DNA from: Aminithiophilus ramosus
Lineage (GTDB): Bacteria; Synergistota; Synergistia; Synergistales; Aminithiophilaceae
Assembly (NCBI RefSeq): GCF_018069705.1
Contig: NZ_CP072943.1
Location: forward strand, 372,001-436,000
DNA length: 64,000 bases
Direction: 5' to 3'
Each line of letters begins with the position of its first letter. Within the stretch, counting starts at the first letter, position 1. The notes beneath the pieces were generated by a model. The model saw only the letters and a list, made by a program, of their open reading frames with translations. It was not told the origin of the DNA and did not search any database. A program made the position numbers and the translations under genes. Of this stretch, positions 1-64,000 are shown piece after piece.

Positions 1-1013
1 GGACGGCGACGGCCACGGCGCTGGCGTAGGTGCCGACGCCGGCAAAGGGCATGTTGAAGATGCCGAAAAGGAAGGCGATCTTGAGGATCCCGCTCAGGCA
101 GGAACCTTCCATGTGGGCCGTGGCCCCGATGGGAAGGACCATCTCGCGGATGTCGGCGGGAATGCCCATGCGGGCCGCCGCCGCGAGGTTGACGGGCAGC
201 GTGGCCGTGCTGCTCTGAGTCCCCAGGGCCGTTACGGCGGGGGGGATGATGTTCTTCCAGAAAAGGGCAAGACCTTTGCCCTCGGTGGCGATCCAGGCGT
301 AGAGGGTGAAGGCGATGAAAAAGTAGCCGAAGGTGACGACGTGGTAGACGACCATGGAGCGCATGTAGGCGCCGAGGAGATTGGGGCCGAAGTCGCCGAC
401 GAGGGCGGCGAAGTAGGCCGCCAAGCCTATGGGAGCGTAGTACATGACGATTCTGACGAGATTGAGCATGGCGTCGGCGGCGACGGCAATGGCCCGCGAG
501 AGGGGGCGGGCCCGCTCTCCCAGCATCTGGAGGCTGACGCCGAAAAGAAGGGAGAAGAGGATCAGCGGCAGCATGTGACGCCGCGAGAGGAGGTCCTGGA
601 AGTCGCTGACGGTGAAGGCCTTGACGATTTGGTCGGCCGTGCTGAGGGGCTGGAACTCCTCGGGGGCCGTCAGGGCCAACGCCGTTCCCGCTGCGGGAGG
701 ATAGAGCTTGACGGTGACGAGCATGAGGAGGGCGGCGATGGCGCCGGTGACGAGAAAGACCGCGACGAGGGCGCCCATGACGCGGCCGAGACGGCTCATG
801 GAGGCCATGTTGGCCACGGCGCTGCAGATGGTGGTGAAGACGAGGGGGACGACGATCATGAACAGGGCGTTCAGAAAGAGGTCTCCCAGGGGTTTGAAGA
901 CGAGGGCCTCCTTGCCCATGGCGAGCCCCAGAAGGGAACCGCCGACGATGGCGGCCGGCGAGGATAATCGGAAAGCGGTAGGTCTTCCACAGGCTGTTGC
1001 GGGTCTCAGTCAT
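1..1013 (-). CDS. Dicarboxylate/amino acid:cation symporter (DAACS family), 3' end beyond window, apparent frameshift near its start
   Basis: Membrane symporter of the GltP/DctA/SstT type, which imports glutamate, aspartate, serine or C4-dicarboxylates with Na+ or H+. The translated minus strand shows the family hallmarks: repeated hydrophobic segments, a QSSTATLP-like hairpin motif (TQSSTATLPVNL), and MEGSC in the following helix. The ATG at 1013 follows GGAGGCAGGAGA. Reading from it gives MTETRNSLWKTYRFPIILA, but the family frame then continues one base off. A one-base insertion in the GGCCGGC stretch at about 951-957, inside the first membrane helix, would restore it. The frame-intact part alone could start at ATG 919, losing helix 1. 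The gene runs off the left edge. Family assignment is firm; substrate is not. The lesion may be real or a sequence error. Confidence 0.85.
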   Translation of the reverse strand, partial: MTETRNSLWKTYRFPIILAGRHRRRFPSGARHGQGGPRLQTPGRPLSERPVHDRRPPRLHHHLQRRGQHGLHEPSRPRHGRPRRGLSRHRRHRRPPHARHRQALSSRSGNGVGPDGPRGVPAPQHGRPNRQGLHRQRLPGPPLAASHAAADPLLPSFRRQPPDAGRAGPPPLAGHCRRRRRHAQSRQNRHVLRSHRLGGLLRRPRRRLRPQSPRRLHALHGRLPRRHLRLLFHRLHPLRLDRHRGQRSCPFLEEHHPPRRNGPGDSEQHGHAARQPRGGGPHGHSRRHPRDGPSHRGHGPHGRFLPERDPQDRLPFRHLQHALCRRRHLRQRRGRRR

Positions 1014-1200
1014 TCTCCTGCCTCCTCAGGTATTGTCGATAAAAGGTCTCTTCGTCCTCCTTGGCGGTGTTCGGGGCCTCGTCGGCTCAGCCTTTCCCTC
1101 CCGCCGGGCTCTGCCTTTTCACCTCCTTCCGTATAAGGGGCCTGTCGGCCAGGCCCGCCGGAGGCCTGCCTGGCCGAGGTCTTCTCCTCTGCCGATTCGC

Positions 1201-1230
1201 ATCATAAAATCAGAGACCGTTTTTCTGCAA
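1201..1230 (-). promoter_or_regulatory. Probable sigma-70 promoter of the symporter gene
   Basis: On the minus strand, TTGCAG (1230-1225) and TATGAT (1206-1201) are separated by 18 bases. It sits about 190 bases upstream of the symporter ATG and is the best match in the gap. Confidence 0.5.
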
Positions 1231-1310
1231 GTCCTTTCTCCTTGCGGCGACGGGAGAACCGTCATCGGTCGCGCCCGCTTTACGGAGGGTCATCGTTTCC
1301 CACGTCGAAC

Positions 1311-1355
1311 GTCAGAGGCCGAAGGGGACGCCTGGCGTCCCTTTCGGCCTCTGAC
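1311..1355 (-). terminator. Hairpin after ybjQ
   Basis: A 20-bp stem (GTCAGAGGCCGAAGGGGACG with its complement, one G-U pair) around a 5-base loop. It lies just downstream of the ybjQ stop on the minus strand. No U tract follows, so it is terminator-like rather than a textbook intrinsic terminator. Confidence 0.5.
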
Positions 1356-1397
1356 TCGGTGAGACTCTTCCGCGGCACGGTTCGAGGAGGCCCTCCC

Positions 1398-1727
1398 TCA
1401 GAGCGTCTCCAGCCTGACGGCCGTTCCGCAGACGGTGACCATCAGCATGTTCTGGCCGTTGCTGCCGATGACCTCGTAGTTGACGAGCATGCCGACGACG
1501 GCGTCAGCTCCCAACGCCGAGGCCCTCGCCTCCATCTCGGCCAGAGCCTTGTCGCGGGCTCTCTGGAGCTCTTCCTCGTAGGCTCCCGAGCGGCCGCCGA
1601 AGAAATTCGTCAGCCCAGCCTTGAAATCCTTGAAAAAATTGGCTCCCACGATCACTTCGCCGAAGGCGATGCCCAGATAGCGGCCGATCTTCTTCCCCTC
1701 GACGGCGTGCGTCGTCGTCACGATCAC
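1398..1727 (-). CDS. YbjQ/UPF0145 family protein
   Basis: A 109-residue protein of the YbjQ (UPF0145) family. The family forms small beta-rich rings and has no settled function; some members are annotated as heavy-metal-binding. Visible marks are the start IVTTTHAVEGKKIGRYLG, the middle FGGRSGAYEEEL with a helix rich in Glu, Arg and Ala, and the end GADAVVGMLVNYEVIG. The start is GTG at 1727, behind GGGGAGAAACC. The length matches the family. It is apparently a single gene with its own downstream hairpin and no metabolic context. Family is secure; role unknown. Confidence 0.9.
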   Translation of the reverse strand: MIVTTTHAVEGKKIGRYLGIAFGEVIVGANFFKDFKAGLTNFFGGRSGAYEEELQRARDKALAEMEARASALGADAVVGMLVNYEVIGSNGQNMLMVTVCGTAVRLETL

Positions 1728-1909
1728 GATGGTTTCTCCCCTTCCATGAGGGGGGCCTTCTTTTCGAGCCCCTTCTCCTCCCGTCGAGAATACGCCTCCC
1801 GCCCCTCTCCGATCAAGGAAGGGCCTTTCCAGGTCGGGGCGGTGACCTTCAAGAGACGGACTGTCGTCCGACGCGCCGGGGTGACATTTTCCCTGTCCTC
1901 TTCACGAGT

Positions 1910-1924
1910 GACAATACCATTGTC
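1910..1924. promoter_or_regulatory. Dyad upstream of the metQNI promoter
   Basis: GACAAT-ACC-ATTGTC is a perfect 6+3+6 inverted repeat that ends 24 bases before the -35 box. Its place suggests a regulator site, perhaps an activator. No regulator is identified. Confidence 0.35.
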
Positions 1925-1948
1925 CGGCGACAAGGGGAGAAATTTCAG

Positions 1949-1977
1949 TTGACAAGGGGAATGGAAGTCTCTATAAT
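1949..1977 (+). promoter_or_regulatory. Consensus sigma-70 promoter of the metQNI operon
   Basis: TTGACA (1949-1954) and TATAAT (1972-1977) are both exact consensus with a 17-base spacer. Transcription should start near 1984, leaving a leader of about 240 bases before metQ. A strong promoter of this kind fits control by downstream termination. Confidence 0.85.
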
Positions 1978-1994
1978 CCCCGAACAAGTGGGGA

Positions 1995-2019
1995 AAGAAG
2001 GGACCTTTGTCCGCTTCTT
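1995..2019 (+). other. 5' leader hairpin of the metQNI transcript
   Basis: AAGAAG/CTTCTT and GGAC/GTCC form a 10-bp stem with one bulged G and a CUUU loop, near the predicted 5' end of the RNA. It may stabilise the transcript or act as a pause hairpin. Confidence 0.4.
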
Positions 2020-2061
2020 GCCTCGACCGATCCGAAAGATGAAGGGAAAGGAGGAGTCGCC

Positions 2062-2148
2062 ATGACGCGTCGTATCGACATGATGATGTGCAGCATGATG
2101 ATGTGCGACGGCGGCGGATCTCCTCCAGGAAGGATCGGCGACTGTTGA
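2062..2148 (+). CDS. Met/Cys-rich leader peptide of metQNI
   Basis: A 28-codon reading frame with a very strong Shine-Dalgarno (AAAGGAGG, 7 bases before ATG). The peptide starts MTRRIDMMMCSMMMCDGGG and ends in Cys: two runs of three Met codons, each followed by Cys, giving 7 Met and 3 Cys in 28 residues. It lies between a consensus promoter and an intrinsic terminator that precedes metQ by 24 bases. This is the arrangement of transcription attenuation: ribosomes stalling at uncharged Met (or Cys) codons would favour read-through into the methionine importer. The frame, ribosome site and terminator are seen directly; the regulatory role is inferred. A region at 2116-2122 can pair with 2172-2178 inside the terminator stem, one possible antiterminator. 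Confidence 0.8.
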   Translation: MTRRIDMMMCSMMMCDGGGSPPGRIGDC

Positions 2149-2166
2149 CCTGTCGCTGTCTCGAAT

Positions 2167-2199
2167 GGGCCGGGATCCCCAGGGGATCTCGGCCCTTTT
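2167..2199 (+). terminator. Attenuator terminator upstream of metQ
   Basis: GGGCCGGGATCCCC (2167-2180) pairs with GGGGATCTCGGCCC (2182-2195), with one G-U pair, followed by TTTT. It lies between the leader peptide stop and the metQ ribosome site, with no full gene upstream, so it should act as a conditional terminator. Confidence 0.8.
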
Positions 2200-2223
2200 C
2201 CTATCCATGAGGAGGTTTTACCT

Positions 2224-3018
2224 GTGAAGAAGACCTTTGTCGTCCTTGCGCTGCTCGCTCTGTATGCCCTTGTCGCCCTTCCCGCCTCGGCGGAGCCGGA
2301 GAAATTGAAGGTGGGGGCCACGGCGGGCCCTCACGCGGAGATCCTGGAGTTCGTCAAGGAGGGAGCCCGAGACCTGGGCCTCGATATCGAAGTCGTCGAG
2401 TTCAGCGACTACATCGCCCCCAACGCGGCCCTCGATCAGGGCGATCTCGACGCCAACTCCTACCAGCATCAGTTCTTCCTGGACACGCAGAACAAGGACC
2501 GGGGCTACCACCTCGTCTCCATAGCCAAGACGGCCGTCTGCCCCATGGGCTTCTATTCCAAGAAGCTCAAGAGCATCGACGAGCTGGCCGACGGTGCCAC
2601 CGTGGCCGTCCCCAACGATCCGGCCAACGTCGGGCGTGCCCTCGTCCTGCTGGAGCAGAAGGGATTCATCAAGCTCGCTGAAGGCGTTGGCTACAGGGCT
2701 TCCGTCCTCGACGTCGTCGAGAACCCCAAGAAGCTGAAGCTCATCGAGATCGAGGCACCTCAGCTTCCCCGCTCCCTCGATGACGTCGATCTGGGCGCCG
2801 TCAACGTCAACTACGCCGTCGATGCCGGTCTCTCTCCCCTTGAGGATGCCCTTCTCATCGAAGACGCGGCGACGTCGCCTTTCGCCAACATCCTCGTCGT
2901 CCGCGAGGCCGACAAGGATCGCCCCGCCCTTCGGAAACTCGTCGAGGCCTACCAGACCGATGCCGTCAAGACCTTCATGCTCGAACGCTTCAAGGGGGCC
3001 TTCGTACCGGCGTGGTAG
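2224..3018 (+). CDS. metQ: Methionine ABC transporter substrate-binding protein MetQ (NlpA family)
   Basis: Extracytoplasmic binding protein that delivers methionine to MetNI. It has 264 residues, typical of the family. A Sec signal (KKTFVVLALLALYALVALPASA) lacks a lipobox Cys, so it is probably not a lipoprotein. The mature part shows NlpA signatures: LKVGATAGPHAEILEFV, the YIAPNAALDQGDLDANSYQH segment, and NVNYAVDAGL near the ligand cleft. The start is GTG at 2224 behind GAGGAGG. It is first in a metQ-metN-metI operon and is controlled by the leader peptide and terminator upstream. The family also carries other small amino acids, but the Met-rich leader supports methionine. Confidence 0.93.
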   Translation: MKKTFVVLALLALYALVALPASAEPEKLKVGATAGPHAEILEFVKEGARDLGLDIEVVEFSDYIAPNAALDQGDLDANSYQHQFFLDTQNKDRGYHLVSIAKTAVCPMGFYSKKLKSIDELADGATVAVPNDPANVGRALVLLEQKGFIKLAEGVGYRASVLDVVENPKKLKLIEIEAPQLPRSLDDVDLGAVNVNYAVDAGLSPLEDALLIEDAATSPFANILVVREADKDRPALRKLVEAYQTDAVKTFMLERFKGAFVPAW

Positions 3019-3059
3019 ACGGCGCAACGGGAATCGCAGCCCGAAAGGAGTTCATTCCA

Positions 3060-4121
3060 ATGGCCATTTCCCTCAGGGGATTGACGAAAGTTTACGGCAC
3101 GGGAGCGACGGCTCTCAAGGCTCTTGACGCCATCGATCTCGACGTCCCCGACGGGTCGATCTTCGGCATCATCGGCTCCAGCGGGGCCGGCAAGAGCACC
3201 CTCATCCGCTGCGTCAACCTGCTCGAGCGCCCCACGGCGGGGACGGTCATCGTCGGCGGCGTCGATTTCACGGCCCTGGCCGAGGCCGACCTCCGCGAGG
3301 CGCGCAAGAAGGTGGGCATGATCTTCCAGTCCTTCAACCTCCTGGCGCGGCGGACCGTCTTCGGCAACGTGGCCCTTCCCCTGGAGCTGGCCGGCTGGTC
3401 GAAGGAGAAGATCGGTCCCCGCGTCGACGAACTCCTCGATCTGGTGGGCCTGGCCGATCGGCGGAATCACTACCCTTCCCAGCTTTCGGGAGGGCAGAAA
3501 CAGAGGGTGGGCATCGCCCGCGCCCTGGCCAACGGCCCCGACGTGCTCCTTTCCGACGAGGCCACGTCGGCCCTCGACCCGAAGACGACGCAGTCCATCC
3601 TGGAACTCCTTCGCGACATCAACGAGAGACTGGGGCTGACGATTCTCCTCATCACCCACGAGATGAACGTCATCAAGGCCGTCTGCCACAACGTGGCCGT
3701 CATCGACGAGGGGCGCATCGTCGAACAGGGGCCCGTCCTCGACGTCTTCACCGATCCCCGCGAGACGGCGACGCGCGACCTTCTGGGCGAGATCATCGGC
3801 GTCGATCTCCCCGACAGCTTCGGGGGGCTCGACTTCTCCCGCGAGACCATCGAGGGCGGCGACGTGGTCGTTCAGCTTCGCTTCTTCGGCAACGTCGCCG
3901 CCGAGCCCGTCATGTCCGATCTGGTGCGGCGTTTCGACGTCGACGTCAACATCCTGACGGCCCACATCGATCACATCCGCAACGTCCCCTACGGAACGCT
4001 CGTCGTCGGCCTCTCCGGCGACGAGGGGCAGCGCCGGGCGGCGCTGAAACATCTCGAGTCCCTCGATCTCAAAGTGGAGGTGGTCGGCCATGTCGGCAAA
4101 GCTCTTGGCGCTGCTGTTTAG
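3060..4121 (+). CDS. metN: Methionine ABC transporter ATP-binding protein MetN
   Basis: Cytoplasmic ATPase that powers the MetI channel. It has 353 residues from the ATG at 3060, which follows AAAGGAG. Walker A is GSSGAGKST (about residues 39-47), the ABC signature LSGGQKQR, and Walker B is VLLSDEATSALD, where the family usually has CDE. The C-terminal quarter (VVVQLRFFGNVAAEPVMSDL onward) is the NIL/ACT-like domain, which in MetN binds methionine and inhibits the pump when the cell is replete. The stop overlaps the metI start by 32 bases, implying translational coupling. Confidence 0.95.
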   Translation: MAISLRGLTKVYGTGATALKALDAIDLDVPDGSIFGIIGSSGAGKSTLIRCVNLLERPTAGTVIVGGVDFTALAEADLREARKKVGMIFQSFNLLARRTVFGNVALPLELAGWSKEKIGPRVDELLDLVGLADRRNHYPSQLSGGQKQRVGIARALANGPDVLLSDEATSALDPKTTQSILELLRDINERLGLTILLITHEMNVIKAVCHNVAVIDEGRIVEQGPVLDVFTDPRETATRDLLGEIIGVDLPDSFGGLDFSRETIEGGDVVVQLRFFGNVAAEPVMSDLVRRFDVDVNILTAHIDHIRNVPYGTLVVGLSGDEGQRRAALKHLESLDLKVEVVGHVGKALGAAV

Positions 4122-4752
4122 CTCCCTGGCCGACACGCTCTACATGGTGGGCGTATCGAGTCTCATCGCCTTCCTCTTCGGCCTGCCCCTGGGTGTCGTC
4201 CTTCTCGTGACGGAGAAGGGGCAGCTTCTCGAAAGTGCCGTCATCAACCGTCTTCTGGGCTCCGTCGTCAACGCGGCCCGATCGACGCCCTTCATCATCC
4301 TCATGGTCCTCCTCATCCCCGTGACGCGGGCCATCGTGGGGACCTCCATCGGCACTAACGCCGCCATCGTCCCTCTGGCCATCGCGGCCACGCCTTTCGT
4401 GGGCCGCGTCATCGAGGGGGCTCTGAGGGAAGTGGACGGTGGCGTCGTCGAGGCGGCGCTCTCCATGGGGGCCTCGCCCTGGCAGATCATCGTCAAGGTC
4501 CTCCTGCCCGAGGCCCTTCCGGCCATCGTCGTCGGTCTCACCCTTTCGGTGATCAACCTCATCGGCTACTCGGCCATGGCCGGGGCCATCGGCGGCGGCG
4601 GCCTGGGCGACCTGGCCATCCGCTACGGCTATCAGCGCTTCCGCCTCGACGTCATGTTCCTGACCGTCGTCGTCCTCATCGCCCTCGTCCACCTCTGCCA
4701 GGGGCTGGGCGACCTCCTGGCCCGAAGGCTCCGTCGCGACGGAAGGAACTGA
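4090..4752 (+). CDS. metI: Methionine ABC transporter permease MetI
   Basis: Inner-membrane channel subunit, 220 residues with about five membrane helices. The EAA loop that docks on MetN is visible as VEAALSMGASPWQIIVKVLLPEALP. Family-typical segments include STPFIILMVLLIPVTR and GYSAMAGAIGGGGLGDLAIRYGYQRF. The ATG at 4090 lies inside the end of metN behind GGAGGT. It is last in the operon, with a hairpin about 25 bases after the stop. Confidence 0.95.
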   Translation: MSAKLLALLFSSLADTLYMVGVSSLIAFLFGLPLGVVLLVTEKGQLLESAVINRLLGSVVNAARSTPFIILMVLLIPVTRAIVGTSIGTNAAIVPLAIAATPFVGRVIEGALREVDGGVVEAALSMGASPWQIIVKVLLPEALPAIVVGLTLSVINLIGYSAMAGAIGGGGLGDLAIRYGYQRFRLDVMFLTVVVLIALVHLCQGLGDLLARRLRRDGRN

Positions 4753-5061
4753 CGTCTCGGAGGGAAAGCGGAACCCCCGCAGGACCCGGTCGATTCGCGA
4801 CAGGTCCTGCGGGAGCTTCGGACCCGCGCCGGCCGGTCGATCGCGCCGGCGTCACCGGAGAGGGGCTCGAAGGACAGACTCGGCAGAGCCCCTCCGTCGA
4901 GACCTCCTCTTTTCCCCTTCCGCCCCTTTGACGAAAGGCGCCTTTGTCCTATGCTCTTTGCGGTCCCCCCATCGTCGGCGACGAGAGGACCGTTTTCCCC
5001 GGGCCGGCGAGATCGAGGGGAGACTTGTGCGATTCCGGCCACGACAGAGGAGAGCGACAGG
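4753..5061. other. Gap between metI and the GNAT gene
   Basis: About 310 bases. A terminator-like hairpin lies at 4776-4813. The rest shows no supported gene or clear promoter. Confidence 0.5.
4776..4813 (+). terminator. Terminator-like hairpin after metI
   Basis: CCCGCAGGACC pairs perfectly with GGTCCTGCGGG across a 16-base loop, just after the metI stop. No U tract follows. Confidence 0.5.
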
Positions 5062-5865
5062 ATGGATATTCGATCGCTGGGCTACCGCACGGACCTCATC
5101 TTTCCCCGCTTCGATGGGGAGATCTTCGATCGCGGCGGCTATCTGGTGGCCCTGACGCCTCAGAATCCCTCCTTCTTCTGGGGGAACTTCGTCCTTTTTC
5201 CGGGTCCTCCCGGCGCGGGCGATCTGAAAAGGTGGAAGGGCGTCTTCGACGAGGAGGTCCGCTCGAGGCTGGATGTCGACCATTACGCCTTCGGATGGGA
5301 CGGGGTCGATGGGGAGATGGGCGAGATCGGGCCCTTCGATGCGGAGGGATTCAGCCTCAATCGCTCCGTCGTCCTCGCCGCCGACCGTGTCACGATCCCC
5401 CGGAAGTACGATCGGTCCGTCGTCGTGAGACCCATCGAGGGCGATGACGAGTGGGAAGAGGCGACACGAAACCAGATCGCCTGTTCCGACCCCTGCTTCG
5501 ATCCCGAAAACTACAAGATCTTTAAAGACGGGCAGATGGCTCGGTACAGGAAAATGGCGGCTTCAGGCTTGGGTTTCTGGTTCGGCGCCTTCCTGGAGGA
5601 GAAGCTCGTGGCGGATCTGGGGATTTTCTCGACGGGGAGTTTGGGACGCTTCCAGAACGTGGGGACTCATCCGGACTATCGCCGCAGGGGCATATGCGGT
5701 GCTCTCGTCCATCAGGCCAGCCTTTTCGTCCTGGACACAATGAAAGTCGAGACGTTGGTGATGGTCGCCGATAAAGACTACCATGCCTTGGCCATTTATG
5801 AGTCGGTCGGTTTCATCCCAAAGGAACGTCAGGTCGGAGCCTACTGGTGGGGAAAAAAGAGGTAG
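5062..5865 (+). CDS. GNAT family N-acetyltransferase
   Basis: A 267-residue protein whose C-terminal half is a GNAT fold that moves an acetyl group from acetyl-CoA. The acetyl-CoA loop is visible as VGTHPDYRRRGICGALVHQA, and the last strand-helix as ALAIYESVGFIPKERQ. The N-terminal half (MDIRSLGYRTDLIFPRFDG onward) is not a recognised domain. The start at 5062 follows GAGGAGA. It is a single gene between two hairpins, and its substrate cannot be told. Confidence 0.85.
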   Translation: MDIRSLGYRTDLIFPRFDGEIFDRGGYLVALTPQNPSFFWGNFVLFPGPPGAGDLKRWKGVFDEEVRSRLDVDHYAFGWDGVDGEMGEIGPFDAEGFSLNRSVVLAADRVTIPRKYDRSVVVRPIEGDDEWEEATRNQIACSDPCFDPENYKIFKDGQMARYRKMAASGLGFWFGAFLEEKLVADLGIFSTGSLGRFQNVGTHPDYRRRGICGALVHQASLFVLDTMKVETLVMVADKDYHALAIYESVGFIPKERQVGAYWWGKKR

Positions 5866-5963
5866 GATAAACTGAAAGGCATCGTCTACCTTGCCAGGCG
5901 AGGCGGTCTCTTTCAAGCGTCTGGCCGGGTGGCGAGAGGCTCTCGGGCCTCGGTGGGAGGATA

Positions 5964-6006
5964 ACAGGAGGGCGCGGACCGTTTTTGACGGTTCGCGCCC
6001 TCCTGT
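5964..6006 (+). terminator. Bidirectional terminator between GNAT and MFS genes
   Basis: A 19-bp stem (ACAGGAGGGCGCGGACCGT with its complement, one G-U pair) and a 5-base loop, followed by TTAA on the plus strand. It lies between two convergent genes and probably ends both. Confidence 0.8.
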
Positions 6007-6015
6007 TTAAGGCCT

Positions 6016-7308
6016 TCAGCCCTTTTCCGCCGCGGCGACGGTGATGTTGCGGCACCGCGTCTCGGGGATGAGGAGGGCGCAGGCGATTCCGAAGAGGGAG
6101 CAGGCCAGGGCGAAGGAGAAGAGGGCCCGGTACTGGACGAGGGGGGCGGCGTCGGGCATTCTGTCGAGGATCACGCCCATGGCCGTCGTGATGAGGGCCG
6201 CTCCGCCGAAGGCGACGGTGTTGACGAGGGCCACGGCCATGCCCGTGTAGCGGGGGACGTTGATCTCCTTGGCCACGGCCCAGGTGAGGATGAAGGCCGT
6301 CGAGGTGACGCCCATGACGAAGAAAAGGGGCCTGAGGAGGGCCTGGGGGGGCATGCCGCCGTTCCAGAAGACCAGAGGCGTGAGACAGAGACAGAAGAGG
6401 GCCGTCATGGTGAGGATGACGGGCTTGCGGCGGCCGATGCGGTCCGAGAGGCCGCCCGTCATGATGCCTCCGGCCATGGCGCCGAAGACGATGTAGGAGG
6501 CGATGGCCGCCGCCGCCGGGCGGGCCAGGCCGTAGACCTTCTCGATGTAGGAGATTCCCCAGGCGCCGGAGAAGGCCAGGTAGATCCCCATGATGGAGGC
6601 GTAGAAAAGGGCCGCCGGCCAGATGCGCCAGTTGGAGAGGATGGCCCGGAATCCCTCGGCGAGGGAGGGTTTCCCCCGCGTCGGCGGGGCGGCGTTGAGA
6701 GGGGCCAGCCCCATGTCGGCGGGGGCGTTGCGGATCAGAAGCCAGCAGAGGCCTCCGAGGAGGAGCGAGAGGGCGCCGATGGCGACGAAGGTCGTCCTCC
6801 AGGTGAAGGCCGCCACGGCCCAGGCCAGAGGGGCCTGGGCCAGGACGCCGCCCAGACTTCCGACGAGGTTGGTCACGCCCGAGAGGGTGCCGAAGTCGCG
6901 CTCGCGGAACCACATGGAGAGGACCTTGAGGGTGGCGATGAAGACCGTCGAGACGCCGATGCCGACGAGGAAGCGGCCGGCGAAAAGAAGGGTCGTTCCC
7001 TGGGCCATGCCGAAAAGAAGCGAGCCCGCCCCGGCCAGGGTCATGCCGAAGGTGACGGTGGCCCGCGCTCCCAGCGAATCGGCCAGGTAGCCCACGGGGA
7101 TCTGCATGACCATATAGGCGTAGAAGTACATCGATGCCAGAGACCCGAAGGCCGAGCCGCTGAGGCCGAAGTCGTCGACGAGATTCTGGCGGACGACGGC
7201 GGCGGCGAGACGGTGGAAGAAGACGACCATGTAGGAGGCGAGCATGATGGCCCAGACGATCCAGCGGTAGCCGTAGCCCTTCGGTGCCGTTCTGCATTCT
7301 TCAGTCAT
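6016..7308 (-). CDS. MFS transporter
   Basis: Major facilitator carrier of 430 residues with about 12 membrane helices. The family motif A region appears as GYLADSLGARATVTFG in the first half and GGLSDRIGRRKPVI in the second. The organisation resembles the anion:cation symporter/oxalate-formate branch (RNLVDDFGLSGSAFG-like start, IGVSTVFIATLKVLSMWF), which fits organic acid exchange, but the substrate is not resolved. The ATG at 7308 follows AAGGAG. It lies downstream of paaK on the same strand, but 360 bases and a weak terminator separate them. Confidence 0.88.
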   Translation of the reverse strand: MTEECRTAPKGYGYRWIVWAIMLASYMVVFFHRLAAAVVRQNLVDDFGLSGSAFGSLASMYFYAYMVMQIPVGYLADSLGARATVTFGMTLAGAGSLLFGMAQGTTLLFAGRFLVGIGVSTVFIATLKVLSMWFRERDFGTLSGVTNLVGSLGGVLAQAPLAWAVAAFTWRTTFVAIGALSLLLGGLCWLLIRNAPADMGLAPLNAAPPTRGKPSLAEGFRAILSNWRIWPAALFYASIMGIYLAFSGAWGISYIEKVYGLARPAAAAIASYIVFGAMAGGIMTGGLSDRIGRRKPVILTMTALFCLCLTPLVFWNGGMPPQALLRPLFFVMGVTSTAFILTWAVAKEINVPRYTGMAVALVNTVAFGGAALITTAMGVILDRMPDAAPLVQYRALFSFALACSLFGIACALLIPETRCRNITVAAAEKG

Positions 7309-7671
7309 TGAGGGATTCTCCTTCTTCGGTCCAGATGGGAGCTGTAGGTCTCTGCTGCAAGGCCGATCGCGGCCGAGGCGGACGGGCCTGCCGTCGCGAG
7401 ATCCGAGGGGGGCCGGCCGCTGCGGGAAGTTCCGCTGTCCCAATCGGCTCCGGCGCTCTCGAGGCCCGAAAGAGAGAACGTCGTGACCTTGGAGCGGGAC
7501 AGGGCGCTTCGCGCCCTCTGCCGGGGAGGGGCGTCCCTCTCGGGCGGAATCCGGTTTCGGAAAAAAGGTCCTGCGAGAGGTCCGACGGGAAGGGGATCTC
7601 CACGAGAGGCCTTTCGTTCGGGATGGGAAAGATCTTTTCCGAGACGGAAGTCGGAGCCGAGGGGCCTTCCC
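7309..7671. other. Gap between paaK and the MFS gene
   Basis: About 360 bases. It holds a weak terminator for paaK (7561-7583) and a small 7-bp hairpin (AGGGCGC-TTC-GCGCCCT, 7501-7517). No gene or convincing MFS promoter is seen. Confidence 0.4.
7561..7583 (-). terminator. Probable terminator after paaK
   Basis: On the minus strand a short imperfect stem (GGACCT/AGGACC, one A-A mismatch) is followed by six Ts, about 90 bases after the paaK stop. Confidence 0.45.
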
Positions 7672-8922
7672 CTATCGGCTGCGGTTGTCGAAGACGCGGC
7701 GCGTCTTTTTCATCTCCCTTCCCAGGCCGCCCGGCGGCAGAAGGCGGACGCGGGGCAGGGCCGAGAGAGTCATCTTCATCTTGCGGGCCAGATCCTTCGC
7801 CGGTTCGTCGCCGCCGTCGCAGGAACGTTCCACCTCCAGGTCGAGGCAGTCCTTGCCCTCTTCGGTGGTGAGGACGATGCGGAACTCGCTGCCCAGGCCC
7901 GGCGTCTCGGCGACGAGCTTTTCCACGGACGAGGGGAAGAGGTTGACGCCTCTGTAGGTGATCATGTCGTCGGACCGGCCCAGGATCCGGGAGATTCGCG
8001 GGTAGGGTGAGCCGCAACGGCACGTCCCGGGCAGGATGGCGGCCAGATCTCGGGTCCTGTAGCGGATGAGGGGAAGGCCCTCCTTGACGAGCGTCGTTAT
8101 GACCAGCTCGCCCGTCTCTCCCTCGGGAAGGACCGTTCCCGTGGCGGGATCGATCACCTCGAAGTAGAAAAGGTCGTCCCAGTAGTGGAGTCCCTCCTGG
8201 CAGGCACACTCGATGGCGATGCCCGGTCCGTAGGTCTCGGTCATGCCGTAGATGTCGAAGGTCTTGGCTCCGAGAAGGCGCTCGATGACGGCTCTCCGTC
8301 CGTCGCCCCACTGCTCGGCGCCGAGGATGGCTCCCTTCAGCGACGGCGTCAGCCCCTCGCGGCGGATCGTCTCGCCCAGAAGGAGGGCCATGGAGGCCGT
8401 TCCGATCAGGTAGGAGGGGTTCATCTTCCTGAGGAAGGCCATCTGCATCTCCATGGCGATGGGGCCCGTGGGGATGGCGCAGGCACCGAGGCGCTCCACC
8501 CCGGTCTGGAAGCCGATGCCGGCCGTCCAGAGGCCGTAGCCTGGCGTCACCATCGCCCTGTCTCCGTCCGTCATGCCGGCCATGGACAGGGCCCGGGCCA
8601 TAAGCGCGGCGAAGGTCTCCACGTCGCGGGCCGTGTAGGGGATGACGACGGGATCTCCCGTCGTTCCCGATGTGCTGTGGACGCGGACGATTTCCTGCTC
8701 GTCGGCGCAGCAGAGGCCGAAGGGGCTGTGGCGGCGCAGGTCCTCCTTGGTCAGGAAGGGAAGTTCGGCGAAGCGGTCGAGGTTCGTCACCTCATCGGCG
8801 CGGCTCAGTCCCAGCTTTTCCCGGTAGGCCGGGCTTCGCATCGCCTGGTTGAGGCTTCGGTGCAGGCGATTCAGGAGAGAGGGGGTTCCCGTCGCGAGGT
8901 GCTCCAAAAGTCCTGTGGTCAT
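7672..8922 (-). CDS. paaK: Arylacetate (phenylacetate)-CoA ligase, PaaK family
   Basis: Adenylate-forming ligase of 416 residues that activates phenylacetate or a related aryl acid with ATP and CoA. The AMP-binding loop is STSGTTGDPVVIPY near residue 85. Later motifs are IYGMTETYGPG, RTRDLAAILPG with CRCG, and GRSDDMITYRGVNLFP, which begins the mobile C-terminal domain. The ATG at 8922 follows GAGGAGG. In amino-acid-fermenting anaerobes such enzymes handle products of Phe, Tyr and Trp breakdown. That role is supported here by a leader peptide with three Trp codons and a Phe codon plus a terminator upstream. The exact aryl acid is not known. Confidence 0.92.
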   Translation of the reverse strand: MTTGLLEHLATGTPSLLNRLHRSLNQAMRSPAYREKLGLSRADEVTNLDRFAELPFLTKEDLRRHSPFGLCCADEQEIVRVHSTSGTTGDPVVIPYTARDVETFAALMARALSMAGMTDGDRAMVTPGYGLWTAGIGFQTGVERLGACAIPTGPIAMEMQMAFLRKMNPSYLIGTASMALLLGETIRREGLTPSLKGAILGAEQWGDGRRAVIERLLGAKTFDIYGMTETYGPGIAIECACQEGLHYWDDLFYFEVIDPATGTVLPEGETGELVITTLVKEGLPLIRYRTRDLAAILPGTCRCGSPYPRISRILGRSDDMITYRGVNLFPSSVEKLVAETPGLGSEFRIVLTTEEGKDCLDLEVERSCDGGDEPAKDLARKMKMTLSALPRVRLLPPGGLGREMKKTRRVFDNRSR

Positions 8923-8946
8923 CGTTTTTCCTCCTCGGCTCGGCTC

Positions 8947-8983
8947 GACAAAAGAAGGGGGAGAGGCTGCGGGCCTCTCCCCC
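8947..8983 (-). terminator. Attenuator terminator upstream of paaK
   Basis: On the minus strand GGGGGAGAGGC pairs perfectly with GCCTCTCCCCC around a 5-base loop, followed by TTCTTTT. It lies between the leader peptide and the paaK ribosome site, with no full gene before it, so it is likely conditional. Confidence 0.8.
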
Positions 8984-8998
8984 TTGAGGGGATGAAAG

Positions 8999-9030
8999 GG
9001 CCCCGGCGTGGACGTCCCACCGCCGGGGCC
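8999..9030 (-). other. Leader hairpin of the paaK transcript
   Basis: GGCCCCGGCG/CGCCGGGGCC form a perfect 10-bp stem with extra pairs inside. Its 5' arm on the RNA (9019-9025) can instead pair over 7 bp with leader-peptide bases 9051-9057, just after the Trp codons, giving two exclusive structures. Confidence 0.6.
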
Positions 9031-9046
9031 TGCATGAAGCAGAACC

Positions 9047-9124
9047 CTAGCGGCGGTCCCTAAACCACCACCACCGGCCCTGCTGATCGATTCTGTTCTG
9101 CGTACCTCTCTCGGCTCGGCTCAC
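9047..9124 (-). CDS. Trp-rich leader peptide of paaK
   Basis: A 25-codon frame starting GTG at 9124, with GGGAG 8 bases before. Its product contains GRWWWFRDRR at the end: three successive Trp codons then Phe (codons 18-21). It follows a good promoter and precedes a hairpin and a U-tracted terminator before paaK. This is the layout of trp-type attenuation and would raise expression of the aryl-CoA ligase when charged tRNA-Trp is low, or time it to aromatic amino acid supply. The frame and structures are seen; function is inferred. The start is GTG and the ribosome site moderate, so confidence is lower than for the met leader. Confidence 0.7.
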   Translation of the reverse strand: MSRAERGTQNRIDQQGRWWWFRDRR

Positions 9125-9140
9125 GGAAAGCGCTCCCAAA

Positions 9141-9157
9141 TGTGCAAATTTGGCACA
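9141..9157. promoter_or_regulatory. Operator-like dyad at the paaK start site
   Basis: TGTGC-AAATTTG-GCACA is an inverted repeat placed right after the paaK -10 box, over the expected transcription start. A repressor there would block initiation. Confidence 0.5.
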
Positions 9158-9185
9158 TCCTACCCCGATCGCCATCGTCTGTCAA
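9157..9185 (-). promoter_or_regulatory. Promoter of paaK
   Basis: On the minus strand TTGACA (9185-9180) and TAGGAT (9162-9157) are 17 bases apart. This places the start near 9150, just before the leader peptide. Confidence 0.75.
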
Positions 9186-9204
9186 GAGCCGGGGGACGTT
9201 GCCC

Positions 9205-9233
9205 TTGTCGAGGTCGGGAAAAGTGGATACACT
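9205..9233 (+). promoter_or_regulatory. Probable promoter of the orphan metQ
   Basis: TTGTCG and TACACT with a 17-base spacer, divergent from the paaK promoter, about 65 bases before the gene. Confidence 0.45.
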
Positions 9234-9299
9234 TGAGGTGTCGTATGTCTTCAGGGGCATCTCGGAGGGCTTTTGCCCGAGGGGACAGGGAAAGCGGTG

Positions 9300-10085
9300 A
9301 TGGCCGTGACAGGAAGGTCCTTTTTTGCCTTGTTGGTGCTTTTGCTTTTCGCCCCCGCCGCCGAGGCTCTCGTCCTCCGGGTGGGGGTCAGCCCCGTTCC
9401 CCACGGGGAGCTGCTGAAGTTCGTGGCCCCCGACCTGGCCTCGCAGGGAATCGATGTCGAGATCGTCCTCTACGAGGACTACGTCGGCCCCAACAGGGAC
9501 CTCGTCCAGGGACGTCTCGACGCCAACTACTTTCAGAACAGGCTCTACCTGGACGGCTACAACCGCGACTACGGGACCGACCTTGTGCCCGTCGGGTCCG
9601 TCCATTTCGAGCGGATGGGGCTTTATTCCTCCAGGTACAGGAGCCTCGGCGAGCTTCCCGCCGGCGCCCTCGTCGTCCACCCCTCCGACAGCGTCAACCG
9701 GGGACGGGCTTTTCATCTGCTCGAGGATGCGGGGCTGATCCGCCTTCTGCCCAACGTGAGCCTGGAGGCCGGTCCCTTCGATGTGGCCGATAACCCCCGC
9801 AAGCTCCGTTTTCAGGCCGACGCGGCCGATCGGGTGATGGGACGTCTCGCCGACGCGGCCTTGGTCGTGGCCAACTGCAACTACGCCCTGGAGGCGGGAC
9901 TCGATCCGGCCCGAGAGAGCCTTTTCGAGGAGCGTGTCGAACCCTTGTTTCACAACGTCGTCGTCGTCCGTCGCGACGATGCCGGCAGACGGGAGATCGC
10001 CCTTCTCGTCTCGGCCCTCCGAAGCGCGAAGGCCCGGGACTTCATGGCCCTGGCCTACGGAGGGGCCGTGACGCCTGTCTTCTGA
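9300..10085 (+). CDS. Orphan MetQ/NlpA-like substrate-binding protein
   Basis: A 261-residue secreted binding protein related to the MetQ at 2224. Both share VGxSPVPHGELLKFVAPDL-type starts, DYVGPNRDLVQGRLDANYFQ, and NCNYALEAGLDP. A Sec signal (SFFALLVLLLFAPAAEA) has no lipobox. The start at 9300 lies close behind AGGGAAAG. No permease or ATPase gene follows; a strong hairpin does. It either feeds the MetNI pump encoded 5 kb away or works as a sensor. Ligand unknown. Confidence 0.88.
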   Translation: MAVTGRSFFALLVLLLFAPAAEALVLRVGVSPVPHGELLKFVAPDLASQGIDVEIVLYEDYVGPNRDLVQGRLDANYFQNRLYLDGYNRDYGTDLVPVGSVHFERMGLYSSRYRSLGELPAGALVVHPSDSVNRGRAFHLLEDAGLIRLLPNVSLEAGPFDVADNPRKLRFQADAADRVMGRLADAALVVANCNYALEAGLDPARESLFEERVEPLFHNVVVVRRDDAGRREIALLVSALRSAKARDFMALAYGGAVTPVF

Positions 10086-10094
10086 GATTCGCCT

Positions 10095-10137
10095 GCGCCA
10101 TGAGGGAGGAGGGGTAGCCCCCTCCTCCCTCATGGCG
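10095..10137 (+). terminator. Perfect 20-bp hairpin after the orphan metQ
   Basis: GCGCCATGAGGGAGGAGGGG pairs perfectly with its complement around a 3-base loop (TAG), 10 bases after the stop. There is no U tract on either strand. Confidence 0.65.
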
Positions 10138-10298
10138 CGTCGTGTCAGTCCAGTCCCCGGACTCCGTCCGACTCGGCCTGGCAACGGCTGATCCCGGTCC
10201 TTTCGCGCCATCCGAAAGAAGTTTTTGGATCTTGAAGCCAGCCTTTTAGTCCTGTCGGTCGGGCTCGATCGTTTTTTCCGGAAAGATCCGACGGGCTC

Positions 10299-12161
10299 CT
10301 AAAGGGTCCAGTCCAGCCCCAGGCGGATCAGCGTCTCCTTGGTCGGCAATCCCTCGTCGAGATCCCAGCCCATGGCCTCGTAGAAGCTGTCCAGGGCGGC
10401 GTCGAGATCGACGACCTGTCCCGCGCCGGGACCGTCGACGCCGGGTTCCTTGAGGAATCGGTCGGGGAGCCGGTCGTCGGCCCGGCCGAAGCCGAAAGAG
10501 GCGTTGAGAAGCCGCTCCAGATTGATGACCCGTTCGGCGGCCAGAAGGAGTTCGTCCTTGTCGACGGGGCGTCCCAGAGCGCAGGAGAAGAGTTCGGCCC
10601 AGGTCGAGGGCCTGACGGCGAGGGTGATGTTGGTGAAGAGGCAGACGCCGAGAAGGTTGGGGATCATGGCGTTCGCCATGAGGGGCCTGACCCACCCCTT
10701 GTTGCCGTCTTCCCCGAAGGAGATGACGGCGTCGGTGGTGATGTCCAACTCGTTTTCCCTGTAGCCGAAGGCATCGATGGTCGGGGCGTAGGGGCGGAGA
10801 TGGTCGGCGCCGCGAGGGGAGATGACGTGGCTCAGGACCTCGCCTTTGCTGGCGCGAACGCCGTCGGCCGCCATTTCCATCCCCTTGACGGTCATGACGG
10901 CGTCGAGGGCCTCGGGGCCCAGTTCCCGAGCGGCCCGCAGGCTTCCCTGGGCGAGGAGGTCGCCCAGCCCCTCGCGACGGCCGATCATCCCGACGAGACG
11001 GACGACGGCCTCTCCGTTGCCGAAGGCCAGAGGAAGGCCTTGGAGCCGTTCCTCGGAGAGGATGGACCGGTCGACCCACTCCATGGCCGTCGCGATGACC
11101 TGTCCCGTGGAGATGACGTCGAGGCCCAGGTCGTTGGCGATGTGGTTGGCGGCGGCGACGGCTTCGAGGTCCGTCACGAGGCATTTGCTGCCGAAGGCCG
11201 CCACCGTCTCGTACTCGGGACCGCCGCCCTCCATGCCGGCCCAGGGACCGCTTTTGATCGTCGTGTGGCGGCCGCAGGCGATGGGGCAGCCGAAACAGGC
11301 GTAGGGCCGGACCTCAAGCGTCTCGTGGTAAGCCCTGTACCCCAGGGTTCCGATCGACTCGGGATAACTGTCGCGCTGCCAGTTCTTCGTGGGCAGAATG
11401 CCCAGGCCGCTCATGGCGTCGTAGAAGGAGGGCGTGCCGAAAGGTTTCATCTCGTCGCGGACGAAAGCCTCGTTGAAAAGTTCCTCCCGGGCCTTTCGTG
11501 CTCCCTCCCTCAGGCCATCGGGATCGGCCAGAGGCATCTCCTCGGCGCCTCTGACGGCGATGGCCTTGAGGTTCTTGCTCCCCATGAGGGCTCCCGCCCC
11601 GCCGCGTCCGAAGGCGCGATGGCGGTCCGTCATGATCGAGGAGAAAAGGACGCCCTTCTCTCCGGCCGGACCGATGGAGGCGATCTGCCATCCCGTCCCT
11701 TCCAGCCTAGACCGGATGAGTGTCTCCGTTTCGACGACGCCCTTGCCCCAGATGTCGGGAACTTCGATGAAATCGACGCCTTCGCCGTCGACGACGAGGA
11801 CGAGAGGGACTTCCGATCTGCCGGAGACGACAAGGACGTCGTAGCCGGCCCGCTTGAGAGCCGGGGCGAAATGGCCGCCCGCGTTGGCCGCCCCCAACGT
11901 TCCCGTCAAAGGGGAACGGAAGACAAGGACACAGCGACCGCTTGCCGGGGCTGCCGTCCCCGTCAGCGGACCTGCCGTGAAAATGAGAGGCTGGAGCGGC
12001 GAAAGAGGCTCCTCGTCGGGGTCGACGAGGTCGTAGAGCAGGCGCGCGCCGATGCCCTCGCCGCCCAGGTAGTCGCGGTACCACTCTCCCGGCAGCTGGG
12101 ATGCCTCTGCCGTTCTTTCCGTCACGTCGACCATCAGAGCCGTTCCGAAAGAACCACCCAT
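10299..12161 (-). CDS. Aldehyde:ferredoxin oxidoreductase (tungsten enzyme family)
   Basis: A 620-residue AOR-family enzyme that oxidises aldehydes to acids with ferredoxin, using a tungsten- or molybdenum-pyranopterin and one 4Fe-4S cluster. The start MGGSFGTALMVDVTERTAE and GEWYRDYLGGEGIGARLLYD are classic AOR N-termini, which fixes the ATG at 12161. RAFGRGGAGALMGSKNLKAI is the pterin-binding segment. Cluster ligands are in YACFGCPIACG, with a further Cys in LLGVCLFTN. It appears monocistronic. In peptide fermenters this family removes or uses aldehydes from 2-oxo acid breakdown. The preferred aldehyde and metal cannot be told. Confidence 0.92.
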   Translation of the reverse strand: MGGSFGTALMVDVTERTAEASQLPGEWYRDYLGGEGIGARLLYDLVDPDEEPLSPLQPLIFTAGPLTGTAAPASGRCVLVFRSPLTGTLGAANAGGHFAPALKRAGYDVLVVSGRSEVPLVLVVDGEGVDFIEVPDIWGKGVVETETLIRSRLEGTGWQIASIGPAGEKGVLFSSIMTDRHRAFGRGGAGALMGSKNLKAIAVRGAEEMPLADPDGLREGARKAREELFNEAFVRDEMKPFGTPSFYDAMSGLGILPTKNWQRDSYPESIGTLGYRAYHETLEVRPYACFGCPIACGRHTTIKSGPWAGMEGGGPEYETVAAFGSKCLVTDLEAVAAANHIANDLGLDVISTGQVIATAMEWVDRSILSEERLQGLPLAFGNGEAVVRLVGMIGRREGLGDLLAQGSLRAARELGPEALDAVMTVKGMEMAADGVRASKGEVLSHVISPRGADHLRPYAPTIDAFGYRENELDITTDAVISFGEDGNKGWVRPLMANAMIPNLLGVCLFTNITLAVRPSTWAELFSCALGRPVDKDELLLAAERVINLERLLNASFGFGRADDRLPDRFLKEPGVDGPGAGQVVDLDAALDSFYEAMGWDLDEGLPTKETLIRLGLDWTL

Positions 12162-12380
12162 ATTGGATCCCCCCAGTTCTGAAGTGTCCTGCCGATGACG
12201 CCACCCATGCATGCTATTTTGTCAATTCCATCTTAATAGGACCAGGAAAGACATTCAAGCCCGCAACGGCTTTTCCGCGGATCGGTTGCTTTTGACGTCT
12301 CTACCTGTCATTCTTGCAAATAAGAAATGATTTTTATCGATGCCGTTGTCCTCCTTTCTGGGGGCCTGGAGGTGATTGCG

Positions 12381-13733
12381 ATGATGTTTGATCCTCTTTT
12401 TTTCATCGACAGGTCCGCCGAAGGGCGGCTCCTTTGGGACGAGGCCGGTCAGCCCTTCCGGTCGGCGAGCCTGGACCTTCTGGAAGAGGCTCAGAGGGCG
12501 GCCCGTCTGGGAAGTTGTCTCCTCGACCTGCCCTCGGGGCGCTTCCGCTACTCCGACAGTCTCCGCGAGCTTTTCGGCTTCGATAGGGCCGAACGGATCA
12601 GTTATGCCCGCTATGCCGATTGTCTTCACCGCGACGATCGGAGCCGCGTCATCGCGATCAAGGAACGGGCCCTGGCCGAGGGAGACGGCTACAGCTACGA
12701 GGCCCGTTTCCTCTGTGCCGACGGCAGGACGCGACACTTCCAGGTCCGTACCCGCATCGAACGGGAAGAAGGCGGAAAGATTCTCCGCATTCTGGGCACC
12801 CTGCTGGACGTGACGGAACAGGTCCGCCTCCGCATGAAGCTGGAGGCGGAAGAGGCACGCTACCGGGCCATCTTCGAGAAGAGCCAGGTCGTCATGCTCC
12901 TCATCGACCCCGATGACGGCTCCATCGTCGACGGCAATGACGCCGCGCTGGAATTCTACGGCTATTCCCGGGAGGTCTTTCGGCAGATGAAGATCTCCCA
13001 GATCAATCAGCTCGGTTCCGGCCCCGTTAGGGACGCCCTCGACCGGTCCAGGGAGAAGGCCCAGACCTTCTTCCTCTTTCCCCACCTCCTCGCCTCGGGA
13101 GAGGTGCGCATGGTCCACGCCTACGCGGGGCCCATCCCCATCGGGGGGCGGACCCTCATCCATTCCATCATCTTCGACGTCACGGAAAAGCTTCGGGCCG
13201 AAGAGGCCCTCGTCGAGAAAAGCCGTGAGCTGGAGCGTTCGCTCAAGGTGCTGGAGGGAGCCTGGGAGCAGACGATCAAGGCCATGGCGGCCATGTCGGA
13301 ACTGCGCGATCCCTACGAGGTCGGCCATCAGCGCCGCGTGGCCGCTCTGGCCGCGGCTGTGGCCCGCGGGATGGGCTGGTCCGAGGAGGAGGTGAAGGCC
13401 GTCTATCTCGCCGGGTTGGTCCACGACATCGGCAAGATCGCCGTCCCCTCCGACTACCTCGGCAAGCCGGGTCCCCTCACGAGTCGGGAGAGGCTCCTGG
13501 TCCAGGAGCACTCCAGGGCCGGCTATGACCTCCTCCAGGGGATCGATATCCCCTGGCCGCCGGCCGAGATCGTCGGCCAGCACCACGAACGCCTCGACGG
13601 GTCGGGCTATCCCCAGGGACTTCGGGGCGAGGCCATCCTCCCGGCGGCACGGATCATCGCCGTCGCCGACGTCGTCGAGGCCATGGCCTCCCACCGTCCC
13701 TATCGTCCCGCCTGGGGCATCGAGGCGGCGTAG
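12381..13733 (+). CDS. PAS-PAS-HD-GYP phosphodiesterase, cut by an in-frame amber codon
   Basis: Signalling protein of 450 residues as read: two PAS sensor domains (about 30-140 and 150-270), then an HD-GYP domain that degrades cyclic di-GMP. Metal and motif residues are present: LVHDIGKIAVP and HHERLDGSGYPQGL. The ATG at 12381 is chosen because GGAGGTGA precedes it. The frame stops at TAG 13731-13733 after GIEAA. It then continues without a break as REIEDHRGSLFDENVVDACL to a TGA at 13833-13835, exactly the usual HD-GYP tail. The TAG therefore stands where a Leu codon is expected. It is a recent nonsense mutation, sequence error or suppressed codon. The core motifs precede it, so the shortened protein may still work. 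Confidence 0.85.
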   Translation: MMFDPLFFIDRSAEGRLLWDEAGQPFRSASLDLLEEAQRAARLGSCLLDLPSGRFRYSDSLRELFGFDRAERISYARYADCLHRDDRSRVIAIKERALAEGDGYSYEARFLCADGRTRHFQVRTRIEREEGGKILRILGTLLDVTEQVRLRMKLEAEEARYRAIFEKSQVVMLLIDPDDGSIVDGNDAALEFYGYSREVFRQMKISQINQLGSGPVRDALDRSREKAQTFFLFPHLLASGEVRMVHAYAGPIPIGGRTLIHSIIFDVTEKLRAEEALVEKSRELERSLKVLEGAWEQTIKAMAAMSELRDPYEVGHQRRVAALAAAVARGMGWSEEEVKAVYLAGLVHDIGKIAVPSDYLGKPGPLTSRERLLVQEHSRAGYDLLQGIDIPWPPAEIVGQHHERLDGSGYPQGLRGEAILPAARIIAVADVVEAMASHRPYRPAWGIEAA

Positions 13734-13835
13734 AGGGAGATCGAAGACCATCGGGGATCGCTCTTCGACGAGAATGTCGTCGATGCCTGTCTTCTGCTTT
13801 TCCGCGAAAAAAACTTCCGTTTGCCCGACCTCTGA
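13734..13835 (+). other. In-frame remainder of the HD-GYP gene after the amber codon
   Basis: The 33 codons after TAG encode the family's normal C-terminal helix (REIEDHRGSLFDENVVDACL...LPDL) and end in TGA just before the terminator. The full-length ancestor thus spanned 12381-13835. Confidence 0.8.
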
Positions 13836-13876
13836 GCGCGAGCGGCGGAGAGGCCGGAAAGCTGCCGACATGCGGA

Positions 13877-13920
13877 AAAAGGGGGGAGCGTGAGGCCTAG
13901 GCCTCACGCTCCCCCCTTTT
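13877..13920 (+). terminator. Bidirectional terminator between HD-GYP and glsA
   Basis: A perfect 21-bp stem from AAAAGGGGGG to CCCCCCTTTT with a 2-base centre (TA) lies between convergent genes. Both strands carry a T run at the 3' edge. Confidence 0.9.
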
Positions 13921-13931
13921 CCCGTTCCTGG

Positions 13932-14849
13932 TCAGAGGACTCTCAGGCGCAGTTCTCTCGAGAGTTCCTCCAGGACCTGCATGCCGCAGATGGAGTTGCC
14001 TTTTCCGTCGAGGGCGGGGCCGCAGACGGCGATGCCCATCCTTCGGGGGACGACGGCCAGGATGCCGCCGCCGACGCCGCTTTTGGCGGGGATGCCGACG
14101 CGGATGGCGAACTCGCCCGAGCCGTCGTACATGCCGCAGGTGGCCATGAGGGCCCGGACGACGCGGCAGACCCGGCTCGTGAGGACCCGCTCTCCCGATG
14201 CGGGATTGATCCCTCCCGCAGCCAGGGTGGCGCCCATGACGGCGAGGTCGCCGACGTTGGCCTCGATGCTGCACTGGCGGAAGTAGCTGTCGAGGACGTC
14301 CTCGACGTCGCCGCTCAGGACGTCGGTGCTGCGCATGAAGTAGGCCAAGGCGCGGTTGCGGTCGCTGGTGGTCCGCTCCGAGCGGTAGATCTCTTCGTTG
14401 ACGGAGAGCGCGTCGTTGCCCGTCAGCCTCCGGGCCAGGTCGAGGATGGCGGCCGTCCGCTCCTCGCTCCGCCCGTAGGGGAGGAGGGAGATGACGGCGA
14501 TGGCGCCGGCGTTGACGAGGGGGTTGTAGGGACGGTGCACGCGGTCCATCTCGAGGCGCATGATGGAGTTGAAGGGGTCGGGCGTGGGGTCGACGCCGAC
14601 GCGGGAGAAGACGGTCTCCTCGCCCAGCTCGGTCAGGGCCAGGGCGAGGGAGATCAACTTGGAGATGGACTGGATGGAGAAGGGGTAGTCCCTGTCTCCG
14701 GCGCCGTAGACTTCGCCCTCGACGGTGACGCTGGCGACGCCCAGGGCGTCCGGCCGGGCCTTGCCCAGTTCGGGGATGTAGGTCGCGACCCTGCCCTCGC
14801 TGTGGCGGGGCCGGGCGTTCGCGACGATGGCGGCGAGCATTTCGTCCAA
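13932..14849 (-). CDS. glsA: Glutaminase A
   Basis: Serine-dependent beta-lactamase-fold glutaminase, 305 residues, that hydrolyses glutamine to glutamate and ammonia. The catalytic Ser-x-x-Lys is in FSIQSISK. Other family segments are NPLVNAGAIAV, SERTTSDRNRALAYFM and SGVGGGILAVVP. TTG at 14849 is the likely start because GGAGG lies 8 bases upstream; the ATG at 14840 is too far from it. It shares the terminator with the HD-GYP gene. Suits an amino acid fermenter that funnels glutamine to glutamate. Confidence 0.95.
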   Translation of the reverse strand: MDEMLAAIVANARPRHSEGRVATYIPELGKARPDALGVASVTVEGEVYGAGDRDYPFSIQSISKLISLALALTELGEETVFSRVGVDPTPDPFNSIMRLEMDRVHRPYNPLVNAGAIAVISLLPYGRSEERTAAILDLARRLTGNDALSVNEEIYRSERTTSDRNRALAYFMRSTDVLSGDVEDVLDSYFRQCSIEANVGDLAVMGATLAAGGINPASGERVLTSRVCRVVRALMATCGMYDGSGEFAIRVGIPAKSGVGGGILAVVPRRMGIAVCGPALDGKGNSICGMQVLEELSRELRLRVL

Positions 14850-14930
14850 GAAAAAGGCCTCCCTCCGAGTCGACAGGCGCGTCTTTCCCGTCTGCCGAGT
14901 GTCGTTACCCGCAGGCCATTATAGACACAA

Positions 14931-14962
14931 AAGGGGGGAAGGACCCAGAGGGTCCTTCCCCC
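14931..14962 (-). terminator. Terminator of the small secreted protein gene
   Basis: On the minus strand GGGGGAAGGACCC and its perfect complement form a 13-bp stem with a 3-base loop, followed by TTTT. It lies just after the stop at 14976. Confidence 0.85.
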
Positions 14963-14975
14963 GGAGGGACTTCTC

Positions 14976-15383
14976 TCAGGAGCGGCGTCGAACTTCGGCG
15001 GAAAGGACCGCCTCGACGGCGCTTTTGCGTTCCACAAGCTGCCTGATGCTCGAGGCGCCGGCGAGAGGGCCCTGGCTGAGGGCGCCCTTGATCCGGTTCT
15101 CGACGCGGCGAAGCTCCAGAGCCTTGCGGCGCATCTCGCGAGACTGGGGTGACCAGTCGCGCGTCAGGTCGTCTCCGAAGTCGTCGGCCTCCACGGTGGC
15201 GGCCATCAGTCCCTCTTCCTCGCGGGAAAGATCGCGCAGAAGGGGCCGTTCGTCGTCGCTGCCGGCGCCGAAGGTCTTTTCTTCCGCCAGGGCGCCGCTT
15301 GCCTTCGCGGCCAGGGCGGCCGAAGTGGGATCGGCCAGTGTCAGGGCAAGAAGGGTGAGAAAGAGCAGGATCCGTCGATTCAA
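14976..15383 (-). CDS. Small secreted protein of unknown function
   Basis: A 135-residue protein I do not recognise. The start is TTG at 15383 behind AAAGGAGGT, giving MNRRILLFLTLLALTLADPTSA, a clear signal peptide. The mature part is charged and helical: an acidic stretch (DDERPLLRDLSREEEGL), then basic helices (REMRRKALELRRVENRIKG) that could form a coiled coil, ending VERKSAVEAVLSAEVRRRS. No Cys in the mature chain. It is a single gene with its own terminator. Location is probably outside the cytoplasmic membrane; function unknown. Confidence 0.75.
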   Translation of the reverse strand: MNRRILLFLTLLALTLADPTSAALAAKASGALAEEKTFGAGSDDERPLLRDLSREEEGLMAATVEADDFGDDLTRDWSPQSREMRRKALELRRVENRIKGALSQGPLAGASSIRQLVERKSAVEAVLSAEVRRRS

Positions 15384-15514
15384 AGGCAGTACCTCCTTTG
15401 TAGCCTCGAAGAGAATCTGGATACTTCGACGCATCGCCTCGATCGAATCCATTGTAGCCGCAAACTTCCCCTTCGGCCTCCGGCAAATGGCCTACTTCCC
15501 CATCGGACTCGCGT

Positions 15515-16468
15515 TCAGACGCGATGGCAGGCGACGGAGTGCCCTCCTCCCGTGTCGCTCAGAGGAGGGCACTCCGAGGCGCAGTCGCCGGAGGCGCGGG
15601 GGCAGCGGCCGAAGAAGGGGCATCCGGCGGGAGGGTCGATGGGGCTCGGCACGTCGCCCTCGAGGACGATGCGGCGGCGATGGCGCTCCCTGTCGGGGTC
15701 GGGCAGGGGAATCGCCGAGAGAAGAGCCTGTGTGTAGGGATGAAGGGGCTCGGCGTAGAGGGATTCGCTGGGCCCTGTCTCGACGATTTTGCCCAGGTAC
15801 ATGACGGCGACGCGGTCTGAGATGTAGCGCACCATGCCGAGATCGTGGGAGATGAAAAGGTAGGCCAGGTCGAGACGTTCCTGAAGGTCGACGAGAAGAT
15901 TGATGACCTGAGCCTGAATGGAGACGTCCAGCGCCGAGATCGGCTCGTCGCAGACGAGGAGGGCGGGGTCGACGGCCAGCGCCCGGGCGATTCCGATGCG
16001 CTGGCGTTGGCCTCCGGAAAACTCGTGGGCGTAGCGGTCGGCGTGGCTCTTGCCCAACCCCACCAGGGCGAGGAGGTCGTAGACGCGCTCCGTCCGGGCT
16101 TTGCCCCGGCAGAGTCCGTGGATGTCGAGTCCCTCGGCGACGATATCGCCGACGGTCATCCGAGGATCGAGAGAGGCGTAGGGGTCCTGGAAGATCATCT
16201 GGGCCGAGCGGATGAAGGCCTTCCGGTCGGCTCCCGACAGGGTCGCCGTGTCTTCTCCCCGGAAGCGGACCGTTCCCGACGTGGGCTCGTAGAGCCCTAC
16301 GAGGGTCCTTCCCGCCGTCGACTTGCCGCAGCCCGACTCGCCGACGAGGCCGAGCGTCTCCCCGCGTCTCAGGCTCACGTCGATGCCGTCGACGGCTTTG
16401 AGCGTTCCCAGGCCGGGGAGGGAAAAATGCTTTCGCAGTTCCTGCGCCTGAAGAAGAATTTCCTTCAT
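15515..16468 (-). CDS. oppF: Oligopeptide/dipeptide ABC transporter ATP-binding protein OppF
   Basis: Second ATPase of the peptide importer, 317 residues. Walker A is GESGCGKST, the signature FSGGQRQR, and Walker B LLVCDEPISALD. The C-terminal Cys-containing OppD/F domain (GCPFFGRCPRASGDCASECPP) is present and carries a 4Fe-4S site in relatives. The ATG overlaps the oppD stop (ATGA). It is last in the operon. A 14-bp inverted repeat (15536-15549 with 15562-15575) lies inside its last codons and might help end transcription, though no U tract follows. Confidence 0.94.
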   Translation of the reverse strand: MKEILLQAQELRKHFSLPGLGTLKAVDGIDVSLRRGETLGLVGESGCGKSTAGRTLVGLYEPTSGTVRFRGEDTATLSGADRKAFIRSAQMIFQDPYASLDPRMTVGDIVAEGLDIHGLCRGKARTERVYDLLALVGLGKSHADRYAHEFSGGQRQRIGIARALAVDPALLVCDEPISALDVSIQAQVINLLVDLQERLDLAYLFISHDLGMVRYISDRVAVMYLGKIVETGPSESLYAEPLHPYTQALLSAIPLPDPDRERHRRRIVLEGDVPSPIDPPAGCPFFGRCPRASGDCASECPPLSDTGGGHSVACHRV

Positions 16469-17514
16469 CGTCCCGTCACCCTCTCTGCGGCTCCGACGTT
16501 TCCCCCGACCATGGCGTGAAGCCAGCAGGAGGCCTGCTGGTCCTCTCCGACGGAGAAGGAAGGAGGGGGCATGGTGGCACAGACCTTCATGGCCCGGGTG
16601 CAGCGCGGGAAAAAGGCGCAGCCGAGAGGGGGCCGGAAGAGATCGGGCGGCGTCCCCTCGATGGAGGAGAGCCGATCGGCCCGGGTAGCGTCGATCCGCG
16701 GGATCGAGGCGAGCAGGGCTTGCGTGTAGGGGTGGGCCGGGCGGCGGAAGAGGGCCTCGGAGCTCCCCCTTTCGACGATCTGTCCGGCGTAGAAGACGGC
16801 GATCCTGTCGGCCATTTTTGCGACGACGCCGAGATCGTGGGTGATGAGGAGGAGCGTCATGGCGAGCTCTTTCTGAAGGGCGCCGATGATGTCGAGAATC
16901 TGGGCCTGAATGGTCACGTCGAGGGCCGTCGTCGGCTCGTCGGCGATGAGGAGGGCCGGGCGACAGGCGATGGCCATGGCGATGAGGACGCGCTGGCGCA
17001 TCCCGCCCGAGAAGGCGTGGGGGTACTGGCCGTAGCGGCGCTCGGCCTCGGGGATGCCGACGAGGCCGAGTACGTCGAGGGCGCGCCTGCGGCGCTCCCC
17101 GCGGGGAAGGGCGTCGTGCTCTGCGATGACCTCCTCGATCTGTCTTCCGATGGACATCGTCGGGTTGAGAGAGGTCATGGGGTCCTGAAAGATCATGCCG
17201 ATCTCCCGTCCCCTGATGCGGTTCATGGCCTTCTCGGAGCGGCCGACGAGCTCGTCGCCTCTGAAGAGGATCGACCCCGTCATCTTTCCCGGCGGCGTGG
17301 CGATCAGCTTCAGCAGGGCCATGGCCGTCACGCTTTTGCCGCAGCCCGACTCGCCGACGATGGCCAGACATTCGCCCTCGTCGAGGTGGAAGGAAACGTC
17401 GCGGACGGCCTGGACGGTGCCGCCGTAGGTGTCGAAGGAGACGCGGAGGTTGCGGACTTCCAGAAGATGCCGTCCCGTCGCCTTGTCTGTACTGGAGGGA
17501 GTCACGGCCGTCAC
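16465..17514 (-). CDS. oppD: Oligopeptide/dipeptide ABC transporter ATP-binding protein OppD
   Basis: First ATPase of the peptide importer, 349 residues. Walker A is GESGCGKSV, the signature FSGGMRQR and Walker [13 protein letters not shown]. The C-terminal OppD/F domain has [15 protein letters not shown]. The chosen start is GTG at 17514, overlapping the oppC stop (GTGA). A second GTG at 17505 is in frame, and neither has a strong ribosome site, so coupling to oppC is likely. Confidence 0.93.
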
Positions 17515-18437
17515 CGGAGTTTCGGGTCCAGGGCGTCGCGCAGGCCGTCGCCGAAGAGGTTGAGGGAGAGCATGGTGACGCTGATGACGACGGCGGGGAT
17601 GAAGAGCTGGAAAGGAGCGACGCGGAAGTTCTGGGCGCCGTAGCGGGCCAGCAGTCCCCAACTCGACTGGGGCGGCTGGATGCCCAGGCCGATGTAGCTC
17701 AGGAAGGCCTCGGCGAAGATGGCGTAGGGAACGGCCATGGTGAGGTCCGTGATGATCAGCCCCAGCGTGTTGGGGATCATGTGGCGGAAGATGATCCGGA
17801 AATCGGAGGCGCCCAGCTTGCGGGCCGCCAGGACGTACTCCTGACTCTTCAGGGAGAGGACCTGCCCCCTGACGAGACGGGCCGACTTGATCCACCCGAT
17901 GAGGACCATGGCCACGACGATGGAGGTCATGCCCGGCTTGAGGACGACCATGAGGAGAATGGCGACGATCATGTAGGGGATGGCGTAGAGGACGTCGATG
18001 ATCCGCATGACGATCATGTCGACCTTGCCTCCGACGTAACCGGCGATGCCGCCGATGACGACGCCGATGCAGGTGTTGATGAGAGCCGCGGCGAAGCCGA
18101 TCAGCAGGGAGACGCGGGCGCCCATCCAGGTGCGGGCCCAGAGGTCCCTTCCCAGGGGATCGGTGCCGAACCAGTGACTCCCGTCGGGCGGCGCGTCGAT
18201 GGCCGAGGCGTCGGTGGCGGAATAGCTGTAGGGGACGAGGAGGGGGCCGACGGCGGCCAGCAGGATGCAGGCGACGATGACGGCCATCGATGCCGTGGCG
18301 ACGCGGTTCTTGCGCAGCTTCCGCCAGGCGTCCTGCCAGAAGGTCAGGCTCGGGCGGCTGATGGCCTCCCGCTCGTCCGGTGGGGCCGAGGCGGGCTCGA
18401 AAAGGTCGGGCGAGAGCCGTTGGCATTCGGAGTTCAT
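17511..18437 (-). CDS. oppC: Oligopeptide/dipeptide ABC transporter permease OppC
   Basis: Channel subunit of 308 residues. It has the OppC N-terminal domain (LTFWQDAWRKLRKNRVA), a first membrane helix, the HWFGTDPLGRDLWAR motif of the family, and five further helices. The EAA loop AARKLGASDFRIIFRHMIPNT contacts the ATPases. The ATG at 18437 follows AAAGGAG, which lies over the end of oppB. Confidence 0.94.
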   Translation of the reverse strand: MNSECQRLSPDLFEPASAPPDEREAISRPSLTFWQDAWRKLRKNRVATASMAVIVACILLAAVGPLLVPYSYSATDASAIDAPPDGSHWFGTDPLGRDLWARTWMGARVSLLIGFAAALINTCIGVVIGGIAGYVGGKVDMIVMRIIDVLYAIPYMIVAILLMVVLKPGMTSIVVAMVLIGWIKSARLVRGQVLSLKSQEYVLAARKLGASDFRIIFRHMIPNTLGLIITDLTMAVPYAIFAEAFLSYIGLGIQPPQSSWGLLARYGAQNFRVAPFQLFIPAVVISVTMLSLNLFGDGLRDALDPKLR

Positions 18438-18442
18438 CGTAG

Positions 18443-19369
18443 TCAGCGTCTCCTTTCGGCGAGGGCGATCCGGGGGTCGATGAAGCCGTAGAGGATATCG
18501 ACGATGAAGTTGGCGGCGATGAGAAAGACGCCGTAAAAGGCCGTCAGGCCCAGGATCACGGTGTAGTCGAGATTCTGGACGCCCAGAACGTAAAATTTGC
18601 CCATCCCCGGAATGGCGTAGATCGACTCGATGACGAAGGTGCCCGTCAGGATGGCCGCCGTCACCGGTCCCAGAACGGTGACGACGGGAAGGATGGCGTT
18701 GCGGATCTGATGGCGCCAGACGATTTTGAACGTCGAAAGCCCCTTGGCCCGGGCCGTGCGGATATAGTCCTGTCCCGTGACTTCGAGCATGCTCGTTCTC
18801 ATGATGCGCGAGACCAGGGCCAGGGTGTAGAAGCTCAGGGCCAGCGTGGGGAGGACGGTATGACGGAAGCTTCGCCATAAAGCCACGGGAAACCAGCCCA
18901 GCTTGAGGCCGAAAAAGTACTGGAGCAGCGATCCGGTGATGAAGTCGGGCAGGGAGATCCCCGCGATGGCGATGAAGATGCAGATGTACTCGAGGGGGCG
19001 TCCCCTGTTGAGGCCGGCGACGACGCCCAAGGCGATCCCGACGAGAGAGGCGAAGAGGATGGCCCGGATCCCCAGGTCAGCCGAATAGGGGAAGGAATTG
19101 GCGATGATGCCGCTGACGGGCATGTTCTGGTACTTGATCGAAAAGCCCAGATCCCCTCGAAGCAGGTTGGCGATATAGCGGAGGTACTGGACGTGAAGGG
19201 GCTGATCGAATCCGTAGTAGGCCTCGAGGTTGGCCCGGATTTCGGGCGTTAGCTTGTCGCTGGCGAAGGGATCTCCGGGCAAAAGACGGACGAGGACGAA
19301 GACGACGGAAAGGAGGATCCAGACGGTGACGAACGAGATGAGGAGCCGGTTGAGGATATAGCGGGACAA
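18443..19369 (-). CDS. oppB: Oligopeptide/dipeptide ABC transporter permease OppB
   Basis: Channel subunit of 308 residues. The N-terminus SRYILNRLLISFVTVWILLSVVFVLVRLLPGDP is typical of OppB/DppB. The EAA loop is RTARAKGLSTFKIVWRHQIRN. The start is TTG at 19369 behind GGGAGGG. It pairs with OppC to form the peptide pore. Confidence 0.94.
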   Translation of the reverse strand: MSRYILNRLLISFVTVWILLSVVFVLVRLLPGDPFASDKLTPEIRANLEAYYGFDQPLHVQYLRYIANLLRGDLGFSIKYQNMPVSGIIANSFPYSADLGIRAILFASLVGIALGVVAGLNRGRPLEYICIFIAIAGISLPDFITGSLLQYFFGLKLGWFPVALWRSFRHTVLPTLALSFYTLALVSRIMRTSMLEVTGQDYIRTARAKGLSTFKIVWRHQIRNAILPVVTVLGPVTAAILTGTFVIESIYAIPGMGKFYVLGVQNLDYTVILGLTAFYGVFLIAANFIVDILYGFIDPRIALAERRR

Positions 19370-19458
19370 AGGAGATACCCTCCCTTCATCTGGAGAGGTG
19401 CCCTTCGCCTCCGAGGAAGGGGCGAAGGGCACGCGGGCGGTTTCCCGTTCCGGCTCCG

Positions 19459-21078
19459 TCAGTCCTCGACGGTGGCGAATAGGAAGTCCAGGTCGGCGCC
19501 GACGAAGGGACGGGAGATCCCCTTGATGCCGGGACGGGTCAGCCAGGCCCGACGGCGGAGCTGGAGGGGGATCAGGGGAGCCTCGTCGAGGAGGATTTTT
19601 TCGGCCTCGAAGAGCAGGTCGAGGCGTCTGCGATGGTCGGTCTCGCGGCGCGAGGCGGCGATGAGGTCGTCGAAGGCCCGGTTCCCCCATCCGCTGTTGT
19701 TGTGGCTGATGTCGCTGCCCCAGATCTCGAGGTAGGTCAGGGGATCGTCGAAGTCCGGCGCCCAGCCCGAATAGACCAGGTCGTAGTCGGCCTGCCCCTC
19801 CATGAGGTAACGCTGTTTGCGCGTCACGATCTGGACGTTGAAGGTGATTCCCAAGGTCCTCTGGATCTGGTCCTGAAGGGTCTCGGCCATGCGGCGGCAC
19901 TCCTCCTCGTCCTGAATCAGGTAGGTGACGGAGATCTTGCTCGGATCGTCGATGCCGAGACGCTCCATGGCCTTTTTCAGGTGGGCCCGGGCCCTATCCC
20001 CGTCGCCCGTTCTGCTGTAGTACTCGAGAGGGTATTCCTCGGCGTAGGGCTTCTCCGCCCCGGCCACGATGGGCAGAACGTAGCGGAGGTTGGGGAGATA
20101 GAGATCTCTCGTGGCGATCTTGACGTATTCGTCGCGATTGATGGCCCAGGCCAGAGCCTTGCGGAAATCCCTGTCGGCCAGCCAGGGGCGTTCAGGATTG
20201 GGGCGGACGTTGACCTTGATCCAGTCGTTGGCTCCCGTCAGGGAGACCTGGGCCTTGCCCGACGCGGCGTACCCGCCGTAGAGGTTGGCCGGGATGTCGA
20301 CCATGTCCAGTTCTCCGCTTTCGAAGAGGCTCAAGGCCGTGTTCTGCTCGTAGATCTGATGGATGGTGACGCGATCGAGCCCGACGGCGTCGCCGTTCCA
20401 ATAGTGGGGGTTCTTCTCCAGGACCATGACCTGCTCGTGCTTCCACTCCCCGATCAGGAAAGGGCCGTTGTAGACCATGCGGTCGGCGGCCGTGGCGAAG
20501 CCTTCCTTCTCCCTCTCGACGATATCCTGACGGGAGGGAAGGAAGCACATGAGCTGAAGGTAGCTCAGGAAATAGTCCATGGGCTCTTCGAGGCGAACCT
20601 CGAAGGTCCTGTCGTCGACGGCCCTGACGCCGATCTGGCCGGGATCGGCGATGTCGCCCTTGTTGAAGGCCTTGCCGTTGACGATGCCGTAGGCGGCGAA
20701 GGCGTATTCGGCCGCCGTGGCCGGATCGAGAAGGCGGCGGAAGCTGTATTCGAAGTCGCGGGCCGTCACGGCCTTGCCGTCGCTCCAGCGGGCGTCGCGG
20801 AGGTGAAAGGTGTAGACGAGCCCGTCGGGCGAGATGTCCCAGCTTTCGGCCATGGCGGGGAGGATTTTACCGTCGTGGACGCGGACGAGTCCCTCCAGGA
20901 CGTGGACGCCGATGACCATGGAGGGGAGGGCGTTGGCCTTCTGCGGATCCATTCCGGGGACTTCGCTTTTGACGGAAAAAGCGAATTCCCTGTCCCGGGC
21001 CGGGGCGACGGAGGCGACGGAGGCGAGGGCGATCATGGCGACAAGGGCGACGAAGATCTTTCTCGAGACAGTCCTCAC
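19459..21078 (-). CDS. oppA: Oligopeptide ABC transporter substrate-binding protein OppA
   Basis: Family 5 extracellular binding protein of 539 residues that captures peptides. A signal peptide (SRKIFVALVAMIALASVASVAPA) has no lipobox Cys. Family segments include VPGMDPQKANALPS, ESWDISPDGLVYTFHLRDARWSDGKAVTARDF, and a late NNSGWGNRAFDDLIAASRRE. The start is GTG at 21078 behind AAAGGAG. It sits between pepP and oppB in the same operon. Peptide length preference cannot be told. Confidence 0.94.
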   Translation of the reverse strand: MRTVSRKIFVALVAMIALASVASVAPARDREFAFSVKSEVPGMDPQKANALPSMVIGVHVLEGLVRVHDGKILPAMAESWDISPDGLVYTFHLRDARWSDGKAVTARDFEYSFRRLLDPATAAEYAFAAYGIVNGKAFNKGDIADPGQIGVRAVDDRTFEVRLEEPMDYFLSYLQLMCFLPSRQDIVEREKEGFATAADRMVYNGPFLIGEWKHEQVMVLEKNPHYWNGDAVGLDRVTIHQIYEQNTALSLFESGELDMVDIPANLYGGYAASGKAQVSLTGANDWIKVNVRPNPERPWLADRDFRKALAWAINRDEYVKIATRDLYLPNLRYVLPIVAGAEKPYAEEYPLEYYSRTGDGDRARAHLKKAMERLGIDDPSKISVTYLIQDEEECRRMAETLQDQIQRTLGITFNVQIVTRKQRYLMEGQADYDLVYSGWAPDFDDPLTYLEIWGSDISHNNSGWGNRAFDDLIAASRRETDHRRRLDLLFEAEKILLDEAPLIPLQLRRRAWLTRPGIKGISRPFVGADLDFLFATVED

Positions 21079-21143
21079 TGGCGGCACTCCTTTCGTTATT
21101 CCCTCTCGAAGGGTCTGAAGGGGCGGAAGACGGGGGAATGCGT

Positions 21144-22229
21144 TCAGGCGAGTTCCAGAAGCTCTTTGGGCGTTCCCGTGAGGATGTCCACCCCCTCGTC
21201 CCGGACCAGGAGGGTGTCCTCGATCCGCACGCCTCCCCATCCCGCCAGGTAGACGCCGGGCTCGACGGTGACGACGCAGCCTTTTTGCAAGGTCCTGTCG
21301 CAGCGGGCGCTCATGAAGGGCTCCTCGTGAATGTCGAGGCCGACGCCGTGCCCCAGACCGTGAGAGAAGGCCTCGCCCAGCCCTGCCGAGACGATGACCT
21401 GCCGGGCCGCCCTGTCGACGTCTCTGGCCGCGACGCCGGAGCGAATGGCCCCTATCCCCGCCAGCTGGGCCTCCAGGACGATCCGGTAGATCTCCTTCTG
21501 TCTCGCCGTGGCCCGGCCCAGGACGACGGTCCGCGTCATGTCCGAACGGTAGCCGTCGTAGCGGGCGCCGAAATCGAAGGTGATCAGATCGCCCCGCTCC
21601 AGTCGCCGATCGGAGGGGACGGCATGGGGCATGGAGCTGTTGGGGCCGGAGGCGACGATGAAATCGAAGGCCCGATCCTCGGCGCCGAGGCAGGCCATTT
21701 CATAGGCCAGTTCGCGCTCCAGGTCGCGCTCCGTCACGCCGGGGACGATTTTCGGCAGGAGGGCGGCGAAGGCCCCGTCGGCGATCCGGGCGGCCTTCCC
21801 TATGGCGGCGATCTCCTCGTCGTCCTTGACGTAGCGCAGGGCCTCGACGCCTTCCGTGGCGGGGACGAAGGGCAGATCGCCCAGGGCCTCGGAGATCTCC
21901 CGGTAGAGCGAGTAGGTCAGGCAATCGGCCTCGAAGGCGATGCGATGAAGCCCCTCGCGCTTGGCCAGCGAGGCCACCGTCGCTCCCAGAGGCGGAAAGG
22001 GGTCGCGCCAGCGAACCACCTCGAAGTGGGGACATTCCCTGGAGGCCTGTTCGGTGTAGCGCGAATCGGTGACGAGAAAGGCCTTTGTCGCCGTGATCAG
22101 CCCGTAGGAATCGCCTCCGGTGAAACCGGAGAGATAGCGGAGATTGGTCGGGCGGAAGATGAAAAGCCCTTCCCCCTCAGGAAGGGCCCTCTTTTTCAGG
22201 CGACGTGCGAGACGGTCTGTCCTCTCCAT
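21144..22229 (-). CDS. Aminopeptidase P / Xaa-Pro peptidase (M24 family)
   Basis: Cytosolic metallopeptidase of 361 residues that removes the residue before proline. It has the creatinase N-terminal domain (about 1-130) followed by the pita-bread domain. Two-metal ligands appear in TFDFGARYDGYRSDMTRT, HGLGHGVGLDIHEEP and VTVEPGVYL...GGVRIEDTLLV. The ATG at 22229 follows AAAGGAG. It is the first gene of the pepP-oppABCDF operon: imported peptides would be cut directly. Confidence 0.92.
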   Translation of the reverse strand: MERTDRLARRLKKRALPEGEGLFIFRPTNLRYLSGFTGGDSYGLITATKAFLVTDSRYTEQASRECPHFEVVRWRDPFPPLGATVASLAKREGLHRIAFEADCLTYSLYREISEALGDLPFVPATEGVEALRYVKDDEEIAAIGKAARIADGAFAALLPKIVPGVTERDLERELAYEMACLGAEDRAFDFIVASGPNSSMPHAVPSDRRLERGDLITFDFGARYDGYRSDMTRTVVLGRATARQKEIYRIVLEAQLAGIGAIRSGVAARDVDRAARQVIVSAGLGEAFSHGLGHGVGLDIHEEPFMSARCDRTLQKGCVVTVEPGVYLAGWGGVRIEDTLLVRDEGVDILTGTPKELLELA

Positions 22230-22259
22230 AGCCCCAGCTCCTTTTGCATTCAGATATAA

Positions 22260-22294
22260 GATATTTCAGAGAGAGAGCACGGTTATGAAATATC
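22260..22294. promoter_or_regulatory. Dyad in the pepP-opp control region
   Basis: GATATTTCA and TGAAATATC are perfect 9-base inverted repeats 17 bases apart, spanning from the -10 box into the leader. They could be a regulator site, or a hairpin in the RNA. Confidence 0.5.
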
Positions 22295-22315
22295 ATAAGG
22301 ATACAGCTTTGTCAA
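22287..22315 (-). promoter_or_regulatory. Promoter of the pepP-opp operon
   Basis: Minus strand TTGACA (22315-22310), 17 bases, TATTTC (22292-22287), about 60 bases before pepP. Local AT-richness supports it. Confidence 0.6.
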
Positions 22316-22362
22316 ATATTAAGTAAGTGCCGATCCATCGAAAGAGCAAGGAAAAAGACATG

Positions 22363-22392
22363 CGAAGGGCCCCCGAACCCGGGGGCCCTTCG
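22363..22392 (-). terminator. Terminator downstream of the UPF0182 gene
   Basis: A perfect 13-bp stem (CGAAGGGCCCCCG) with a 4-base loop. On the minus strand a CTTTTTCC tract follows a few bases later. Confidence 0.75.
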
Positions 22393-22542
22393 AGAAGGGG
22401 CGATTCAGACCTGTCAGCGGCTGTGGCGCCTCTTGACCACGGCGGTGCGGCCTCAGGCGGGGCCGACGTAGACGCCTCCGGATTCGACCGCCCCTTCCGT
22501 CGAGGAGGGTGCGCGGGTCCCGACGGTGACGGTTCGGTCCCG

Positions 22543-25344
22543 TCAGAGCTCCGGCTCGGCCGCGGCCGGCGCCTGCACCGGTTCCTCCGCCGTGGCTTCC
22601 ACGAGGCTACGAAGGAGGGCCTCGAGGCGTGTCATCGTCCGGCCGTACCCCTCCCAGTCGGCCTCCCGGAGGGCCCTCTGCGAGGCCTCCCAGGCCTCCT
22701 GGGCCTGACGGGCCAGGGCGGAGGCCTCGCCGGAGAGGGACGGGGCCTGAGGAAGGACCTTTTCTGACGAGGCCACGGGGGTTTCCGGTGCCGCGCCTTT
22801 CCCGACGAGAGCCGTCAGGGCCCCCTCGAGCGTCTCCGCCCAGGCGATGCCGTTGCCCGAGGCGACGATGACCCGTTTCAGTTCGGGCAGATCGCTGTTT
22901 TCCGACTTGAGGTAGAGGGGCTGGACGTAGAGGATGGCTCTGTCGATGGGGATGACGAGGACGTTGCCTCGGATCACGTCCGATCCCCTCTGGCTCCAGA
23001 GGGAGAGTTGGGCCGAGATCTCCGGGTTCTGGTCGATGAGGGCCTCGATCTGGGCCGGGCCATAGACGAGAGTCTGCTTGGGGAAACGGTAGAGGAGCAG
23101 TTCACCGTAGTTGGCTCCATCCGATCGGGCGGCGAGCCAGGAGATCATGTTGTTCCGCCCCACGGGGAGGAAGGGGGAGATGAGGGCGAACTCCGACGTT
23201 TCCTCGAGGCGCATCATCAGGTAGTAGGGGTCGACGGCCTTGCCCTGACGGTCCTGGGCCGGGGTCCAGACGTCCTCCTTGTTGTAGAAGGTGTTGGGGT
23301 CTCCCATGTGGTAGGTCCTGAAGATTTCGCCCTGGATGCGGAAGAGGTCCCGTGGATAGCGCAGATGGGCGCGGAGATCGTCGCCGATGGCCTCCGCGGG
23401 CTGAATGAGGCCGGGGAAGATCTTTCTCCAGGCCCTCAGAAGGGGGTCCTTCTCGTCGACGGCGTAGAAGGAGACGGTGCCGTCATAGGCATCGACGGTG
23501 ACTTTGACGCTGTTGCGGATGTAGTTGATGGAGCGTGCCGAGCGACCGATGCGGACGTTGACGGGTTCCGAATAGGGGTAGCGCCCCGTCGCCGTGTAGG
23601 CGTCGACGATCCAGAGGAGGCGGCCGTCGACGACGGCCATGTAGGGGTCTCCGTCGACGATGAGGAAGGGGACGATGCGCTGGACCCGCTCGAGGACGTT
23701 GCGGTAGATGAGAATGCGGCTGTCCTTGGTGAGGGCGTCGGAGAAGAAGAGCTCCGAGTCGCCCAGACGGAGGGAGAAGAGAATCCGCCGCCAGAGGGAG
23801 CCGACGGGAATGCCGCCCTTTCCCTCGTAGGTCGTGCGGGCGTTGCCCTCGCCCATGGGGTAGTCGAACTCGTGGACCGTCGTGCGGACCAGGGCGTAGG
23901 AGGAGGCCTTCTCCCCGTAGTAGATCTGGGGCCTCTCGAGGGTCAGGGGGACGGAAAAGCGCGGAGGCAGGTCACGGACCCAGAGAACGGGCTGCCCCGT
24001 CGTCGTCACTTCGTTGACGGGGTTCATGACGAGGCCGTAGCCGTGGGTGAATTCGAGATGGCGGTTGACCCAGGTCGGATTCTGGAGCTGCGTCAGATCG
24101 AGTTCGCGGGCGGCCAGCATGACCTGGCGGTAGTCGCCGTCGAAGTCGTAGCGGTCGATGTCGACGCCGCCGAAGTCGTAGTAGGAGCGGATCTCCTGAA
24201 GTTGGCGGTAGCTGCGAAGGAGGGTGTCCTCGTCCCAGAGACGGATGTTGCGGACCGTGTCGGGATTGGCGTCGAGGGATTGGGCCGTTACGGTGAGGCT
24301 GGGCTCGAAGGCCGTCGACGTGAGGTCGTGGAGATCGTAGGCCGTCAGAGTGGCCTTTATGTTGTGCTCGATGAAGGGACGTTCCCTCTGGAACTCGTTG
24401 GGTTCGACGACATACTTCTGGATCACGCCGGGATAGGCCCCTCTGAGGGCGATGTTGGCCAGGGCCCAGAGGCCGAGGACGATGCCGGCGTATTTCCACG
24501 TCTTCCGGGAGAGGCCGACGAGGATGAGCAGAGCCAGGGCGACGGTGAGTCCCGTCAGGATGTTGAGGGCCGGCAGTTCGGCGAAGACGTCGGTGTAGCT
24601 GGCGCCGAAGGTGACGCCCCGAGGCGAGTAGAGGAGGTCGTAGCGGGCGAGAAGAAAGCCCAGGGCCCAGAGGAGGGCGATGGCCGCCCCGAGGAGGGAG
24701 AGGTGCCTTTTTTCGGTCCTGGAAAGGGGGAAGGGGAGCTGGAGCCCGCGGGAAGCTCCTCCCAGAGCGGAAAGAAGGGCGACGCCGCCGAAGGCCAGTA
24801 CCAGAAGTCCCTGGAGCCACTGGCGCAGGAAGGCGATGAAGGGAAGACGGAAGATGTAGAAGCTCAGGTCTTTCCCGAAGAGGGGGTCGTCGACGGAGAA
24901 GGAGGTCCCGTTGAGGAAGAGGAGAGCCTCCTCCCAGTGGCCGCGCGCTCCCGCTCCCTGGAAGAGGGCGAAGGCCAGGGCCGCGAGGAAGAGCAGACGC
25001 CGCTGCGTCTTCGACGAGAGGACCATTTCGTCGGGGAGGGCCGTTCGGGTCAGGGCGGGGCGCCAGTTGAGATAGAGGGCGAGAAAGGAGAAGACCGAGG
25101 CGACGAGGAAGAGAAGGGCCTGGGGCCAGATGCGGATCCAGAAGGCCTGAGAGGCTCCCACCTCGTGGTACCAGAGGAGCTCCGTCAGGAAGGTGACGAG
25201 AGTCGGTCCTCCCGCGAAAAGGAGAAAGGCCGAGATGACGAGGGCGGCCAGGGAGAGGCCGTGAAGGGCCTTCCTCCCGGGGCGGTTCTCTCCCTCCTGA
25301 GGTGCCCAGTCGCCGCGGTTGGGGTTCCAGATGAAACGTTTCAT
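22543..25344 (-). CDS. UPF0182 family membrane protein
   Basis: A 933-residue protein of the UPF0182 family, found in many bacteria and of unknown function. The N-terminal third has about seven membrane helices (for example LSLAALVISAFLLFAGGPTL). A large, probably extracytoplasmic domain follows, with family segments such as VEPNEFQRERPFIEHNI, HGYGLVMNPVNEV and YPRDLFRIQGEIFRTYHM. The last ~120 residues are Ala/Glu-rich and likely helical. The gene overlaps queT by 4 bases (ATGA). Confidence 0.92.
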   Translation of the reverse strand: MKRFIWNPNRGDWAPQEGENRPGRKALHGLSLAALVISAFLLFAGGPTLVTFLTELLWYHEVGASQAFWIRIWPQALLFLVASVFSFLALYLNWRPALTRTALPDEMVLSSKTQRRLLFLAALAFALFQGAGARGHWEEALLFLNGTSFSVDDPLFGKDLSFYIFRLPFIAFLRQWLQGLLVLAFGGVALLSALGGASRGLQLPFPLSRTEKRHLSLLGAAIALLWALGFLLARYDLLYSPRGVTFGASYTDVFAELPALNILTGLTVALALLILVGLSRKTWKYAGIVLGLWALANIALRGAYPGVIQKYVVEPNEFQRERPFIEHNIKATLTAYDLHDLTSTAFEPSLTVTAQSLDANPDTVRNIRLWDEDTLLRSYRQLQEIRSYYDFGGVDIDRYDFDGDYRQVMLAARELDLTQLQNPTWVNRHLEFTHGYGLVMNPVNEVTTTGQPVLWVRDLPPRFSVPLTLERPQIYYGEKASSYALVRTTVHEFDYPMGEGNARTTYEGKGGIPVGSLWRRILFSLRLGDSELFFSDALTKDSRILIYRNVLERVQRIVPFLIVDGDPYMAVVDGRLLWIVDAYTATGRYPYSEPVNVRIGRSARSINYIRNSVKVTVDAYDGTVSFYAVDEKDPLLRAWRKIFPGLIQPAEAIGDDLRAHLRYPRDLFRIQGEIFRTYHMGDPNTFYNKEDVWTPAQDRQGKAVDPYYLMMRLEETSEFALISPFLPVGRNNMISWLAARSDGANYGELLLYRFPKQTLVYGPAQIEALIDQNPEISAQLSLWSQRGSDVIRGNVLVIPIDRAILYVQPLYLKSENSDLPELKRVIVASGNGIAWAETLEGALTALVGKGAAPETPVASSEKVLPQAPSLSGEASALARQAQEAWEASQRALREADWEGYGRTMTRLEALLRSLVEATAEEPVQAPAAAEPEL

Positions 25345-25841
25345 GGTTGGGTCCCTCCTTCGAGTCCTTTGCTGAGGCGTCTTTCCAGAAGATGGACGAG
25401 GGGAAGGCCGAGGCCGAAGCAGGCCACGGCCTGACCGAAGGCGACGTAGAGGGCCGTCGAGACGAAGGGGAGATCGAGGAGGACGGAGAGGTAGCCGCCG
25501 ACGACGAGGCCGTTGATGACGACGGGAGGAAGGGCCGCCAAAAACTTGTTGGGCATCTTCCAGGTGAGCAGGGCGGCGGCCAGGGTCGCCAGGCTGCCGA
25601 AGACGACGTCGACGAGGCCCATGCCGCCGAAGAGGTTGGCGAGAAGACAGCCGACGAAGAGGCCCGCCACGGCCTCGGGCAGGAGGAAGGGGAGAAGCGT
25701 CAGGGCCTCGGCGACGCGGACCTGGACGGCGCCGTAGGAGAGAGGGGCGAAGGCGAGACAGAGGACGGCGTAAAGAGAAGCCACAAGGGCGGCGACGACG
25801 AGGCGGCGCGGCGTTATTTCGGGGATTTTCAGGTGGGGCAC
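25341..25841 (-). CDS. queT: QueT-type transporter (ECF substrate-binding subunit, queuosine precursor)
   Basis: A membrane protein of 166 residues with about five helices. FAPLSYGAVQVRVAEALTLLPF and EAVAGLFVGCLLANLFGG are hallmarks of the QueT family, thought to import a queuosine precursor as an ECF S component. The start is GTG at 25841 behind AAGGAG. No energising ECF genes are nearby, so it would use a shared module. I looked for a preQ1 riboswitch upstream and could not support one. Confidence 0.88.
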   Translation of the reverse strand: MPHLKIPEITPRRLVVAALVASLYAVLCLAFAPLSYGAVQVRVAEALTLLPFLLPEAVAGLFVGCLLANLFGGMGLVDVVFGSLATLAAALLTWKMPNKFLAALPPVVINGLVVGGYLSVLLDLPFVSTALYVAFGQAVACFGLGLPLVHLLERRLSKGLEGGTQP

Positions 25842-25953
25842 GGTGCGATCGCTCCTTTCTGGGCGGCCGAGTCGGAGGACCATGGCGACGGAGGTGGTCC
25901 TTCGGCTCAGCCGGGAGCCTTCCTGCGCTATAATGGCGTCGCGAAGGAAAGGG

Positions 25954-26637
25954 TCAGGACGCTTCCGGCGGAATGACCTCGTCGAGGGAGACGAGACGGT
26001 AGCCTTTGCGGCGGATGAAGTCGATGATTTCCGGCAGGGCCTCTACGGTCTCGACGGGACCGTCGTGGAGGAGGATGACGGCGCCGCACCGCAGGTTTCT
26101 CTCGATGCGACGGAGGATCTGCTGCGGCGTCTTTCCCGTGTAGTCGGCCGTGTTGATCGTCCAGAGAGCCGTCGTCAGGCCGCTTCTTTTCGTCGCCCTG
26201 AGCACCTCTCCGTTATACTGGCCGCCCGGGGGACGGCCGAAGCGGGGGCGGCGACCGGTGATCCCCTCGATGGCGTCGTTGCAGAGTTTCCACTCCAGCT
26301 CCATGTTCTCCGGGGGCAGCGTCGTCAGGTTGTTATGGTAAAAGGTGTGGTTGGCCACCGTATGTCCCTCGTCGGCCATGCGTTTAACCAGGTCGGGACT
26401 CTTGACGGCCATGCGGCCGACGACGAAGAAGGTGGCCTTGACCTCCTTTTCCCGGAGAAGGTCGAGGATCCTTTCGGTGACGCCGGGATGGGGGCCGTCG
26501 TCGAAGGTGAGGGCCACGAGGGGATCGGCCGTGGGGATGCGCGAGAAGACGGCGCCCCAGGCCGGGAGGGAGAGCGACAGAGACAGAGACAGGATGAGGG
26601 ACGGCAGGGCGAGACGATTAAGGAGCGGGTGCTTCAT
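25954..26637 (-). CDS. Polysaccharide deacetylase (NodB-like), secreted
   Basis: A 227-residue carbohydrate esterase family 4 enzyme that removes acetyl groups from peptidoglycan or other sugar polymers. It has an N-terminal signal with an LSLSLSLSL core. Catalytic motifs: TFDDGPHP (metal and base), HTFYHNNLT (metal His pair), RPPGGQYN, and LLHDGP near the end. The ATG at 26637 is 12 bases from GAGGAGG, rather far. Single gene; target polymer unknown. Confidence 0.92.
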   Translation of the reverse strand: MKHPLLNRLALPSLILSLSLSLSLPAWGAVFSRIPTADPLVALTFDDGPHPGVTERILDLLREKEVKATFFVVGRMAVKSPDLVKRMADEGHTVANHTFYHNNLTTLPPENMELEWKLCNDAIEGITGRRPRFGRPPGGQYNGEVLRATKRSGLTTALWTINTADYTGKTPQQILRRIERNLRCGAVILLHDGPVETVEALPEIIDFIRRKGYRLVSLDEVIPPEAS

Positions 26638-26726
26638 CGACGAAAGGGGCCTCCTCAGGTAAGAGTAGACCCGATGATAACGCCTTATCCCTCTTTGGGC
26701 CAGAAGGAAGGGGCCGATCGGCGCGA

Positions 26727-27182
26727 TTACTCTCCTTTCGGGCGGTAGATGAGGACGGAGCAGTGGGCGTAGCGGGCGATGTTCGACGCCGTCGACCCCA
26801 CGACGAGACGCTCCAGCGTCGAATGGCCCCGGTAGGCGACGACGATGAGGTCGAAGCCCTCCTCGCGGGCCTTTCTGACGACGAAGTCGGCGGGGTTGCC
26901 CTCTTCGACGACGATGTGGGCGGGGGCCTCCCCTTCGAGGGGCGGGTCGGTTTCCTCGGCCTTGCGCAGGTAGTAGGCGATTTTTTTGCGGGCTATCTGA
27001 CGGACCTCTTCGTCGAGCTCCTGAGGGATCCAGGGCTCGTAGCCCTTCCAGAGATAGGTGTGGGGCAGAACGTGGATGAAAGTGACCTCGGCCCCGAGTC
27101 GGCGGGCCAGGTCGCGGGTGTAGGTCACCAATTTTTCCGAAAGCCTGCTGAGATCGACGGCGACGAGGAGCTTTGTGGTCAT
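26727..27182 (-). CDS. Universal stress protein (UspA family)
   Basis: A 151-residue UspA fold with the ATP-binding C-terminal signature VVGSTASNIARYAHCSVLIYRP. It starts KLLVAVDLSRLSEKL. The ATG at 27182 follows AAAGGAGG. Single gene with its own promoter and an overlapping dyad. Probable ATP-binding stress adaptation protein; exact role unknown. Confidence 0.92.
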   Translation of the reverse strand: MTTKLLVAVDLSRLSEKLVTYTRDLARRLGAEVTFIHVLPHTYLWKGYEPWIPQELDEEVRQIARKKIAYYLRKAEETDPPLEGEAPAHIVVEEGNPADFVVRKAREEGFDLIVVAYRGHSTLERLVVGSTASNIARYAHCSVLIYRPKGE

Positions 27183-27240
27183 TGTCTTGCCCTCCTTTCC
27201 TGGTCTTTCGGACGGGAAGCGGACGAAATCCGATGCCCTT

Positions 27241-27268
27241 ATTGTACCATTTTGCCAATTGTCGGCAA
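27241..27268 (-). promoter_or_regulatory. Promoter of the usp gene with overlapping dyad
   Basis: Minus strand TTGCCG (27268-27263), 16 bases, TACAAT (27246-27241). The inverted repeat TTGCC-N7-GGCAA (27252-27268) covers the -35 box and may be an operator. Confidence 0.55.
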
Positions 27269-27299
27269 TGAGAGGCCGACGGCGAAGGAGGTTCGCAGG

Positions 27300-28070
27300 T
27301 TGCCCGCGTTGTTTTTCACGCTCTTTTCTGCCGTCCTGGGGGCCGTGATGGGATCGTTTTTCAACGTCGTCGCCGAAAGAGGCGCCCAGGGACGCTCCTG
27401 GTGGGGGCGGGAGCGCTCCCGCTGCGCCTCCTGCGGGAGGGTCCTCGAGCCGCCGGAGCTGATTCCTGTCGTCTCCTTCCTCCTCCAGGGGGGGAGGTGC
27501 AGGAGCTGCGGCGAGGCGATACCCAGGCTCTGTCTCTGCGCCGAGGCGGCCTGTGCCCTGGGCGCGGGGCTTCTGGCCTGGCGCTGGGGGGTGGGCTGGG
27601 CGGGGCTGCTGAGTCTGGCCCTCTTCCTCTCCCTGGCCCTCAATTCCCTGACGGACCTCCACAGCGGCTACATCTACGATCTGGCCGCCCTTCTCCCCGT
27701 TCTTCCCTTCGTCCTCCTCAGGAGTCCCGGAGGCCTTTCCTCCCTTTTCGACGGGGCCTTGGGCGGACTCCTGGGCTTTTTCGTCATCGCCGCCATCATC
27801 GTCGTCAGCCGCGGCGGCATGGGGTGGGGGGACGCCTTTCTCATGGCCGGCTGCGGCGTCGGCCTGGGCTGGCGTCTGACGGCTCTGGCCCTCTACCTGG
27901 GGTTCATGGTCGGTGGCTTCTCGGCCCTGGGCCTGCTGGCCATGAAGAAGGTGGGGCGCAAGACGGCCCTGCCGCTGGGGCCTTTCCTGGCCGTCGGAGC
28001 CCTTTTGGCCCTCCTGTGGGGACCCTCTATTCTGGGGTACTGGGGGTGGTCCGCCGGCTGGCCCTGGTAG
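27300..28070 (+). CDS. Prepilin peptidase (type IV pilin leader peptidase, A24 family)
   Basis: Integral membrane aspartic peptidase of 256 residues that cleaves and may N-methylate prepilins. GSFFNVVAER is the family start. Two CxxC pairs (CASCG, CRSCG) form the N-methylation/zinc domain. Catalytic Asp residues lie in LTDLHSGYIYD and GGMGWGDAF. The start is TTG at 27300 behind GAAGGAGG. It is divergent from usp. No pilus genes are in the window, so its substrates are elsewhere. Confidence 0.93.
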   Translation: MPALFFTLFSAVLGAVMGSFFNVVAERGAQGRSWWGRERSRCASCGRVLEPPELIPVVSFLLQGGRCRSCGEAIPRLCLCAEAACALGAGLLAWRWGVGWAGLLSLALFLSLALNSLTDLHSGYIYDLAALLPVLPFVLLRSPGGLSSLFDGALGGLLGFFVIAAIIVVSRGGMGWGDAFLMAGCGVGLGWRLTALALYLGFMVGGFSALGLLAMKKVGRKTALPLGPFLAVGALLALLWGPSILGYWGWSAGWPW

Positions 28071-28239
28071 GAACCGTCAGGACGAGGACGGCCGGAGAGC
28101 CCCGGCCAGGTCGCCGACGGCGGGCCGGGCCGATCGGTCCGAAAAAGGCGCCGCCGGCCCGCTCCATGAAAGACGAAGCGATCGCCTCGTTTCCGGAGGG
28201 AACGCCTCTGCGAGGCCGCAATGGGGGAGGGCAAAGGCC

Positions 28240-28890
28240 ATGATTCTCGAAGAAGCGCGAAAAGCCATCGTCGCCTACGGGCGGAAACTCATCGACTCGG
28301 GGCTGACTCGGGGGACGGGAGGCAATCTGAGCCTCTGGGACCGCCGCGAAAGACTCTGGGCCATCAGTCCCAGCGGGCTGGATTATTACGCCGTCGAGGC
28401 CGCCGATGTCGTCGTTCTCGACGAAGAGGGCCGCGTCGTCGAAGGGACGGGGCGGCCCTCCAGCGAATGGGAGCTTCATCTCGAGGTCTACCGGCGGAGG
28501 CCCGACGTGGCCGCCGTCGTCCACACCCATTCCCCCTTCGCCACCGTGCTGGCCTGCCTCGGCCTCGAGATTCCCCCCGTTCACTATCTCGTCGGCTTTG
28601 CCGGAAGGAAGGTCGCCGTCGCTCCCTACGCCACCTTCGGCACGGCCGAGCTGGCCCGTCTCACGGCAGAGGTCCTGGGCGGAAGCGGAGCGGTCCTCAT
28701 GGCCCACCACGGCCTGCTGGCCGTCGGAGCCGGCCTGGATCGCGCCTTCAACGTCGCCGAGGAGATCGAGTTCGTCGCCGAGCTCTACTGGCGGGCCCGG
28801 ACACTGGGGGATGTTCCCCTTCTCTCGGAGAAGCAGATGACGGCCGCCCTGGAGCGTTTCGGCGACTACGGTCCCGGGCCGAAGGCCTGA
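28240..28890 (+). CDS. Class II aldolase/adducin family protein (fuculose-phosphate aldolase-like)
   Basis: A 216-residue zinc aldolase. Metal-binding His residues are in HTHSPFAT and AHHGLLAVG, and the phosphate-binding start is TRGTGGNLSLW with SPSGLDYY. Length and motifs match L-fuculose-1-phosphate aldolase and relatives such as MtnB or ribulose-5-phosphate epimerase. No sugar genes are adjacent, so the substrate is open. The ATG at 28240 follows GGAGGG. Confidence 0.88.
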   Translation: MILEEARKAIVAYGRKLIDSGLTRGTGGNLSLWDRRERLWAISPSGLDYYAVEAADVVVLDEEGRVVEGTGRPSSEWELHLEVYRRRPDVAAVVHTHSPFATVLACLGLEIPPVHYLVGFAGRKVAVAPYATFGTAELARLTAEVLGGSGAVLMAHHGLLAVGAGLDRAFNVAEEIEFVAELYWRARTLGDVPLLSEKQMTAALERFGDYGPGPKA

Positions 28891-28905
28891 GGGGGCGCCG
28901 ACGAA

Positions 28906-28939
28906 GAGGGGACGGCCGCGGCCGCCCCCTCCCTTTTTT
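28906..28939 (+). terminator. Terminator after the aldolase gene
   Basis: A 12-bp stem (GAGGGGACGGCC with its partner, one mismatch), followed by CCTTTTTT. The convergent FKBP gene ends at its edge. Confidence 0.8.
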
Positions 28940-29372
28940 ACTGGACGATCTCGACCAGTTCGACCTCGAAGTGGAGGTCTTCTCCGGCCAGGGGATGGTT
29001 GCCGTCGAGGACGATCGTCGCGTCGCCTACGGAGGTGATGCGGGCCTCGACGGTCTGGCCGTCGGGGAAGCGCATCTGGAGATTCTGGCCGATTTCGGGC
29101 GTCGGCTCCTGGGGGAAGTTTTCCCGGGGAATGGAGAAGAGCATCTCGTCGTGGCGGGGGCCGTAGGCCTCTTTGCAGCTCAGGGCGAAGCCCTTTCGCT
29201 CCCCTTCGGCGAGGCCCTCGACGGCGCCGTCGAAGCCGGCGATCATCCGGCCGTCGCCGACGACGAACTCGATGGGCTCCTCCCTCTCCCAGGAGTTGTC
29301 GAACTCCCGTCCGTCGACGAGGGTGCCTCGGTAATGGACGCGGACGCGATCTCCCTTGCAGGCCTTTTTCAT
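28938..29372 (-). CDS. FKBP-type peptidyl-prolyl isomerase (SlyD-like)
   Basis: A 144-residue isomerase/chaperone. VHYRGTLVDGREFDNSWER starts the FKBP fold, and an insert-in-flap domain follows (YGPRHDEMLFSIPRENFP...MRFPDGQTVEARI). This gives the SlyD architecture without the metal-binding His tail of E. coli. The ATG overlaps the pepF stop (ATGA), so the two are co-translated. Confidence 0.93.
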   Translation of the reverse strand: MKKACKGDRVRVHYRGTLVDGREFDNSWEREEPIEFVVGDGRMIAGFDGAVEGLAEGERKGFALSCKEAYGPRHDEMLFSIPRENFPQEPTPEIGQNLQMRFPDGQTVEARITSVGDATIVLDGNHPLAGEDLHFEVELVEIVQ

Positions 29373-31243
29373 CGGCCATTCCCCTCCCTTTTCCGATGTT
29401 CGCCGGCGGCGACGAGCTTTTCCATCTCCGTCAGGTGGTCCTCGAAGATATCGATGGCTGCCTCCATGGGGGCCGATAGGGTCATGTCGACGCCGGCGTC
29501 GCGGAGGATCTCGATGGAAGGGGCCGACGAGCCCCGGCTCAGGAAGCGGCGGTAGCGATCGAGGGCCGGAAGGCCCTCCTCGACGATCTTCTTCGAAAGA
29601 TAGAGGGCCGAGGCGTAACCCGTGGCGTACTGGTAGACGTAGAAGGCGTTGTAGAAGTGGGGAATGCGGGACCACTCGCCGGCCAGAAGATCATCGACGA
29701 CGGCCGGTCCGTAGTAGGCCCGGTTCAGCTCCATCCAGAGCGTCTCCAGCGATTCGGGCGTCAGCGGCTCTCCCGCCTCGGCGCGGCCGTGGACTTCGAG
29801 CTCGAACTCGGCGAAGAGGGTCTGGCGGAAAAGCGTCGTCCTGATCTGCTCCAGAGAGTAGTTGAGCAGGTAGAGGCGTTCCCTGCCGTCTTTGGCCTCG
29901 TCGAGAAGGTGGCGCAGCAGCAGGGCCTCGTTCGTCGTCGACGCCACCTCGGCGAGGAAGATGGTGTGGCTCGAATAGACGTAGGGCTGGTCCCGGTCGG
30001 AATAGAAGCGGTGAAGGGCGTGGCCCATCTCGTGGGCGATGGTGAAGACGTCGCGGATCGTCCCGCCGTAGTTGAGAAGCACGTAGGGGTGGACGCCGTA
30101 GTTCCCCCAGGAATAGGCGCCGCTGCGCTTGCCCCGGTTCTCGTAGACGTCGATCCAGCGGTTGCGGAAGCCCTCGTCGAGAAGGGCACCGTAGTCGTCG
30201 CCGAGGGGTCTCAGTCCCCGGCGGACCAGGTCGAGGGCCTCCTCGTAGTCGTACGTCTTGTCCACGTCGGCCACGAGGGGGACGTAGAGATCGTACATGT
30301 GGAGCTCGTCGACGGCCAGGACCTCCTTGCGGAGGGCCACGTAGCGGTGGAGGGCGTCGAGGCGGCGCCGTACCGTTTCGACCGTGCTGTGGTAGACGGA
30401 GAGGGGGATGGCGTTTCCGTCCAGGGCGGCCTCGAGGCAGGAGCCGTAGCCCCTGGCTCGTGAGACGAAAAGATCGTGCTTCACCGAGCCGCCGTAGGAG
30501 GCGGCCAGGGTGTTGCGGAAGTTTCTGTAAGTGCCCAGGATGCCCTCGAAGGCCTCGCGGCGGACGCGGCGGTCCTGGGAGCGCAGGAAGCGGGAGTAGC
30601 GCTCCTCGCTGAGTTCCACCTCGATGCCCTTTTCGTCTTTGATGACGGGGAAGCGCATGTCGGCGTTGGTGAGCATGGAGAAGACGTTGTCGGCCGTCTG
30701 GGCCATCTCGCCCATTCCGGCCATGAGGGCCTCCTCGGGGGCCGAGAGGACGTGGGGCCGGGCGCGGAAGATCTCCTCGAGGGAGAAGCGGTAGAGGGCC
30801 AGATCGCTCTTCTCGTCGAGAAAGGTCCGGACCCTCTCCTCGTCGAGGGCCAGAAGCTCGGGAGCCATCCAGGAGAGGGCGCCTCCCGTCCGGACGTAAA
30901 GGGCCGTGGCCCGATCGGCCAGGGCCTGGGCCTCGGTGCGGCTCGTCTGTTCGTCCCGTCTCATGAAGGCGTAGGCCAGGAGGGCGCCGACGCGGCAGCT
31001 TACCGAGTCCCGTAGGGTCAGGGCCTCGAGGAGGGCGTCGGCGCTCTCGCCGAGGCGGCCCTTGAAGGCCTCGAGGCGGGGGAGGTCGTCCGTCACTCCG
31101 GAGGCGCTCGCCTCCCAGGCCTCGTCGGTCTCGAAAAGGTCCTCGAGGCGCCAGGTGTGGCGTTCCTCGATGGCCGAGCGCTCCCTCACCTGGCCCGTTA
31201 CCGCTCCGGCGCCTTCCGGCGCCGGGAAAAAGTGCTCTCTCAA
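29369..31243 (-). CDS. pepF: Oligoendopeptidase F (M3 family)
   Basis: Cytosolic zinc peptidase of 624 residues that cuts short peptides. The zinc site is IAHEMGHALHRF with a downstream Glu in FLAEVASTTNEALL. The whole M3B domain is present. TTG at 31243 is taken as the start, behind AAGGGAGC. A TATAAT-like -10 lies at 31301-31296 on this strand. A perfect 9-bp hairpin (CAGGCCGCC-T-GGCGGCCTG) sits in the leader. It works naturally with the Opp importer. Confidence 0.93.
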   Translation of the reverse strand: MREHFFPAPEGAGAVTGQVRERSAIEERHTWRLEDLFETDEAWEASASGVTDDLPRLEAFKGRLGESADALLEALTLRDSVSCRVGALLAYAFMRRDEQTSRTEAQALADRATALYVRTGGALSWMAPELLALDEERVRTFLDEKSDLALYRFSLEEIFRARPHVLSAPEEALMAGMGEMAQTADNVFSMLTNADMRFPVIKDEKGIEVELSEERYSRFLRSQDRRVRREAFEGILGTYRNFRNTLAASYGGSVKHDLFVSRARGYGSCLEAALDGNAIPLSVYHSTVETVRRRLDALHRYVALRKEVLAVDELHMYDLYVPLVADVDKTYDYEEALDLVRRGLRPLGDDYGALLDEGFRNRWIDVYENRGKRSGAYSWGNYGVHPYVLLNYGGTIRDVFTIAHEMGHALHRFYSDRDQPYVYSSHTIFLAEVASTTNEALLLRHLLDEAKDGRERLYLLNYSLEQIRTTLFRQTLFAEFELEVHGRAEAGEPLTPESLETLWMELNRAYYGPAVVDDLLAGEWSRIPHFYNAFYVYQYATGYASALYLSKKIVEEGLPALDRYRRFLSRGSSAPSIEILRDAGVDMTLSAPMEAAIDIFEDHLTEMEKLVAAGEHRKREGNGR

Positions 31244-31443
31244 AAAAGATCAGCTCCCTTCCGTCAGGCCGCCTGGCGGCCTGCATGGCCTTCTCATTAT
31301 AGGGGCAGAGGCCCGCGCCGTCGAAAAAACGGACCCCTGCGATTCTCGGCGGAACGTCGGCGTCGCATTCACGAAGGGGGCTCGACTCTCTCGGGCCGGT
31401 CCGGAAGGCCGGTAAATTGACTTTTGTAAAGTAGTCTTTTCTG

Positions 31444-31472
31444 TGGACAAAAAGGGGGTCTTCGGCTATCCT
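31444..31472 (+). promoter_or_regulatory. Promoter of the DHOD-like gene
   Basis: TGGACA, 17 bases, TATCCT, about 70 bases before the gene. Confidence 0.5.
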
Positions 31473-31540
31473 AATGGCGGAGTCAAGCGTTCAAGGGACG
31501 TCGGAAGAGGTGCCTTTCCGAAAAAGGAGGAGGATGATTC

Positions 31541-32554
31541 ATGGCCGATTTGAGAACGACCTACCTCGGACTGGAGCTCAAAAATCCCGTCATCGCCGGT
31601 GCCAGCCGTCTCACGGCAGACATGGAGACCCTCAGGGGACTGGAGGCCTCCGGAGTGGGGGCCGTCGTCATCGCGTCCCTCTTCGAGGAGCAGATCCGCC
31701 TCGGTCACGACAAGCTGGAAGATCTTCTCATGGGCTTCGATTCCCGCGAGCAGTCGGAGATCTCCCTCTTCCCCGGCATGGCCTACGCCGGGCCGGAGGA
31801 GCACCTCGACTGGGTCGCCAAGGCCAGGAAGGCCCTTTCCATCCCCGTTATCGCGAGCCTCAACGCCGTCACGGCCGAGACCTGGGTCGAATGGGCCCGC
31901 CGTCTGGCCGATACGGGCATCGACGCCCTGGAGCTGAATTTCTATTCCACCCCCGTCGACTCGTCCAAGGCCGGGGCCTCCATCGAAGACGAACAGGTCG
32001 AGGCCGTGGCCGCCGTCTGCCGGGCTCTCTCCATCCCCGTCTCGGTCAAGCTGAGCCCCTTCTATGCCAATCCCCTCCATGTCATGAGGCGCATGGCCGA
32101 GGCGGGAGCGAAGGGCTTCGTCCTCTTCAACCGTTTCTTTCAGCCCGACATCGACGCCGAGACGGAGAGGCCGAGTTTCGTCTTCGACCTCAGCGAGGCC
32201 GAGGAGAGCCGCCTTCCCCTGCGCTTCACCGCTCTGGCCAACGGCCGGGTCAAGGCCGATCTCGTCGCCTCGACGGCCGTTCTGACGGCGGGCGACGTGG
32301 CCAAGATGATCCTGGCCGGGGCCAGGGCCGTCCAGATGGTGACGGCCTTCTACCGCAACGGCATCGACTACGGCCAGAAGGTCCTGGCCGAGTTCGCCTC
32401 CTGGATGGATCGTCACGGCTACGCCTCCGTCGAGGAATTCCGAGGAAGGCTCGACAAGCGCCACTCCGACGATCCCCATGCCTGGGAGAGGGCCCAGTAC
32501 GTCCGGATCCTCATGCGCTCCGACGCCTCCGTCGAGCGCTACCCGCTCCTTTAG
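31541..32554 (+). CDS. Dihydroorotate dehydrogenase-like flavoprotein
   Basis: A 337-residue FMN TIM-barrel related to class 1 dihydroorotate dehydrogenase. Visible marks: TYLGLELKNPVIAGASRLT, NAVTAETWVEWARRL, the ELNFYSTP strand, SVKLSPFYANP, and the FMN phosphate loop VLTAGDVAKMILAGARAVQMVTA. The genuine pyrD family uses NxSCPN where this has NFYSTP, so it is a divergent paralog that may act on another substrate. A strong AAGGAGGAGG precedes the ATG. No pyrimidine genes are nearby. Confidence 0.88.
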   Translation: MADLRTTYLGLELKNPVIAGASRLTADMETLRGLEASGVGAVVIASLFEEQIRLGHDKLEDLLMGFDSREQSEISLFPGMAYAGPEEHLDWVAKARKALSIPVIASLNAVTAETWVEWARRLADTGIDALELNFYSTPVDSSKAGASIEDEQVEAVAAVCRALSIPVSVKLSPFYANPLHVMRRMAEAGAKGFVLFNRFFQPDIDAETERPSFVFDLSEAEESRLPLRFTALANGRVKADLVASTAVLTAGDVAKMILAGARAVQMVTAFYRNGIDYGQKVLAEFASWMDRHGYASVEEFRGRLDKRHSDDPHAWERAQYVRILMRSDASVERYPLL

Positions 32555-32564
32555 CCCTGCCGTC

Positions 32565-32596
32565 GCCGCCGCCGCGCCCGAGGGTGCGGCGGCTTT
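32565..32596 (+). terminator. Hairpin after the DHOD-like gene
   Basis: GCCGCCGC pairs with GCGGCGGC, followed by TTTGT, 10 bases after the stop. Weak intrinsic terminator. Confidence 0.5.
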
Positions 32597-32616
32597 GTCA
32601 TAAAGAGGTGAGAGGA

Positions 32617-33825
32617 TTGAGGCCTTTCGCAATCCTGGCGGTGCTTCTGCTTCTTCCCCTCGGCGCCTTTGCCCAAGAGGTCTCCCCCTTTTCCGAAAAA
32701 AGGCCGGTGCCGCGGCTCCTTGCCCCCGGCGTTTCTTTTTTATGGTCGGAGACCGTCTCCTTTGGCCCCGCGGCGTCGATGTGCCCCCCTCCGCGGGAGA
32801 GCTCCCGCCAGATGCCGATTTCGACACAGGACCTGTCCCTCCTGGCGACGTCGGCTCCCGTCGTCGCCCTCGTTTCCCTCGAAGAGGGCGGCTCCTTCGC
32901 CATCGTCGGCCCTCTGGCCCGCCGCGGGGCCTTCCTGCTTCCTCTGGGCCCCGTCGCCTTCGCGGCCCCTCCGTCCTCCCATCTCCCTCGGCCGGATTTC
33001 CCCGATCTGACCCAGACGGACCGTTCCCTGGGGCTTCCTCTGGGAGGTTGGGTTCACTGCGGCCCCGTGGCCGCCGCCGATATCCTCCTGTCCTTGAATC
33101 TCGTCGACGACGGGGCGGAGACGGCGCGCCTCCTGGGGAGCCGCCCCTTCATGGATACCCGCTTCCTCTCGGGAGGGACGTCGCCCTGGCGCTTTCTCTC
33201 CGGCCTCGATGCCTTTCTCGACGAAAGGGCCCTCTCAGGCGTCGTCCTCGAGTATCAGGGGTGGCCCTCCCGGGAGTGGCGTCACGGTTTCGTGACATCG
33301 CCCTGCTGGAACGACATCGCCCTGGCCCTCGCTTCCGGAGGCGGCGCCGTGCTCCAGGTGGGATGGTACGTCGAGGAGAGGGGGCAGTGGCGGCGGAGGT
33401 CGGGGCACTGGGTCGCCCTGGCCGGCTACGACGGAGAGACCTGGTTCGTCGCCGATCCCGGCCCATGGGCGGGAAAGACCCCGGCCCTCCAGTCCGTACG
33501 TTTCGCCCCCGTGGCGGAAGGGGTTCTCCTCGTCGCGGAGGGGAACCGGATGGAGGGCCGGGCCTACCGGGAGGTCCTCTCGGGCCTCGCCCGTCCCCGC
33601 CGGGGCGAGCGGGCCGTCGCCGAAGGCGTGGTCCTTCTCTGGCGCATTCCGCCCGGCGCTTTTGCCCTGAAGGCCTTGCCGCCTCCGGCCTCGATGGAGC
33701 CGTGCCCTTCGGCGGAGACAGGGAGAAAAAGGAGGTCCGCCCTATGGCGATGGCCTGGGAAAAAGAGGCGGAGCGGATGGTTCGGACTCAGATCCTGGCC
33801 CGCGGGATGGCCGAAGGTCCTCTGA
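32617..33825 (+). CDS. Secreted C39-like (papain-fold) peptidase-related protein
   Basis: A 402-residue exported protein with a signal peptide (LRPFAILAVLLLLPLGAFAQ). The catalytic core resembles C39-like cysteine peptidases: Cys in GGWVHCGPVAAADILLSLN, His in RRSGHWVALAGYDG and Asp in WFVADPGPWAGKT. The start is TTG at 32617 behind AAAGAGGTGA. The reading frame runs 82 bases into pcm. The last ~45 residues (EPCPSAETGRKRRSALWRW...) are low-complexity, Trp/Arg-rich and unlike the rest. The original stop may have been lost. Substrate unknown. Confidence 0.75.
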   Translation: MRPFAILAVLLLLPLGAFAQEVSPFSEKRPVPRLLAPGVSFLWSETVSFGPAASMCPPPRESSRQMPISTQDLSLLATSAPVVALVSLEEGGSFAIVGPLARRGAFLLPLGPVAFAAPPSSHLPRPDFPDLTQTDRSLGLPLGGWVHCGPVAAADILLSLNLVDDGAETARLLGSRPFMDTRFLSGGTSPWRFLSGLDAFLDERALSGVVLEYQGWPSREWRHGFVTSPCWNDIALALASGGGAVLQVGWYVEERGQWRRRSGHWVALAGYDGETWFVADPGPWAGKTPALQSVRFAPVAEGVLLVAEGNRMEGRAYREVLSGLARPRRGERAVAEGVVLLWRIPPGAFALKALPPPASMEPCPSAETGRKRRSALWRWPGKKRRSGWFGLRSWPAGWPKVL

Positions 33826-34409
33826 CGGAGGCCATGAGATCTCTGCCCCGTCACCTCTTCGTCCCGCCGGAACGGCGTCATCAGGCCTGGGACGACGGTC
33901 CCCTTCTCATCGGACGGGATCAGACGATCTCCCAGCCCTACATGGTGGCCCTCATGACGGACTATCTCGGCGTCGGCTCCGGGGATGCCGTCCTCGAAAT
34001 CGGCACCGGATCGGGCTATCAGGCCGCCCTCCTGGCCGCCTTGGGCTGTGCCGTCACCTCCGTCGAGAGGATCGTCTCCCTGGCCCGGCGTGCCGAGGCC
34101 CTCCTGAGCCGGCTGGGTCTCGATGTGACCGTCGTCGTCGGCGACGGCCGCGAGGGAAGACCCGAATCGGCCCCCTACAGGGGGATTATCGTCACGGCCG
34201 GCTCTCCCCGGCTCTATCAGGCCTGGTCCGATCAGCTCGATCGGGGCGGCCGCCTCGTCGTTCCCCTTACCCTGTCTCCGGGACTGGAACGCCTTTTCAT
34301 CCGGGAACGCCGCGAGGAGGGGTTCCTCGACGACTGGAAGGAGTACTGCCGCTTCGTCCCCCTTCTCCCCGGCCTCGACGACGGGGGTGGCGACGTCGGC
34401 GGGAGCTGA
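33744..34409 (+). CDS. pcm: Protein-L-isoaspartate O-methyltransferase
   Basis: A 221-residue SAM-dependent enzyme that repairs isoaspartyl residues. Motif I is VLEIGTGSGYQAALLA. The family start RMVRTQILARGMAEGPLTEAM and PRHLFVPPERRHQAWDDGPLLIG are clear, and QTISQPYMVALMTD carries the substrate loop. The ATG at 33744 follows AAAAAGGAGG. It overlaps the end of the C39-like gene by 82 bases. Confidence 0.93.
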   Translation: MAMAWEKEAERMVRTQILARGMAEGPLTEAMRSLPRHLFVPPERRHQAWDDGPLLIGRDQTISQPYMVALMTDYLGVGSGDAVLEIGTGSGYQAALLAALGCAVTSVERIVSLARRAEALLSRLGLDVTVVVGDGREGRPESAPYRGIIVTAGSPRLYQAWSDQLDRGGRLVVPLTLSPGLERLFIRERREEGFLDDWKEYCRFVPLLPGLDDGGGDVGGS

Positions 34410-34506
34410 AGCCTTCCTCCGTCGCGCGAGTCCTCGTCCCTTGCGTTCCCGTCGGTCATGACAGGCCGCGGGTTCCCGTTGCGACAGCAGAAGGAGAGGA
34501 TAGATC

Positions 34507-35715
34507 ATGGTCGCTGATTTTCTTCGAGACGCTCGGGCCGATAGGGAATGGATCGTGACGACGCGAAGAGATATCCACCGCCACCCCGAGCTCGGTTTCG
34601 ACCTGGAGCGGACGGCGGCCCTCGTCGAGAGAGAGCTCCAGCGGCTCGGGATCGAGACGCGGCGGGCCGCCGTCACGGGCGTCGTCGGGCGCCTCCGGGG
34701 GGACCGGCCGGGGCCCGTCGTGGCCCTGCGGGCCGACATGGACGGCCTCGAACTGGACGACAGAAAGGCCGTCCCCTACGCCTCGGCCTTTCCCGGCAGA
34801 ATGCATGCCTGCGGTCACGACGCCCACACGGCCATGCTCCTCGGCGCGGCACGCCTCCTCGCTCGGAGGCGCCACCTCCTGGCAGGGGAGGTCCGTTTCC
34901 TCTTTCAGCCCGCCGAAGAGGGGGACGGAGGGGCCCTTCCCATGATCGGGGAAGGGGCCCTGACGGATCCCGACGTGGACGCCGTCTTCGGCCTCCACGT
35001 CGCTCCCGAATTCGCTCCGGGCACGATCGGCCTCTCCCGGGGGAAGCTGCACGCCGCCTCCGATCTTTTCGACCTGGTCCTGTCGGGAAGGACCAGTCAC
35101 GGAGCCAAGCCCCATCTCGGTATCGACGCGCTCGCCGTGGGGGCCCAGGTCCTCTCGGCCCTCCAGCAGATCGTGAGCCGCCAGACCGATCCCCTCGATC
35201 CGATCGTCGTCACCGTCGGCACCTTTCATGGAGGGACGAGGAGAAACATCATCGCCGGTCGGGCCGAGATGACGGGCATCATACGGACCGTCGACGCCGC
35301 AAGGCGCGTCTGGGCGCGGCAGAAGGTGAGGGAGGTCGCCGAAGGCGTCGCCTCCGCCCTCGGCGCCCGGGCCGAACTGCGCTTCACCGAGGGCTATCCC
35401 TGTCTCGTCAACGACGGCGAGCTGGCCCGCTATGTCGAGACCGTCGCCTCCGACCTCCTCGGCGACGGCGCCGTCCGGATCATGGAGAAGCCCACGATGG
35501 GCGTCGACGATTTCGCCTATTTCGTCGAAAACCGCCCCGGCGTCCTCGTCATGCTCGGCACGGGCGACGGGGAAAAGGAGACCTGTCACCCTCTCCATTC
35601 CGACCTTTTCGACATCGACGAGGCGGCCCTGCCTATGGGGGCGGCCCTGTTGGCCCGCATCGCCGCCGACTTCGCCGGTCGGAGGCCCGCCTCGGAGGTG
35701 CGGGAAAAGCCGTAA
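34507..35715 (+). CDS. M20 family amidohydrolase (hippurate hydrolase/IAA-amino acid hydrolase-like)
   Basis: A 402-residue zinc amidohydrolase that splits N-acyl or N-aryl amino acids. Metal ligands lie in RMHACGHDAHTAMLL, FQPAEEGDGG and CHPLHSDLFDID. The family dimerisation domain lies in between (SGRTSHGAKPHLGIDAL). The ATG at 34507 follows AGGAGAGGA. Releasing amino acids from conjugates suits the organism. A strong terminator follows. Confidence 0.92.
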   Translation: MVADFLRDARADREWIVTTRRDIHRHPELGFDLERTAALVERELQRLGIETRRAAVTGVVGRLRGDRPGPVVALRADMDGLELDDRKAVPYASAFPGRMHACGHDAHTAMLLGAARLLARRRHLLAGEVRFLFQPAEEGDGGALPMIGEGALTDPDVDAVFGLHVAPEFAPGTIGLSRGKLHAASDLFDLVLSGRTSHGAKPHLGIDALAVGAQVLSALQQIVSRQTDPLDPIVVTVGTFHGGTRRNIIAGRAEMTGIIRTVDAARRVWARQKVREVAEGVASALGARAELRFTEGYPCLVNDGELARYVETVASDLLGDGAVRIMEKPTMGVDDFAYFVENRPGVLVMLGTGDGEKETCHPLHSDLFDIDEAALPMGAALLARIAADFAGRRPASEVREKP

Positions 35716-35791
35716 TCGCTGCCCGATGGCCCCGCAGGCGCTTCTGTCGCCGGGGAAACGGCGGGTCCCGAAAGAGACGGACGAAAGAACG

Positions 35792-35832
35792 AAGGCGAGG
35801 AGGGCCTCTGACGGAGGCCCTCCTCGCCTTTT
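35792..35832 (+). terminator. Terminator after the M20 gene
   Basis: AAGGCGAGGAGGGCCTC and its perfect complement form a 17-bp stem with a 5-base loop, ending in TTTT. Confidence 0.88.
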
Positions 35833-35958
35833 CGCGGGTCTGAGACGACGAAAGCCCTCGTCTGGAGATCGTCGATCTTCCGGGACAAAGGGGAATAAAA
35901 ATTAAAATTTAGTTATATTAAGTTTCGTCAGGAGACCCGATCGACGGGGCGATGTGTT

Positions 35959-37098
35959 GTGCCCAAAGCAATGTGTGGAAGACCGTTGCTGACCCTGCGC
36001 GGCGATGTCGTCGATGACCTCTACGACGGCGCCATCGGGACGGAATACTGGGGGTTCACGCAGAAGGATCTGGACGAAGGCGGGGACTATCTCAAGACCG
36101 ACGAAGAGGTTCAGGTGAACGAAAACGCCCTGGAGAAGGGCCAGTATGTCGATATCGATCACATGGCCGCCGTTCTCGACGGCAACCTCTCGGTGCGGAT
36201 CGTCGGGAACATAACGGACTGGGCGGGCAACAGGGTGGCGGGGAGAAAATACGATGCCGTGATCAAACCCTGGCTGGGGCACGTGATGCGGACTCCTCGA
36301 GTCGGCGTCTATGTCTACGCCGACAGGGCCGTCGAGAAGTCCTCGGTCGAGCTGGCGGCCCGGTACATCGATGAGATCCTGGCGAACGAGACTTACGGAC
36401 AGAAGATCGCCGACGGGATCACCAAACTCCACGCCGGTCTGGCGATCATCGCCTACGGCCATCACGCCTACATGCAGCCGGGCATGAGGGACGTCTACGG
36501 CGCGAACAGCCACCAGTACCTCTACGTGGAAGGGTTCGGCGGCGGAATCGCCCAGACGTCGGAGAGCAATGTCCTCAGGGACAAGGTCTTCACGCGGTAT
36601 GACAACGAGTTCATCTTGGGACACGAATTCGGGCACACCATCCACTTGAGCGGCATGGAGGTCTACTGCCCCGAACTGTACGAGGAAGAGGGGGACACCT
36701 ACGAGGCCGTCGTCGGCGGGAAGGGGCTGTGGGGCAACTCCTATGCCGGCTCCAACTTCGAAGAATATTTCGCCACGCTCTCGGACATCTGGCACGGCAC
36801 GATGCGGGAGTCGACGGACGGGACCTTCAACGGCACCTGGGGGCCCGTCAACACGAGAGAGGAATTGGCGCGCTACGATATCGACGGCTTCAATCTCATG
36901 AAGAAAGTCTACGAAAACGGGAGCGAAACGATGTTCGCCGGCACGGCCTGGGAGTCGAACCTGGGCCCCGATATCTACGACATCGACGGTTCCCTCCGCC
37001 AGACGGCGGCGGGAGGGGGCAGCGGCGGCTGCAATGTCGGCGCCGGCGGCGCGTTCCTGTTGCTTCTGGCCCTGCCTTTCGCGCTGCGCCGAAAATAG
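35959..37098 (+). CDS. Zinc metalloprotein with Synergist-CTERM tail, probably missing its N-terminus
   Basis: A 379-residue frame. A zinc-protease motif GHEFGHTIH lies near residue 220, with a possible third ligand downstream in EEYFATLSDIW. The C-terminus is Gly-rich (GGGSGGCNVGAGG), then a hydrophobic helix and RRK. This is the Synergist-CTERM surface-sorting signal of Synergistota. Such proteins are exported, yet no signal peptide is present: the frame begins GTG with no good ribosome site, in AT-rich DNA, and extends upstream only to a TAA at 35896. It is likely a 5'-truncated remnant, or its true start was lost by rearrangement. Role, if any: cell-surface metallopeptidase. Confidence 0.75.
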   Translation: MPKAMCGRPLLTLRGDVVDDLYDGAIGTEYWGFTQKDLDEGGDYLKTDEEVQVNENALEKGQYVDIDHMAAVLDGNLSVRIVGNITDWAGNRVAGRKYDAVIKPWLGHVMRTPRVGVYVYADRAVEKSSVELAARYIDEILANETYGQKIADGITKLHAGLAIIAYGHHAYMQPGMRDVYGANSHQYLYVEGFGGGIAQTSESNVLRDKVFTRYDNEFILGHEFGHTIHLSGMEVYCPELYEEEGDTYEAVVGGKGLWGNSYAGSNFEEYFATLSDIWHGTMRESTDGTFNGTWGPVNTREELARYDIDGFNLMKKVYENGSETMFAGTAWESNLGPDIYDIDGSLRQTAAGGGSGGCNVGAGGAFLLLLALPFALRRK

Positions 37099-37166
37099 AG
37101 GGCTCTGCCCGGATGGCCGAGGCGTTTTCCCTTGCCGCCGCGGGATGTCCGAAAGGCCGAGACGAA

Positions 37167-37211
37167 GGAAGGGGAGCCTCCGCCCGAACTCCGGGCGGAG
37201 GCTCCCCTTCC
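37167..37211 (+). terminator. Bidirectional terminator between the metalloprotein and fchA
   Basis: A perfect 20-bp stem (GGAAGGGGAGCCTCCGCCCG) with a 5-base loop between convergent genes. Confidence 0.8.
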
Positions 37212-37241
37212 CAATAGACCTACAGAGGGGCGGGTCCCGTC

Positions 37242-37868
37242 TTACAGGAGGGACTCGATGTGTCGTTCCACGTCGGAGACGGTCTTCTCGATGCGCGAGA
37301 GGGCCCCTTCGATTTCCCCTCTCGTCGTCGTGACGAAGGCCTCGTCTTTGATGCCGCCCAGGTTGATCCGGACGTTGTAGGCGGCCGCCATGGCGGCCGC
37401 GCGGGCCAGAAGGGCCGCCGTGCCCGCGTCGGTGACGGCGTTGCCGTTGCCGCGCCGCGCCGTCTTCTCGGCCAGTTCGGCCAGAAGCTGGCAGGCCGTC
37501 AGGGTTTCGAGGGGGACGAGGGCGGCCTCCTTGAGGCCCTCCTGCATCTTGGCCGTTCGGAGGGTTTTCTCCTCCTCCGTCTCCTTGGGCATCTTCATGG
37601 CGGCGAAGAAGGTGTTGAAGGCCTCGCTGTCCTGTTCCATGAGGGAGAGGAACCGCGTCTGGAGTTCCTTGGCCTCTCGCTGGACCTTGCCCATCTCGTC
37701 CCAGACGTCGCGGTATTTCTCCTTGCCGATGGTGAGGTTCGTCACCATGACGGAGAGGGCCGCTCCCAGGGCGCCGCAGAGGGCGGCGACGCTGCCGCCG
37801 CCGGGGGCGGGCGAGTCGGAGGCAAGTTCCTTGGCGAACTCCTTCAGAGTCATCCTGGACAGTTCCAT
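37242..37868 (-). CDS. fchA: Formimidoyltetrahydrofolate cyclodeaminase
   Basis: A 208-residue helical enzyme that turns 5-formimino-THF to methenyl-THF plus ammonia. The family signature SDSPAPGGGSVAALCGALGAAL is at the start, followed by MVTNLTIGKEKY and NAVTDAGTAALLARAA. The ATG at 37868 follows GGAGAG. Third gene of the ftcD-hutI-fchA operon; the bifunctional mammalian FTCD is here two proteins. Confidence 0.94.
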   Translation of the reverse strand: MELSRMTLKEFAKELASDSPAPGGGSVAALCGALGAALSVMVTNLTIGKEKYRDVWDEMGKVQREAKELQTRFLSLMEQDSEAFNTFFAAMKMPKETEEEKTLRTAKMQEGLKEAALVPLETLTACQLLAELAEKTARRGNGNAVTDAGTAALLARAAAMAAAYNVRINLGGIKDEAFVTTTRGEIEGALSRIEKTVSDVERHIESLL

Positions 37869-37906
37869 CGTGTCTCTCCTCTCTGTACTCTCGTTGTCGT
37901 GGTCCT

Positions 37907-39148
37907 TCAGGCGACGTGTTCGCCGCGCTTGTAGACGGCCAGAACGGGCGAGACGCCGGCATGGTAGGCGATCCCCGCCGGCGTTTCGGCATCGAGGAGG
38001 AGGAAATCGGCCGATTTCCCCTCGTCGAGGCTCCCCACGCGACCGGCCAGGCCCGCCGAGTAGGCGCTGTTGAGCGTCGTCGCCGTAAGAGCCTCTTCGG
38101 GCGTCATGTCCATGTTCATCACGGCCAGGCCGAAGATGAAGGGCATGGACTCGCAGAAACAGGAGCCGGGGTTGCAGTCGGTGGCGCAGGCCACGGGAAG
38201 GCCGAGCTCGATCATGCGCCGGGCCCGGGCGTAGGGCTTGCGGAGGCTGTAGGCCGTGGCGGGAAGGAGGTCGGCGATGACGCCCGCGGCGGCCATGGCC
38301 TTGAGCCCCTCGTCGTTGGCGGCCAGGAGGTGCTCGGCCGAGAGGACGGCCAGCTCTCCGGCCAGGGCGGCGCCTCCCGTGTCGTGGACTTCGTCGACGT
38401 GGGCCCGGAGCTTCAGCCCCGCCTTTCGGGCCGCCTCGAGGAGGCGGCGGCTCTGGGCGACGGAGAAGATCCCCTCCTCGCAGAAGATGTCGCAGGAATC
38501 GGCGATGGCCTGGCCGACGACGGCGGGGATCATCTCGTCGACGATGAGGTCGACGAAGCCGTCGGCGTTGCCTCGGAACTCCTCGGGAACGGCATGGGCC
38601 CCCATGAAGGTGGCCGTCACGTCCAGGGGCGTCTCGCGGCGGATGCGGTCGATGACGCGGAGCATCTTGAGTTCGCTCTCCGTGTCGAGGCCGTAGCCGC
38701 TTTTGATCTCCATCGTCGTCGTTCCCAGGGAGAGGGCCGAGAGGACGTTCTCGGCCGTCGTCTCGAAAAGCTCCTCCTCCGAGGCGGCCCGGACGGCCCG
38801 GACGGAGGAGAGGATGCCCCCGCCCTGGCGGAGGATCTCCAGGTAGGGCGTTCCGGCCCGACGCAGCTCGAACTCCCTCTCGCGGCGCTCGGCGAAGCAG
38901 ATGTGGGTGTGGGGATCGACGAAGCCGGGGATCAGACAGGCTCCGCCGCAGTCGATTTCCATGTCGGGGCGGCGGTTGAGCCGCGCCGTCACGCTCTCTT
39001 CGGCGCCGACGGCGACGATCCGACCCCCTTCGGTGAGAAGGGTTCCCTTCGCGAAGACGGCGATCTCTCCCTGAGCCGACCCGGCGGCAGGTCTTCCCCT
39101 GTCGACGGGGGTGTGGATGGCGGCGTTGCGGAAGAGCTTGACCGTCAT
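37907..39148 (-). CDS. hutI: Imidazolonepropionase
   Basis: A 413-residue zinc amidohydrolase, third step of histidine degradation (imidazolone-propionate to formiminoglutamate). Metal ligands: PGFVDPHTHICFAERRE, AHVDEVHDTGG, SAEHLLAAND and ACATDCNPGS. The family loop KSGYGLDTESELKMLRV is present. The ATG overlaps the ftcD stop (ATGA). hutH and hutU are not in the window. Confidence 0.95.
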   Translation of the reverse strand: MTVKLFRNAAIHTPVDRGRPAAGSAQGEIAVFAKGTLLTEGGRIVAVGAEESVTARLNRRPDMEIDCGGACLIPGFVDPHTHICFAERREREFELRRAGTPYLEILRQGGGILSSVRAVRAASEEELFETTAENVLSALSLGTTTMEIKSGYGLDTESELKMLRVIDRIRRETPLDVTATFMGAHAVPEEFRGNADGFVDLIVDEMIPAVVGQAIADSCDIFCEEGIFSVAQSRRLLEAARKAGLKLRAHVDEVHDTGGAALAGELAVLSAEHLLAANDEGLKAMAAAGVIADLLPATAYSLRKPYARARRMIELGLPVACATDCNPGSCFCESMPFIFGLAVMNMDMTPEEALTATTLNSAYSAGLAGRVGSLDEGKSADFLLLDAETPAGIAYHAGVSPVLAVYKRGEHVA

Positions 39149-40068
39149 CGGTCGTCGTCTCCCATCATCTCCAGAAGCTTGAGTTCGATGACCTGTTTGG
39201 GGTCGAAACCGGCGACCTGCATGTAGTAGGCGGCGCTGTCGAGGACGGCGGCGGCGGGGACCATGCCGTAGATTTCCGTCTCGACGACGGAAACGCCCCA
39301 GCGGGCCGCCTCCATGCGGATCGTCTCGAGGACGCGGTAGAGGGCGTTCTTCTCGTAGTCGACGATGTTCATCGAGACCTGGACGAGGCCCCGCTCCTCG
39401 AGGGCCAGGCCGATTCCCTTGACGTGACAGAAGCCGCCCTTGGAGGCCCGGACGGCGTTGGCGATCTCCTTGGCCACGTTGACGTCCTTCGTCGCCAGGT
39501 TGACGTTGAAGGCGACGAGGAACTTGCGGGCGCCGATGACCGTCGCCCCCGCCGTGGGGTGCAGGCCGGGGCCTCCCAGGTCGGGGTGGCGGTCGGGGTT
39601 CGTCCGGGCCTCGTCCTTGAGCACCTCGTACTGTCCCTTGCGGATCACCTCCAGCCTCTGACGCTCGGGACGGAGGGCCGCCTCCTCGTAGAAGTAGACG
39701 GGGATGGCCGTCTCGGCCTGGTAGCGCCTGCCGAAGTCGTGGGAGAGGGTGACGCACTCCTCCATGGTGATGTTGCTGATGGGCGTGAAGGGGATGACGT
39801 CGACGGCTCCGATGCGGGGATGGCCGCCCTGATGGGCGTTCATGTCGATGGCGTCGCGGGCCGTCAGGGCCGCCTCGACGAGGGCGTCGCCGATCGCCTC
39901 GGGCTCGCCGACGAGGCTGACGACGAGGCGGTTGTGATCCTCGTCGGCCCGGTAGTCGAAGAGGTAGCAGCCCTTCGTCGCCTTGAAGGGCGCCACGATG
40001 GATTCGATGACGTCCTTCCTTCTGCCTTCGCTGAAATTGGGGACACATTCGATGAGACGTTTCGCCAC
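39145..40068 (-). CDS. ftcD: Glutamate formimidoyltransferase
   Basis: A 307-residue enzyme that moves the formimino group from formiminoglutamate to tetrahydrofolate. ECVPNFSEGRR is the family start, with HQGGHPRIGAVDVIPFTP and a Pro/Gly-rich loop LGGPGLHPTAGATVIGARKFLVAFNVNL. The start is GTG at 40068 behind GGGAGGG. First gene of the operon: histidine carbon enters one-carbon metabolism and yields glutamate. Confidence 0.95.
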   Translation of the reverse strand: MAKRLIECVPNFSEGRRKDVIESIVAPFKATKGCYLFDYRADEDHNRLVVSLVGEPEAIGDALVEAALTARDAIDMNAHQGGHPRIGAVDVIPFTPISNITMEECVTLSHDFGRRYQAETAIPVYFYEEAALRPERQRLEVIRKGQYEVLKDEARTNPDRHPDLGGPGLHPTAGATVIGARKFLVAFNVNLATKDVNVAKEIANAVRASKGGFCHVKGIGLALEERGLVQVSMNIVDYEKNALYRVLETIRMEAARWGVSVVETEIYGMVPAAAVLDSAAYYMQVAGFDPKQVIELKLLEMMGDDDR

Positions 40069-40126
40069 GATCGTTCCCTCCCAGATATGAGGGCCTCGAG
40101 GGCCCCTTTCGATCCGATTTGAGCTC

Positions 40127-40154
40127 ATAGTATCAAATGCCACGGTTTTCTCAA
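40127..40154 (-). promoter_or_regulatory. Promoter of the ftcD-hutI-fchA operon
   Basis: Minus strand TTGAGA (40154-40149), 16 bases, TACTAT (40132-40127), about 60 bases before ftcD. Confidence 0.55.
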
Positions 40155-40249
40155 GTGCTTTTGTGTATTCATGAAGGGGTTTCCCCTCGCGACCGGGTCC
40201 ATTCTCTCCCTCGCGCGTCAGGACCGCGTCAAAAAGGGTCGGTCCGATC

Positions 40250-40858
40250 TCAGGGGAGGGCGGGGCGGGGGCGCCAGTTGAGGCAGAGGATCTCTTTTTT
40301 CCCGTTCCTCTGCCTCAGGAGGGAGAGGGAGGCGTAGTCGAAGGAGAGGCGGAAGAGGCGTTCCGGCTCAAGGCCGAGGAGGTCGGCGAAGAGGAGGCGC
40401 AGGACTCCGGCGTGGGTGACGACGAGGCTGTCTCCGCTGTTTTGTCCCATTATACCCCTCAGGAGGGGAAGGGCACGTTCGGCGAGGTCCCGAAAGCTTT
40501 CGCCCCGAGGGGGGCGAAAGCCCAACAGATCCCGTCCCCGGTCCCTGTAGGCCCGAGGGTCCTCCTTTTCCACGTCGCGGCGGCGGCGGAGCTCCCAGTC
40601 TCCCAGTGCGACCTCCCGCAGCGCCGGGGCGGCGATGACGGAAAGAGGCCTGGAGCCGACGACGATCCGGGCCGTCTCGGCGGCCCGGATCAGGTCGCTG
40701 CTGTAGACGGCGCCGAAGGAGAAGGCCCTCAGCGACTCACCCAGTTCTTTTGCCTCCTCTCGGCCTCTGGCCGAGAGGAGGACGTCGCTCTGTCCCAGGA
40801 AGAGCCCCTCTTCGGTGAGTTCCGGCTCGCCGTGGCGGACGAGAAAGAGGCGGCTCAC
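40250..40858 (-). CDS. Histidine phosphatase family protein
   Basis: A 202-residue phosphatase of the phosphoglycerate mutase fold. The catalytic motif is LFLVRHGEPE, and the second His lies in VVTHAGVLRLLFA. SSDLIRAAETA and REVALGDWE are family marks shared with cobalamin/alpha-ribazole phosphatases. The start is GTG at 40858, overlapping the upstream stop (GTGA). Co-transcribed with the MocA-HD gene; substrate unknown. Confidence 0.9.
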   Translation of the reverse strand: MSRLFLVRHGEPELTEEGLFLGQSDVLLSARGREEAKELGESLRAFSFGAVYSSDLIRAAETARIVVGSRPLSVIAAPALREVALGDWELRRRRDVEKEDPRAYRDRGRDLLGFRPPRGESFRDLAERALPLLRGIMGQNSGDSLVVTHAGVLRLLFADLLGLEPERLFRLSFDYASLSLLRQRNGKKEILCLNWRPRPALP

Positions 40859-42021
40859 GTCAGGTCTCCCAGGATGTGGAGAAGAGGTTGCCCCGCAGCT
40901 CTTTCGATGGCCCCGATGAGGGACTCTGCCCTGTCCAACCGCTCCATGGCGCCCCTGAGGGAGGAGGGGCGGTCGGCGAAGCGGCGGGCCATCCTTTCCC
41001 GTCGGATGGCGAGGGAGACGACGGTCGTCCCCTCGACGATCTTGTCGGCGGCGAAGAGGAGAGAGGCCTCGTCGAGGGCGTCGTCGTCGGGGCCGACCAT
41101 GTGAGAGGCCACGAGGGGAGCGATGGTGCCGAAGCCCCAGCGGATCAGGATCCGGGCTCCCTCTTCGGCGTGGTCTTCGCTTCCTCTGGCCAGGTCGTGG
41201 ACGAGGGCGGCGCTGCGGAGTTTGGCGCGGTCCAGCGAGAGGGCCCCTTCCAGGGCTCGGGCGAAACGGTCGGCCACGGCGGCGACGGTTTCGCCGTGAC
41301 GCCGGACTCCCTGGGGCGTCCCGGCCAGATCCCAGAGGACCTCGCATTCGGCCTCGGAGGGGATGCCATGCCGCAGGGCCCTCTCCCGGAGGCGGTCATA
41401 GTCCTCGGGCGAGTCCATGTCGAGGAGGATGGCCTCGTCGGCGACGGCCACGTCGCGGGCCTCCGTCTCTTTCTCGGCCAGGAGGGCCCGCAGCCCTCCC
41501 CGCGATCCGTCGTCTTCGGCGATGGCGCCGAAAAAGGATCGTCCCACCAGAGGTGGGTGTCCCCTCCGGCCCGAAAAGGTCGGGTAGGCCAGGGAGGCCC
41601 CCTCGTCGTGGGCCTTCAGGAGAGCTCCGATCGTGGCGGGCGAGACGAGAGGAACGTCGACGGGAAGGAGGAGAAAGGCCTCGGCATCGCCGAGGGCCTT
41701 CAGGCCGCACTGGACCGAGGAGAACATCCCCTTTCCGTAGTCCTCGTTGAAGGCCGTGGCGCAGTTCAGACGCCGAGCCTCGGCCTCGACGGCGTCGCGG
41801 TAGTGTCCCGAGACGACGACGATCTCCTCGACGCCGCCCGATCGGAGGGATCGGACGGCCCTCTCCAGGGCCGAACTCCCTCCCAGGTCCAGGAGGGCCT
41901 TGCATCTCCCCATGCGGGAGGCGAATCCGGCGGAAAGAAGGAGCGCTTTGGGCGAAACTCGTCTTGCCCCGATTTTTTCCGATAAAGGCGGGAGGACTTT
42001 TGCTTTTTTTTGTTCTTGCAT
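40855..42021 (-). CDS. MocA-like molybdenum cofactor nucleotidyltransferase fused to an HD domain
   Basis: A 388-residue fusion. The first half is an NTP transferase of the MocA/MobA type (LLLSAGFASRMGRCKALLDL, LLPVDVPLVSP), which would attach CMP to molybdopterin, as needed by Mo hydroxylases such as Mop. The second half is an HD phosphohydrolase (SAALVHDLARGSEDHAEEGA, then ASHMVG). The ATG at 42021 follows AAAGGAG. It is divergent from xdhC and near mop, which supports a cofactor role. The HD substrate is unknown. Confidence 0.85.
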   Translation of the reverse strand: MQEQKKAKVLPPLSEKIGARRVSPKALLLSAGFASRMGRCKALLDLGGSSALERAVRSLRSGGVEEIVVVSGHYRDAVEAEARRLNCATAFNEDYGKGMFSSVQCGLKALGDAEAFLLLPVDVPLVSPATIGALLKAHDEGASLAYPTFSGRRGHPPLVGRSFFGAIAEDDGSRGGLRALLAEKETEARDVAVADEAILLDMDSPEDYDRLRERALRHGIPSEAECEVLWDLAGTPQGVRRHGETVAAVADRFARALEGALSLDRAKLRSAALVHDLARGSEDHAEEGARILIRWGFGTIAPLVASHMVGPDDDALDEASLLFAADKIVEGTTVVSLAIRRERMARRFADRPSSLRGAMERLDRAESLIGAIERAAGQPLLHILGDLT

Positions 42022-42041
42022 AGATGAGTCTCCTTTAGGCC

Positions 42042-42055
42042 TTTTGCTCGCAAAA
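42042..42055. promoter_or_regulatory. Dyad between the MocA-HD gene and xdhC
   Basis: TTTTGC-TC-GCAAAA, a perfect 6+2+6 inverted repeat in the divergent promoter region. Possibly an operator for both genes. Confidence 0.4.
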
Positions 42056-42122
42056 CATCTTGTTTTTGCAGGCACTTGATGTCAAGATGAGCTTACTCGA
42101 TGAGAGAAGGAGGTCAAATGGG

Positions 42123-42944
42123 ATGTATAAAGCTTACAACAATGTTTTCGAGGCCATTCACGAGGCCCTGCAGGCGGGCGATCAGGGCGTTCTCTGCACC
42201 CTCGTCGAGGAGGCGGGGTCGACGCCCCGTTCCCGGGGGGCCCGCATGTGGGTCCGTCCCGACGGCTCCATCGTGGGGACCGTCGGCGGAGGCGTCCTGG
42301 AGCACCGCGTCATCGCCAGGGCCCTGGAGATGATCGCCTCCCGGGAGGAGGTCTCCTACTTCAAGGAGTCCCTCGAGGGAGACCCCGCCTTCGGCGACGA
42401 GGCCATCTGCGGCGGTGCGGCGGGCGTCTTCATGGAGTATATCGGCCAGCAGAAAAAGGTGGTCATCTTCGGAGGAGGCCATGTGGGACGGGCCCTGGCC
42501 CTCGTGGCCGTCGCCTCCGGCTTCGGCGCCGTCGTCTGGGACGAGCGCGACGAATTCGCCAACGCCGAGCGTTTCCCCGGAGCCGTCGTCCACTGCTGCC
42601 CTCTCGAAGGGGCCTTCGACGGCCGCATCGCCTTCGACGAGGCGACCTTCGTCGTCATCGTCACCCGGGGCCATGTCCTCGACGGCGACGTGGCCCGCCT
42701 CCTGGAGGGCAAGAAGGCGGCCTACCGGGGGATGATCGGCTCCCGCAAGAAGGCGTCGGCCCTCAAAAAGGCCCTTCTCGCCGAAGGAGTGGGGAGTGCC
42801 TATCTCGATTCCATCTTCTCTCCCATCGGCCTTCCCATCAACGCCGAGACGCCCGAGGAGATCGCCCTCTCCGTCATGGCCGAGATCGTCGCCGTCGACC
42901 GGGGGGCCGACGTGAAGGGGCTGCGGAGTCACGGCAAGGTCTGA
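42123..42944 (+). CDS. xdhC: XdhC-family molybdenum hydroxylase maturation factor
   Basis: A 273-residue protein that, in the family, binds and protects the sulfurated Mo cofactor for xanthine dehydrogenase-like enzymes. The N-terminal XdhC/CoxI domain has EEAGSTPRSRGARMWVRPDGSIVGTVGGGVLE. The C-terminal Rossmann domain has VVIFGGGHVGRALA and YRGMIGSRKKASAL. The ATG at 42123 follows AAGGAGG. The nearby client is Mop. Confidence 0.92.
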   Translation: MYKAYNNVFEAIHEALQAGDQGVLCTLVEEAGSTPRSRGARMWVRPDGSIVGTVGGGVLEHRVIARALEMIASREEVSYFKESLEGDPAFGDEAICGGAAGVFMEYIGQQKKVVIFGGGHVGRALALVAVASGFGAVVWDERDEFANAERFPGAVVHCCPLEGAFDGRIAFDEATFVVIVTRGHVLDGDVARLLEGKKAAYRGMIGSRKKASALKKALLAEGVGSAYLDSIFSPIGLPINAETPEEIALSVMAEIVAVDRGADVKGLRSHGKV

Positions 42945-42964
42945 CCTACCGCCCGCCTTCCGCT

Positions 42965-43420
42965 TCAGTCCGCCTCCGGCCTCTCCTGGCCGGAGGCCTT
43001 TTTTTCGCTCTCCCCGGCTTGGCAGGCCGGACAGAGGCCGTAGACGACGAGCTGTTTGCCCGATACGGAACAGCCTTCGGGGACGTCGACGCGGGGAAGG
43101 CGCTGGCCGAGAAGGCAGACCATGAGGCCGCAGCCGAGGCAGAGGAAGTGAGGGTGGTTGCCGGGACAGCCCGGCATGTCGGGCCGATGGGCGCAGAAGC
43201 GCCAGGCGCCGTCCGTCCCCTGGACGCGATGGACCAGACCGGCCCGCTCCAGCGATGTCAGGGTCCGGTAGAGGGTGACCCGATCGGCCTCGCCGCCGAG
43301 ACGTTCCAGGACGTCTCCGTGGGCCAGGGGACGTCCCGCCTCGAAGAGGATCTGGAGGACGCGGAGGCGGGTCTCGGTGGCCCGGAGCCCTGCCTCCTCC
43401 AGGATGGTCCGCTCCGTCAT
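42965..43420 (-). CDS. Fur-family metalloregulator
   Basis: A 151-residue transcription factor with a winged helix (RVTLYRTLTSLERAGLVHRV) and metal-binding C-terminal part (NHPHFLCLGCG and LCPACQ, two CxxC zinc knuckles). The ATG overlaps the stop of the molybdopterin-binding gene (ATGA), so it is last in the mod operon. The mop and modA2 promoters carry TTGCAA-N5-TTGCA(A/T). This resembles the reported site of Streptomyces Nur, a nickel-sensing Fur protein. It is thus the natural candidate regulator of this island. The metal it senses cannot be told from sequence. Confidence 0.88.
   Translation of the reverse strand: MTERTILEEAGLRATETRLRVLQILFEAGRPLAHGDVLERLGGEADRVTLYRTLTSLERAGLVHRVQGTDGAWRFCAHRPDMPGCPGNHPHFLCLGCGLMVCLLGQRLPRVDVPEGCSVSGKQLVVYGLCPACQAGESEKKASGQERPEAD
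42973..43005 (+). terminator. Terminator of xdhC
   Basis: CCTCCGGCC-TCTCCT-GGCCGGAGG, a perfect 9-bp stem, followed by CC and seven Ts. It lies inside the 3' end of the convergent fur gene. Confidence 0.88.
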
Positions 43421-44439
43421 GGCCTCGCCGCGAAAGAACAGTCGGGATAGACGCAGACGGGACAGTGGCGGCAGAGTCCCCCGACTCCCCAGAGGCGGAT
43501 CTCCCTCTCCGTCGGGCGGACCCCGGCGAAAAGGAGCTGGAGAAGGGGATCTAGGGTCGTCCGTTCGTCGTGGACGACGCAGGCTGGGGCACCGACGACG
43601 AAGGCCATGCCCTTCGTCGCCAGCATCAGCATCGATCCCGGCAGAGCCGGAACGCCCCGGAAGAGAACCTCGTCGGCGACGGATCGGATGGCCTCAGGCG
43701 TCAGGTCGTCGGCGTCGACGCTCATGCCGCCCGTGCAGACGACGAGATCGGCCCCCTCGTCGAGGAAGGCTCCGATGGCCTCGGCGATGGCCTCCCTGTC
43801 GTCGCCGACGATGCGCTGTCCCCGAAGGCGGCCGCCCAAGGCCGTCACCTTCCGTTCCAGCTTGGGGCCGAAGGCGTCCTTGATCCGCCCCTGGGCGATC
43901 TCTCGGCCCGTCGTGACGAGGCCCACCTCGAGGGGGCGGAAGGGGAGAACGTCGATGGGGCGCCCCGTTTTTTCCGCCCGACGGACCTCCTCGTCGGCGA
44001 CGCAGAGGGGGAGGATGCGGAAGGCGGCCACCTGCTCGCCTCGGCGGACGGGGCTGTGACGGGGGAGGGTGGCGAAGATCCACTGTCCCTGGCCGTTGAG
44101 GGACTCGACGGCCTTCTCGTCATATTCGAGCAGGCCGTCGCCGGTGGCGACGAGGACGCACTTCCCCTCGCGGGGACCTCGGGTCTCGACGCCCCTGCCC
44201 CTGACGACGGGGGCGAGGCGCAGGGCCGCGTCATCCTCGTGGACCTCGTCCGGTCCGAGCTCCATCAGCGTCAGGTGTTCCCGTCCCATGGAGCGCAGCG
44301 TCTCCAGGTCGGCCTCGGTGACGATATGGCCTCGGCGGAAGCGGGCTCCCTTGTAGCCTTTTTCGACGTCGATCTGGGTCAGGTCGTGGGCCAGGGGCAG
44401 GCCCAGGGCCTCTTCAAGGGCGAGAACGGTGAATTTCAT
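43417..44439 (-). CDS. Molybdopterin-binding protein with C-terminal Cys cluster
   Basis: A 340-residue protein with a MoeA/MogA-like molybdopterin-binding domain (about 170-310: VGLVTTGREIAQGRIKD, VVCTGGMSVDADDLTPEA, LPGSMLMLA). Its N-terminal part starts FTVLALEEALGLPLAHDLTQ. The last 25 residues contain four Cys in CRHCPVCVYPDCSF, likely a metal or Fe-S site. Its gene overlaps modC by 26 bases. Similar proteins occur next to Mo hydroxylase genes in anaerobes and are thought to help insert or modify the cofactor. Confidence 0.82.
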   Translation of the reverse strand: MKFTVLALEEALGLPLAHDLTQIDVEKGYKGARFRRGHIVTEADLETLRSMGREHLTLMELGPDEVHEDDAALRLAPVVRGRGVETRGPREGKCVLVATGDGLLEYDEKAVESLNGQGQWIFATLPRHSPVRRGEQVAAFRILPLCVADEEVRRAEKTGRPIDVLPFRPLEVGLVTTGREIAQGRIKDAFGPKLERKVTALGGRLRGQRIVGDDREAIAEAIGAFLDEGADLVVCTGGMSVDADDLTPEAIRSVADEVLFRGVPALPGSMLMLATKGMAFVVGAPACVVHDERTTLDPLLQLLFAGVRPTEREIRLWGVGGLCRHCPVCVYPDCSFAARP

Positions 44440-45511
44440 CGCAGCAGACGACCTCCTCGGGGCGGGGTTTGAGAAGGGAGACCGATCGGGGCCTGACGGC
44501 GAAACGGACCGTCTCTCCCTCCCTGAGGCTCAGGGAGGCGTAGGCCTCCCTCGAAAATTCGGCCTGCCAGGTCAGGCCGCAGGCGGCGAGGTCGACGCGC
44601 GTCGTCGACCCCATCTGGATCGTCTCGACGACGGTCCCGGTCAGGACATTTTCGGCCAGCTGCGGGTCGACGGGAAGGTGGGGGTAGAGGATCTTGACCT
44701 CATGGGGAGCGATGAAGGCCCTGGCCTGTCCTCGCTCCTTCGTCGACGGCGGCAGGAGGAGCCGTCCCCTCTCCCAGACCAGCTCGATGCCGCCCTGAAA
44801 GTCGCGGACGTCGCCGGTCAGGAGTGTGCCCCATCCCATGGAGCGCCAGGCGGCCTCGACGGCGTGGTTTTCCCAGAGCTTGGCCACCGGAAGGGAGGCC
44901 GCCACGGAGCCGTCGTTCATGAAAAAGACCCGGTCGCCAAGGGCGCAGACGTCCTCGATCTGATGGGTGACGTAGAGAAGGGGAGTGCCCGTTGCGGCAT
45001 GGAGTTTCTTCAGCTCCCGCCTCAGCGTGCGTCGCAGAGGGCCGTCGAGGGCGCTGAAGGGCTCGTCGAGAAGGAGCAGGTCGGGCTCGGGAGCCAGGGC
45101 CCGGGCCAGGGCCACCCTCTGTCTCTGTCCCCCCGAAAGCTGATGGGGGAGCCGCTCTCCGAAGCCGTCGAGGCCGACCATGGCGAGCCATCGGCGGGCC
45201 TGCTCGAGGCGTCCGTCGCCCTTGAGGCCGTAGGCGGCGTTCTCGATGACGGAAAGGTGGGGAAAGAGGGCCGGATCCTGAAAGACGAGGCCGATGCGGC
45301 GTTTCCCCGGCGGCAGGGCAGAGAGGTCCCGGCCGTCGAGGAGGAACGTCCCTTGCGCCGGCCGGGACAGTCCCGCCAGGAGACGGAGGGTCTGACTCTT
45401 GCCCGCCCCGCTGGGGCCGAAGAGGACGGCGATCTCCCTTTCCATGGAGAGGGAGACGTCGAGGCGGAAAGAGCCCAGATCGTGGCGGAAGGAGCTCTCA
45501 AGCCAGCTCAC
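44414..45511 (-). CDS. modC: Molybdate ABC transporter ATP-binding protein ModC
   Basis: A 365-residue ATPase. Walker A is GPSGAGKSQ, the signature LSGGQRQR and Walker B LLLLDEPFSALD. A C-terminal TOBE-type domain (ENVLTGTVVETIQMGSTTRVDL) is typical of ModC and may sense molybdate. It overlaps modB by 14 bases. Confidence 0.92.
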   Translation of the reverse strand: MSWLESSFRHDLGSFRLDVSLSMEREIAVLFGPSGAGKSQTLRLLAGLSRPAQGTFLLDGRDLSALPPGKRRIGLVFQDPALFPHLSVIENAAYGLKGDGRLEQARRWLAMVGLDGFGERLPHQLSGGQRQRVALARALAPEPDLLLLDEPFSALDGPLRRTLRRELKKLHAATGTPLLYVTHQIEDVCALGDRVFFMNDGSVAASLPVAKLWENHAVEAAWRSMGWGTLLTGDVRDFQGGIELVWERGRLLLPPSTKERGQARAFIAPHEVKILYPHLPVDPQLAENVLTGTVVETIQMGSTTRVDLAACGLTWQAEFSREAYASLSLREGETVRFAVRPRSVSLLKPRPEEVVCCDEIHRSRP

Positions 45512-46136
45512 GGCGGTCCTCCATGGTACGGACGAGGAGAAGGCAGCCGACGCCGACGGCCGTCAGAAGGAGAGCCGCCACGTGGGCCAGGGCGAAATCG
45601 AGGGACTCGACGCGGCCGTAGATGTACAGGGGCAGGGTCTGCGTCCTTCCGGGGATGTTGCCGGCGATCATGAGGGTGACGCCGAAGTCGCCCAGGGCCC
45701 GCGCCGACGAGAGGGCCAGCCCGGCCAGGAGGAAGCGCCGCGCCAGGGGGAGAGTGATCCGTCGGAAGACGGCCCCCTCGCCGTCGCCCAAGGTCCGGGC
45801 CGCGTCTTCGAGGCGCTCGTCGACGGAGGCGAAGCCCGATCGGGCCGACTGGACCATGATGGGCAGGGCCGGTAGGAGGGGCGCCACGGCGGCGGCGGGA
45901 AAGGAAAAAAGCAGCCCCAGGTCGTGGAGAAAGGGGACGCGGCCGAAGAGCATGAGGAGATAGAGGCCCAGGACGGAGGGGGGCAGGACGACGGGCAGGA
46001 GAATCAGGAGATGGAGCAGCTCCCGCCCGCGGAAGCGCCTCTTGGCCAGCAGCCAGCCCAGGGCCGTGCCCAGGATCAGCAGAAGGGGGATGTCGACGGC
46101 CAGGACCTTGAGGCTGACCCAGAGGGCCGACGTCAC
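45498..46136 (-). CDS. modB: Molybdate ABC transporter permease ModB
   Basis: A 212-residue channel with about five helices. The EAA-type loop is DAARTLGDGEGAVFRRITLPLARR. LLPVVLPPSVLGLYLLMLFG is a ModB hallmark. The start is GTG at 46136, overlapping the modA1 stop (GTGA). Confidence 0.92.
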   Translation of the reverse strand: MTSALWVSLKVLAVDIPLLLILGTALGWLLAKRRFRGRELLHLLILLPVVLPPSVLGLYLLMLFGRVPFLHDLGLLFSFPAAAVAPLLPALPIMVQSARSGFASVDERLEDAARTLGDGEGAVFRRITLPLARRFLLAGLALSSARALGDFGVTLMIAGNIPGRTQTLPLYIYGRVESLDFALAHVAALLLTAVGVGCLLLVRTMEDRRELA

Positions 46137-46876
46137 GGCCGCATCGCCTCGAAGCCCCACCTCTCCCAGATGGAGGCGGCCTCGGCGGAGAGGCAGAAGG
46201 CCCAGAAGGAGCGGCTGTCGGATCCCGCCGCGGCGAGAAGACCGCCGATCATCTCCGTCGTTTTTCCGGCGATGACGGCGATCGAACCTCCCGCCTTGAT
46301 CTCCGTGCCGACGGGAACGAAGGCCGCGGCGGCGGCTCCGCTCTTGACGGCCAGAACGCCTCCGGGGGCGTTGCCGACGATCAGGATGCTCCCGGAGCCG
46401 TTCATCTTCTCCCATAGCCCCCGCTCCTGGAGGTATTCTTTGCCGAGGAAACCGTAGGCCGTGGTCTCAGGGTCGGGAAGGGCCAGGGGCGACGGGAGAT
46501 CGGCCAGGTCGACGATCCTGTCCGGCTTGGGCCACCAGAGGGCCAGTTTTCCCAGGGCGAAGACGGCCGATTCGTTGAGCAGCCCCTTCTGTTCGAGCCA
46601 CTTCGGCCAGCGGGGCTCGGAGAGCAGGAGCATCTGGTAGGGGGCTTCGGCGGCGATCTGCTTGGCCAGGGTCCCGCAGGATCCGGTGACGATCTCCAGC
46701 GAGGCGCCGCCTCCCTTCACGTGGGCGGCCAGGACCTCCTCCACGGCGGGGGCGATTCCGGCGGCGACGGCGACGACCTCGGCCCGGGCGACGGAGGGGG
46801 AGAAAAGGACGAGGAGAACAAGGACGACAAAGACGACAAAGGACTCGCAGCGATGGCGGACTTTAAAGGCGTTCAC
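46133..46876 (-). CDS. modA: Molybdate-binding protein ModA (copy 1)
   Basis: A 247-residue exported binding protein for molybdate or tungstate. It has a signal peptide ending ARA and the ModA-like sequence VAVAAGIAPAVEEVLAAH, then LEIVTGSCGTLAKQIAAEAP and DPETTAYGFLGKEYLQ. The start is GTG at 46876 behind AAGGAG. It is directly upstream of modB and follows a second modA. Confidence 0.88.
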   Translation of the reverse strand: MNAFKVRHRCESFVVFVVLVLLVLFSPSVARAEVVAVAAGIAPAVEEVLAAHVKGGGASLEIVTGSCGTLAKQIAAEAPYQMLLLSEPRWPKWLEQKGLLNESAVFALGKLALWWPKPDRIVDLADLPSPLALPDPETTAYGFLGKEYLQERGLWEKMNGSGSILIVGNAPGGVLAVKSGAAAAAFVPVGTEIKAGGSIAVIAGKTTEMIGGLLAAAGSDSRSFWAFCLSAEAASIWERWGFEAMRP

Positions 46877-47037
46877 GGCACGGTCTCCTTCCTGCACGGC
46901 GACATTTTGTCGGCCGACTCCGACGGGACCTCCTGCGGTTTTCGGAGAGTCGAGGCCTGATAACCTCGCGGCCGGGGCGATATCGGCTGGAGAAGAGGGC
47001 CGGTATCGCCTCGGTCTCTCGGTTCAGACAGGTGCCG

Positions 47038-47775
47038 TCAACGGGCTGCCGGTTCGAAGCCCCACTTTTTCCAGATCGGAGCGGCCTCGGCCGACCGGAT
47101 GAAGGACCAGAAGGCCCTCAGGTTATCGGTGGCCTTTCCCTTGACGAGGCCGCCCGAGTTGCCCAGAGGTTTGATGGGAAGGAGGGTGTAGCTGCCGCCC
47201 TCCATTTTGAGGGCCACCGAGAGGGAGACGATGCCCACGTCGGCGCCGCCCTGGGCGGGGATGATGGCCGCCGTCTGGATGACGCCTCCGATGACGACCT
47301 TCCCCTCGGCGAGGAAGGCGTCATAGACGCCCAGCGACTGGAGATAGTCCTTGGCCGCCTTGCCGAAGGGAGCCGTCTCGGGATCGGCGATGGCGATCTT
47401 CAGCTCGCCCGAGGGGAGACGGTCGACGGAGGGAGCTTCCGCCTTGGGCCACCAGAGGGCCAGAGGGCTCGTCGCCATGGGGGCCACCTCTTCGAGCAGC
47501 CCCTCCTCGTCGAGGTGTTTCGTCCACTGAGCGCTTGCCGAGAGGAAAAGGCCGAAGGGGGCTCCCGCCTTGATCTGGGCCGCCAGCTTGCCCGAGGCTC
47601 CCGCGACGAACTGGGGCGCCTCTCCCCGGCCGGAAGAGCTGAAGGCGGCCGCCATGTCGGCCATGCAGTCGCCCATGCTTCCGGCGACGGCGACGGTATC
47701 GGCCGAGGCGGCAAGAGGGACGAAGAAGATAAGAGAGACCACCAGCAGAGAGCGGAGCGATCGTTGCCACTTCAT
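47038..47775 (-). CDS. modA: Molybdate-binding protein ModA (copy 2)
   Basis: A 245-residue exported ModA-like protein: signal peptide (LLVVSLIFFVPLAASA), VAGSMGDCMADMAAAF, FVAGASGKLAAQIKAGAPFGLFLSA, ADPETAPFGKAAKDYLQ and GADVGIVSLSVAL. It shares ALWWPK and the FxxWGFE end with copy 1. The ATG at 47775 follows AAGGAGG. It is the first gene of the mod operon behind a promoter with a TTGCAA-type operator. The pair may split molybdate and tungstate, which fits the presence of both enzyme types; this is inference. Confidence 0.9.
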   Translation of the reverse strand: MKWQRSLRSLLVVSLIFFVPLAASADTVAVAGSMGDCMADMAAAFSSSGRGEAPQFVAGASGKLAAQIKAGAPFGLFLSASAQWTKHLDEEGLLEEVAPMATSPLALWWPKAEAPSVDRLPSGELKIAIADPETAPFGKAAKDYLQSLGVYDAFLAEGKVVIGGVIQTAAIIPAQGGADVGIVSLSVALKMEGGSYTLLPIKPLGNSGGLVKGKATDNLRAFWSFIRSAEAAPIWKKWGFEPAAR

Positions 47776-47810
47776 GATTCGAACCTCCTTCGGATTGGGG
47801 AATGCCGGTC

Positions 47811-47827
47811 TTGCAATCTTGTTGCAT
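47811..47827. promoter_or_regulatory. Nur-like operator at the modA2 promoter
   Basis: TTGCAA-TCTTG-TTGCAT, a palindromic pair with the same spacing as at mop (51681-51697). It covers about +4 to +20 of the predicted transcript. Confidence 0.6.
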
Positions 47828-47836
47828 TTTATGAAG

Positions 47837-47865
47837 ACCATACACCCCTCGTTCCCGTCAGTCAA
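47837..47865 (-). promoter_or_regulatory. Promoter of the mod operon
   Basis: Minus strand TTGACT (47865-47860), 17 bases, TATGGT (47842-47837). The start falls near 47830. Confidence 0.6.
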
Positions 47866-48016
47866 GGCGGAAAACCGAAGTAAATAACGTCAAATCATCT
47901 AATAAAACGATATAATAGCTCTATGGGTTTTGATCACGACAAAACGTACCACCTTGATGCTTTTGGCAACAGAGGAGGCATTCCGGTTTGCCGTGGCAGG
48001 ACGGAATGGGATCGCG

Positions 48017-48439
48017 TCAGTTCTCCTGTTCTTTTTCCTCGATGCGCCGCTGCTTCATTCCGATCCGCCTTCCCTGAGGGTCGCCCCGCCAGGGGACGAT
48101 GCAGAGGAAGGTGAAGGGGTCGTCGCCGCTGTTGCCGTAGGAGTGGGGCACGTCGGCGGGGACGTGGGCCCATGAGCCCTGAGGCAGATCGTGAAGGACG
48201 CCGTCGATGACGACCTGTCCGTGGCCGTCGAGGGTGATGAGGTAGTGGGGCCAGTCGTGCTCGTGGACGGGTATGATCTTCCGGGCCGGCAGGGTGAAGA
48301 GGCGCACCGAGTAGTCGTCGAAAAAGCGTCCGGGGCCGAAGACGATCCGCTTCAGCACCCCTTCGCCGAGAGAGGCGGCGCTGATGAGGGGCAGGTCGTC
48401 CAGCTTGCCGGCCAGGTTTTCCTGCAGAGCTTCCGTCAT
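48017..48439 (-). CDS. Cupin domain protein
   Basis: A 140-residue single-domain cupin. The metal-binding motifs are HEHDWPHYLITLDGHGQVVIDG and HVPADVPHSYGNSGDDPF. The ATG at 48439 follows AAGGAGG. It is downstream of mop with a hairpin between them. Function unknown; possibly a small metal-dependent enzyme or regulator tied to the molybdenum genes. Confidence 0.85.
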   Translation of the reverse strand: MTEALQENLAGKLDDLPLISAASLGEGVLKRIVFGPGRFFDDYSVRLFTLPARKIIPVHEHDWPHYLITLDGHGQVVIDGVLHDLPQGSWAHVPADVPHSYGNSGDDPFTFLCIVPWRGDPQGRRIGMKQRRIEEKEQEN

Positions 48440-48459
48440 GGTCGTCCCTCCTTGTACAG

Positions 48460-48489
48460 GGAGCGTCTCCCCCTAGGGGGAGACGCTCC
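48460..48489 (-). terminator. Hairpin between mop and the cupin gene
   Basis: GGAGCGTCTCCCCC with its perfect complement, 14-bp stem, 2-base centre. No U tract on the minus strand, so partial read-through to the cupin gene is likely. Confidence 0.55.
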
Positions 48490-48521
48490 GTCGTGCGGAG
48501 CGGAAAACCCACTCCGTCAGG

Positions 48522-51320
48522 TCAGGCTTTTTTCGCCTTGAGGCCCTCGAGGACCCGCTCCGGCGTGGCCGGAATGGTGGTGAGCCGCACGCCGCAGGCG
48601 TTGTTGATGGCGTTGAGGATGGCCGGATGGGGCGCCGAAAGGGGCATCTCGCCCGTTCCGGAGGCGCCGAAGGGGCCGAACTCGCGAGGCGACTCGAGGT
48701 GGATGAGACGGATCGCATCGGGCACGTCCTTGATGAAGGGCAGGCCGCAGCCGATGAGGTTGTTGTGCTTGCGCATGTCGACGAAGTCCTCCGAGAGGGC
48801 CAGGCCGATGCCCTGGGCGATGCCGCCGTACTGCTGTCCCTCGACGACGGCGAAGTTGTTGATCTTTCCCACGTCGCTGACGAGGGTGAAGCGCTCGACG
48901 GTCGTCTTGCCCGTGGCCAGCTCGACGGCGACTTCGGCCAGGAAGATGCCGAACATGTGGTTGGCGAAGGGGTAGCCCTGTCCCGTGGCGTCATCCATGC
49001 CGGTGCAGGTCTGGATCTCGCCGTCGACGTTGCGCAGCGTGGCCTTGTAGTAGCCCTCGTGGTAGACGGGGATGTTCTCGGCGATCATCTCGTCGTAGGT
49101 CCTGTAGGTCCCGTCGGGGCGGCGCATGGCGTTGAGGAGCTTCTGGCAGCTGTCGACGATGGCCATGCCCACCATGACCTGGCAGCGGCTGGCGGCGGCG
49201 GCGCCGCTGTTGGGGGCCTTGGCCGTGTCGCTGAGGACGAGCTTGATCTGCTCCGGTTTCAGTCCCAGAGGACGGAGGGCCTCATGGGCCGTTCCGACGC
49301 AGCCCATGTCGGCTCCCTGGCCGTGGTCCTCCCAGGTGTTGTAGAGGGTCACGCCGTCGCGGGTCAGCTCGATGTGGCTGTTGGCGTCGTCGGCTCCGTC
49401 GTCGTTGGAGTTGTAGATGCCGATGGAGATGCCCACGCCCCGCTTCACCGTATCCGTCGAGAGGGCCTCGGCCTTGGCCTTGGCCTCCTCGTAGTAGGGA
49501 CGCATGCGGTTGACCATGGCCTGGAGGGGGTAGACCTCGGCCTTCTGCCCGCTGGGAAGGGTGTCGCCGACGCGGAGCAGATTCCTCTCGCGGAACTCGA
49601 GGGGGTCGATCCCGGCTTTCTCGGCCAGCATGTCGACGGCGATCTCGCCGGCGTGGTAGGTCTGGGGGGCGCCGTAGGCGCGGAAGGCCGCCGACCAGCG
49701 GTGGTTGGTGAAGAGGGTGTAGCCGCAGCCGCGGATGTCGTCGACGTGGTAGGGGGCCAGCATGAACTGGCCGCCCTTGTTGGTCAGGTCCTGGCTCGAC
49801 TCGGAGTAGGGGCCGTGGTCGACGTACCAGTGGTTTTCCAGGCCGACGATCTTGCCCTTCTCGTCGGCGCCGACGCGGACCTTCATGAGGAAGGGAGAGC
49901 GCTTGGGCGTCCGGACGATGTGCTCCTTCATGTCGAGGCGCATGTAGACGGGCCGCCCCGTGGCGATGACGCAGGCGCCGAGGAGAGGCTCGTTGGTGGG
50001 GGCCACCTTGTAGCCGAAGGAGGCGCCCATGTTGTTCTGGATGACGCGGATCTTGGAGGGGGCCACGCCGAGACCCCGGGCGATCATGAGCTGGTGGCGG
50101 TAGACGCAGATGCTCTTCGTCTGGAGCGTGAGCCGTCCCTCTTCGTCGTAGTAGCCGAAGCCGCAGTCCGTCTCCATGGTGAGGTGAGGCTGACGGGAGC
50201 TGTAGAACTCCTCGTCGACGACGAAGGGAGCCCTGTCGAGGGCGGCCTTGGGATCGTCGCCCTTGATGATGGGACGCTTGTTGAAGGCGTTGGGGATGCC
50301 GTCGATGTCGGCGATCTCGTCGTAGACCTTGATCGCTCCGGGGGCCATGGCGTCTTTCACGTACAGGAGGGGCGTCAGCTCCTCCAGCTCGACTTTGACG
50401 GCCTTGGCCGCCTCTCGGGCCAGAGTCTCCGTGTCGGCGCAGACGATGGCCACGGACTCGCCCCACTGGCGGATCTTGTCGCCTTCAGGGACGAGGATGC
50501 GCCGCTCCCATCCGTCCGTCGTGGCCGTTCCGGAACCGACCTGGCCTCGGATGCGGTTCGTGCCCTTGTTGGCGAAGATGTCGGCGGCGGTGACGATCTT
50601 GACGACGCCGGGCATTTTCTCCGCCTCGGAGAAATCGATCTTCTTGACCCGGGCGTGGTGCGTCTCGGGGCAGACGCAGGCGGCGAAGAGGGTTCCCTCG
50701 GGAAGCTTGAGGGCCACGTCGTCGCCGAAGTCCCAGGTTCCCGTCACTTTATAAACGGCGCTGGGGCGGGGGTAGTAGGTTCCCCAGACGGCCCCGTCCT
50801 TGCCGAGCATCTCCGAGAAGTCGGTCATCTCCTCCTCGCCGCGCAGGACCTTGGCGGCGAGCATGACGGCGTCGACGATCTGGACGTAGCCCGTGCAGCG
50901 ACAGGCGTTGCGGTGCTTCTGGAACCAGTCGCGGACGTCTTCCCGGGTGGGGTTGTGGTTTTCGTCGAGGAGGCCCTTGGCGCTGACGATGAAGCCCGGC
51001 GTGCAGAAGCCGCACTGAAAGCCTCCGCATTTGATGAAAGCCCACTGGAGGGCGTGGAGGCGGCCGGGAGCGCCCATCCCCTCGATGGTGAGGATCGAGG
51101 CTCCATCGGAGACCTTGGACCACTTGACGATGCAGGACTGGACCAGCTTGCCGTCCATGAGGACGTTGCAGACGCCGCACTGGCCCACGCCGCAGCCGAC
51201 CTTGGTGCCCGTCAGGCCGAGCTGCCTGCGGATCACGTCGGCCAGCGTCGTCTCGGGATCGGCGACGACCGAATGGGGACAGCCGTTGACCATGATGCTC
51301 TTGCGGAAGTACTGTTTCAT
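48522..51320 (-). CDS. mop: Mo-dependent aldehyde oxidoreductase (Mop type, xanthine oxidase family)
   Basis: A 932-residue single-chain Mo hydroxylase closely resembling Desulfovibrio gigas aldehyde oxidoreductase in length and order. The first [2Fe-2S] domain has CGVGQCGVCNV; the second has CGFCTPGFIVSAKGLLD and RNACRCTGY. The two large Mo domains follow without an FAD domain, so electrons probably leave through Fe-S to flavodoxin or ferredoxin. The catalytic Glu is in FGASGTGEMPLSAPHPA. The ATG at 51320 follows GAGGAGGGA. It needs molybdopterin cytosine dinucleotide, matching the MocA-like gene nearby. Likely substrates are aldehydes from amino acids. Confidence 0.93.
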   Translation of the reverse strand: MKQYFRKSIMVNGCPHSVVADPETTLADVIRRQLGLTGTKVGCGVGQCGVCNVLMDGKLVQSCIVKWSKVSDGASILTIEGMGAPGRLHALQWAFIKCGGFQCGFCTPGFIVSAKGLLDENHNPTREDVRDWFQKHRNACRCTGYVQIVDAVMLAAKVLRGEEEMTDFSEMLGKDGAVWGTYYPRPSAVYKVTGTWDFGDDVALKLPEGTLFAACVCPETHHARVKKIDFSEAEKMPGVVKIVTAADIFANKGTNRIRGQVGSGTATTDGWERRILVPEGDKIRQWGESVAIVCADTETLAREAAKAVKVELEELTPLLYVKDAMAPGAIKVYDEIADIDGIPNAFNKRPIIKGDDPKAALDRAPFVVDEEFYSSRQPHLTMETDCGFGYYDEEGRLTLQTKSICVYRHQLMIARGLGVAPSKIRVIQNNMGASFGYKVAPTNEPLLGACVIATGRPVYMRLDMKEHIVRTPKRSPFLMKVRVGADEKGKIVGLENHWYVDHGPYSESSQDLTNKGGQFMLAPYHVDDIRGCGYTLFTNHRWSAAFRAYGAPQTYHAGEIAVDMLAEKAGIDPLEFRERNLLRVGDTLPSGQKAEVYPLQAMVNRMRPYYEEAKAKAEALSTDTVKRGVGISIGIYNSNDDGADDANSHIELTRDGVTLYNTWEDHGQGADMGCVGTAHEALRPLGLKPEQIKLVLSDTAKAPNSGAAAASRCQVMVGMAIVDSCQKLLNAMRRPDGTYRTYDEMIAENIPVYHEGYYKATLRNVDGEIQTCTGMDDATGQGYPFANHMFGIFLAEVAVELATGKTTVERFTLVSDVGKINNFAVVEGQQYGGIAQGIGLALSEDFVDMRKHNNLIGCGLPFIKDVPDAIRLIHLESPREFGPFGASGTGEMPLSAPHPAILNAINNACGVRLTTIPATPERVLEGLKAKKA

Positions 51321-51670
51321 ATCGTCCCTCCTCGTGCCTCTTTCGTCCCCTGCGGGACGGTTCCTCGCTCCCCTGAGGGGAGCCCCCCTGAAATAGCGAA
51401 ACTCTCGGAGAGAGGCGCAAAAAAGGCCGCTCCCCGCACAGGAAGCAGCCACGAACAGCCGAAAGACTTTTCGGTCGTTCCTCCTTTCCGAACGCGGGAG
51501 GCGTCCCCGTTTCCGCGGGACACCCATCGGCCGACGGTCCCTGGCCTTTCGGAGAAGCAGTCGAAGGCTTTAGGCACTGAAGGCTCGGAGGCTCTATTTG
51601 ATTGAATATTACCGTAACATCCCGAGGAGCCGGAAGCAAGAAACAAAAGTGAACAAAAGCTTTTGCGACG

Positions 51671-51698
51671 AAAATAGATTTTGCAACAAAGTTGCAAA
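51671..51698 (-). promoter_or_regulatory. Possible promoter of mop
   Basis: Minus strand TTTGCA (51698-51693), 16 bases, TATTTT (51676-51671). It is overlapped by the operator. It would give a leader of about 340 bases, so another start closer to mop is possible. Confidence 0.35.
51681..51697. promoter_or_regulatory. Nur-like operator upstream of mop
   Basis: TTGCAA-CAAAG-TTGCAA, embedded in a longer dyad TTTGCAAC-AAA-GTTGCAAA (51680-51698). Identical spacing to the modA2 site. It matches the reported Streptomyces Nur box (tTGCaa-N5-ttGCAA). Confidence 0.65.
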
Positions 51699-51875
51699 TC
51701 TACGGGAGGCGGATAGGGTTTATTCGTGCCGGTGAATCTGCCGGGCTTGGCTTGACGATAGTTGATCGACGCCCTTTTGTGTTATCTGAAAGGAATTTTT
51801 TGTTCTTGCAGGCAAGTCCTTGGTCTTATGGGTCAGGCCAAAGCAACTTTTTCCCCGTAGAAGTCCGACAGACTC

Positions 51876-52631
51876 CTATTCGGCCTCGAAACAGAGTCTC
51901 TCCAGATGGAGCAGGCAGGCGGCGAAGGCGATGGTCGTGCCGAAAAAGACGACGGGTTTTCCCCGGGCGGCGAAGGCGGCGATGGTTCCGTCGAGGGAGT
52001 CGTTGACGAGCGTCGATCCCGTGGCGAGCCCCCACTCGCCCTCGGCGGCGAGACGGTTCAGCTCCGTCCGCCCGTCGAGGATCGTCACGCCGGCCTCGAC
52101 CTTGCCGATCCTCTCGGGATCGAGGTCGACGACGAGGAGCTTTTCCGGGCCGAGGCGCTCCGAGAGGGCGTGGACGAATCCCGGCTGGTAGCCGACGAGG
52201 GCCACCTTCCCCCCGGGGGAGAGGCGGCGGGCCGCCTCTTCGGCCATGGCCTCGGCACAGCGTCCCGTGGCGGCGTCGTGACAGTGGATCGTCGATCGGA
52301 CCCGTCCCAGCCTTCTCCCGATGGCGTTGGCCGCGGCGACGAAGAGCGCCCTGTTGCGGTCGCTCGTCGGCTCGATGTCGAGCAGGTCTCCCAGAGTCCC
52401 CTGCCACCCCGCCGGGGTCGACGTGAAGGCCTGCCCTCTGCCGTCGCCGTACCGGGCTTCGATGAGTTTCTCCTTTCCCTCCATGAGGGGGTAGTCGTGC
52501 CAGGGGGCGGGATCGCCGATGGCCTCGGCCACGCCCAGGGGACGGATTTCGACGGTCTCGTTCCGGTCCAGTTCCCTTTCTTCGACGAGAGCGATCACTT
52601 TTTGGCGGAAACGTTTCATGGACGAAGTCAT
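51876..52631 (-). CDS. DUF4213/DUF364 family protein (putative heavy-metal chelation)
   Basis: A 251-residue protein with an N-terminal DUF4213-like part and a C-terminal Rossmann-like DUF364 domain (KVALVGYQPGFVHALSER, LLVVDLDPERIG, EWGLATGSTLVNDSLDGTIAAF, VVFFGTTIAFAACLLHLERLCFE). The family is found with molybdenum, nitrogenase and siderophore genes and has a structural hint of metal chelation. The ATG at 52631 follows AAGGAG. It is upstream of mop on the same strand but with a long gap. Function unproven. Confidence 0.82.
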   Translation of the reverse strand: MTSSMKRFRQKVIALVEERELDRNETVEIRPLGVAEAIGDPAPWHDYPLMEGKEKLIEARYGDGRGQAFTSTPAGWQGTLGDLLDIEPTSDRNRALFVAAANAIGRRLGRVRSTIHCHDAATGRCAEAMAEEAARRLSPGGKVALVGYQPGFVHALSERLGPEKLLVVDLDPERIGKVEAGVTILDGRTELNRLAAEGEWGLATGSTLVNDSLDGTIAAFAARGKPVVFFGTTIAFAACLLHLERLCFEAE

Positions 52632-53120
52632 CGAGGTCACTCCTTTTTTCGGTTCTCTCCCCCTTTCGGGCGGGGGCGAGGAGGGTTCCCGACGAGCCCC
52701 GGGGTGAAATCCCAGGGGCATGTCGGCGGTGGAGCGAGGGCCGCGAGCGGAAAAAGGGACCGTGTCTCCGTCCCGAGGCTTTGCACGGAGAGATCCTGAC
52801 GGCCTTTGTCCACAAGCCCAGCCCCGGATGGAGAGGGCTCGGATCGGCCCTTCGAACGGCCTCACAATAGCAGCGGGGCCGCCCCGTTGCAACGCCAAGG
52901 AGAGGGCTTCCCCTCGGCAGTCGGGGTGGATCTTCTCCCCGAATCCGCCCCGACGCGGTGAGCGGGAGGGTACCCCGTCCGCCGGGGCCGGGGGGCTTCT
53001 CGGTGTCCGAACCTCGGGGATGCGACTTCCTCCACCGCGCGGCTCGAGCCGCTCCGGAGCGGAAAGAGCTAGAATAGGACGATGATCCAAAAGGACAAAA
53101 GGACAAGAAGGAGGACCACC
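52632..53120. other. 489-base gap between the DUF364 gene and the RNase H gene
   Basis: I see no gene. There are short GC-rich palindromes (for example CCGCTCCGGAGCGG at 53047-53060) and a TAGAAT-like -10 near 53069 that might serve the RNase H gene. Nothing stronger. Confidence 0.4.
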
Positions 53121-53693
53121 ATGACCTTTATCGGGCATTTCGACGGCGCCTCGCGGGGCAATCCCGGCCCGGCCGGGGCGGGGGCCGTCCTGTACGATCC
53201 GTCGGGGCGGGAGATCTGGAGCGCCGCCCGTGCCCTGGGGAATCGGACCAACAACGAGGCCGAGTACGAGGCCCTCATCCTTCTCCTGGCCGAGGCGGAC
53301 CGGCGGGAGCTGAAGAGCCTCATCGTCCGCGGCGACAGTCAGCTCGTCGTCCGCCAGATGAAGGGGGAGTGGAAGATCCGCGAGCCCCGCCTGGCCGAAC
53401 TGGCCGGCCGGGCCCGAAACGGTGCGGGCGCCGTCGACGTCACCTACCAATGGGTCCCGCGGGAGCGGAACGAGCGGGCCGACGCCCTCTCCAACGAGGC
53501 TCTCGACGGCCCGGCGAAGGTCCTCTCCGCGCCGGAGGAGACGGTGATCCTGGAACCCGTCGAGGGAGCCATCTTCCTCGCCCGGGGAGAGGAGACCTAC
53601 GCCGTCGACGTCGCCCACGATTCCTGCAGCTGTCCCGCCTTTCGCCGTCGAGGCCGGTGCAGGCACCTCGACGCGGCGCGGGAGCGGCGTTAG
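53121..53693 (+). CDS. RNase H-like protein fused to a SWIM-type zinc finger
   Basis: A 190-residue protein. Residues about 1-130 form an RNase HI-like domain with the acidic active site: HFDGASRGNPGPAGAGAVL, NNEAEYEALILLL, RGDSQLVVRQM and RNERADALSNEAL. The last ~45 residues (EETYAVDVAHDSCSCPAFRRRGRCRHLDAA) fit the SWIM pattern C-x-C-xn-C-x-H, which binds zinc and nucleic acid or protein. I do not know this pairing as a standard architecture. The ATG at 53121 follows AAGGAGG. Single gene upstream of nrdD. Confidence 0.85.
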   Translation: MTFIGHFDGASRGNPGPAGAGAVLYDPSGREIWSAARALGNRTNNEAEYEALILLLAEADRRELKSLIVRGDSQLVVRQMKGEWKIREPRLAELAGRARNGAGAVDVTYQWVPRERNERADALSNEALDGPAKVLSAPEETVILEPVEGAIFLARGEETYAVDVAHDSCSCPAFRRRGRCRHLDAARERR

Positions 53694-54007
53694 TGGATTT
53701 TTAGCTGAAAATTCACGAAAGACCTCTTCGTTCGAGGGGGCCCCTTCATGTCGGGTCAATAGTCCTCGAGGCACATCTTGGCCCCGTAAAGAGAGTCCAA
53801 AAGTACCGTCTTTTGCGGTAGTCGGCACACTAGATATGTGGTATTCTCCCCTCAGATGCCCCGTATCTAGTGCTCCGATCGCCTCCTCCTCCTCTTTTCC
53901 TCCCTCTTCCCGCAGCGCTCCGCGCCGCAAGGCCGGAGTCGGTCCGTCTTCTGCCGCCTCGGGATATCGTTCCCGTCGCGGCCCTTGTCGTCTGAAAGGG
54001 GATCTTC
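53694..54007. other. 314-base control region of the nrd operon
   Basis: Holds a pair of NrdR-like boxes and a TTGCGG-16-TATGTG promoter candidate that overlaps the first. A small hairpin (CAAAAG/CTTTTG) lies upstream. No gene is supported. Confidence 0.5.
53827..53874. promoter_or_regulatory. Tandem NrdR-like boxes upstream of nrdD
   Basis: ACACTAGATATGTGGT (53827-53842) and, 16 bases later, CCCCGTATCTAGTGCT (53859-53874). Both carry the conserved half ACTAGATA, facing outward. The spacing and position over the promoter are as known for the NrdR repressor of ribonucleotide reductases. Each box matches the consensus only partly. Confidence 0.5.
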
Positions 54008-56044
54008 ATGGTCATTCGCTTCATCCGCAAACGGGACGGGCAGGAAGTCGATTTCGACGTCCGCAAAGTCGAGAGGGCCGTCGAAAAGGCCGCTCGCGCC
54101 GTAGGCCGCGACGAGCCGGAACAGATCGGCCGTGACGTGGCCCGCGGCGTCACGGCCTACCTTCAGATCTTCTTCTCCCGCGAGGGCATTCCCGCCGTCG
54201 AGCAGGTCCAGGACCTGGTCGAGAAGATCCTCCTCGAAAAGGGCTATGCCGACGTGGGAAAGGCCTACATCCTCTACCGGGAGCAGCATGCCCGCATGCG
54301 CGACACGCAGCGCCTCGTCGGAGGCGCCGTCGACATGGTCAACCAGTACCTGGAGCGCATCGACTGGAAGGTCAACGAGAACAGCAACATGAGCTACTCC
54401 CTCCAGGGGCTGAACAACTACATCGCCTCGGAGATCACCGCCCAGTACTGGCTCCAGGAGATCTATCCCCCGGCCGTGCGCGATGCCCACGTCGCCGCCG
54501 ATCTCCACATCCACGACCTGAGCAACCTCTCCGTCTACTGCTGCGGCTGGGACATCCAGGATCTCCTCCGGTCGGGCTTCACCGGCGTGGCGACCAAGAC
54601 GGGAAGCCTGCCGCCGAGGCATTTCCGCACGGCCCTGGGCCAGATCGTCAACTTCTTCTACACCCTCCAGGGCGAATCGGCCGGAGCCCAGGCCTTCGCC
54701 AATTTCGACACCTGCCTGGCTCCCTTCATCCACTACGACGGGCTGAGCTATCGGGAGGTGAAGCAGTCCCTCCAGGAGTTCGTCTTCAACCTCAACGTCC
54801 CCACGCGGGTCGGTTTCCAGACGCCCTTCACCAACATCACCCTCGACCTGACGGTCCCCGCCGGAATGGCGGGCACTCCGGCCATCGTCGGCGGCCGCTT
54901 CATGGACCGGACCCTGGGCGAGTTTCAGGCCGAGATGGACATGCTCAATCGGGCCTTCGCCGAAGTCATGCTCGAGGGCGACGCCAACGGCAAGGTCTTC
55001 GGCTTTCCCATTCCCACCTACAACATCACCGAGGACTTCGACTGGGACAATCCCGTCCTCGACCCCGTCTGGGAGATGACGGCCAAGTACGGCATTCCCT
55101 ACTTCGCCAACTTCATCCATTCCGATATGAGCCCCGACGACGCCCGGAGCATGTGCTGCCGCCTCCGCCTCGACAACAGGGAGCTGCGCAAGCGCGGCGG
55201 AGGTCTCTTCGGCTCCAATCCCATGACGGGATCGATCGGCGTCGTCACCATCAACATGGCCCGCATCGGCTTTCTGGCCCGCACGGAGAGCGAGTTCTTC
55301 GACCGCCTCCTCCACCTCATGGACCTGGCCAGGGAGAGCCTGGAGATCAAGCGCAAGGCCCTGGAGAAGCTCACCGAGGCGGGGCTCTATCCCTACTCGC
55401 GCTTCTACCTCAGGGAGATCAAGAGGGCCTCGGGAAACTACTGGAACAACCACTTCAACACCATCGGTGTCAACGGCATGAACGAGGCCCTTCTCAACTT
55501 CCACGGTCACGACCTCACCCGACAGGAGGGCATCGATTTCGCCGCCAAGGTGATGCGCCGCATGCGCGACCGCCTGGCCGACTATCAGGAGGCGACGGGG
55601 AACCTCTACAACCTGGAGGCGACGCCCGCCGAGGGGGTCACCTACCGGTTCGCCCGCAAGGACAAGGAGCTCTTCGGGGCCCGCATCGCCTGCGCCAACC
55701 AGGAAAATTGGCTCCACGGCGCCGAGCCCTACTACACCAACTCCTCTCAACTCCCCGTGGGGTTCACCGACGACATCTTCGAGGCCCTCGACCTCCAGGA
55801 CGAGCTTCAGACCCTCTATACGGGCGGCACGGTCTTCCACGGCTTCCTGGGCGAGAACCTTCCCGACGTGGACAGCGTCAAGGCCCTGGTCCGCCGCATC
55901 GCCGATCACTACCGCATTCCCTATTACACCATCACGCCCACCTTCAGCGTCTGTCCCGTCCACGGCTACATCCCGGGGGCCCACGAGTTCTGCCCCTACT
56001 GCGACGCCGAAAGGGGCTACGTCGAGGAAGAGAAGATCTCATGA
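54008..56044 (+). CDS. nrdD: Anaerobic (class III) ribonucleoside-triphosphate reductase large chain, lacking its glycyl-radical tail
   Basis: A 678-residue catalytic chain that reduces ribonucleotides to deoxyribonucleotides without oxygen. An ATP-cone allosteric domain occupies about 1-95. Then comes the ten-stranded barrel with Cys in SVYCCGWDIQ (178-179) and MCCRLRLDNREL (383-384). The C-terminal zinc site is present (Cys649 in CPVHGYIPG, Cys662 and Cys665 in FCPYC). The chain then stops after GYVEEEKIS, where other NrdD proteins continue into the RVxGY glycyl-radical loop. That loop is encoded separately at 56771-56929. The ATG at 54008 follows AAAGGGGA. The stop overlaps nrdG by 4 bases. 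Confidence 0.93.
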   Translation: MVIRFIRKRDGQEVDFDVRKVERAVEKAARAVGRDEPEQIGRDVARGVTAYLQIFFSREGIPAVEQVQDLVEKILLEKGYADVGKAYILYREQHARMRDTQRLVGGAVDMVNQYLERIDWKVNENSNMSYSLQGLNNYIASEITAQYWLQEIYPPAVRDAHVAADLHIHDLSNLSVYCCGWDIQDLLRSGFTGVATKTGSLPPRHFRTALGQIVNFFYTLQGESAGAQAFANFDTCLAPFIHYDGLSYREVKQSLQEFVFNLNVPTRVGFQTPFTNITLDLTVPAGMAGTPAIVGGRFMDRTLGEFQAEMDMLNRAFAEVMLEGDANGKVFGFPIPTYNITEDFDWDNPVLDPVWEMTAKYGIPYFANFIHSDMSPDDARSMCCRLRLDNRELRKRGGGLFGSNPMTGSIGVVTINMARIGFLARTESEFFDRLLHLMDLARESLEIKRKALEKLTEAGLYPYSRFYLREIKRASGNYWNNHFNTIGVNGMNEALLNFHGHDLTRQEGIDFAAKVMRRMRDRLADYQEATGNLYNLEATPAEGVTYRFARKDKELFGARIACANQENWLHGAEPYYTNSSQLPVGFTDDIFEALDLQDELQTLYTGGTVFHGFLGENLPDVDSVKALVRRIADHYRIPYYTITPTFSVCPVHGYIPGAHEFCPYCDAERGYVEEEKIS

Positions 56045-56732
56045 AGCTCGCGGGCCTGATCAGGACGAGCCTTCTCGACGACCCGGGCTACATCTGCTGC
56101 GTCGCCTTCACCTCCGGCTGCGACCTGCGCTGTCCCTACTGCCACAACGGCGATCTGGTCGAAGGGGCTGTCGATGGGGAGGGGTTCCCGCTGGAGAGGC
56201 TCTGGGATCATCTCGAGGCCCGTCGAGGTCGGCTCGACGGCGTCGCCTTCACGGGAGGGGAGCCGACGCTCCAGCCCGATTTGGCCGAGGTCCTGGCCGA
56301 GGCCCGGGTGCGGGGCTTCCGGGTCAAGCTGGACACGAACGGCACGAGGCCCGGCGTGCTCGAGGAGCTGCTGGGTCGCCGTCTCGTCGATCGCGTCGCC
56401 CTCGACGTCAAGTTGCCTCTGGAGCGGTACGGCGAGCTGGGGGCCTCGCCGGACCGGATCGAGGCCGTCGGGAAGAGCCTCTCGCTCCTCCTTGAAGGTG
56501 CCGTCGACGTCCTTTTTCGCACCACCGTCGTCCCCGGCCTCCACGACGAGACCGATATGGAGGCCATCGCGAAGCTCTGCCGGGGGGGAGGCGTTTCGTC
56601 ATCCAGAACTTCCGTCCCGGCAAAACCCTCGATCCCTCCTACGGAACGAGAGCTCCCTTCCCGCCGTCGCGGCTGGAGGGGTTTCGGAAAATCCTCGAGG
56701 CACAGGGCCTCGTCGTCGACATACGACCCTGA
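56041..56732 (+). CDS. nrdG: Anaerobic ribonucleotide reductase-activating protein NrdG, apparent frameshift in a G7 run
   Basis: Radical-SAM activase that makes the glycyl radical on the reductase. The 4Fe-4S motif CDLRCPYC (Cys27, Cys31, Cys34) and FTGGEPTLQ are clear. At 56582-56588 a run of seven Gs breaks the frame. As read, translation continues into unlike sequence to 56799. With eight Gs it would continue as RRFVIQNFRPGKTLDPSYGT and end ILEAQGLVVDIRP at TGA 56730-56732, the expected C-terminus of 230 residues. The radical-SAM core lies before the break. Homopolymer position suggests sequencing error, slippage or real mutation. Confidence 0.85.
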
Positions 56733-56770
56733 AGGGTCCCGTTCGATCCGCGAAAGGAGAGCTGCTCCAA

Positions 56771-56929
56771 ATGGAAAAGGACAAGAGAACTCGCTGTGAG
56801 ATCTACTCCCGCGTCGTCGGTTTTCTCACCCCTGTCTCGCAGTGGAACAAGGGGAAAAAAGAGGAATTTCGCGATCGCCGCACCTTCGATCGCGTCCTTG
56901 AAAAGAAGGCCCAGGTCGCGGTCCACTGA
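56771..56929 (+). CDS. Stand-alone glycyl-radical subunit of class III ribonucleotide reductase
   Basis: A 52-codon gene with ATG at 56771 and GGAG upstream. The product contains CEIYSRVVGFLTPVSQWNKG followed by KKEEFRDRRTF. This is the C-terminal glycyl-radical segment of NrdD, with Gly17 as the presumed radical site (SRVVGF). In ordinary NrdD these residues follow the zinc site in one chain; here they form a separate third gene after nrdD and nrdG. A terminator follows directly. It should bind NrdD so that NrdG can place the radical and the loop can reach the barrel. Sequence identity to the family is plain; the working of a split enzyme is inferred. Confidence 0.88.
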   Translation: MEKDKRTRCEIYSRVVGFLTPVSQWNKGKKEEFRDRRTFDRVLEKKAQVAVH

Positions 56930-56952
56930 AGCGACGATCCGTCACGTTCAGG

Positions 56953-56995
56953 CGGCGCAGGGGGAGGTCCTCGGACCTCCCCCTGCGCCGTTTTT
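56953..56995 (+). terminator. Terminator of the nrdD-nrdG-orf52 operon
   Basis: CGGCGCAGGGGGAGGTCC and its perfect complement, 18-bp stem with a 2-base centre, followed by TTTTT. Confidence 0.92.
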
Positions 56996-57124
56996 CGGTC
57001 CTCGCCCTCTCGAACGCGTCACGGCAGGGAGTATCATGAGGGGAGCCGTTTATCGCGTCAGCGTGGTTCTTGTCGGCCGGTGTCCGGGGTCTCTTTGCGC
57101 GCAGAGAAAAGGGAGGGGACGCAT

Positions 57125-57490
57125 TTGAAGGTGAAGAAGATCGGTCTTGTCCTGATTCTGGCTCTTATCGGTCTGGCTCTCTTTCGGGTGACGGTCGGCG
57201 GCGAGGCACCTCCGACCGTCACGGGCGGAGATCCCGTCGCCTACCGCTGCGACAACGGTGACAGGGTCGTGGCCCGCTATTACGGCCTCGCCGACGGGAG
57301 CCTGCACTTCGTCAGGCTTTCCTTCCCCGGCGGCGAGTACACGCTGCCTCAGCTTTTGTCCGCCTCGGGGGCTCGCTACAGCGACGAGGCGCGGCTGGTC
57401 TGGTGGGTCAAAGGCGATGAGGTCCGCGTGGAGAGCCGCGACGAAGAGGGCGAATGGCGAGACTGGGGGAGCTGCCGCGTCGAACCGTAG
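57125..57490 (+). CDS. MliC-like (C-type lysozyme inhibitor family) membrane-anchored protein
   Basis: A 121-residue protein with an N-terminal membrane segment (KKIGLVLILALIGLALFRV) and an MliC-like beta domain: YRCDNGDRVVARYYGL...SASGARYSDEARLVWWVKGDEV. The Cys at the start and near the end (WGSCRVEP) match the family disulfide. No lipobox Cys. The start is TTG at 57125 behind GGAGGGG. It would protect peptidoglycan from lysozyme if the family role holds, which would suit a host-associated or mixed-community life. Confidence 0.75.
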   Translation: MKVKKIGLVLILALIGLALFRVTVGGEAPPTVTGGDPVAYRCDNGDRVVARYYGLADGSLHFVRLSFPGGEYTLPQLLSASGARYSDEARLVWWVKGDEVRVESRDEEGEWRDWGSCRVEP

Positions 57491-57529
57491 CCGGGTGTCG
57501 GGTGAAGGCAGGGATGTCTCTGACTCCGG

Positions 57530-57548
57530 CCGGCGCCGTCGGCGCCGG
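57530..57548 (+). other. Small hairpin after the MliC-like gene
   Basis: CCGGCGCCG-T-CGGCGCCGG, a perfect 9-bp inverted repeat about 40 bases after the stop. The arms can also be read as overlapping smaller palindromes. Confidence 0.4.
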
Positions 57549-57600
57549 AAAGGCGAGCCCCTCCGTCGCACAGCTGTCGACCTGCGGGCGGGAGCGGGAC

Positions 57601-57648
57601 GAAGAACGCCCCTGCCGCCGTCGATCGACGGCGGCAGGGGCGTTCTTC
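57601..57648 (+). terminator. 48-base perfect palindrome, terminator-like
   Basis: Each arm is 24 bases and fully complementary, from GAAGAACGCC through the centre GTCGATCGAC to GGCGTTCTTC. TTCTTCC follows on the plus strand. It probably ends the MliC-like transcript. Confidence 0.65.
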
Positions 57649-57756
57649 CCGGCCGTGGAGGAGGCGTCCGGAGGCTCGAGGCGCCGGAGAGAGGGAGCGG
57701 CCCGCGACGGCGGGGCTCGGTTCTGCGCGAAAAGATAAATAAGATAAAAAATCTGG

Positions 57757-57802
57757 ATCGTCAGGCGGAAGGGGGCGAAAATAGACAAAAGAATCGTCAG
57801 GC
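57757..57802. repeat. Direct repeat ATCGTCAGGC, two copies
   Basis: Identical 10-base words at 57757-57766 and 57793-57802, 36 bases apart, in the promoter region of the DUF6305-pgs operon. May be regulator half-sites, or chance. Confidence 0.3.
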
Positions 57803-57837
57803 AATTACCCGGCTTCGAGCCAAGGAGGTCTTCAGAC

Positions 57838-58389
57838 ATGAAGAAACAGCTCTCGCTATTCCTGCTCGCTTTCGTCCTTTCCGTCGCCTCCGTCGGCGCG
57901 GCCCACGCCGCCGACGTGGCCCTCACCTCCGTCGGTCAGAGTCCCGACGCCGTCATGGCCCGCGTCGTCTTCCGCAAGCTGGCCGTCGACGTCGATTACG
58001 ACGCCCTCATGAAACCCGAGGCCCTGGCCGGACAGAAGGTCCTCGTCGCCGTCGTCGGAGGCAGCTCGAAGGGGCTCGGCGCGGCCGGAATCGACCAGGA
58101 TCAGGAAAAGGCCCGGGCCATCGCCCTCATCGAGGCGGCGAAGACGAAGGGGATCAAGGTCCTCGTCATGCACGTCGGCGGCGAGGGGCGGAGGGGAACC
58201 CTGTCGGACCTCTTCATCGAGGCCGTCGTCCCCCTGGCCGATCACCTCATCGTCGTCGAGGGAGCCGACAAGGACGGCCTCTTCACGCGCCTCGTCGAGG
58301 GCAAGGGAATCGCCGTCGACACGGCGGCGACGGTCCGCGCCACCGACGAGCCCCTCAAGGCCCTTCTCGCCCTCTGGGGCGTCCTCTAG
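57838..58389 (+). CDS. Secreted DUF6305-like protein
   Basis: A 183-residue exported protein (signal peptide MKKQLSLFLLAFVLSVASVGAAHAA is the first 25 residues' pattern in brief: basic start, hydrophobic core, AHA cut). The mature part is Rossmann-like: ADVALTSVGQSPDAVMARVV, VLVAVVGGSSKGLGAAG, IKVLVMHVGGEGRRG, and ADHLIVVEGADKDGLF. It matches what I recall as DUF6305. It is first in an operon with a TRAP-type permease, so it may be a soluble receptor or partner for that carrier. The ATG at 57838 follows AAGGAGGT. Confidence 0.7.
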   Translation: MKKQLSLFLLAFVLSVASVGAAHAADVALTSVGQSPDAVMARVVFRKLAVDVDYDALMKPEALAGQKVLVAVVGGSSKGLGAAGIDQDQEKARAIALIEAAKTKGIKVLVMHVGGEGRRGTLSDLFIEAVVPLADHLIVVEGADKDGLFTRLVEGKGIAVDTAATVRATDEPLKALLALWGVL

Positions 58390-58398
58390 TCTCCGGCC

Positions 58399-59685
58399 AT
58401 GGACTGGTTCTGGCCCGAGGGGTTCTACACCCTCGTCATGATCGGGGGCTTCGCCTTCGGGGCCTTCGCCCTCAAGCTCCCCATCGCCGTCGCCATGGGA
58501 GGGGCCGCCGTCGTCGGGGCCCTCGTCGGAGGGGCCGGCTTTCCCCTGCGCCATCTCGTCGAGGGGACCTTCGGCTACCTCGACACGATCCTCATCATCG
58601 CCACGGCCATGATCTTCATGAAGACCGTCGAGAGCATCGGCCTTCTCGAGTCGGTGGCGGCCTGGATGATCCGCCGCTTCCGCCGGGCGCCGGCCCTCCT
58701 CTCCCTGGGCATCATGGCCCTCATCATGGTGCCCGGCATGATCACCGGCTCGTCGACGGCGGCGGTCCTCACGACGGGTGCCCTCGTCGCTCCCGTCCTG
58801 ATCCGCCTCGGCGTTCCGGCCGTCAAGACGGCGGCGGCCATCGCCATGGGCGCCATCTACGGCATGATCGCCCCGCCCATCAACCTGCCGGCCATGATCA
58901 TCGGCGGCGGCATCGACATGCCCTACGTCGGCTTCGGCCTTCCTCTCCTGGTCTGCACCGTTCCCCTGGCCGTCTTCACGGCCTTCCATCTCATCTATCC
59001 CGATCTGCGCAAAAAGGACGAAGATCCGACGCTGGAGCGGGAGCTGGCCCGGATGGCTCGCACCCCCCTGTCGCTGCGTCTTTTCGCTCCCATCGTCGTT
59101 CTCACCGTCCTTCTCGGCGGAGAGCGTCTCTTCCCCGCGGTCTGGCCTCCCCTGGGCATGCCCCTCGACTTCCTCCTCGCCTCGGCCGTGGCCCTCTTCG
59201 TCGGCGTCAAGTGGAACCCTCTCGAGACGGTCACGGCGGCCATCAACGACGCCCTACCCGTCATGGGCATCCTCATGGGCGTGGGGATGTTCATCCAGAT
59301 CATGACCCTCATCGGCGTCCGGGGCTTCGTCGTCGTCTCGGCCCTGGCCCTGCCCGCCTGGCTTCTCTATGTGGGCATCGCCACCTCCATGCCCCTTTTC
59401 GGCGCCGTATCGGCCTTCGGCTCGGCGTCCGTTCTGGGCGTCCCCTTCCTGTTGGCCCTGCTGGGACGGAACGAGATCATCGTCGGATCGGCCCTGAGCC
59501 TCATCGCCGGCCTGGGCGATCTCATGCCGCCCACGGCCCTGGCGGGCATCTTCGCCGCCCAGGTCGTCGGCGAGGAGAACTACTTCAGGGTCCTTCGGTA
59601 CTGCGTCGTCCCCGGCCTTCTGACGGCTGCCTGGGGCATCGCCGTCATTCTCGGCGCCAAGACGATCGCCGGCATTCTCTACTAG
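58399..59685 (+). CDS. TRAP-type transporter large permease (DctM-like)
   Basis: A 428-residue membrane protein with about a dozen helices, of the ion-transporter superfamily. SLGIMALIMVPGMITGSSTAAVL and AAIAMGAIYGMIAPPINLPAMI are the paired helix-hairpin signatures of TRAP large subunits. The usual DctQ small subunit and DctP receptor are absent. Instead a DUF6305-like secreted protein precedes it and a 47-residue membrane protein follows. Substrate could be glutamate or a gamma-glutamyl compound, given the neighbours; this is inference. Confidence 0.85.
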   Translation: MDWFWPEGFYTLVMIGGFAFGAFALKLPIAVAMGGAAVVGALVGGAGFPLRHLVEGTFGYLDTILIIATAMIFMKTVESIGLLESVAAWMIRRFRRAPALLSLGIMALIMVPGMITGSSTAAVLTTGALVAPVLIRLGVPAVKTAAAIAMGAIYGMIAPPINLPAMIIGGGIDMPYVGFGLPLLVCTVPLAVFTAFHLIYPDLRKKDEDPTLERELARMARTPLSLRLFAPIVVLTVLLGGERLFPAVWPPLGMPLDFLLASAVALFVGVKWNPLETVTAAINDALPVMGILMGVGMFIQIMTLIGVRGFVVVSALALPAWLLYVGIATSMPLFGAVSAFGSASVLGVPFLLALLGRNEIIVGSALSLIAGLGDLMPPTALAGIFAAQVVGEENYFRVLRYCVVPGLLTAAWGIAVILGAKTIAGILY

Positions 59686-59697
59686 GAGGTGGCCTAG

Positions 59698-59841
59698 ATG
59701 ACGTTCATCTACCGTGGCATCGCCCTTTTCGTCCTGGCCCTGATCCTGCGCTGCCTCTTCCGGGAGAAGGACTTCTGGAAGCAGGTGACGGCGACGATGG
59801 TCATCGTCCCTCTCGTCATGCGCATCCTTCTTGTGAAGTGA
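59698..59841 (+). CDS. 47-residue membrane protein in the TRAP/pgs operon
   Basis: A short gene with a strong ribosome site (AGGAGGT, 7 bases before ATG), between the permease and the deacylase, with 12-base spacings on both sides. The product has two hydrophobic segments (FIYRGIALFVLALILRCLF and TMVIVPLVMRILLV) around a charged turn REKDFWKQ. It may be a miniature small subunit for the TRAP-type permease. No family recognised. Confidence 0.7.
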   Translation: MTFIYRGIALFVLALILRCLFREKDFWKQVTATMVIVPLVMRILLVK

Positions 59842-59852
59842 GGAGGAAGACC

Positions 59853-60995
59853 GTGAATTTCAGCCTGAAAGGCAGCAAAAAGACGGCCCTCTTCCTCCTG
59901 GCCCTGGCCCTGGCCGTGATGGGCTGGACGGGACACTCCTTCCTCGCCATGCACGAGGCCGACGTCGTCGTCCCCGCTCCCGGCTTCGTCGAGCATCGCC
60001 TCTCGGAGTGGTTCGACGGCATCGCCGGCACCCCGGCCGACACGGCCGTCTACATCCAGGACAGCGGCCTTCCCGGGGGGACCGTCTTCGTCATGGGCGG
60101 CACCCACCCCAACGAGCCGGCAGCCTCCATGGCCGCCGTCCTGCTCCTCGAAAGGGCTCACGTCACGGCGGGACGCCTCATCGTCGTCCCCTTCGCCAAC
60201 ATGATGGCCTTCAACCACAATTCGCCCCAGGAGGGGCACCCTCAGGCCTTCCATTTCGCCCTTCCCGACGGATCGAGACGGGTCTTCCGCTACGGCTCCA
60301 GGGCGACGAACGCCATCTACCAGTGGCCCGCGCCCGACATCTACATTCACGAGCCTTCGGGACAGAATCTGGCCGGCAGCGAGAGCAGCAACCTCAACCG
60401 GGCCCATCCGGGGCTGCCCGACGGCAATCTCACCCAGCGCCTGGCTTACGCCCTGCTGGAGATGATCCGGAAGGAGAAGGTCGACTTGGCCTTCGACCTC
60501 CACGAGGCCTCGCCCGAGTACCCCGTCGTCAACGCCATCGTGGCCCACGAGAAAAGCATGGAGCTGGCCGCCATGGTGACGATGGAGCTCGAGGCGGCGG
60601 GGATTCCCATGCGCCTCGAGCCCTCGCCGACGAACCTCAGGGGGCTGACGCACCGCGAATGGGGCGACAACAGCGACGTCATGCCCATCCTGATGGAGAC
60701 GGGCAATCCCAGCCAGGGCCGCCTCCGGGGCCGGACCGACGAGGCCCTCGTCCTCACCGGAGAGGACAAGTTCTACGCCAAGGCCTCCGAGCTGGGGCGG
60801 CTTTTCATCCCCTACGAGAGGGATCAGCCCATCGATCTGCGCGTGGCCCGTCATGTGACGGCCATCATGAGCTTCGTGGAAATGCTGGGGATGGTGAAGC
60901 CCGAGGCGGAGATCGCCGTCGACGGCGTTCCCTCCTACGGGGAGATCGTGGAACGGGGTCTGGGCGCCTTCCTGGCCCCGCTGCCCCGGAGCTAG
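59853..60995 (+). CDS. Succinylglutamate desuccinylase/aspartoacylase-like metallodeacylase
   Basis: A 380-residue zinc enzyme of the M14-like AstE/AspA family with an N-terminal membrane anchor (KTALFLLALALAVMGWTGHSFL), so it acts outside the membrane. The metal site is GGTHPNEPAAS, with NLNRAHPG and a His in AFDLHEASPEYP. The C-terminal Glu region is MPILMETGNPSQG. The start is GTG at 59853 behind TGAGGAGGA. Context suggests action on an N-acyl- or gamma-glutamyl amide bond of a glutamate polymer or conjugate. Confidence 0.85.
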   Translation: MNFSLKGSKKTALFLLALALAVMGWTGHSFLAMHEADVVVPAPGFVEHRLSEWFDGIAGTPADTAVYIQDSGLPGGTVFVMGGTHPNEPAASMAAVLLLERAHVTAGRLIVVPFANMMAFNHNSPQEGHPQAFHFALPDGSRRVFRYGSRATNAIYQWPAPDIYIHEPSGQNLAGSESSNLNRAHPGLPDGNLTQRLAYALLEMIRKEKVDLAFDLHEASPEYPVVNAIVAHEKSMELAAMVTMELEAAGIPMRLEPSPTNLRGLTHREWGDNSDVMPILMETGNPSQGRLRGRTDEALVLTGEDKFYAKASELGRLFIPYERDQPIDLRVARHVTAIMSFVEMLGMVKPEAEIAVDGVPSYGEIVERGLGAFLAPLPRS

Positions 60996-61077
60996 GCGGA
61001 ACGGTCTCCTTCCCTCAGGGGGGCGGCCTTTTCATGACGGTTCCCTCGGGGACCGATTCGAAGGGAGGAGTGGTTTC

Positions 61078-62793
61078 ATGAAAAAGAGAGTTATCTGTCT
61101 CCTGGCGGCGCTCTGCATCGTCCTGACCGGTGCGGCCTGGGCCGTCGATTTCCAGGACGTGACGGCCCGTCACGGCATGGTCTCGTCGGCCCACGAGCTG
61201 GCCTCCAGGGCCGGAGTGGAGATCCTCCAGAAGGGCGGCAACGCTATCGACGCCGCCGTGGCCACCATGCTGGCCCTCAACGTCGTCGAGCCCAACGCCT
61301 CGGGCATCGGCGGCGGCGGCTTCATGGTCGTCCGCTTCGCCGCCACGGGGGAAGTGGTCTTCCTCGATTACCGCGAGACGGCCCCCGCCTCGGCGACGAA
61401 GGATCTCTTCGCCTCCGAACAGGCCAAGGCCGAGAAGTGGTCCGTCCTGGGCGGCAGGTCCGTCGGCGTCCCGGGACAGGTCCTGGGCATGTTCACGGCC
61501 CTCGAGAAGTACGGCACCCTCTCCTTCGCCCAGGTGGCCGAGCCGGCCATCCGCCTCGCCGAGGAGGGCTTCGAGGTCCATCCCATGCAGACGGGCATCA
61601 TCGCCGACAACTTCGAGAAGATGGCCGCCTACAACGACCTCGATCGGTCGGCCTTCTTCGAGGGAGGCCTTCCCATCGAGGCCGGCAAAACCCTCCGTCA
61701 GCCCGGACTGGCCAAATCCTTCCGCCTCCTGGCCGAGCAGGGGCCCGACGCCTTCTATCGGGGCCCCCTCGGCGAGGCCGTCGTCGCCTCCGTCAACGCC
61801 TCGGGCGGCGCCATGACGATGAAAGATCTCCAGGGCTACGCCGTCAAGGTGGGCGAACCCGTCCAGGGCAGCTACAGGGGCTACCAGATCTTCTCGACGC
61901 CTCCCGCCTCCAGCGGCGGCACCCACATCATCCAGCTTCTCAACATCATGGAGACCTTCCCCGTCTCGAGCTGGAGGCACAACCAGCCCCAGCATCTCCA
62001 CACCCTGGCCGAGGCGATGAAACTCGTCTTCGCCGATCGGGGCAAGTACATGGCCGACACGGCCTTCGTCAACGTCCCCCTCAGGGGCCTGACCAGCAAG
62101 GAGTACGCCGCCAAGCTGGCCGGCAAGATCAAAAGCGATGCCGTCATGGTCGACGTCGAGGCCGATTATCCCTGGACCTACGACAACCAGAAGGCCATGG
62201 CCTATGTGGGCGGCACCGATGACCAGCACATTTCGACGAGCCACTTCTCCGTCGTCGACGCCAAGGGCAACATCGTCGCCTCGACGAACACCGTCAACTA
62301 TTTCTTCGGCTCCGGCGTCGTCGTCCCCGAGTACGGCTTCGTTCTCAACAACCAGATGGACGACTTCTCCTCCGACCCCCAGAGCGTCAATGCCCCCGAG
62401 CCGGGCAAACGTCCCCTTTCGTCCATGTCGCCTTCCGTCGTCCTCGATCCCCAGGGCCGTCCCTTCATGACCATCGGCGCCGCCGGGGCCTGGAGGATCA
62501 TCACCGCCGTGAGCCAGATCATCATGAACGTCGTCGATTTCGGCATGACCATGGATGAGGCCATCGAGCAGCCCCGGATCTTCACCTACGCCTCGGGCGG
62601 CAAGCGCGGTCCTCTGCGCATGGAGGACGCCATCGATCCCGATGTGGCGGCCCTTCTCGAGTGGCGCGGCCACAACGTCGAAGTCCAGCCCCGCGGCGGC
62701 TATTACGGAACAGCTCAGGGCATCCTCTTCGTCGACGGCGTCATGCACGGCGGGGCCGACAGCCGCCGTCTCGGCGTTCCCGTAGGCTACTAG
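61078..62793 (+). CDS. ggt: Gamma-glutamyltranspeptidase
   Basis: A 571-residue Ntn-hydrolase precursor with a signal peptide (ICLLAALCIVLTGAAWA). It would self-cleave before the Thr nucleophile in DQHISTSHFSVVDAKGN. Family marks include NAIDAAVATMLALNVVEP, SGIGGGGFMVV, substrate Arg in DYRETAP, and PLSSMSPSVVLD near the small-subunit active site. It cleaves or transfers gamma-glutamyl groups. Next to pgsB/pgsC it may act as CapD/PgdS-like anchor or depolymerase of poly-gamma-glutamate. Confidence 0.94.
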   Translation: MKKRVICLLAALCIVLTGAAWAVDFQDVTARHGMVSSAHELASRAGVEILQKGGNAIDAAVATMLALNVVEPNASGIGGGGFMVVRFAATGEVVFLDYRETAPASATKDLFASEQAKAEKWSVLGGRSVGVPGQVLGMFTALEKYGTLSFAQVAEPAIRLAEEGFEVHPMQTGIIADNFEKMAAYNDLDRSAFFEGGLPIEAGKTLRQPGLAKSFRLLAEQGPDAFYRGPLGEAVVASVNASGGAMTMKDLQGYAVKVGEPVQGSYRGYQIFSTPPASSGGTHIIQLLNIMETFPVSSWRHNQPQHLHTLAEAMKLVFADRGKYMADTAFVNVPLRGLTSKEYAAKLAGKIKSDAVMVDVEADYPWTYDNQKAMAYVGGTDDQHISTSHFSVVDAKGNIVASTNTVNYFFGSGVVVPEYGFVLNNQMDDFSSDPQSVNAPEPGKRPLSSMSPSVVLDPQGRPFMTIGAAGAWRIITAVSQIIMNVVDFGMTMDEAIEQPRIFTYASGGKRGPLRMEDAIDPDVAALLEWRGHNVEVQPRGGYYGTAQGILFVDGVMHGGADSRRLGVPVGY

Positions 62794-62862
62794 GCGAGGG
62801 CGGGGGAGGGGCGACAGGCTCTTTCTCCCCTTCTGGATCGACGATCTCCGATGGAGTAGTCT

Positions 62863-62891
62863 AAGGGGGCGGCCCTCGGGTCGCCCCCCTT
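62863..62891 (+). terminator. Hairpin between ggt and pgsB
   Basis: AAGGGGGCG pairs with CGCCCCCCTT with one bulge. No U tract. Probably a partial terminator or processing site within the operon. Confidence 0.4.
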
Positions 62892-62917
62892 CGTGGGGAA
62901 AAGAGGAGGGAACGGGA

Positions 62918-63898
62918 CTGATTCGACCTGTCTATTCCGTCATCGTCACGGGCACGCGGGGCAAGAGCAGCGTCGTCCGCCTTCTGGCGGCCGCCTTTCT
63001 CTCTCTGGGGATCTCCTGCCGGGCCCGTTTCACCGGCGTCGTGCCCACGGAGATCTCCCCCGAGGGGACGCGCACCCTCCTCCGCTCCCAGGGCGGCCAC
63101 ATCGAGGAGCTCCGCTGGTGGCTCCGCCAGCTGCCGCCGACGGAGGCCGTCGTCGTCGAAAACAGCGCCGTATCGCCCGACCTGCAGATCCTGGCCTCGC
63201 GCTGGCTCCGGCCCCGCCTTCTGATCGTCACCAATGTCCGGGCCGATCACGAGGAGGTCTGGGGGCCCGGCAGAGAGGGAGCCCGCCGTGCCCTCCTGGC
63301 GGGCATCTCCCCCTCCGTTCCCGTCCTTCTCGGCGAGGAGGCTTCCGGTGACGCGCCCCTCCGTTCCGCCCTCGAGGCCCGTGCCTCTTCCGTCCACACC
63401 CTTCCGCCGGGCGAAGGGGGCTACGAGGCGGGCAACCGTCGCCTGGCCCTGGCGGCCCTGGCCTTTTTCGGCCTCGACCCCTCCGGCGTCGATTTCGACT
63501 CCCATCTCGCCGACGATCGGGGCCGCTTCCGCCTCGTCCGGGTCGGATCGGGCCTGCTCGCCTGTGCCTTTGCGGCCAACGAGCCGGAGAGCACCGAATT
63601 CCTCTGGCGCCGGACGGGGTGGTCGGCCGAGGAGACGACCCTTCTTTACAACCATCGCCGGGACAGGCCGGGCCGCCTTCGGGCCTTCCGCCCCTGGATC
63701 GCCTCCAGGGCCTGGAGAGAGCGCCTCCTCTGCGGCGACCACCCCTGGCGATTCCACGGCATGGCCTGGACGCCCCTATCCTCCTTCGAGGAACTGAAGG
63801 ACCTCGCCGCGTCGCGAAGGCGCCTTTTCGGCTGCGGCAACGCCTCCGGTCTGCCTCTGGAGGCCCTCGACGCCTGCGAGGAGGTCCCCCTGCGATGA
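62918..63898 (+). CDS. pgsB: Poly-gamma-glutamate synthase PgsB/CapB
   Basis: An amide ligase of the Mur-ligase type, about 326 residues, that polymerises glutamate through gamma bonds with ATP. The P-loop is VTGTRGKSSVVRLL at the very start, as in all PgsB. TNVRADHEEVWGPGREG is the second conserved region (family TNVRxDHxxxMG). No ATG, GTG or TTG lies in frame upstream of the P-loop. GAGGAGGG (62903-62910) stands 7 bases before a CTG at 62918 (ATT at 62921 is next), so a non-standard start is likely. The stop overlaps pgsC by 4 bases. Confidence 0.88.
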   Translation: MIRPVYSVIVTGTRGKSSVVRLLAAAFLSLGISCRARFTGVVPTEISPEGTRTLLRSQGGHIEELRWWLRQLPPTEAVVVENSAVSPDLQILASRWLRPRLLIVTNVRADHEEVWGPGREGARRALLAGISPSVPVLLGEEASGDAPLRSALEARASSVHTLPPGEGGYEAGNRRLALAALAFFGLDPSGVDFDSHLADDRGRFRLVRVGSGLLACAFAANEPESTEFLWRRTGWSAEETTLLYNHRRDRPGRLRAFRPWIASRAWRERLLCGDHPWRFHGMAWTPLSSFEELKDLAASRRRLFGCGNASGLPLEALDACEEVPLR

Positions 63899-64000
63899 CG
63901 TCCTCTCTTCTCGTCGCCCTTTCCGTCGCCCTCGGCATGGCCTTCTACGGCAGGACGGGCCTTTCCGGAGGGGGCATCCTCTCTCCGGGGCTGTTGGCCC
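63895..64000 (+). CDS. pgsC: Poly-gamma-glutamate biosynthesis protein PgsC/CapC (3' end beyond window)
   Basis: The first 35 codons of a membrane protein, beginning at the ATG that overlaps the pgsB stop (ATGA). LLVALSVALGMAFYGRTGLSGGGILSPGLLA matches the CapC N-terminus (helix, then G-L-S-x-G-G-I-x-x-P-G). PgsC is the membrane partner of PgsB in polymer synthesis and export. Confidence 0.88.
   Translation, partial: MTSSLLVALSVALGMAFYGRTGLSGGGILSPGLLA

Follow-up and report, generated by a model that had tools for sequence, protein, structure and literature searches.

The window, a 64,000-nucleotide stretch of the Aminithiophilus ramosus genome (contig NZ_CP072943.1, positions 372,001 to 436,000), contains three consecutive genes on the forward strand (Table 1): nrdD, encoding the catalytic chain of a class III ribonucleotide reductase (RNR), nrdG, encoding a radical SAM activase, and a small gene, here called R (orf52), predicted to encode a free-standing glycyl-radical subunit.

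Table 1. Features of the nrdD, nrdG and R locus, numbered from the first nucleotide of the window
Feature	Position	Strand	Evidence or remark
nrdD core, class III RNR catalytic chain without glycyl-radical loop, 678 aa	54008..56044	+	NF006126, 1024 bits; NRDD 1-531/562
ATP-cone domain, NrdD residues 5-95	54020..54292	+	PF03477, 67 bits
Cys383-Cys384, finger-loop cysteines, expected thiyl-radical site	55154..55159	+	invariant in 32 aligned NrdD
Zinc site C649-x2-H652 ... C662-x2-C665, C-terminal end of NrdD	55952..56002	+	alignment
nrdG, radical SAM activase	56041..56799	+	TIGR02495, 166.6 bits, residues 3-181
AAAGGAG, likely ribosome-binding site of R	56753..56759	+	11 nt before ATG
R (orf52), free-standing glycyl-radical subunit (predicted), 52 aa	56771..56929	+	NRDD 532-562/562
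Gly17 of R (RVVGF), expected radical glycine	56819..56821	+	invariant
Terminator-like hairpin and T run 3' of R	56950..56995	+	folding against shuffles

The long chain is a class III reductase up to, and including, its zinc site. It matches the NRDD barrel family of Pfam with 600 bits, covers residues 90-610 of the solved T. maritima NrdD structure (4coi), and keeps the cysteines C383, C384, C649, C662 and C665, invariant in 32 aligned NrdD sequences, with H652 nearly so; C383-C384 we take, from established knowledge of class III RNRs, to be the thiyl-radical site. The predicted structure of the core (pLDDT 82.7) has class III RNRs as its best structural matches (8p2s, Z 33.8; 4con, Z 31.5), these reductases spanning Z 33.8 to 27.6 and other barrels following at 19.9, while the finger loop is poorly predicted, equally so in the model of an intact homologue. 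The first-pass annotation had noted that NrdD stops directly after the zinc site, which is borne out both by the end of the NRDD profile match and by the C-terminus, ...CPYCDAERGYVEEEKIS. The radical glycine is absent from the barrel chain, which is thus not a canonical single-chain NrdD. An intact second nrdD elsewhere in the genome, named in that annotation as an observation that would count against a split enzyme, was looked for genome-wide, and no other NRDD copy is present in the single 3.1 Mb contig. The genome does encode a class II reductase, NrdJ (PF02867 match; NF006417, 1043 bits), so the class III enzyme need not be essential in this organism.

R takes up the family where NrdD leaves it, matching Pfam NRDD positions 532-562 with 36.5 bits (E 3e-9) and, weakly when taken alone (E 0.02), residues 611-643 of 4coi. 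As NrdD ends at 4coi residue 610 and R begins at 611, the break lies just behind the zinc site and before the radical loop. PF13597 is the only family matched by R among those listed up to E 1, and the PFL-type Gly_radical family is not matched. The motif RVVGF, where a stable glycyl radical would be expected, is on R, and its Gly17 is presumably the radical glycine by homology to the class III RNR glycyl-radical site. The proposal that the missing segment is a separate gene after nrdG with its own start, stop and terminator agrees with the ribosome-binding site, the 52-codon open frame and the hairpin found here; the latter folds at -46.5 kcal/mol (z -8.4), a value reached by none of 200 shuffles, and is absent from the output of a simple terminator pattern scan. 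Among 10 R sequences 23 of the 52 positions are invariant. When ten Synergistales R genes are compared pair by pair over a 34-codon core, 855 of 1227 differences in total fall in third positions (an eleventh gene, which did not fit the script's pattern, was left out), and dN/dS is about 0.03-0.04 between the window gene and its two nearest relatives in that set, a pattern indicating that R is under purifying selection. The cysteine of R in RTRCEVYSR was considered as a zinc ligand shared between the chains; this is not a strict rule, since the position is Cys or Thr in intact enzymes and Thr in R of Caldisericota.

The start of nrdG overlaps the nrdD stop by 4 nt. Its reading frame is intact to about residue 181 and is then shifted at a run of seven G near 56582-56588, the stop of the other frame lying at 56730-56732; the frameshift goes unmentioned in the first-pass annotation. 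Sister strain L-13, of the same species, has eight G at this run and an intact nrdG, and the one-base difference in the window is either a sequencing error or a strain mutation. The operon contains an NrdG-type radical SAM activase, frameshifted in the window and intact in L-13.

The same division of NrdD is found well beyond this species. Of 185 Synergistota genomes surveyed, 115 match NRDD. In 18 of them the core stops at profile position 529-536; 17 of these 18 cores come with a separate match to the profile end, and the remaining one sits at a contig edge. The split genomes fall in five families of one order, Synergistales, and the start of R and the gene order are kept among relatives. 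A scan of genome contigs with R, which returned 80 of 91 confirmed loci, finds free R with a nearby truncated nrdD in Synergistales and Halanaerobiales (order D-G-R), in Patescibacteria (D-R-G) and in Caldisericota/Cryosericota (truncated D, then about 1.5 kb before R and G); loci with intact NrdD come from Gastranaerophilales, Myxococcota, Omnitrophota and others. The search for short R-type ORFs near nrdG that had been suggested as a check thus finds them in several phyla, beside truncated NrdD. When the whole genomes of 50 R-bearing loci were examined, 49 had a truncated core or its pieces, the exception (G253) having R alone on a phage-like contig; seven of the 50 carry two or three R genes. 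Readthrough from D to R in Patescibacteria, considered on account of equal open-frame numbers, was discarded, as several mixed stops lie between the two. In one further genome (G118) a small ORF of another NrdD subtype precedes an nrdD cut by the contig end.

Three clade surveys give the association in numbers. For the order of Orenia, 9 of the 13 genomes exceed the NRDD cut-off, and R is present with 6 of 6 truncated and 0 of 3 intact cores, although the three intact Halobacteroidales enzymes belong, in the tree, to a distant NrdD subtype and hence are not close sister states. Of 54 genomes in the phylum of the Caldiserica representative 39 have a match, and the corresponding counts are 29/31 and 0/7, with one genome having R only; the two truncated cores without R (G302 and G303) may be in incomplete assemblies. 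The class of the Falkowbacteria representative, surveyed in 239 genomes from the larger group with 97 over the cut-off, has R with 61/61 truncated cores and free R with 2/34 intact ones, besides one genome with R only and one fragment; G487 and G527, in which matches run across internal stops, are split and were counted as truncated. In total, 96 of the 98 truncated cores have R, as do 2 of the 44 intact cores (Fisher p 4e-31).

The split form is also present in Campylobacterota and Proteobacteria, including plasmid records of Azospira (679 + 59 aa), Bradyrhizobium, Sulfuricurvum, Paracoccus and Cupriavidus, where plasmid pHG1 of C. necator H16 encodes chains of 676 and 66 aa. In Cereibacter, where R and nrdG were read, R precedes nrdG, and the fused form is found in Acidiphilium, Actinomyces and Geoalkalibacter. 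Existing annotation carries traces of the arrangement, as the first-pass annotation had allowed: in several plasmid records RefSeq gives the name 'ribonucleoside triphosphate reductase' to the long gene and 'nrdD' to R, while in others R is unlisted or hypothetical. The RefSeq pair WP_011154155/WP_011154154 has the same split arrangement in the order D-R-G, but this is annotation only, with neither function nor split stated in the records seen. In the part available of PMC2864759 the C. necator H16 NrdDG enzyme is reported to be essential for complete denitrification.

How the divided state arose is suggested by two trees. With 44 NrdD cores a tree that places all split forms in one clade is not rejected (p-AU 0.355); in a 52-row tree that includes Proteobacteria fused and split forms are mixed, with starred branches forcing at least four changes, which points to repeated fission, refusion or transfer.

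In many of its hosts the split enzyme may be the sole reductase. We searched 80 of the 106 split genomes for class I and II reductases, and in 53 of the 80 found neither the class I/II large subunit (PF02867) nor class II RTPR (TIGR02505), the latter search finding RTPR in 4/4 Halanaerobiales controls. These 53 comprise 41 of the 59 tested Patescibacteria and 12 of the 13 tested Caldisericota/Cryosericota; genomes without a match may be incomplete assemblies, and Patescibacteria may rely on scavenging. Because it is the only reductase found in these 53 genomes, the split enzyme can be argued, for the group as a whole, to be functional. Halanaerobium was considered as another split-enzyme-only organism and set aside, as the four genomes tested from that group carry class II RTPR.

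R also occurs as a stand-alone gene, in viruses among other places. Among 80 loci from a scan of viral contigs, many of them near-copies, 67 have free R with no nrdD or nrdG match in flanks of up to 6 kb, one has free R with an nrdD core and nrdG (on a 203 kb record), 11 have intact NrdD and one was unparsed. Forty of these viral records, many of them fragments, were searched whole, and the NrdD core is absent in 39 and present without the loop in one. A second scan, with a zinc-ribbon R as query, yielded 79 sorted loci, with 62 free R, 12 intact and 5 unparsed, and at least 18 of the 79 lie on contigs already met in the first scan; by a simple rule 30 of these loci have two CxxC motifs ahead of the radical loop. 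A zinc-ribbon type R protein of 144 aa, annotated as a reductase, is encoded by the archaeal virus ANMV-1. A search of 50,697 phage records gave only this protein and one intact NrdD, so phages that have been cultured or named seldom carry R. A prophage of strain L-13 that includes terminase, head-tail connector and GP7 capsid genes contains a second copy of R, which a whole-genome search finds to be missing from the window genome. The N-terminal extension of Caldisericota R is also seen on R of some viral contigs, which is what one would predict for phage and host proteins working with the same NrdD.

Some cellular copies of R lie near genes linked to oxygen defence. Genome G388, whose NrdD is intact, has a zinc-ribbon R of 100 residues flanked by a Fur-family gene on one side and rubrerythrin/desulfoferrodoxin genes on the other; in G416, where no NrdD core was found, the order is Fur, R, rubrerythrin. 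G517 has an additional R within an iron-sulfur assembly set of Rrf2, NifU-type and aminotransferase-V genes. The order in G820 is nrdR, intact nrdD, zinc-ribbon R, nrdG, and its tree neighbour G865 has a truncated nrdD followed by a zinc-ribbon R. These few genomes suggest a progression in which a spare part becomes an obligate subunit.

The first-pass annotation had proposed a split enzyme with its radical glycine on a separate small chain, and the finding that truncated NrdD and R go together almost without fail in several phyla supports this and makes it the best fit. What the analysis shows is a set of conserved genes that occur together, and a core whose fold has been predicted; on this basis we consider it very likely that nrdD, nrdG and R together encode one class III reductase in two chains with its activase, the radical being carried by an exchangeable subunit, R. 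Class III chemistry begins with NrdG generating a radical on the glycine of the loop, and this radical in turn oxidises a finger-loop cysteine. In the two-chain enzyme NrdD would supply the ATP-cone, barrel, finger-loop cysteines and zinc site, and R the tail and the loop with the radical glycine, both of which come after the zinc site in the same chain of an ordinary NrdD. R would dock at the position of the tethered loop and NrdG would take hydrogen from Gly17 of R, leaving the radical on R, from where it would pass to a cysteine of NrdD (candidates C383/C384) and nucleotide reduction would start. Oxygen scission at the glycine would then destroy the 52-residue R, while the 678-residue chain, to which R is not covalently joined, could be reused. 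Such exchange of R after oxygen damage is what we infer, and the idea gains support from the stand-alone viral copies, the Fur/rubrerythrin/desulfoferrodoxin neighbourhood and the extra R copies in several genomes.

The frameshifted nrdG of the window and the class II reductase of its genome would also suit a decaying locus, in which nrdD has been broken by mutation and R is a functionless leftover. This is very improbable, given that R and NrdD are conserved in five Synergistales families and several phyla, that R has a strong third-position bias with its start and gene order kept, and that nrdG is intact in the sister strain. A sequencing or assembly error splitting one gene is vanishingly improbable: the one-base difference in the nrdG G run is real enough, but nrdG sits between the two parts, several stops separate the parts in other lineages, and the split is present in dozens of independent genomes, RefSeq plasmid records among them.

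Post-translational joining of the chains, whether through a split intein or trans-splicing, would find some backing in the long inserts often seen in NrdD frames of related loci (Halanaerobium and others). We regard it as highly improbable, as neither the NrdD C-terminus nor the R N-terminus carries an extension of intein size and the junction residues vary freely between lineages. The viral records with R but no nrdD, and the copies beside oxygen-defence genes, might suggest that R is a repair part only, serving damaged copies of other glycyl-radical enzymes while truncated NrdD gets its radical otherwise. As R continues the NrdD family rather than PFL, with PF13597 its sole match, and accompanies truncated NrdD almost without exception, this too is quite improbable.

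The proposed two-chain reductase shares its barrel, zinc site, finger-loop cysteines, NrdG-type activase and glycyl-loop motif with canonical NrdD/NrdG (T. maritima 4coi/4u3e, T4 1h78, Prevotella copri 8p23), and its ATP-cone with the Prevotella copri NrdD (8p23), but differs in having its glycyl-radical loop encoded by a gene of its own. The split runs through what the excerpts of PMC11226230 treat as one glycyl-radical domain, zinc site and radical loop together, and the glycine is treated as part of NrdD in the portions available of PMC2795772, PMC9669993, PMC11226230, PMC4390871 and PMC3019208. Working RNRs in pieces are described, again in partial texts, for the class II NrdJab of Pseudomonas aeruginosa (PMC4520616) and the NrdA of phage Aeh1 (PMC3653736); these belong to other RNR classes and their division does not involve the glycine loop. 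The latter source, as far as its available text goes, also mentions phage nrdD genes that are interrupted by introns or inteins, or by gaps left unexplained. The literature searched, with subscription papers mostly outside its scope, holds no description of a split class III enzyme or separate radical subunit.

Also comparable are the PFL spare parts YfiD/GrcA and T4 Y06I, which like R are small free glycyl-radical proteins, also phage-borne. R differs in belonging to the NrdD family (PF13597), with no PFL-type Gly_radical match, and in being, in bacteria with truncated NrdD, the only source of the loop and not an add-on to an intact enzyme. A two-chain reductase with an exchangeable radical subunit is best read, by analogy, as the class III counterpart of YfiD/GrcA. 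The section available of PMC8683613 counts only YfiD and Y06I as validated spare parts and allows that others may exist for other glycyl-radical enzymes; for enzymes other than PFL this question would now have an answer in terms of sequence, and one that can be tested. On a broader view, for which we see about even chances, R would be a replaceable radical cartridge for anaerobic RNR, moved by phages: an obligate subunit of split enzymes, an oxygen-stress-controlled spare with its own zinc ribbon beside intact enzymes, and a phage gene restarting or taking over dNTP synthesis in infected anaerobes, with the intact, spare-plus-intact and obligate-split states interconverting. R is in any case flagged as a gene repeatedly carried by viruses of anaerobes, and a detached radical carrier of 40-60 residues would be handy for studies of activase recognition, radical transfer and repair.

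If the two-chain reading is correct, a core anaerobic enzyme of DNA-precursor synthesis exists as two chains in many bacteria, among them the genetically tractable C. necator H16 and Paracoccus denitrificans. For C. necator nrdDG, Siedow et al. in 1999 are said to discuss Gly650; residue 650 of the C. necator RefSeq chain is the glycine of the zinc-site HGY.

The reading frame of nrdG, the radical SAM activase gene, is lost in the window past a run of seven G that numbers eight in the sister strain L-13, a difference that reflects either a strain mutation or a sequencing error. L-13 also holds a second gene for the free-standing glycyl-radical subunit (R), a prophage copy flanked by primase-like and terminase genes; the window strain, of the same species, has no such copy. 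In the archaeal virus ANMV-1 a 144-residue protein, annotated as a reductase, combines CxxC pairs with the NrdD glycyl loop.

Features with coordinates (L numbers, DNA stretches read around a locus)
Feature	Sequence	Position
7-G run in nrdG	window	56582-56588
Prophage R	L139 (L-13 chromosome 1011000-1026000)	about 7630-7794
144-residue protein	L224 (ANMV-1)	3680-4114
109-residue ORF	L140 (genome G118)	1370-1699
Solitary R	L371 (Allochromatium vinosum plasmid pALVIN01)	2983-3192
Fur-family gene, zinc-ribbon R, rubrerythrin, desulfoferrodoxin	L235 (Patescibacteria)	3403-5021
Fur-family gene, zinc-ribbon R, rubrerythrin	L236 (Patescibacteria)	3609-4853

The G118 ORF, immediately upstream of an nrdD interrupted by the contig end, bears IRRITGYLVGT, the glycyl motif belonging to the other NrdD subtype. 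A Spirochaetes MAG (G263; L232/L233) holds a truncated NrdD with R adjoining and a second R close to a gene for an endolysin; its other NrdD, which is intact, belongs to a different subtype.

Orphan R genes in Falkowbacteria (L104, L119) adjoin a methyltransferase gene resembling rsmH, and in L104 a small FtsL-like ORF comes after that gene; both families were assigned from sequence by eye. The pALVIN01 R is named 'nrdD' in RefSeq, and no long reductase gene lies around it within the 6 kb viewed. In two Patescibacteria R stands in a row with oxygen-defence genes.

Several nrdD frames reach ~990-1420 aa (L073-L075, L080, L091, L093, L095, L100, L105, L144), the family match being interrupted by long, intein-like inserts, which are frequent among Halanaerobiales and also occur in one large viral record.
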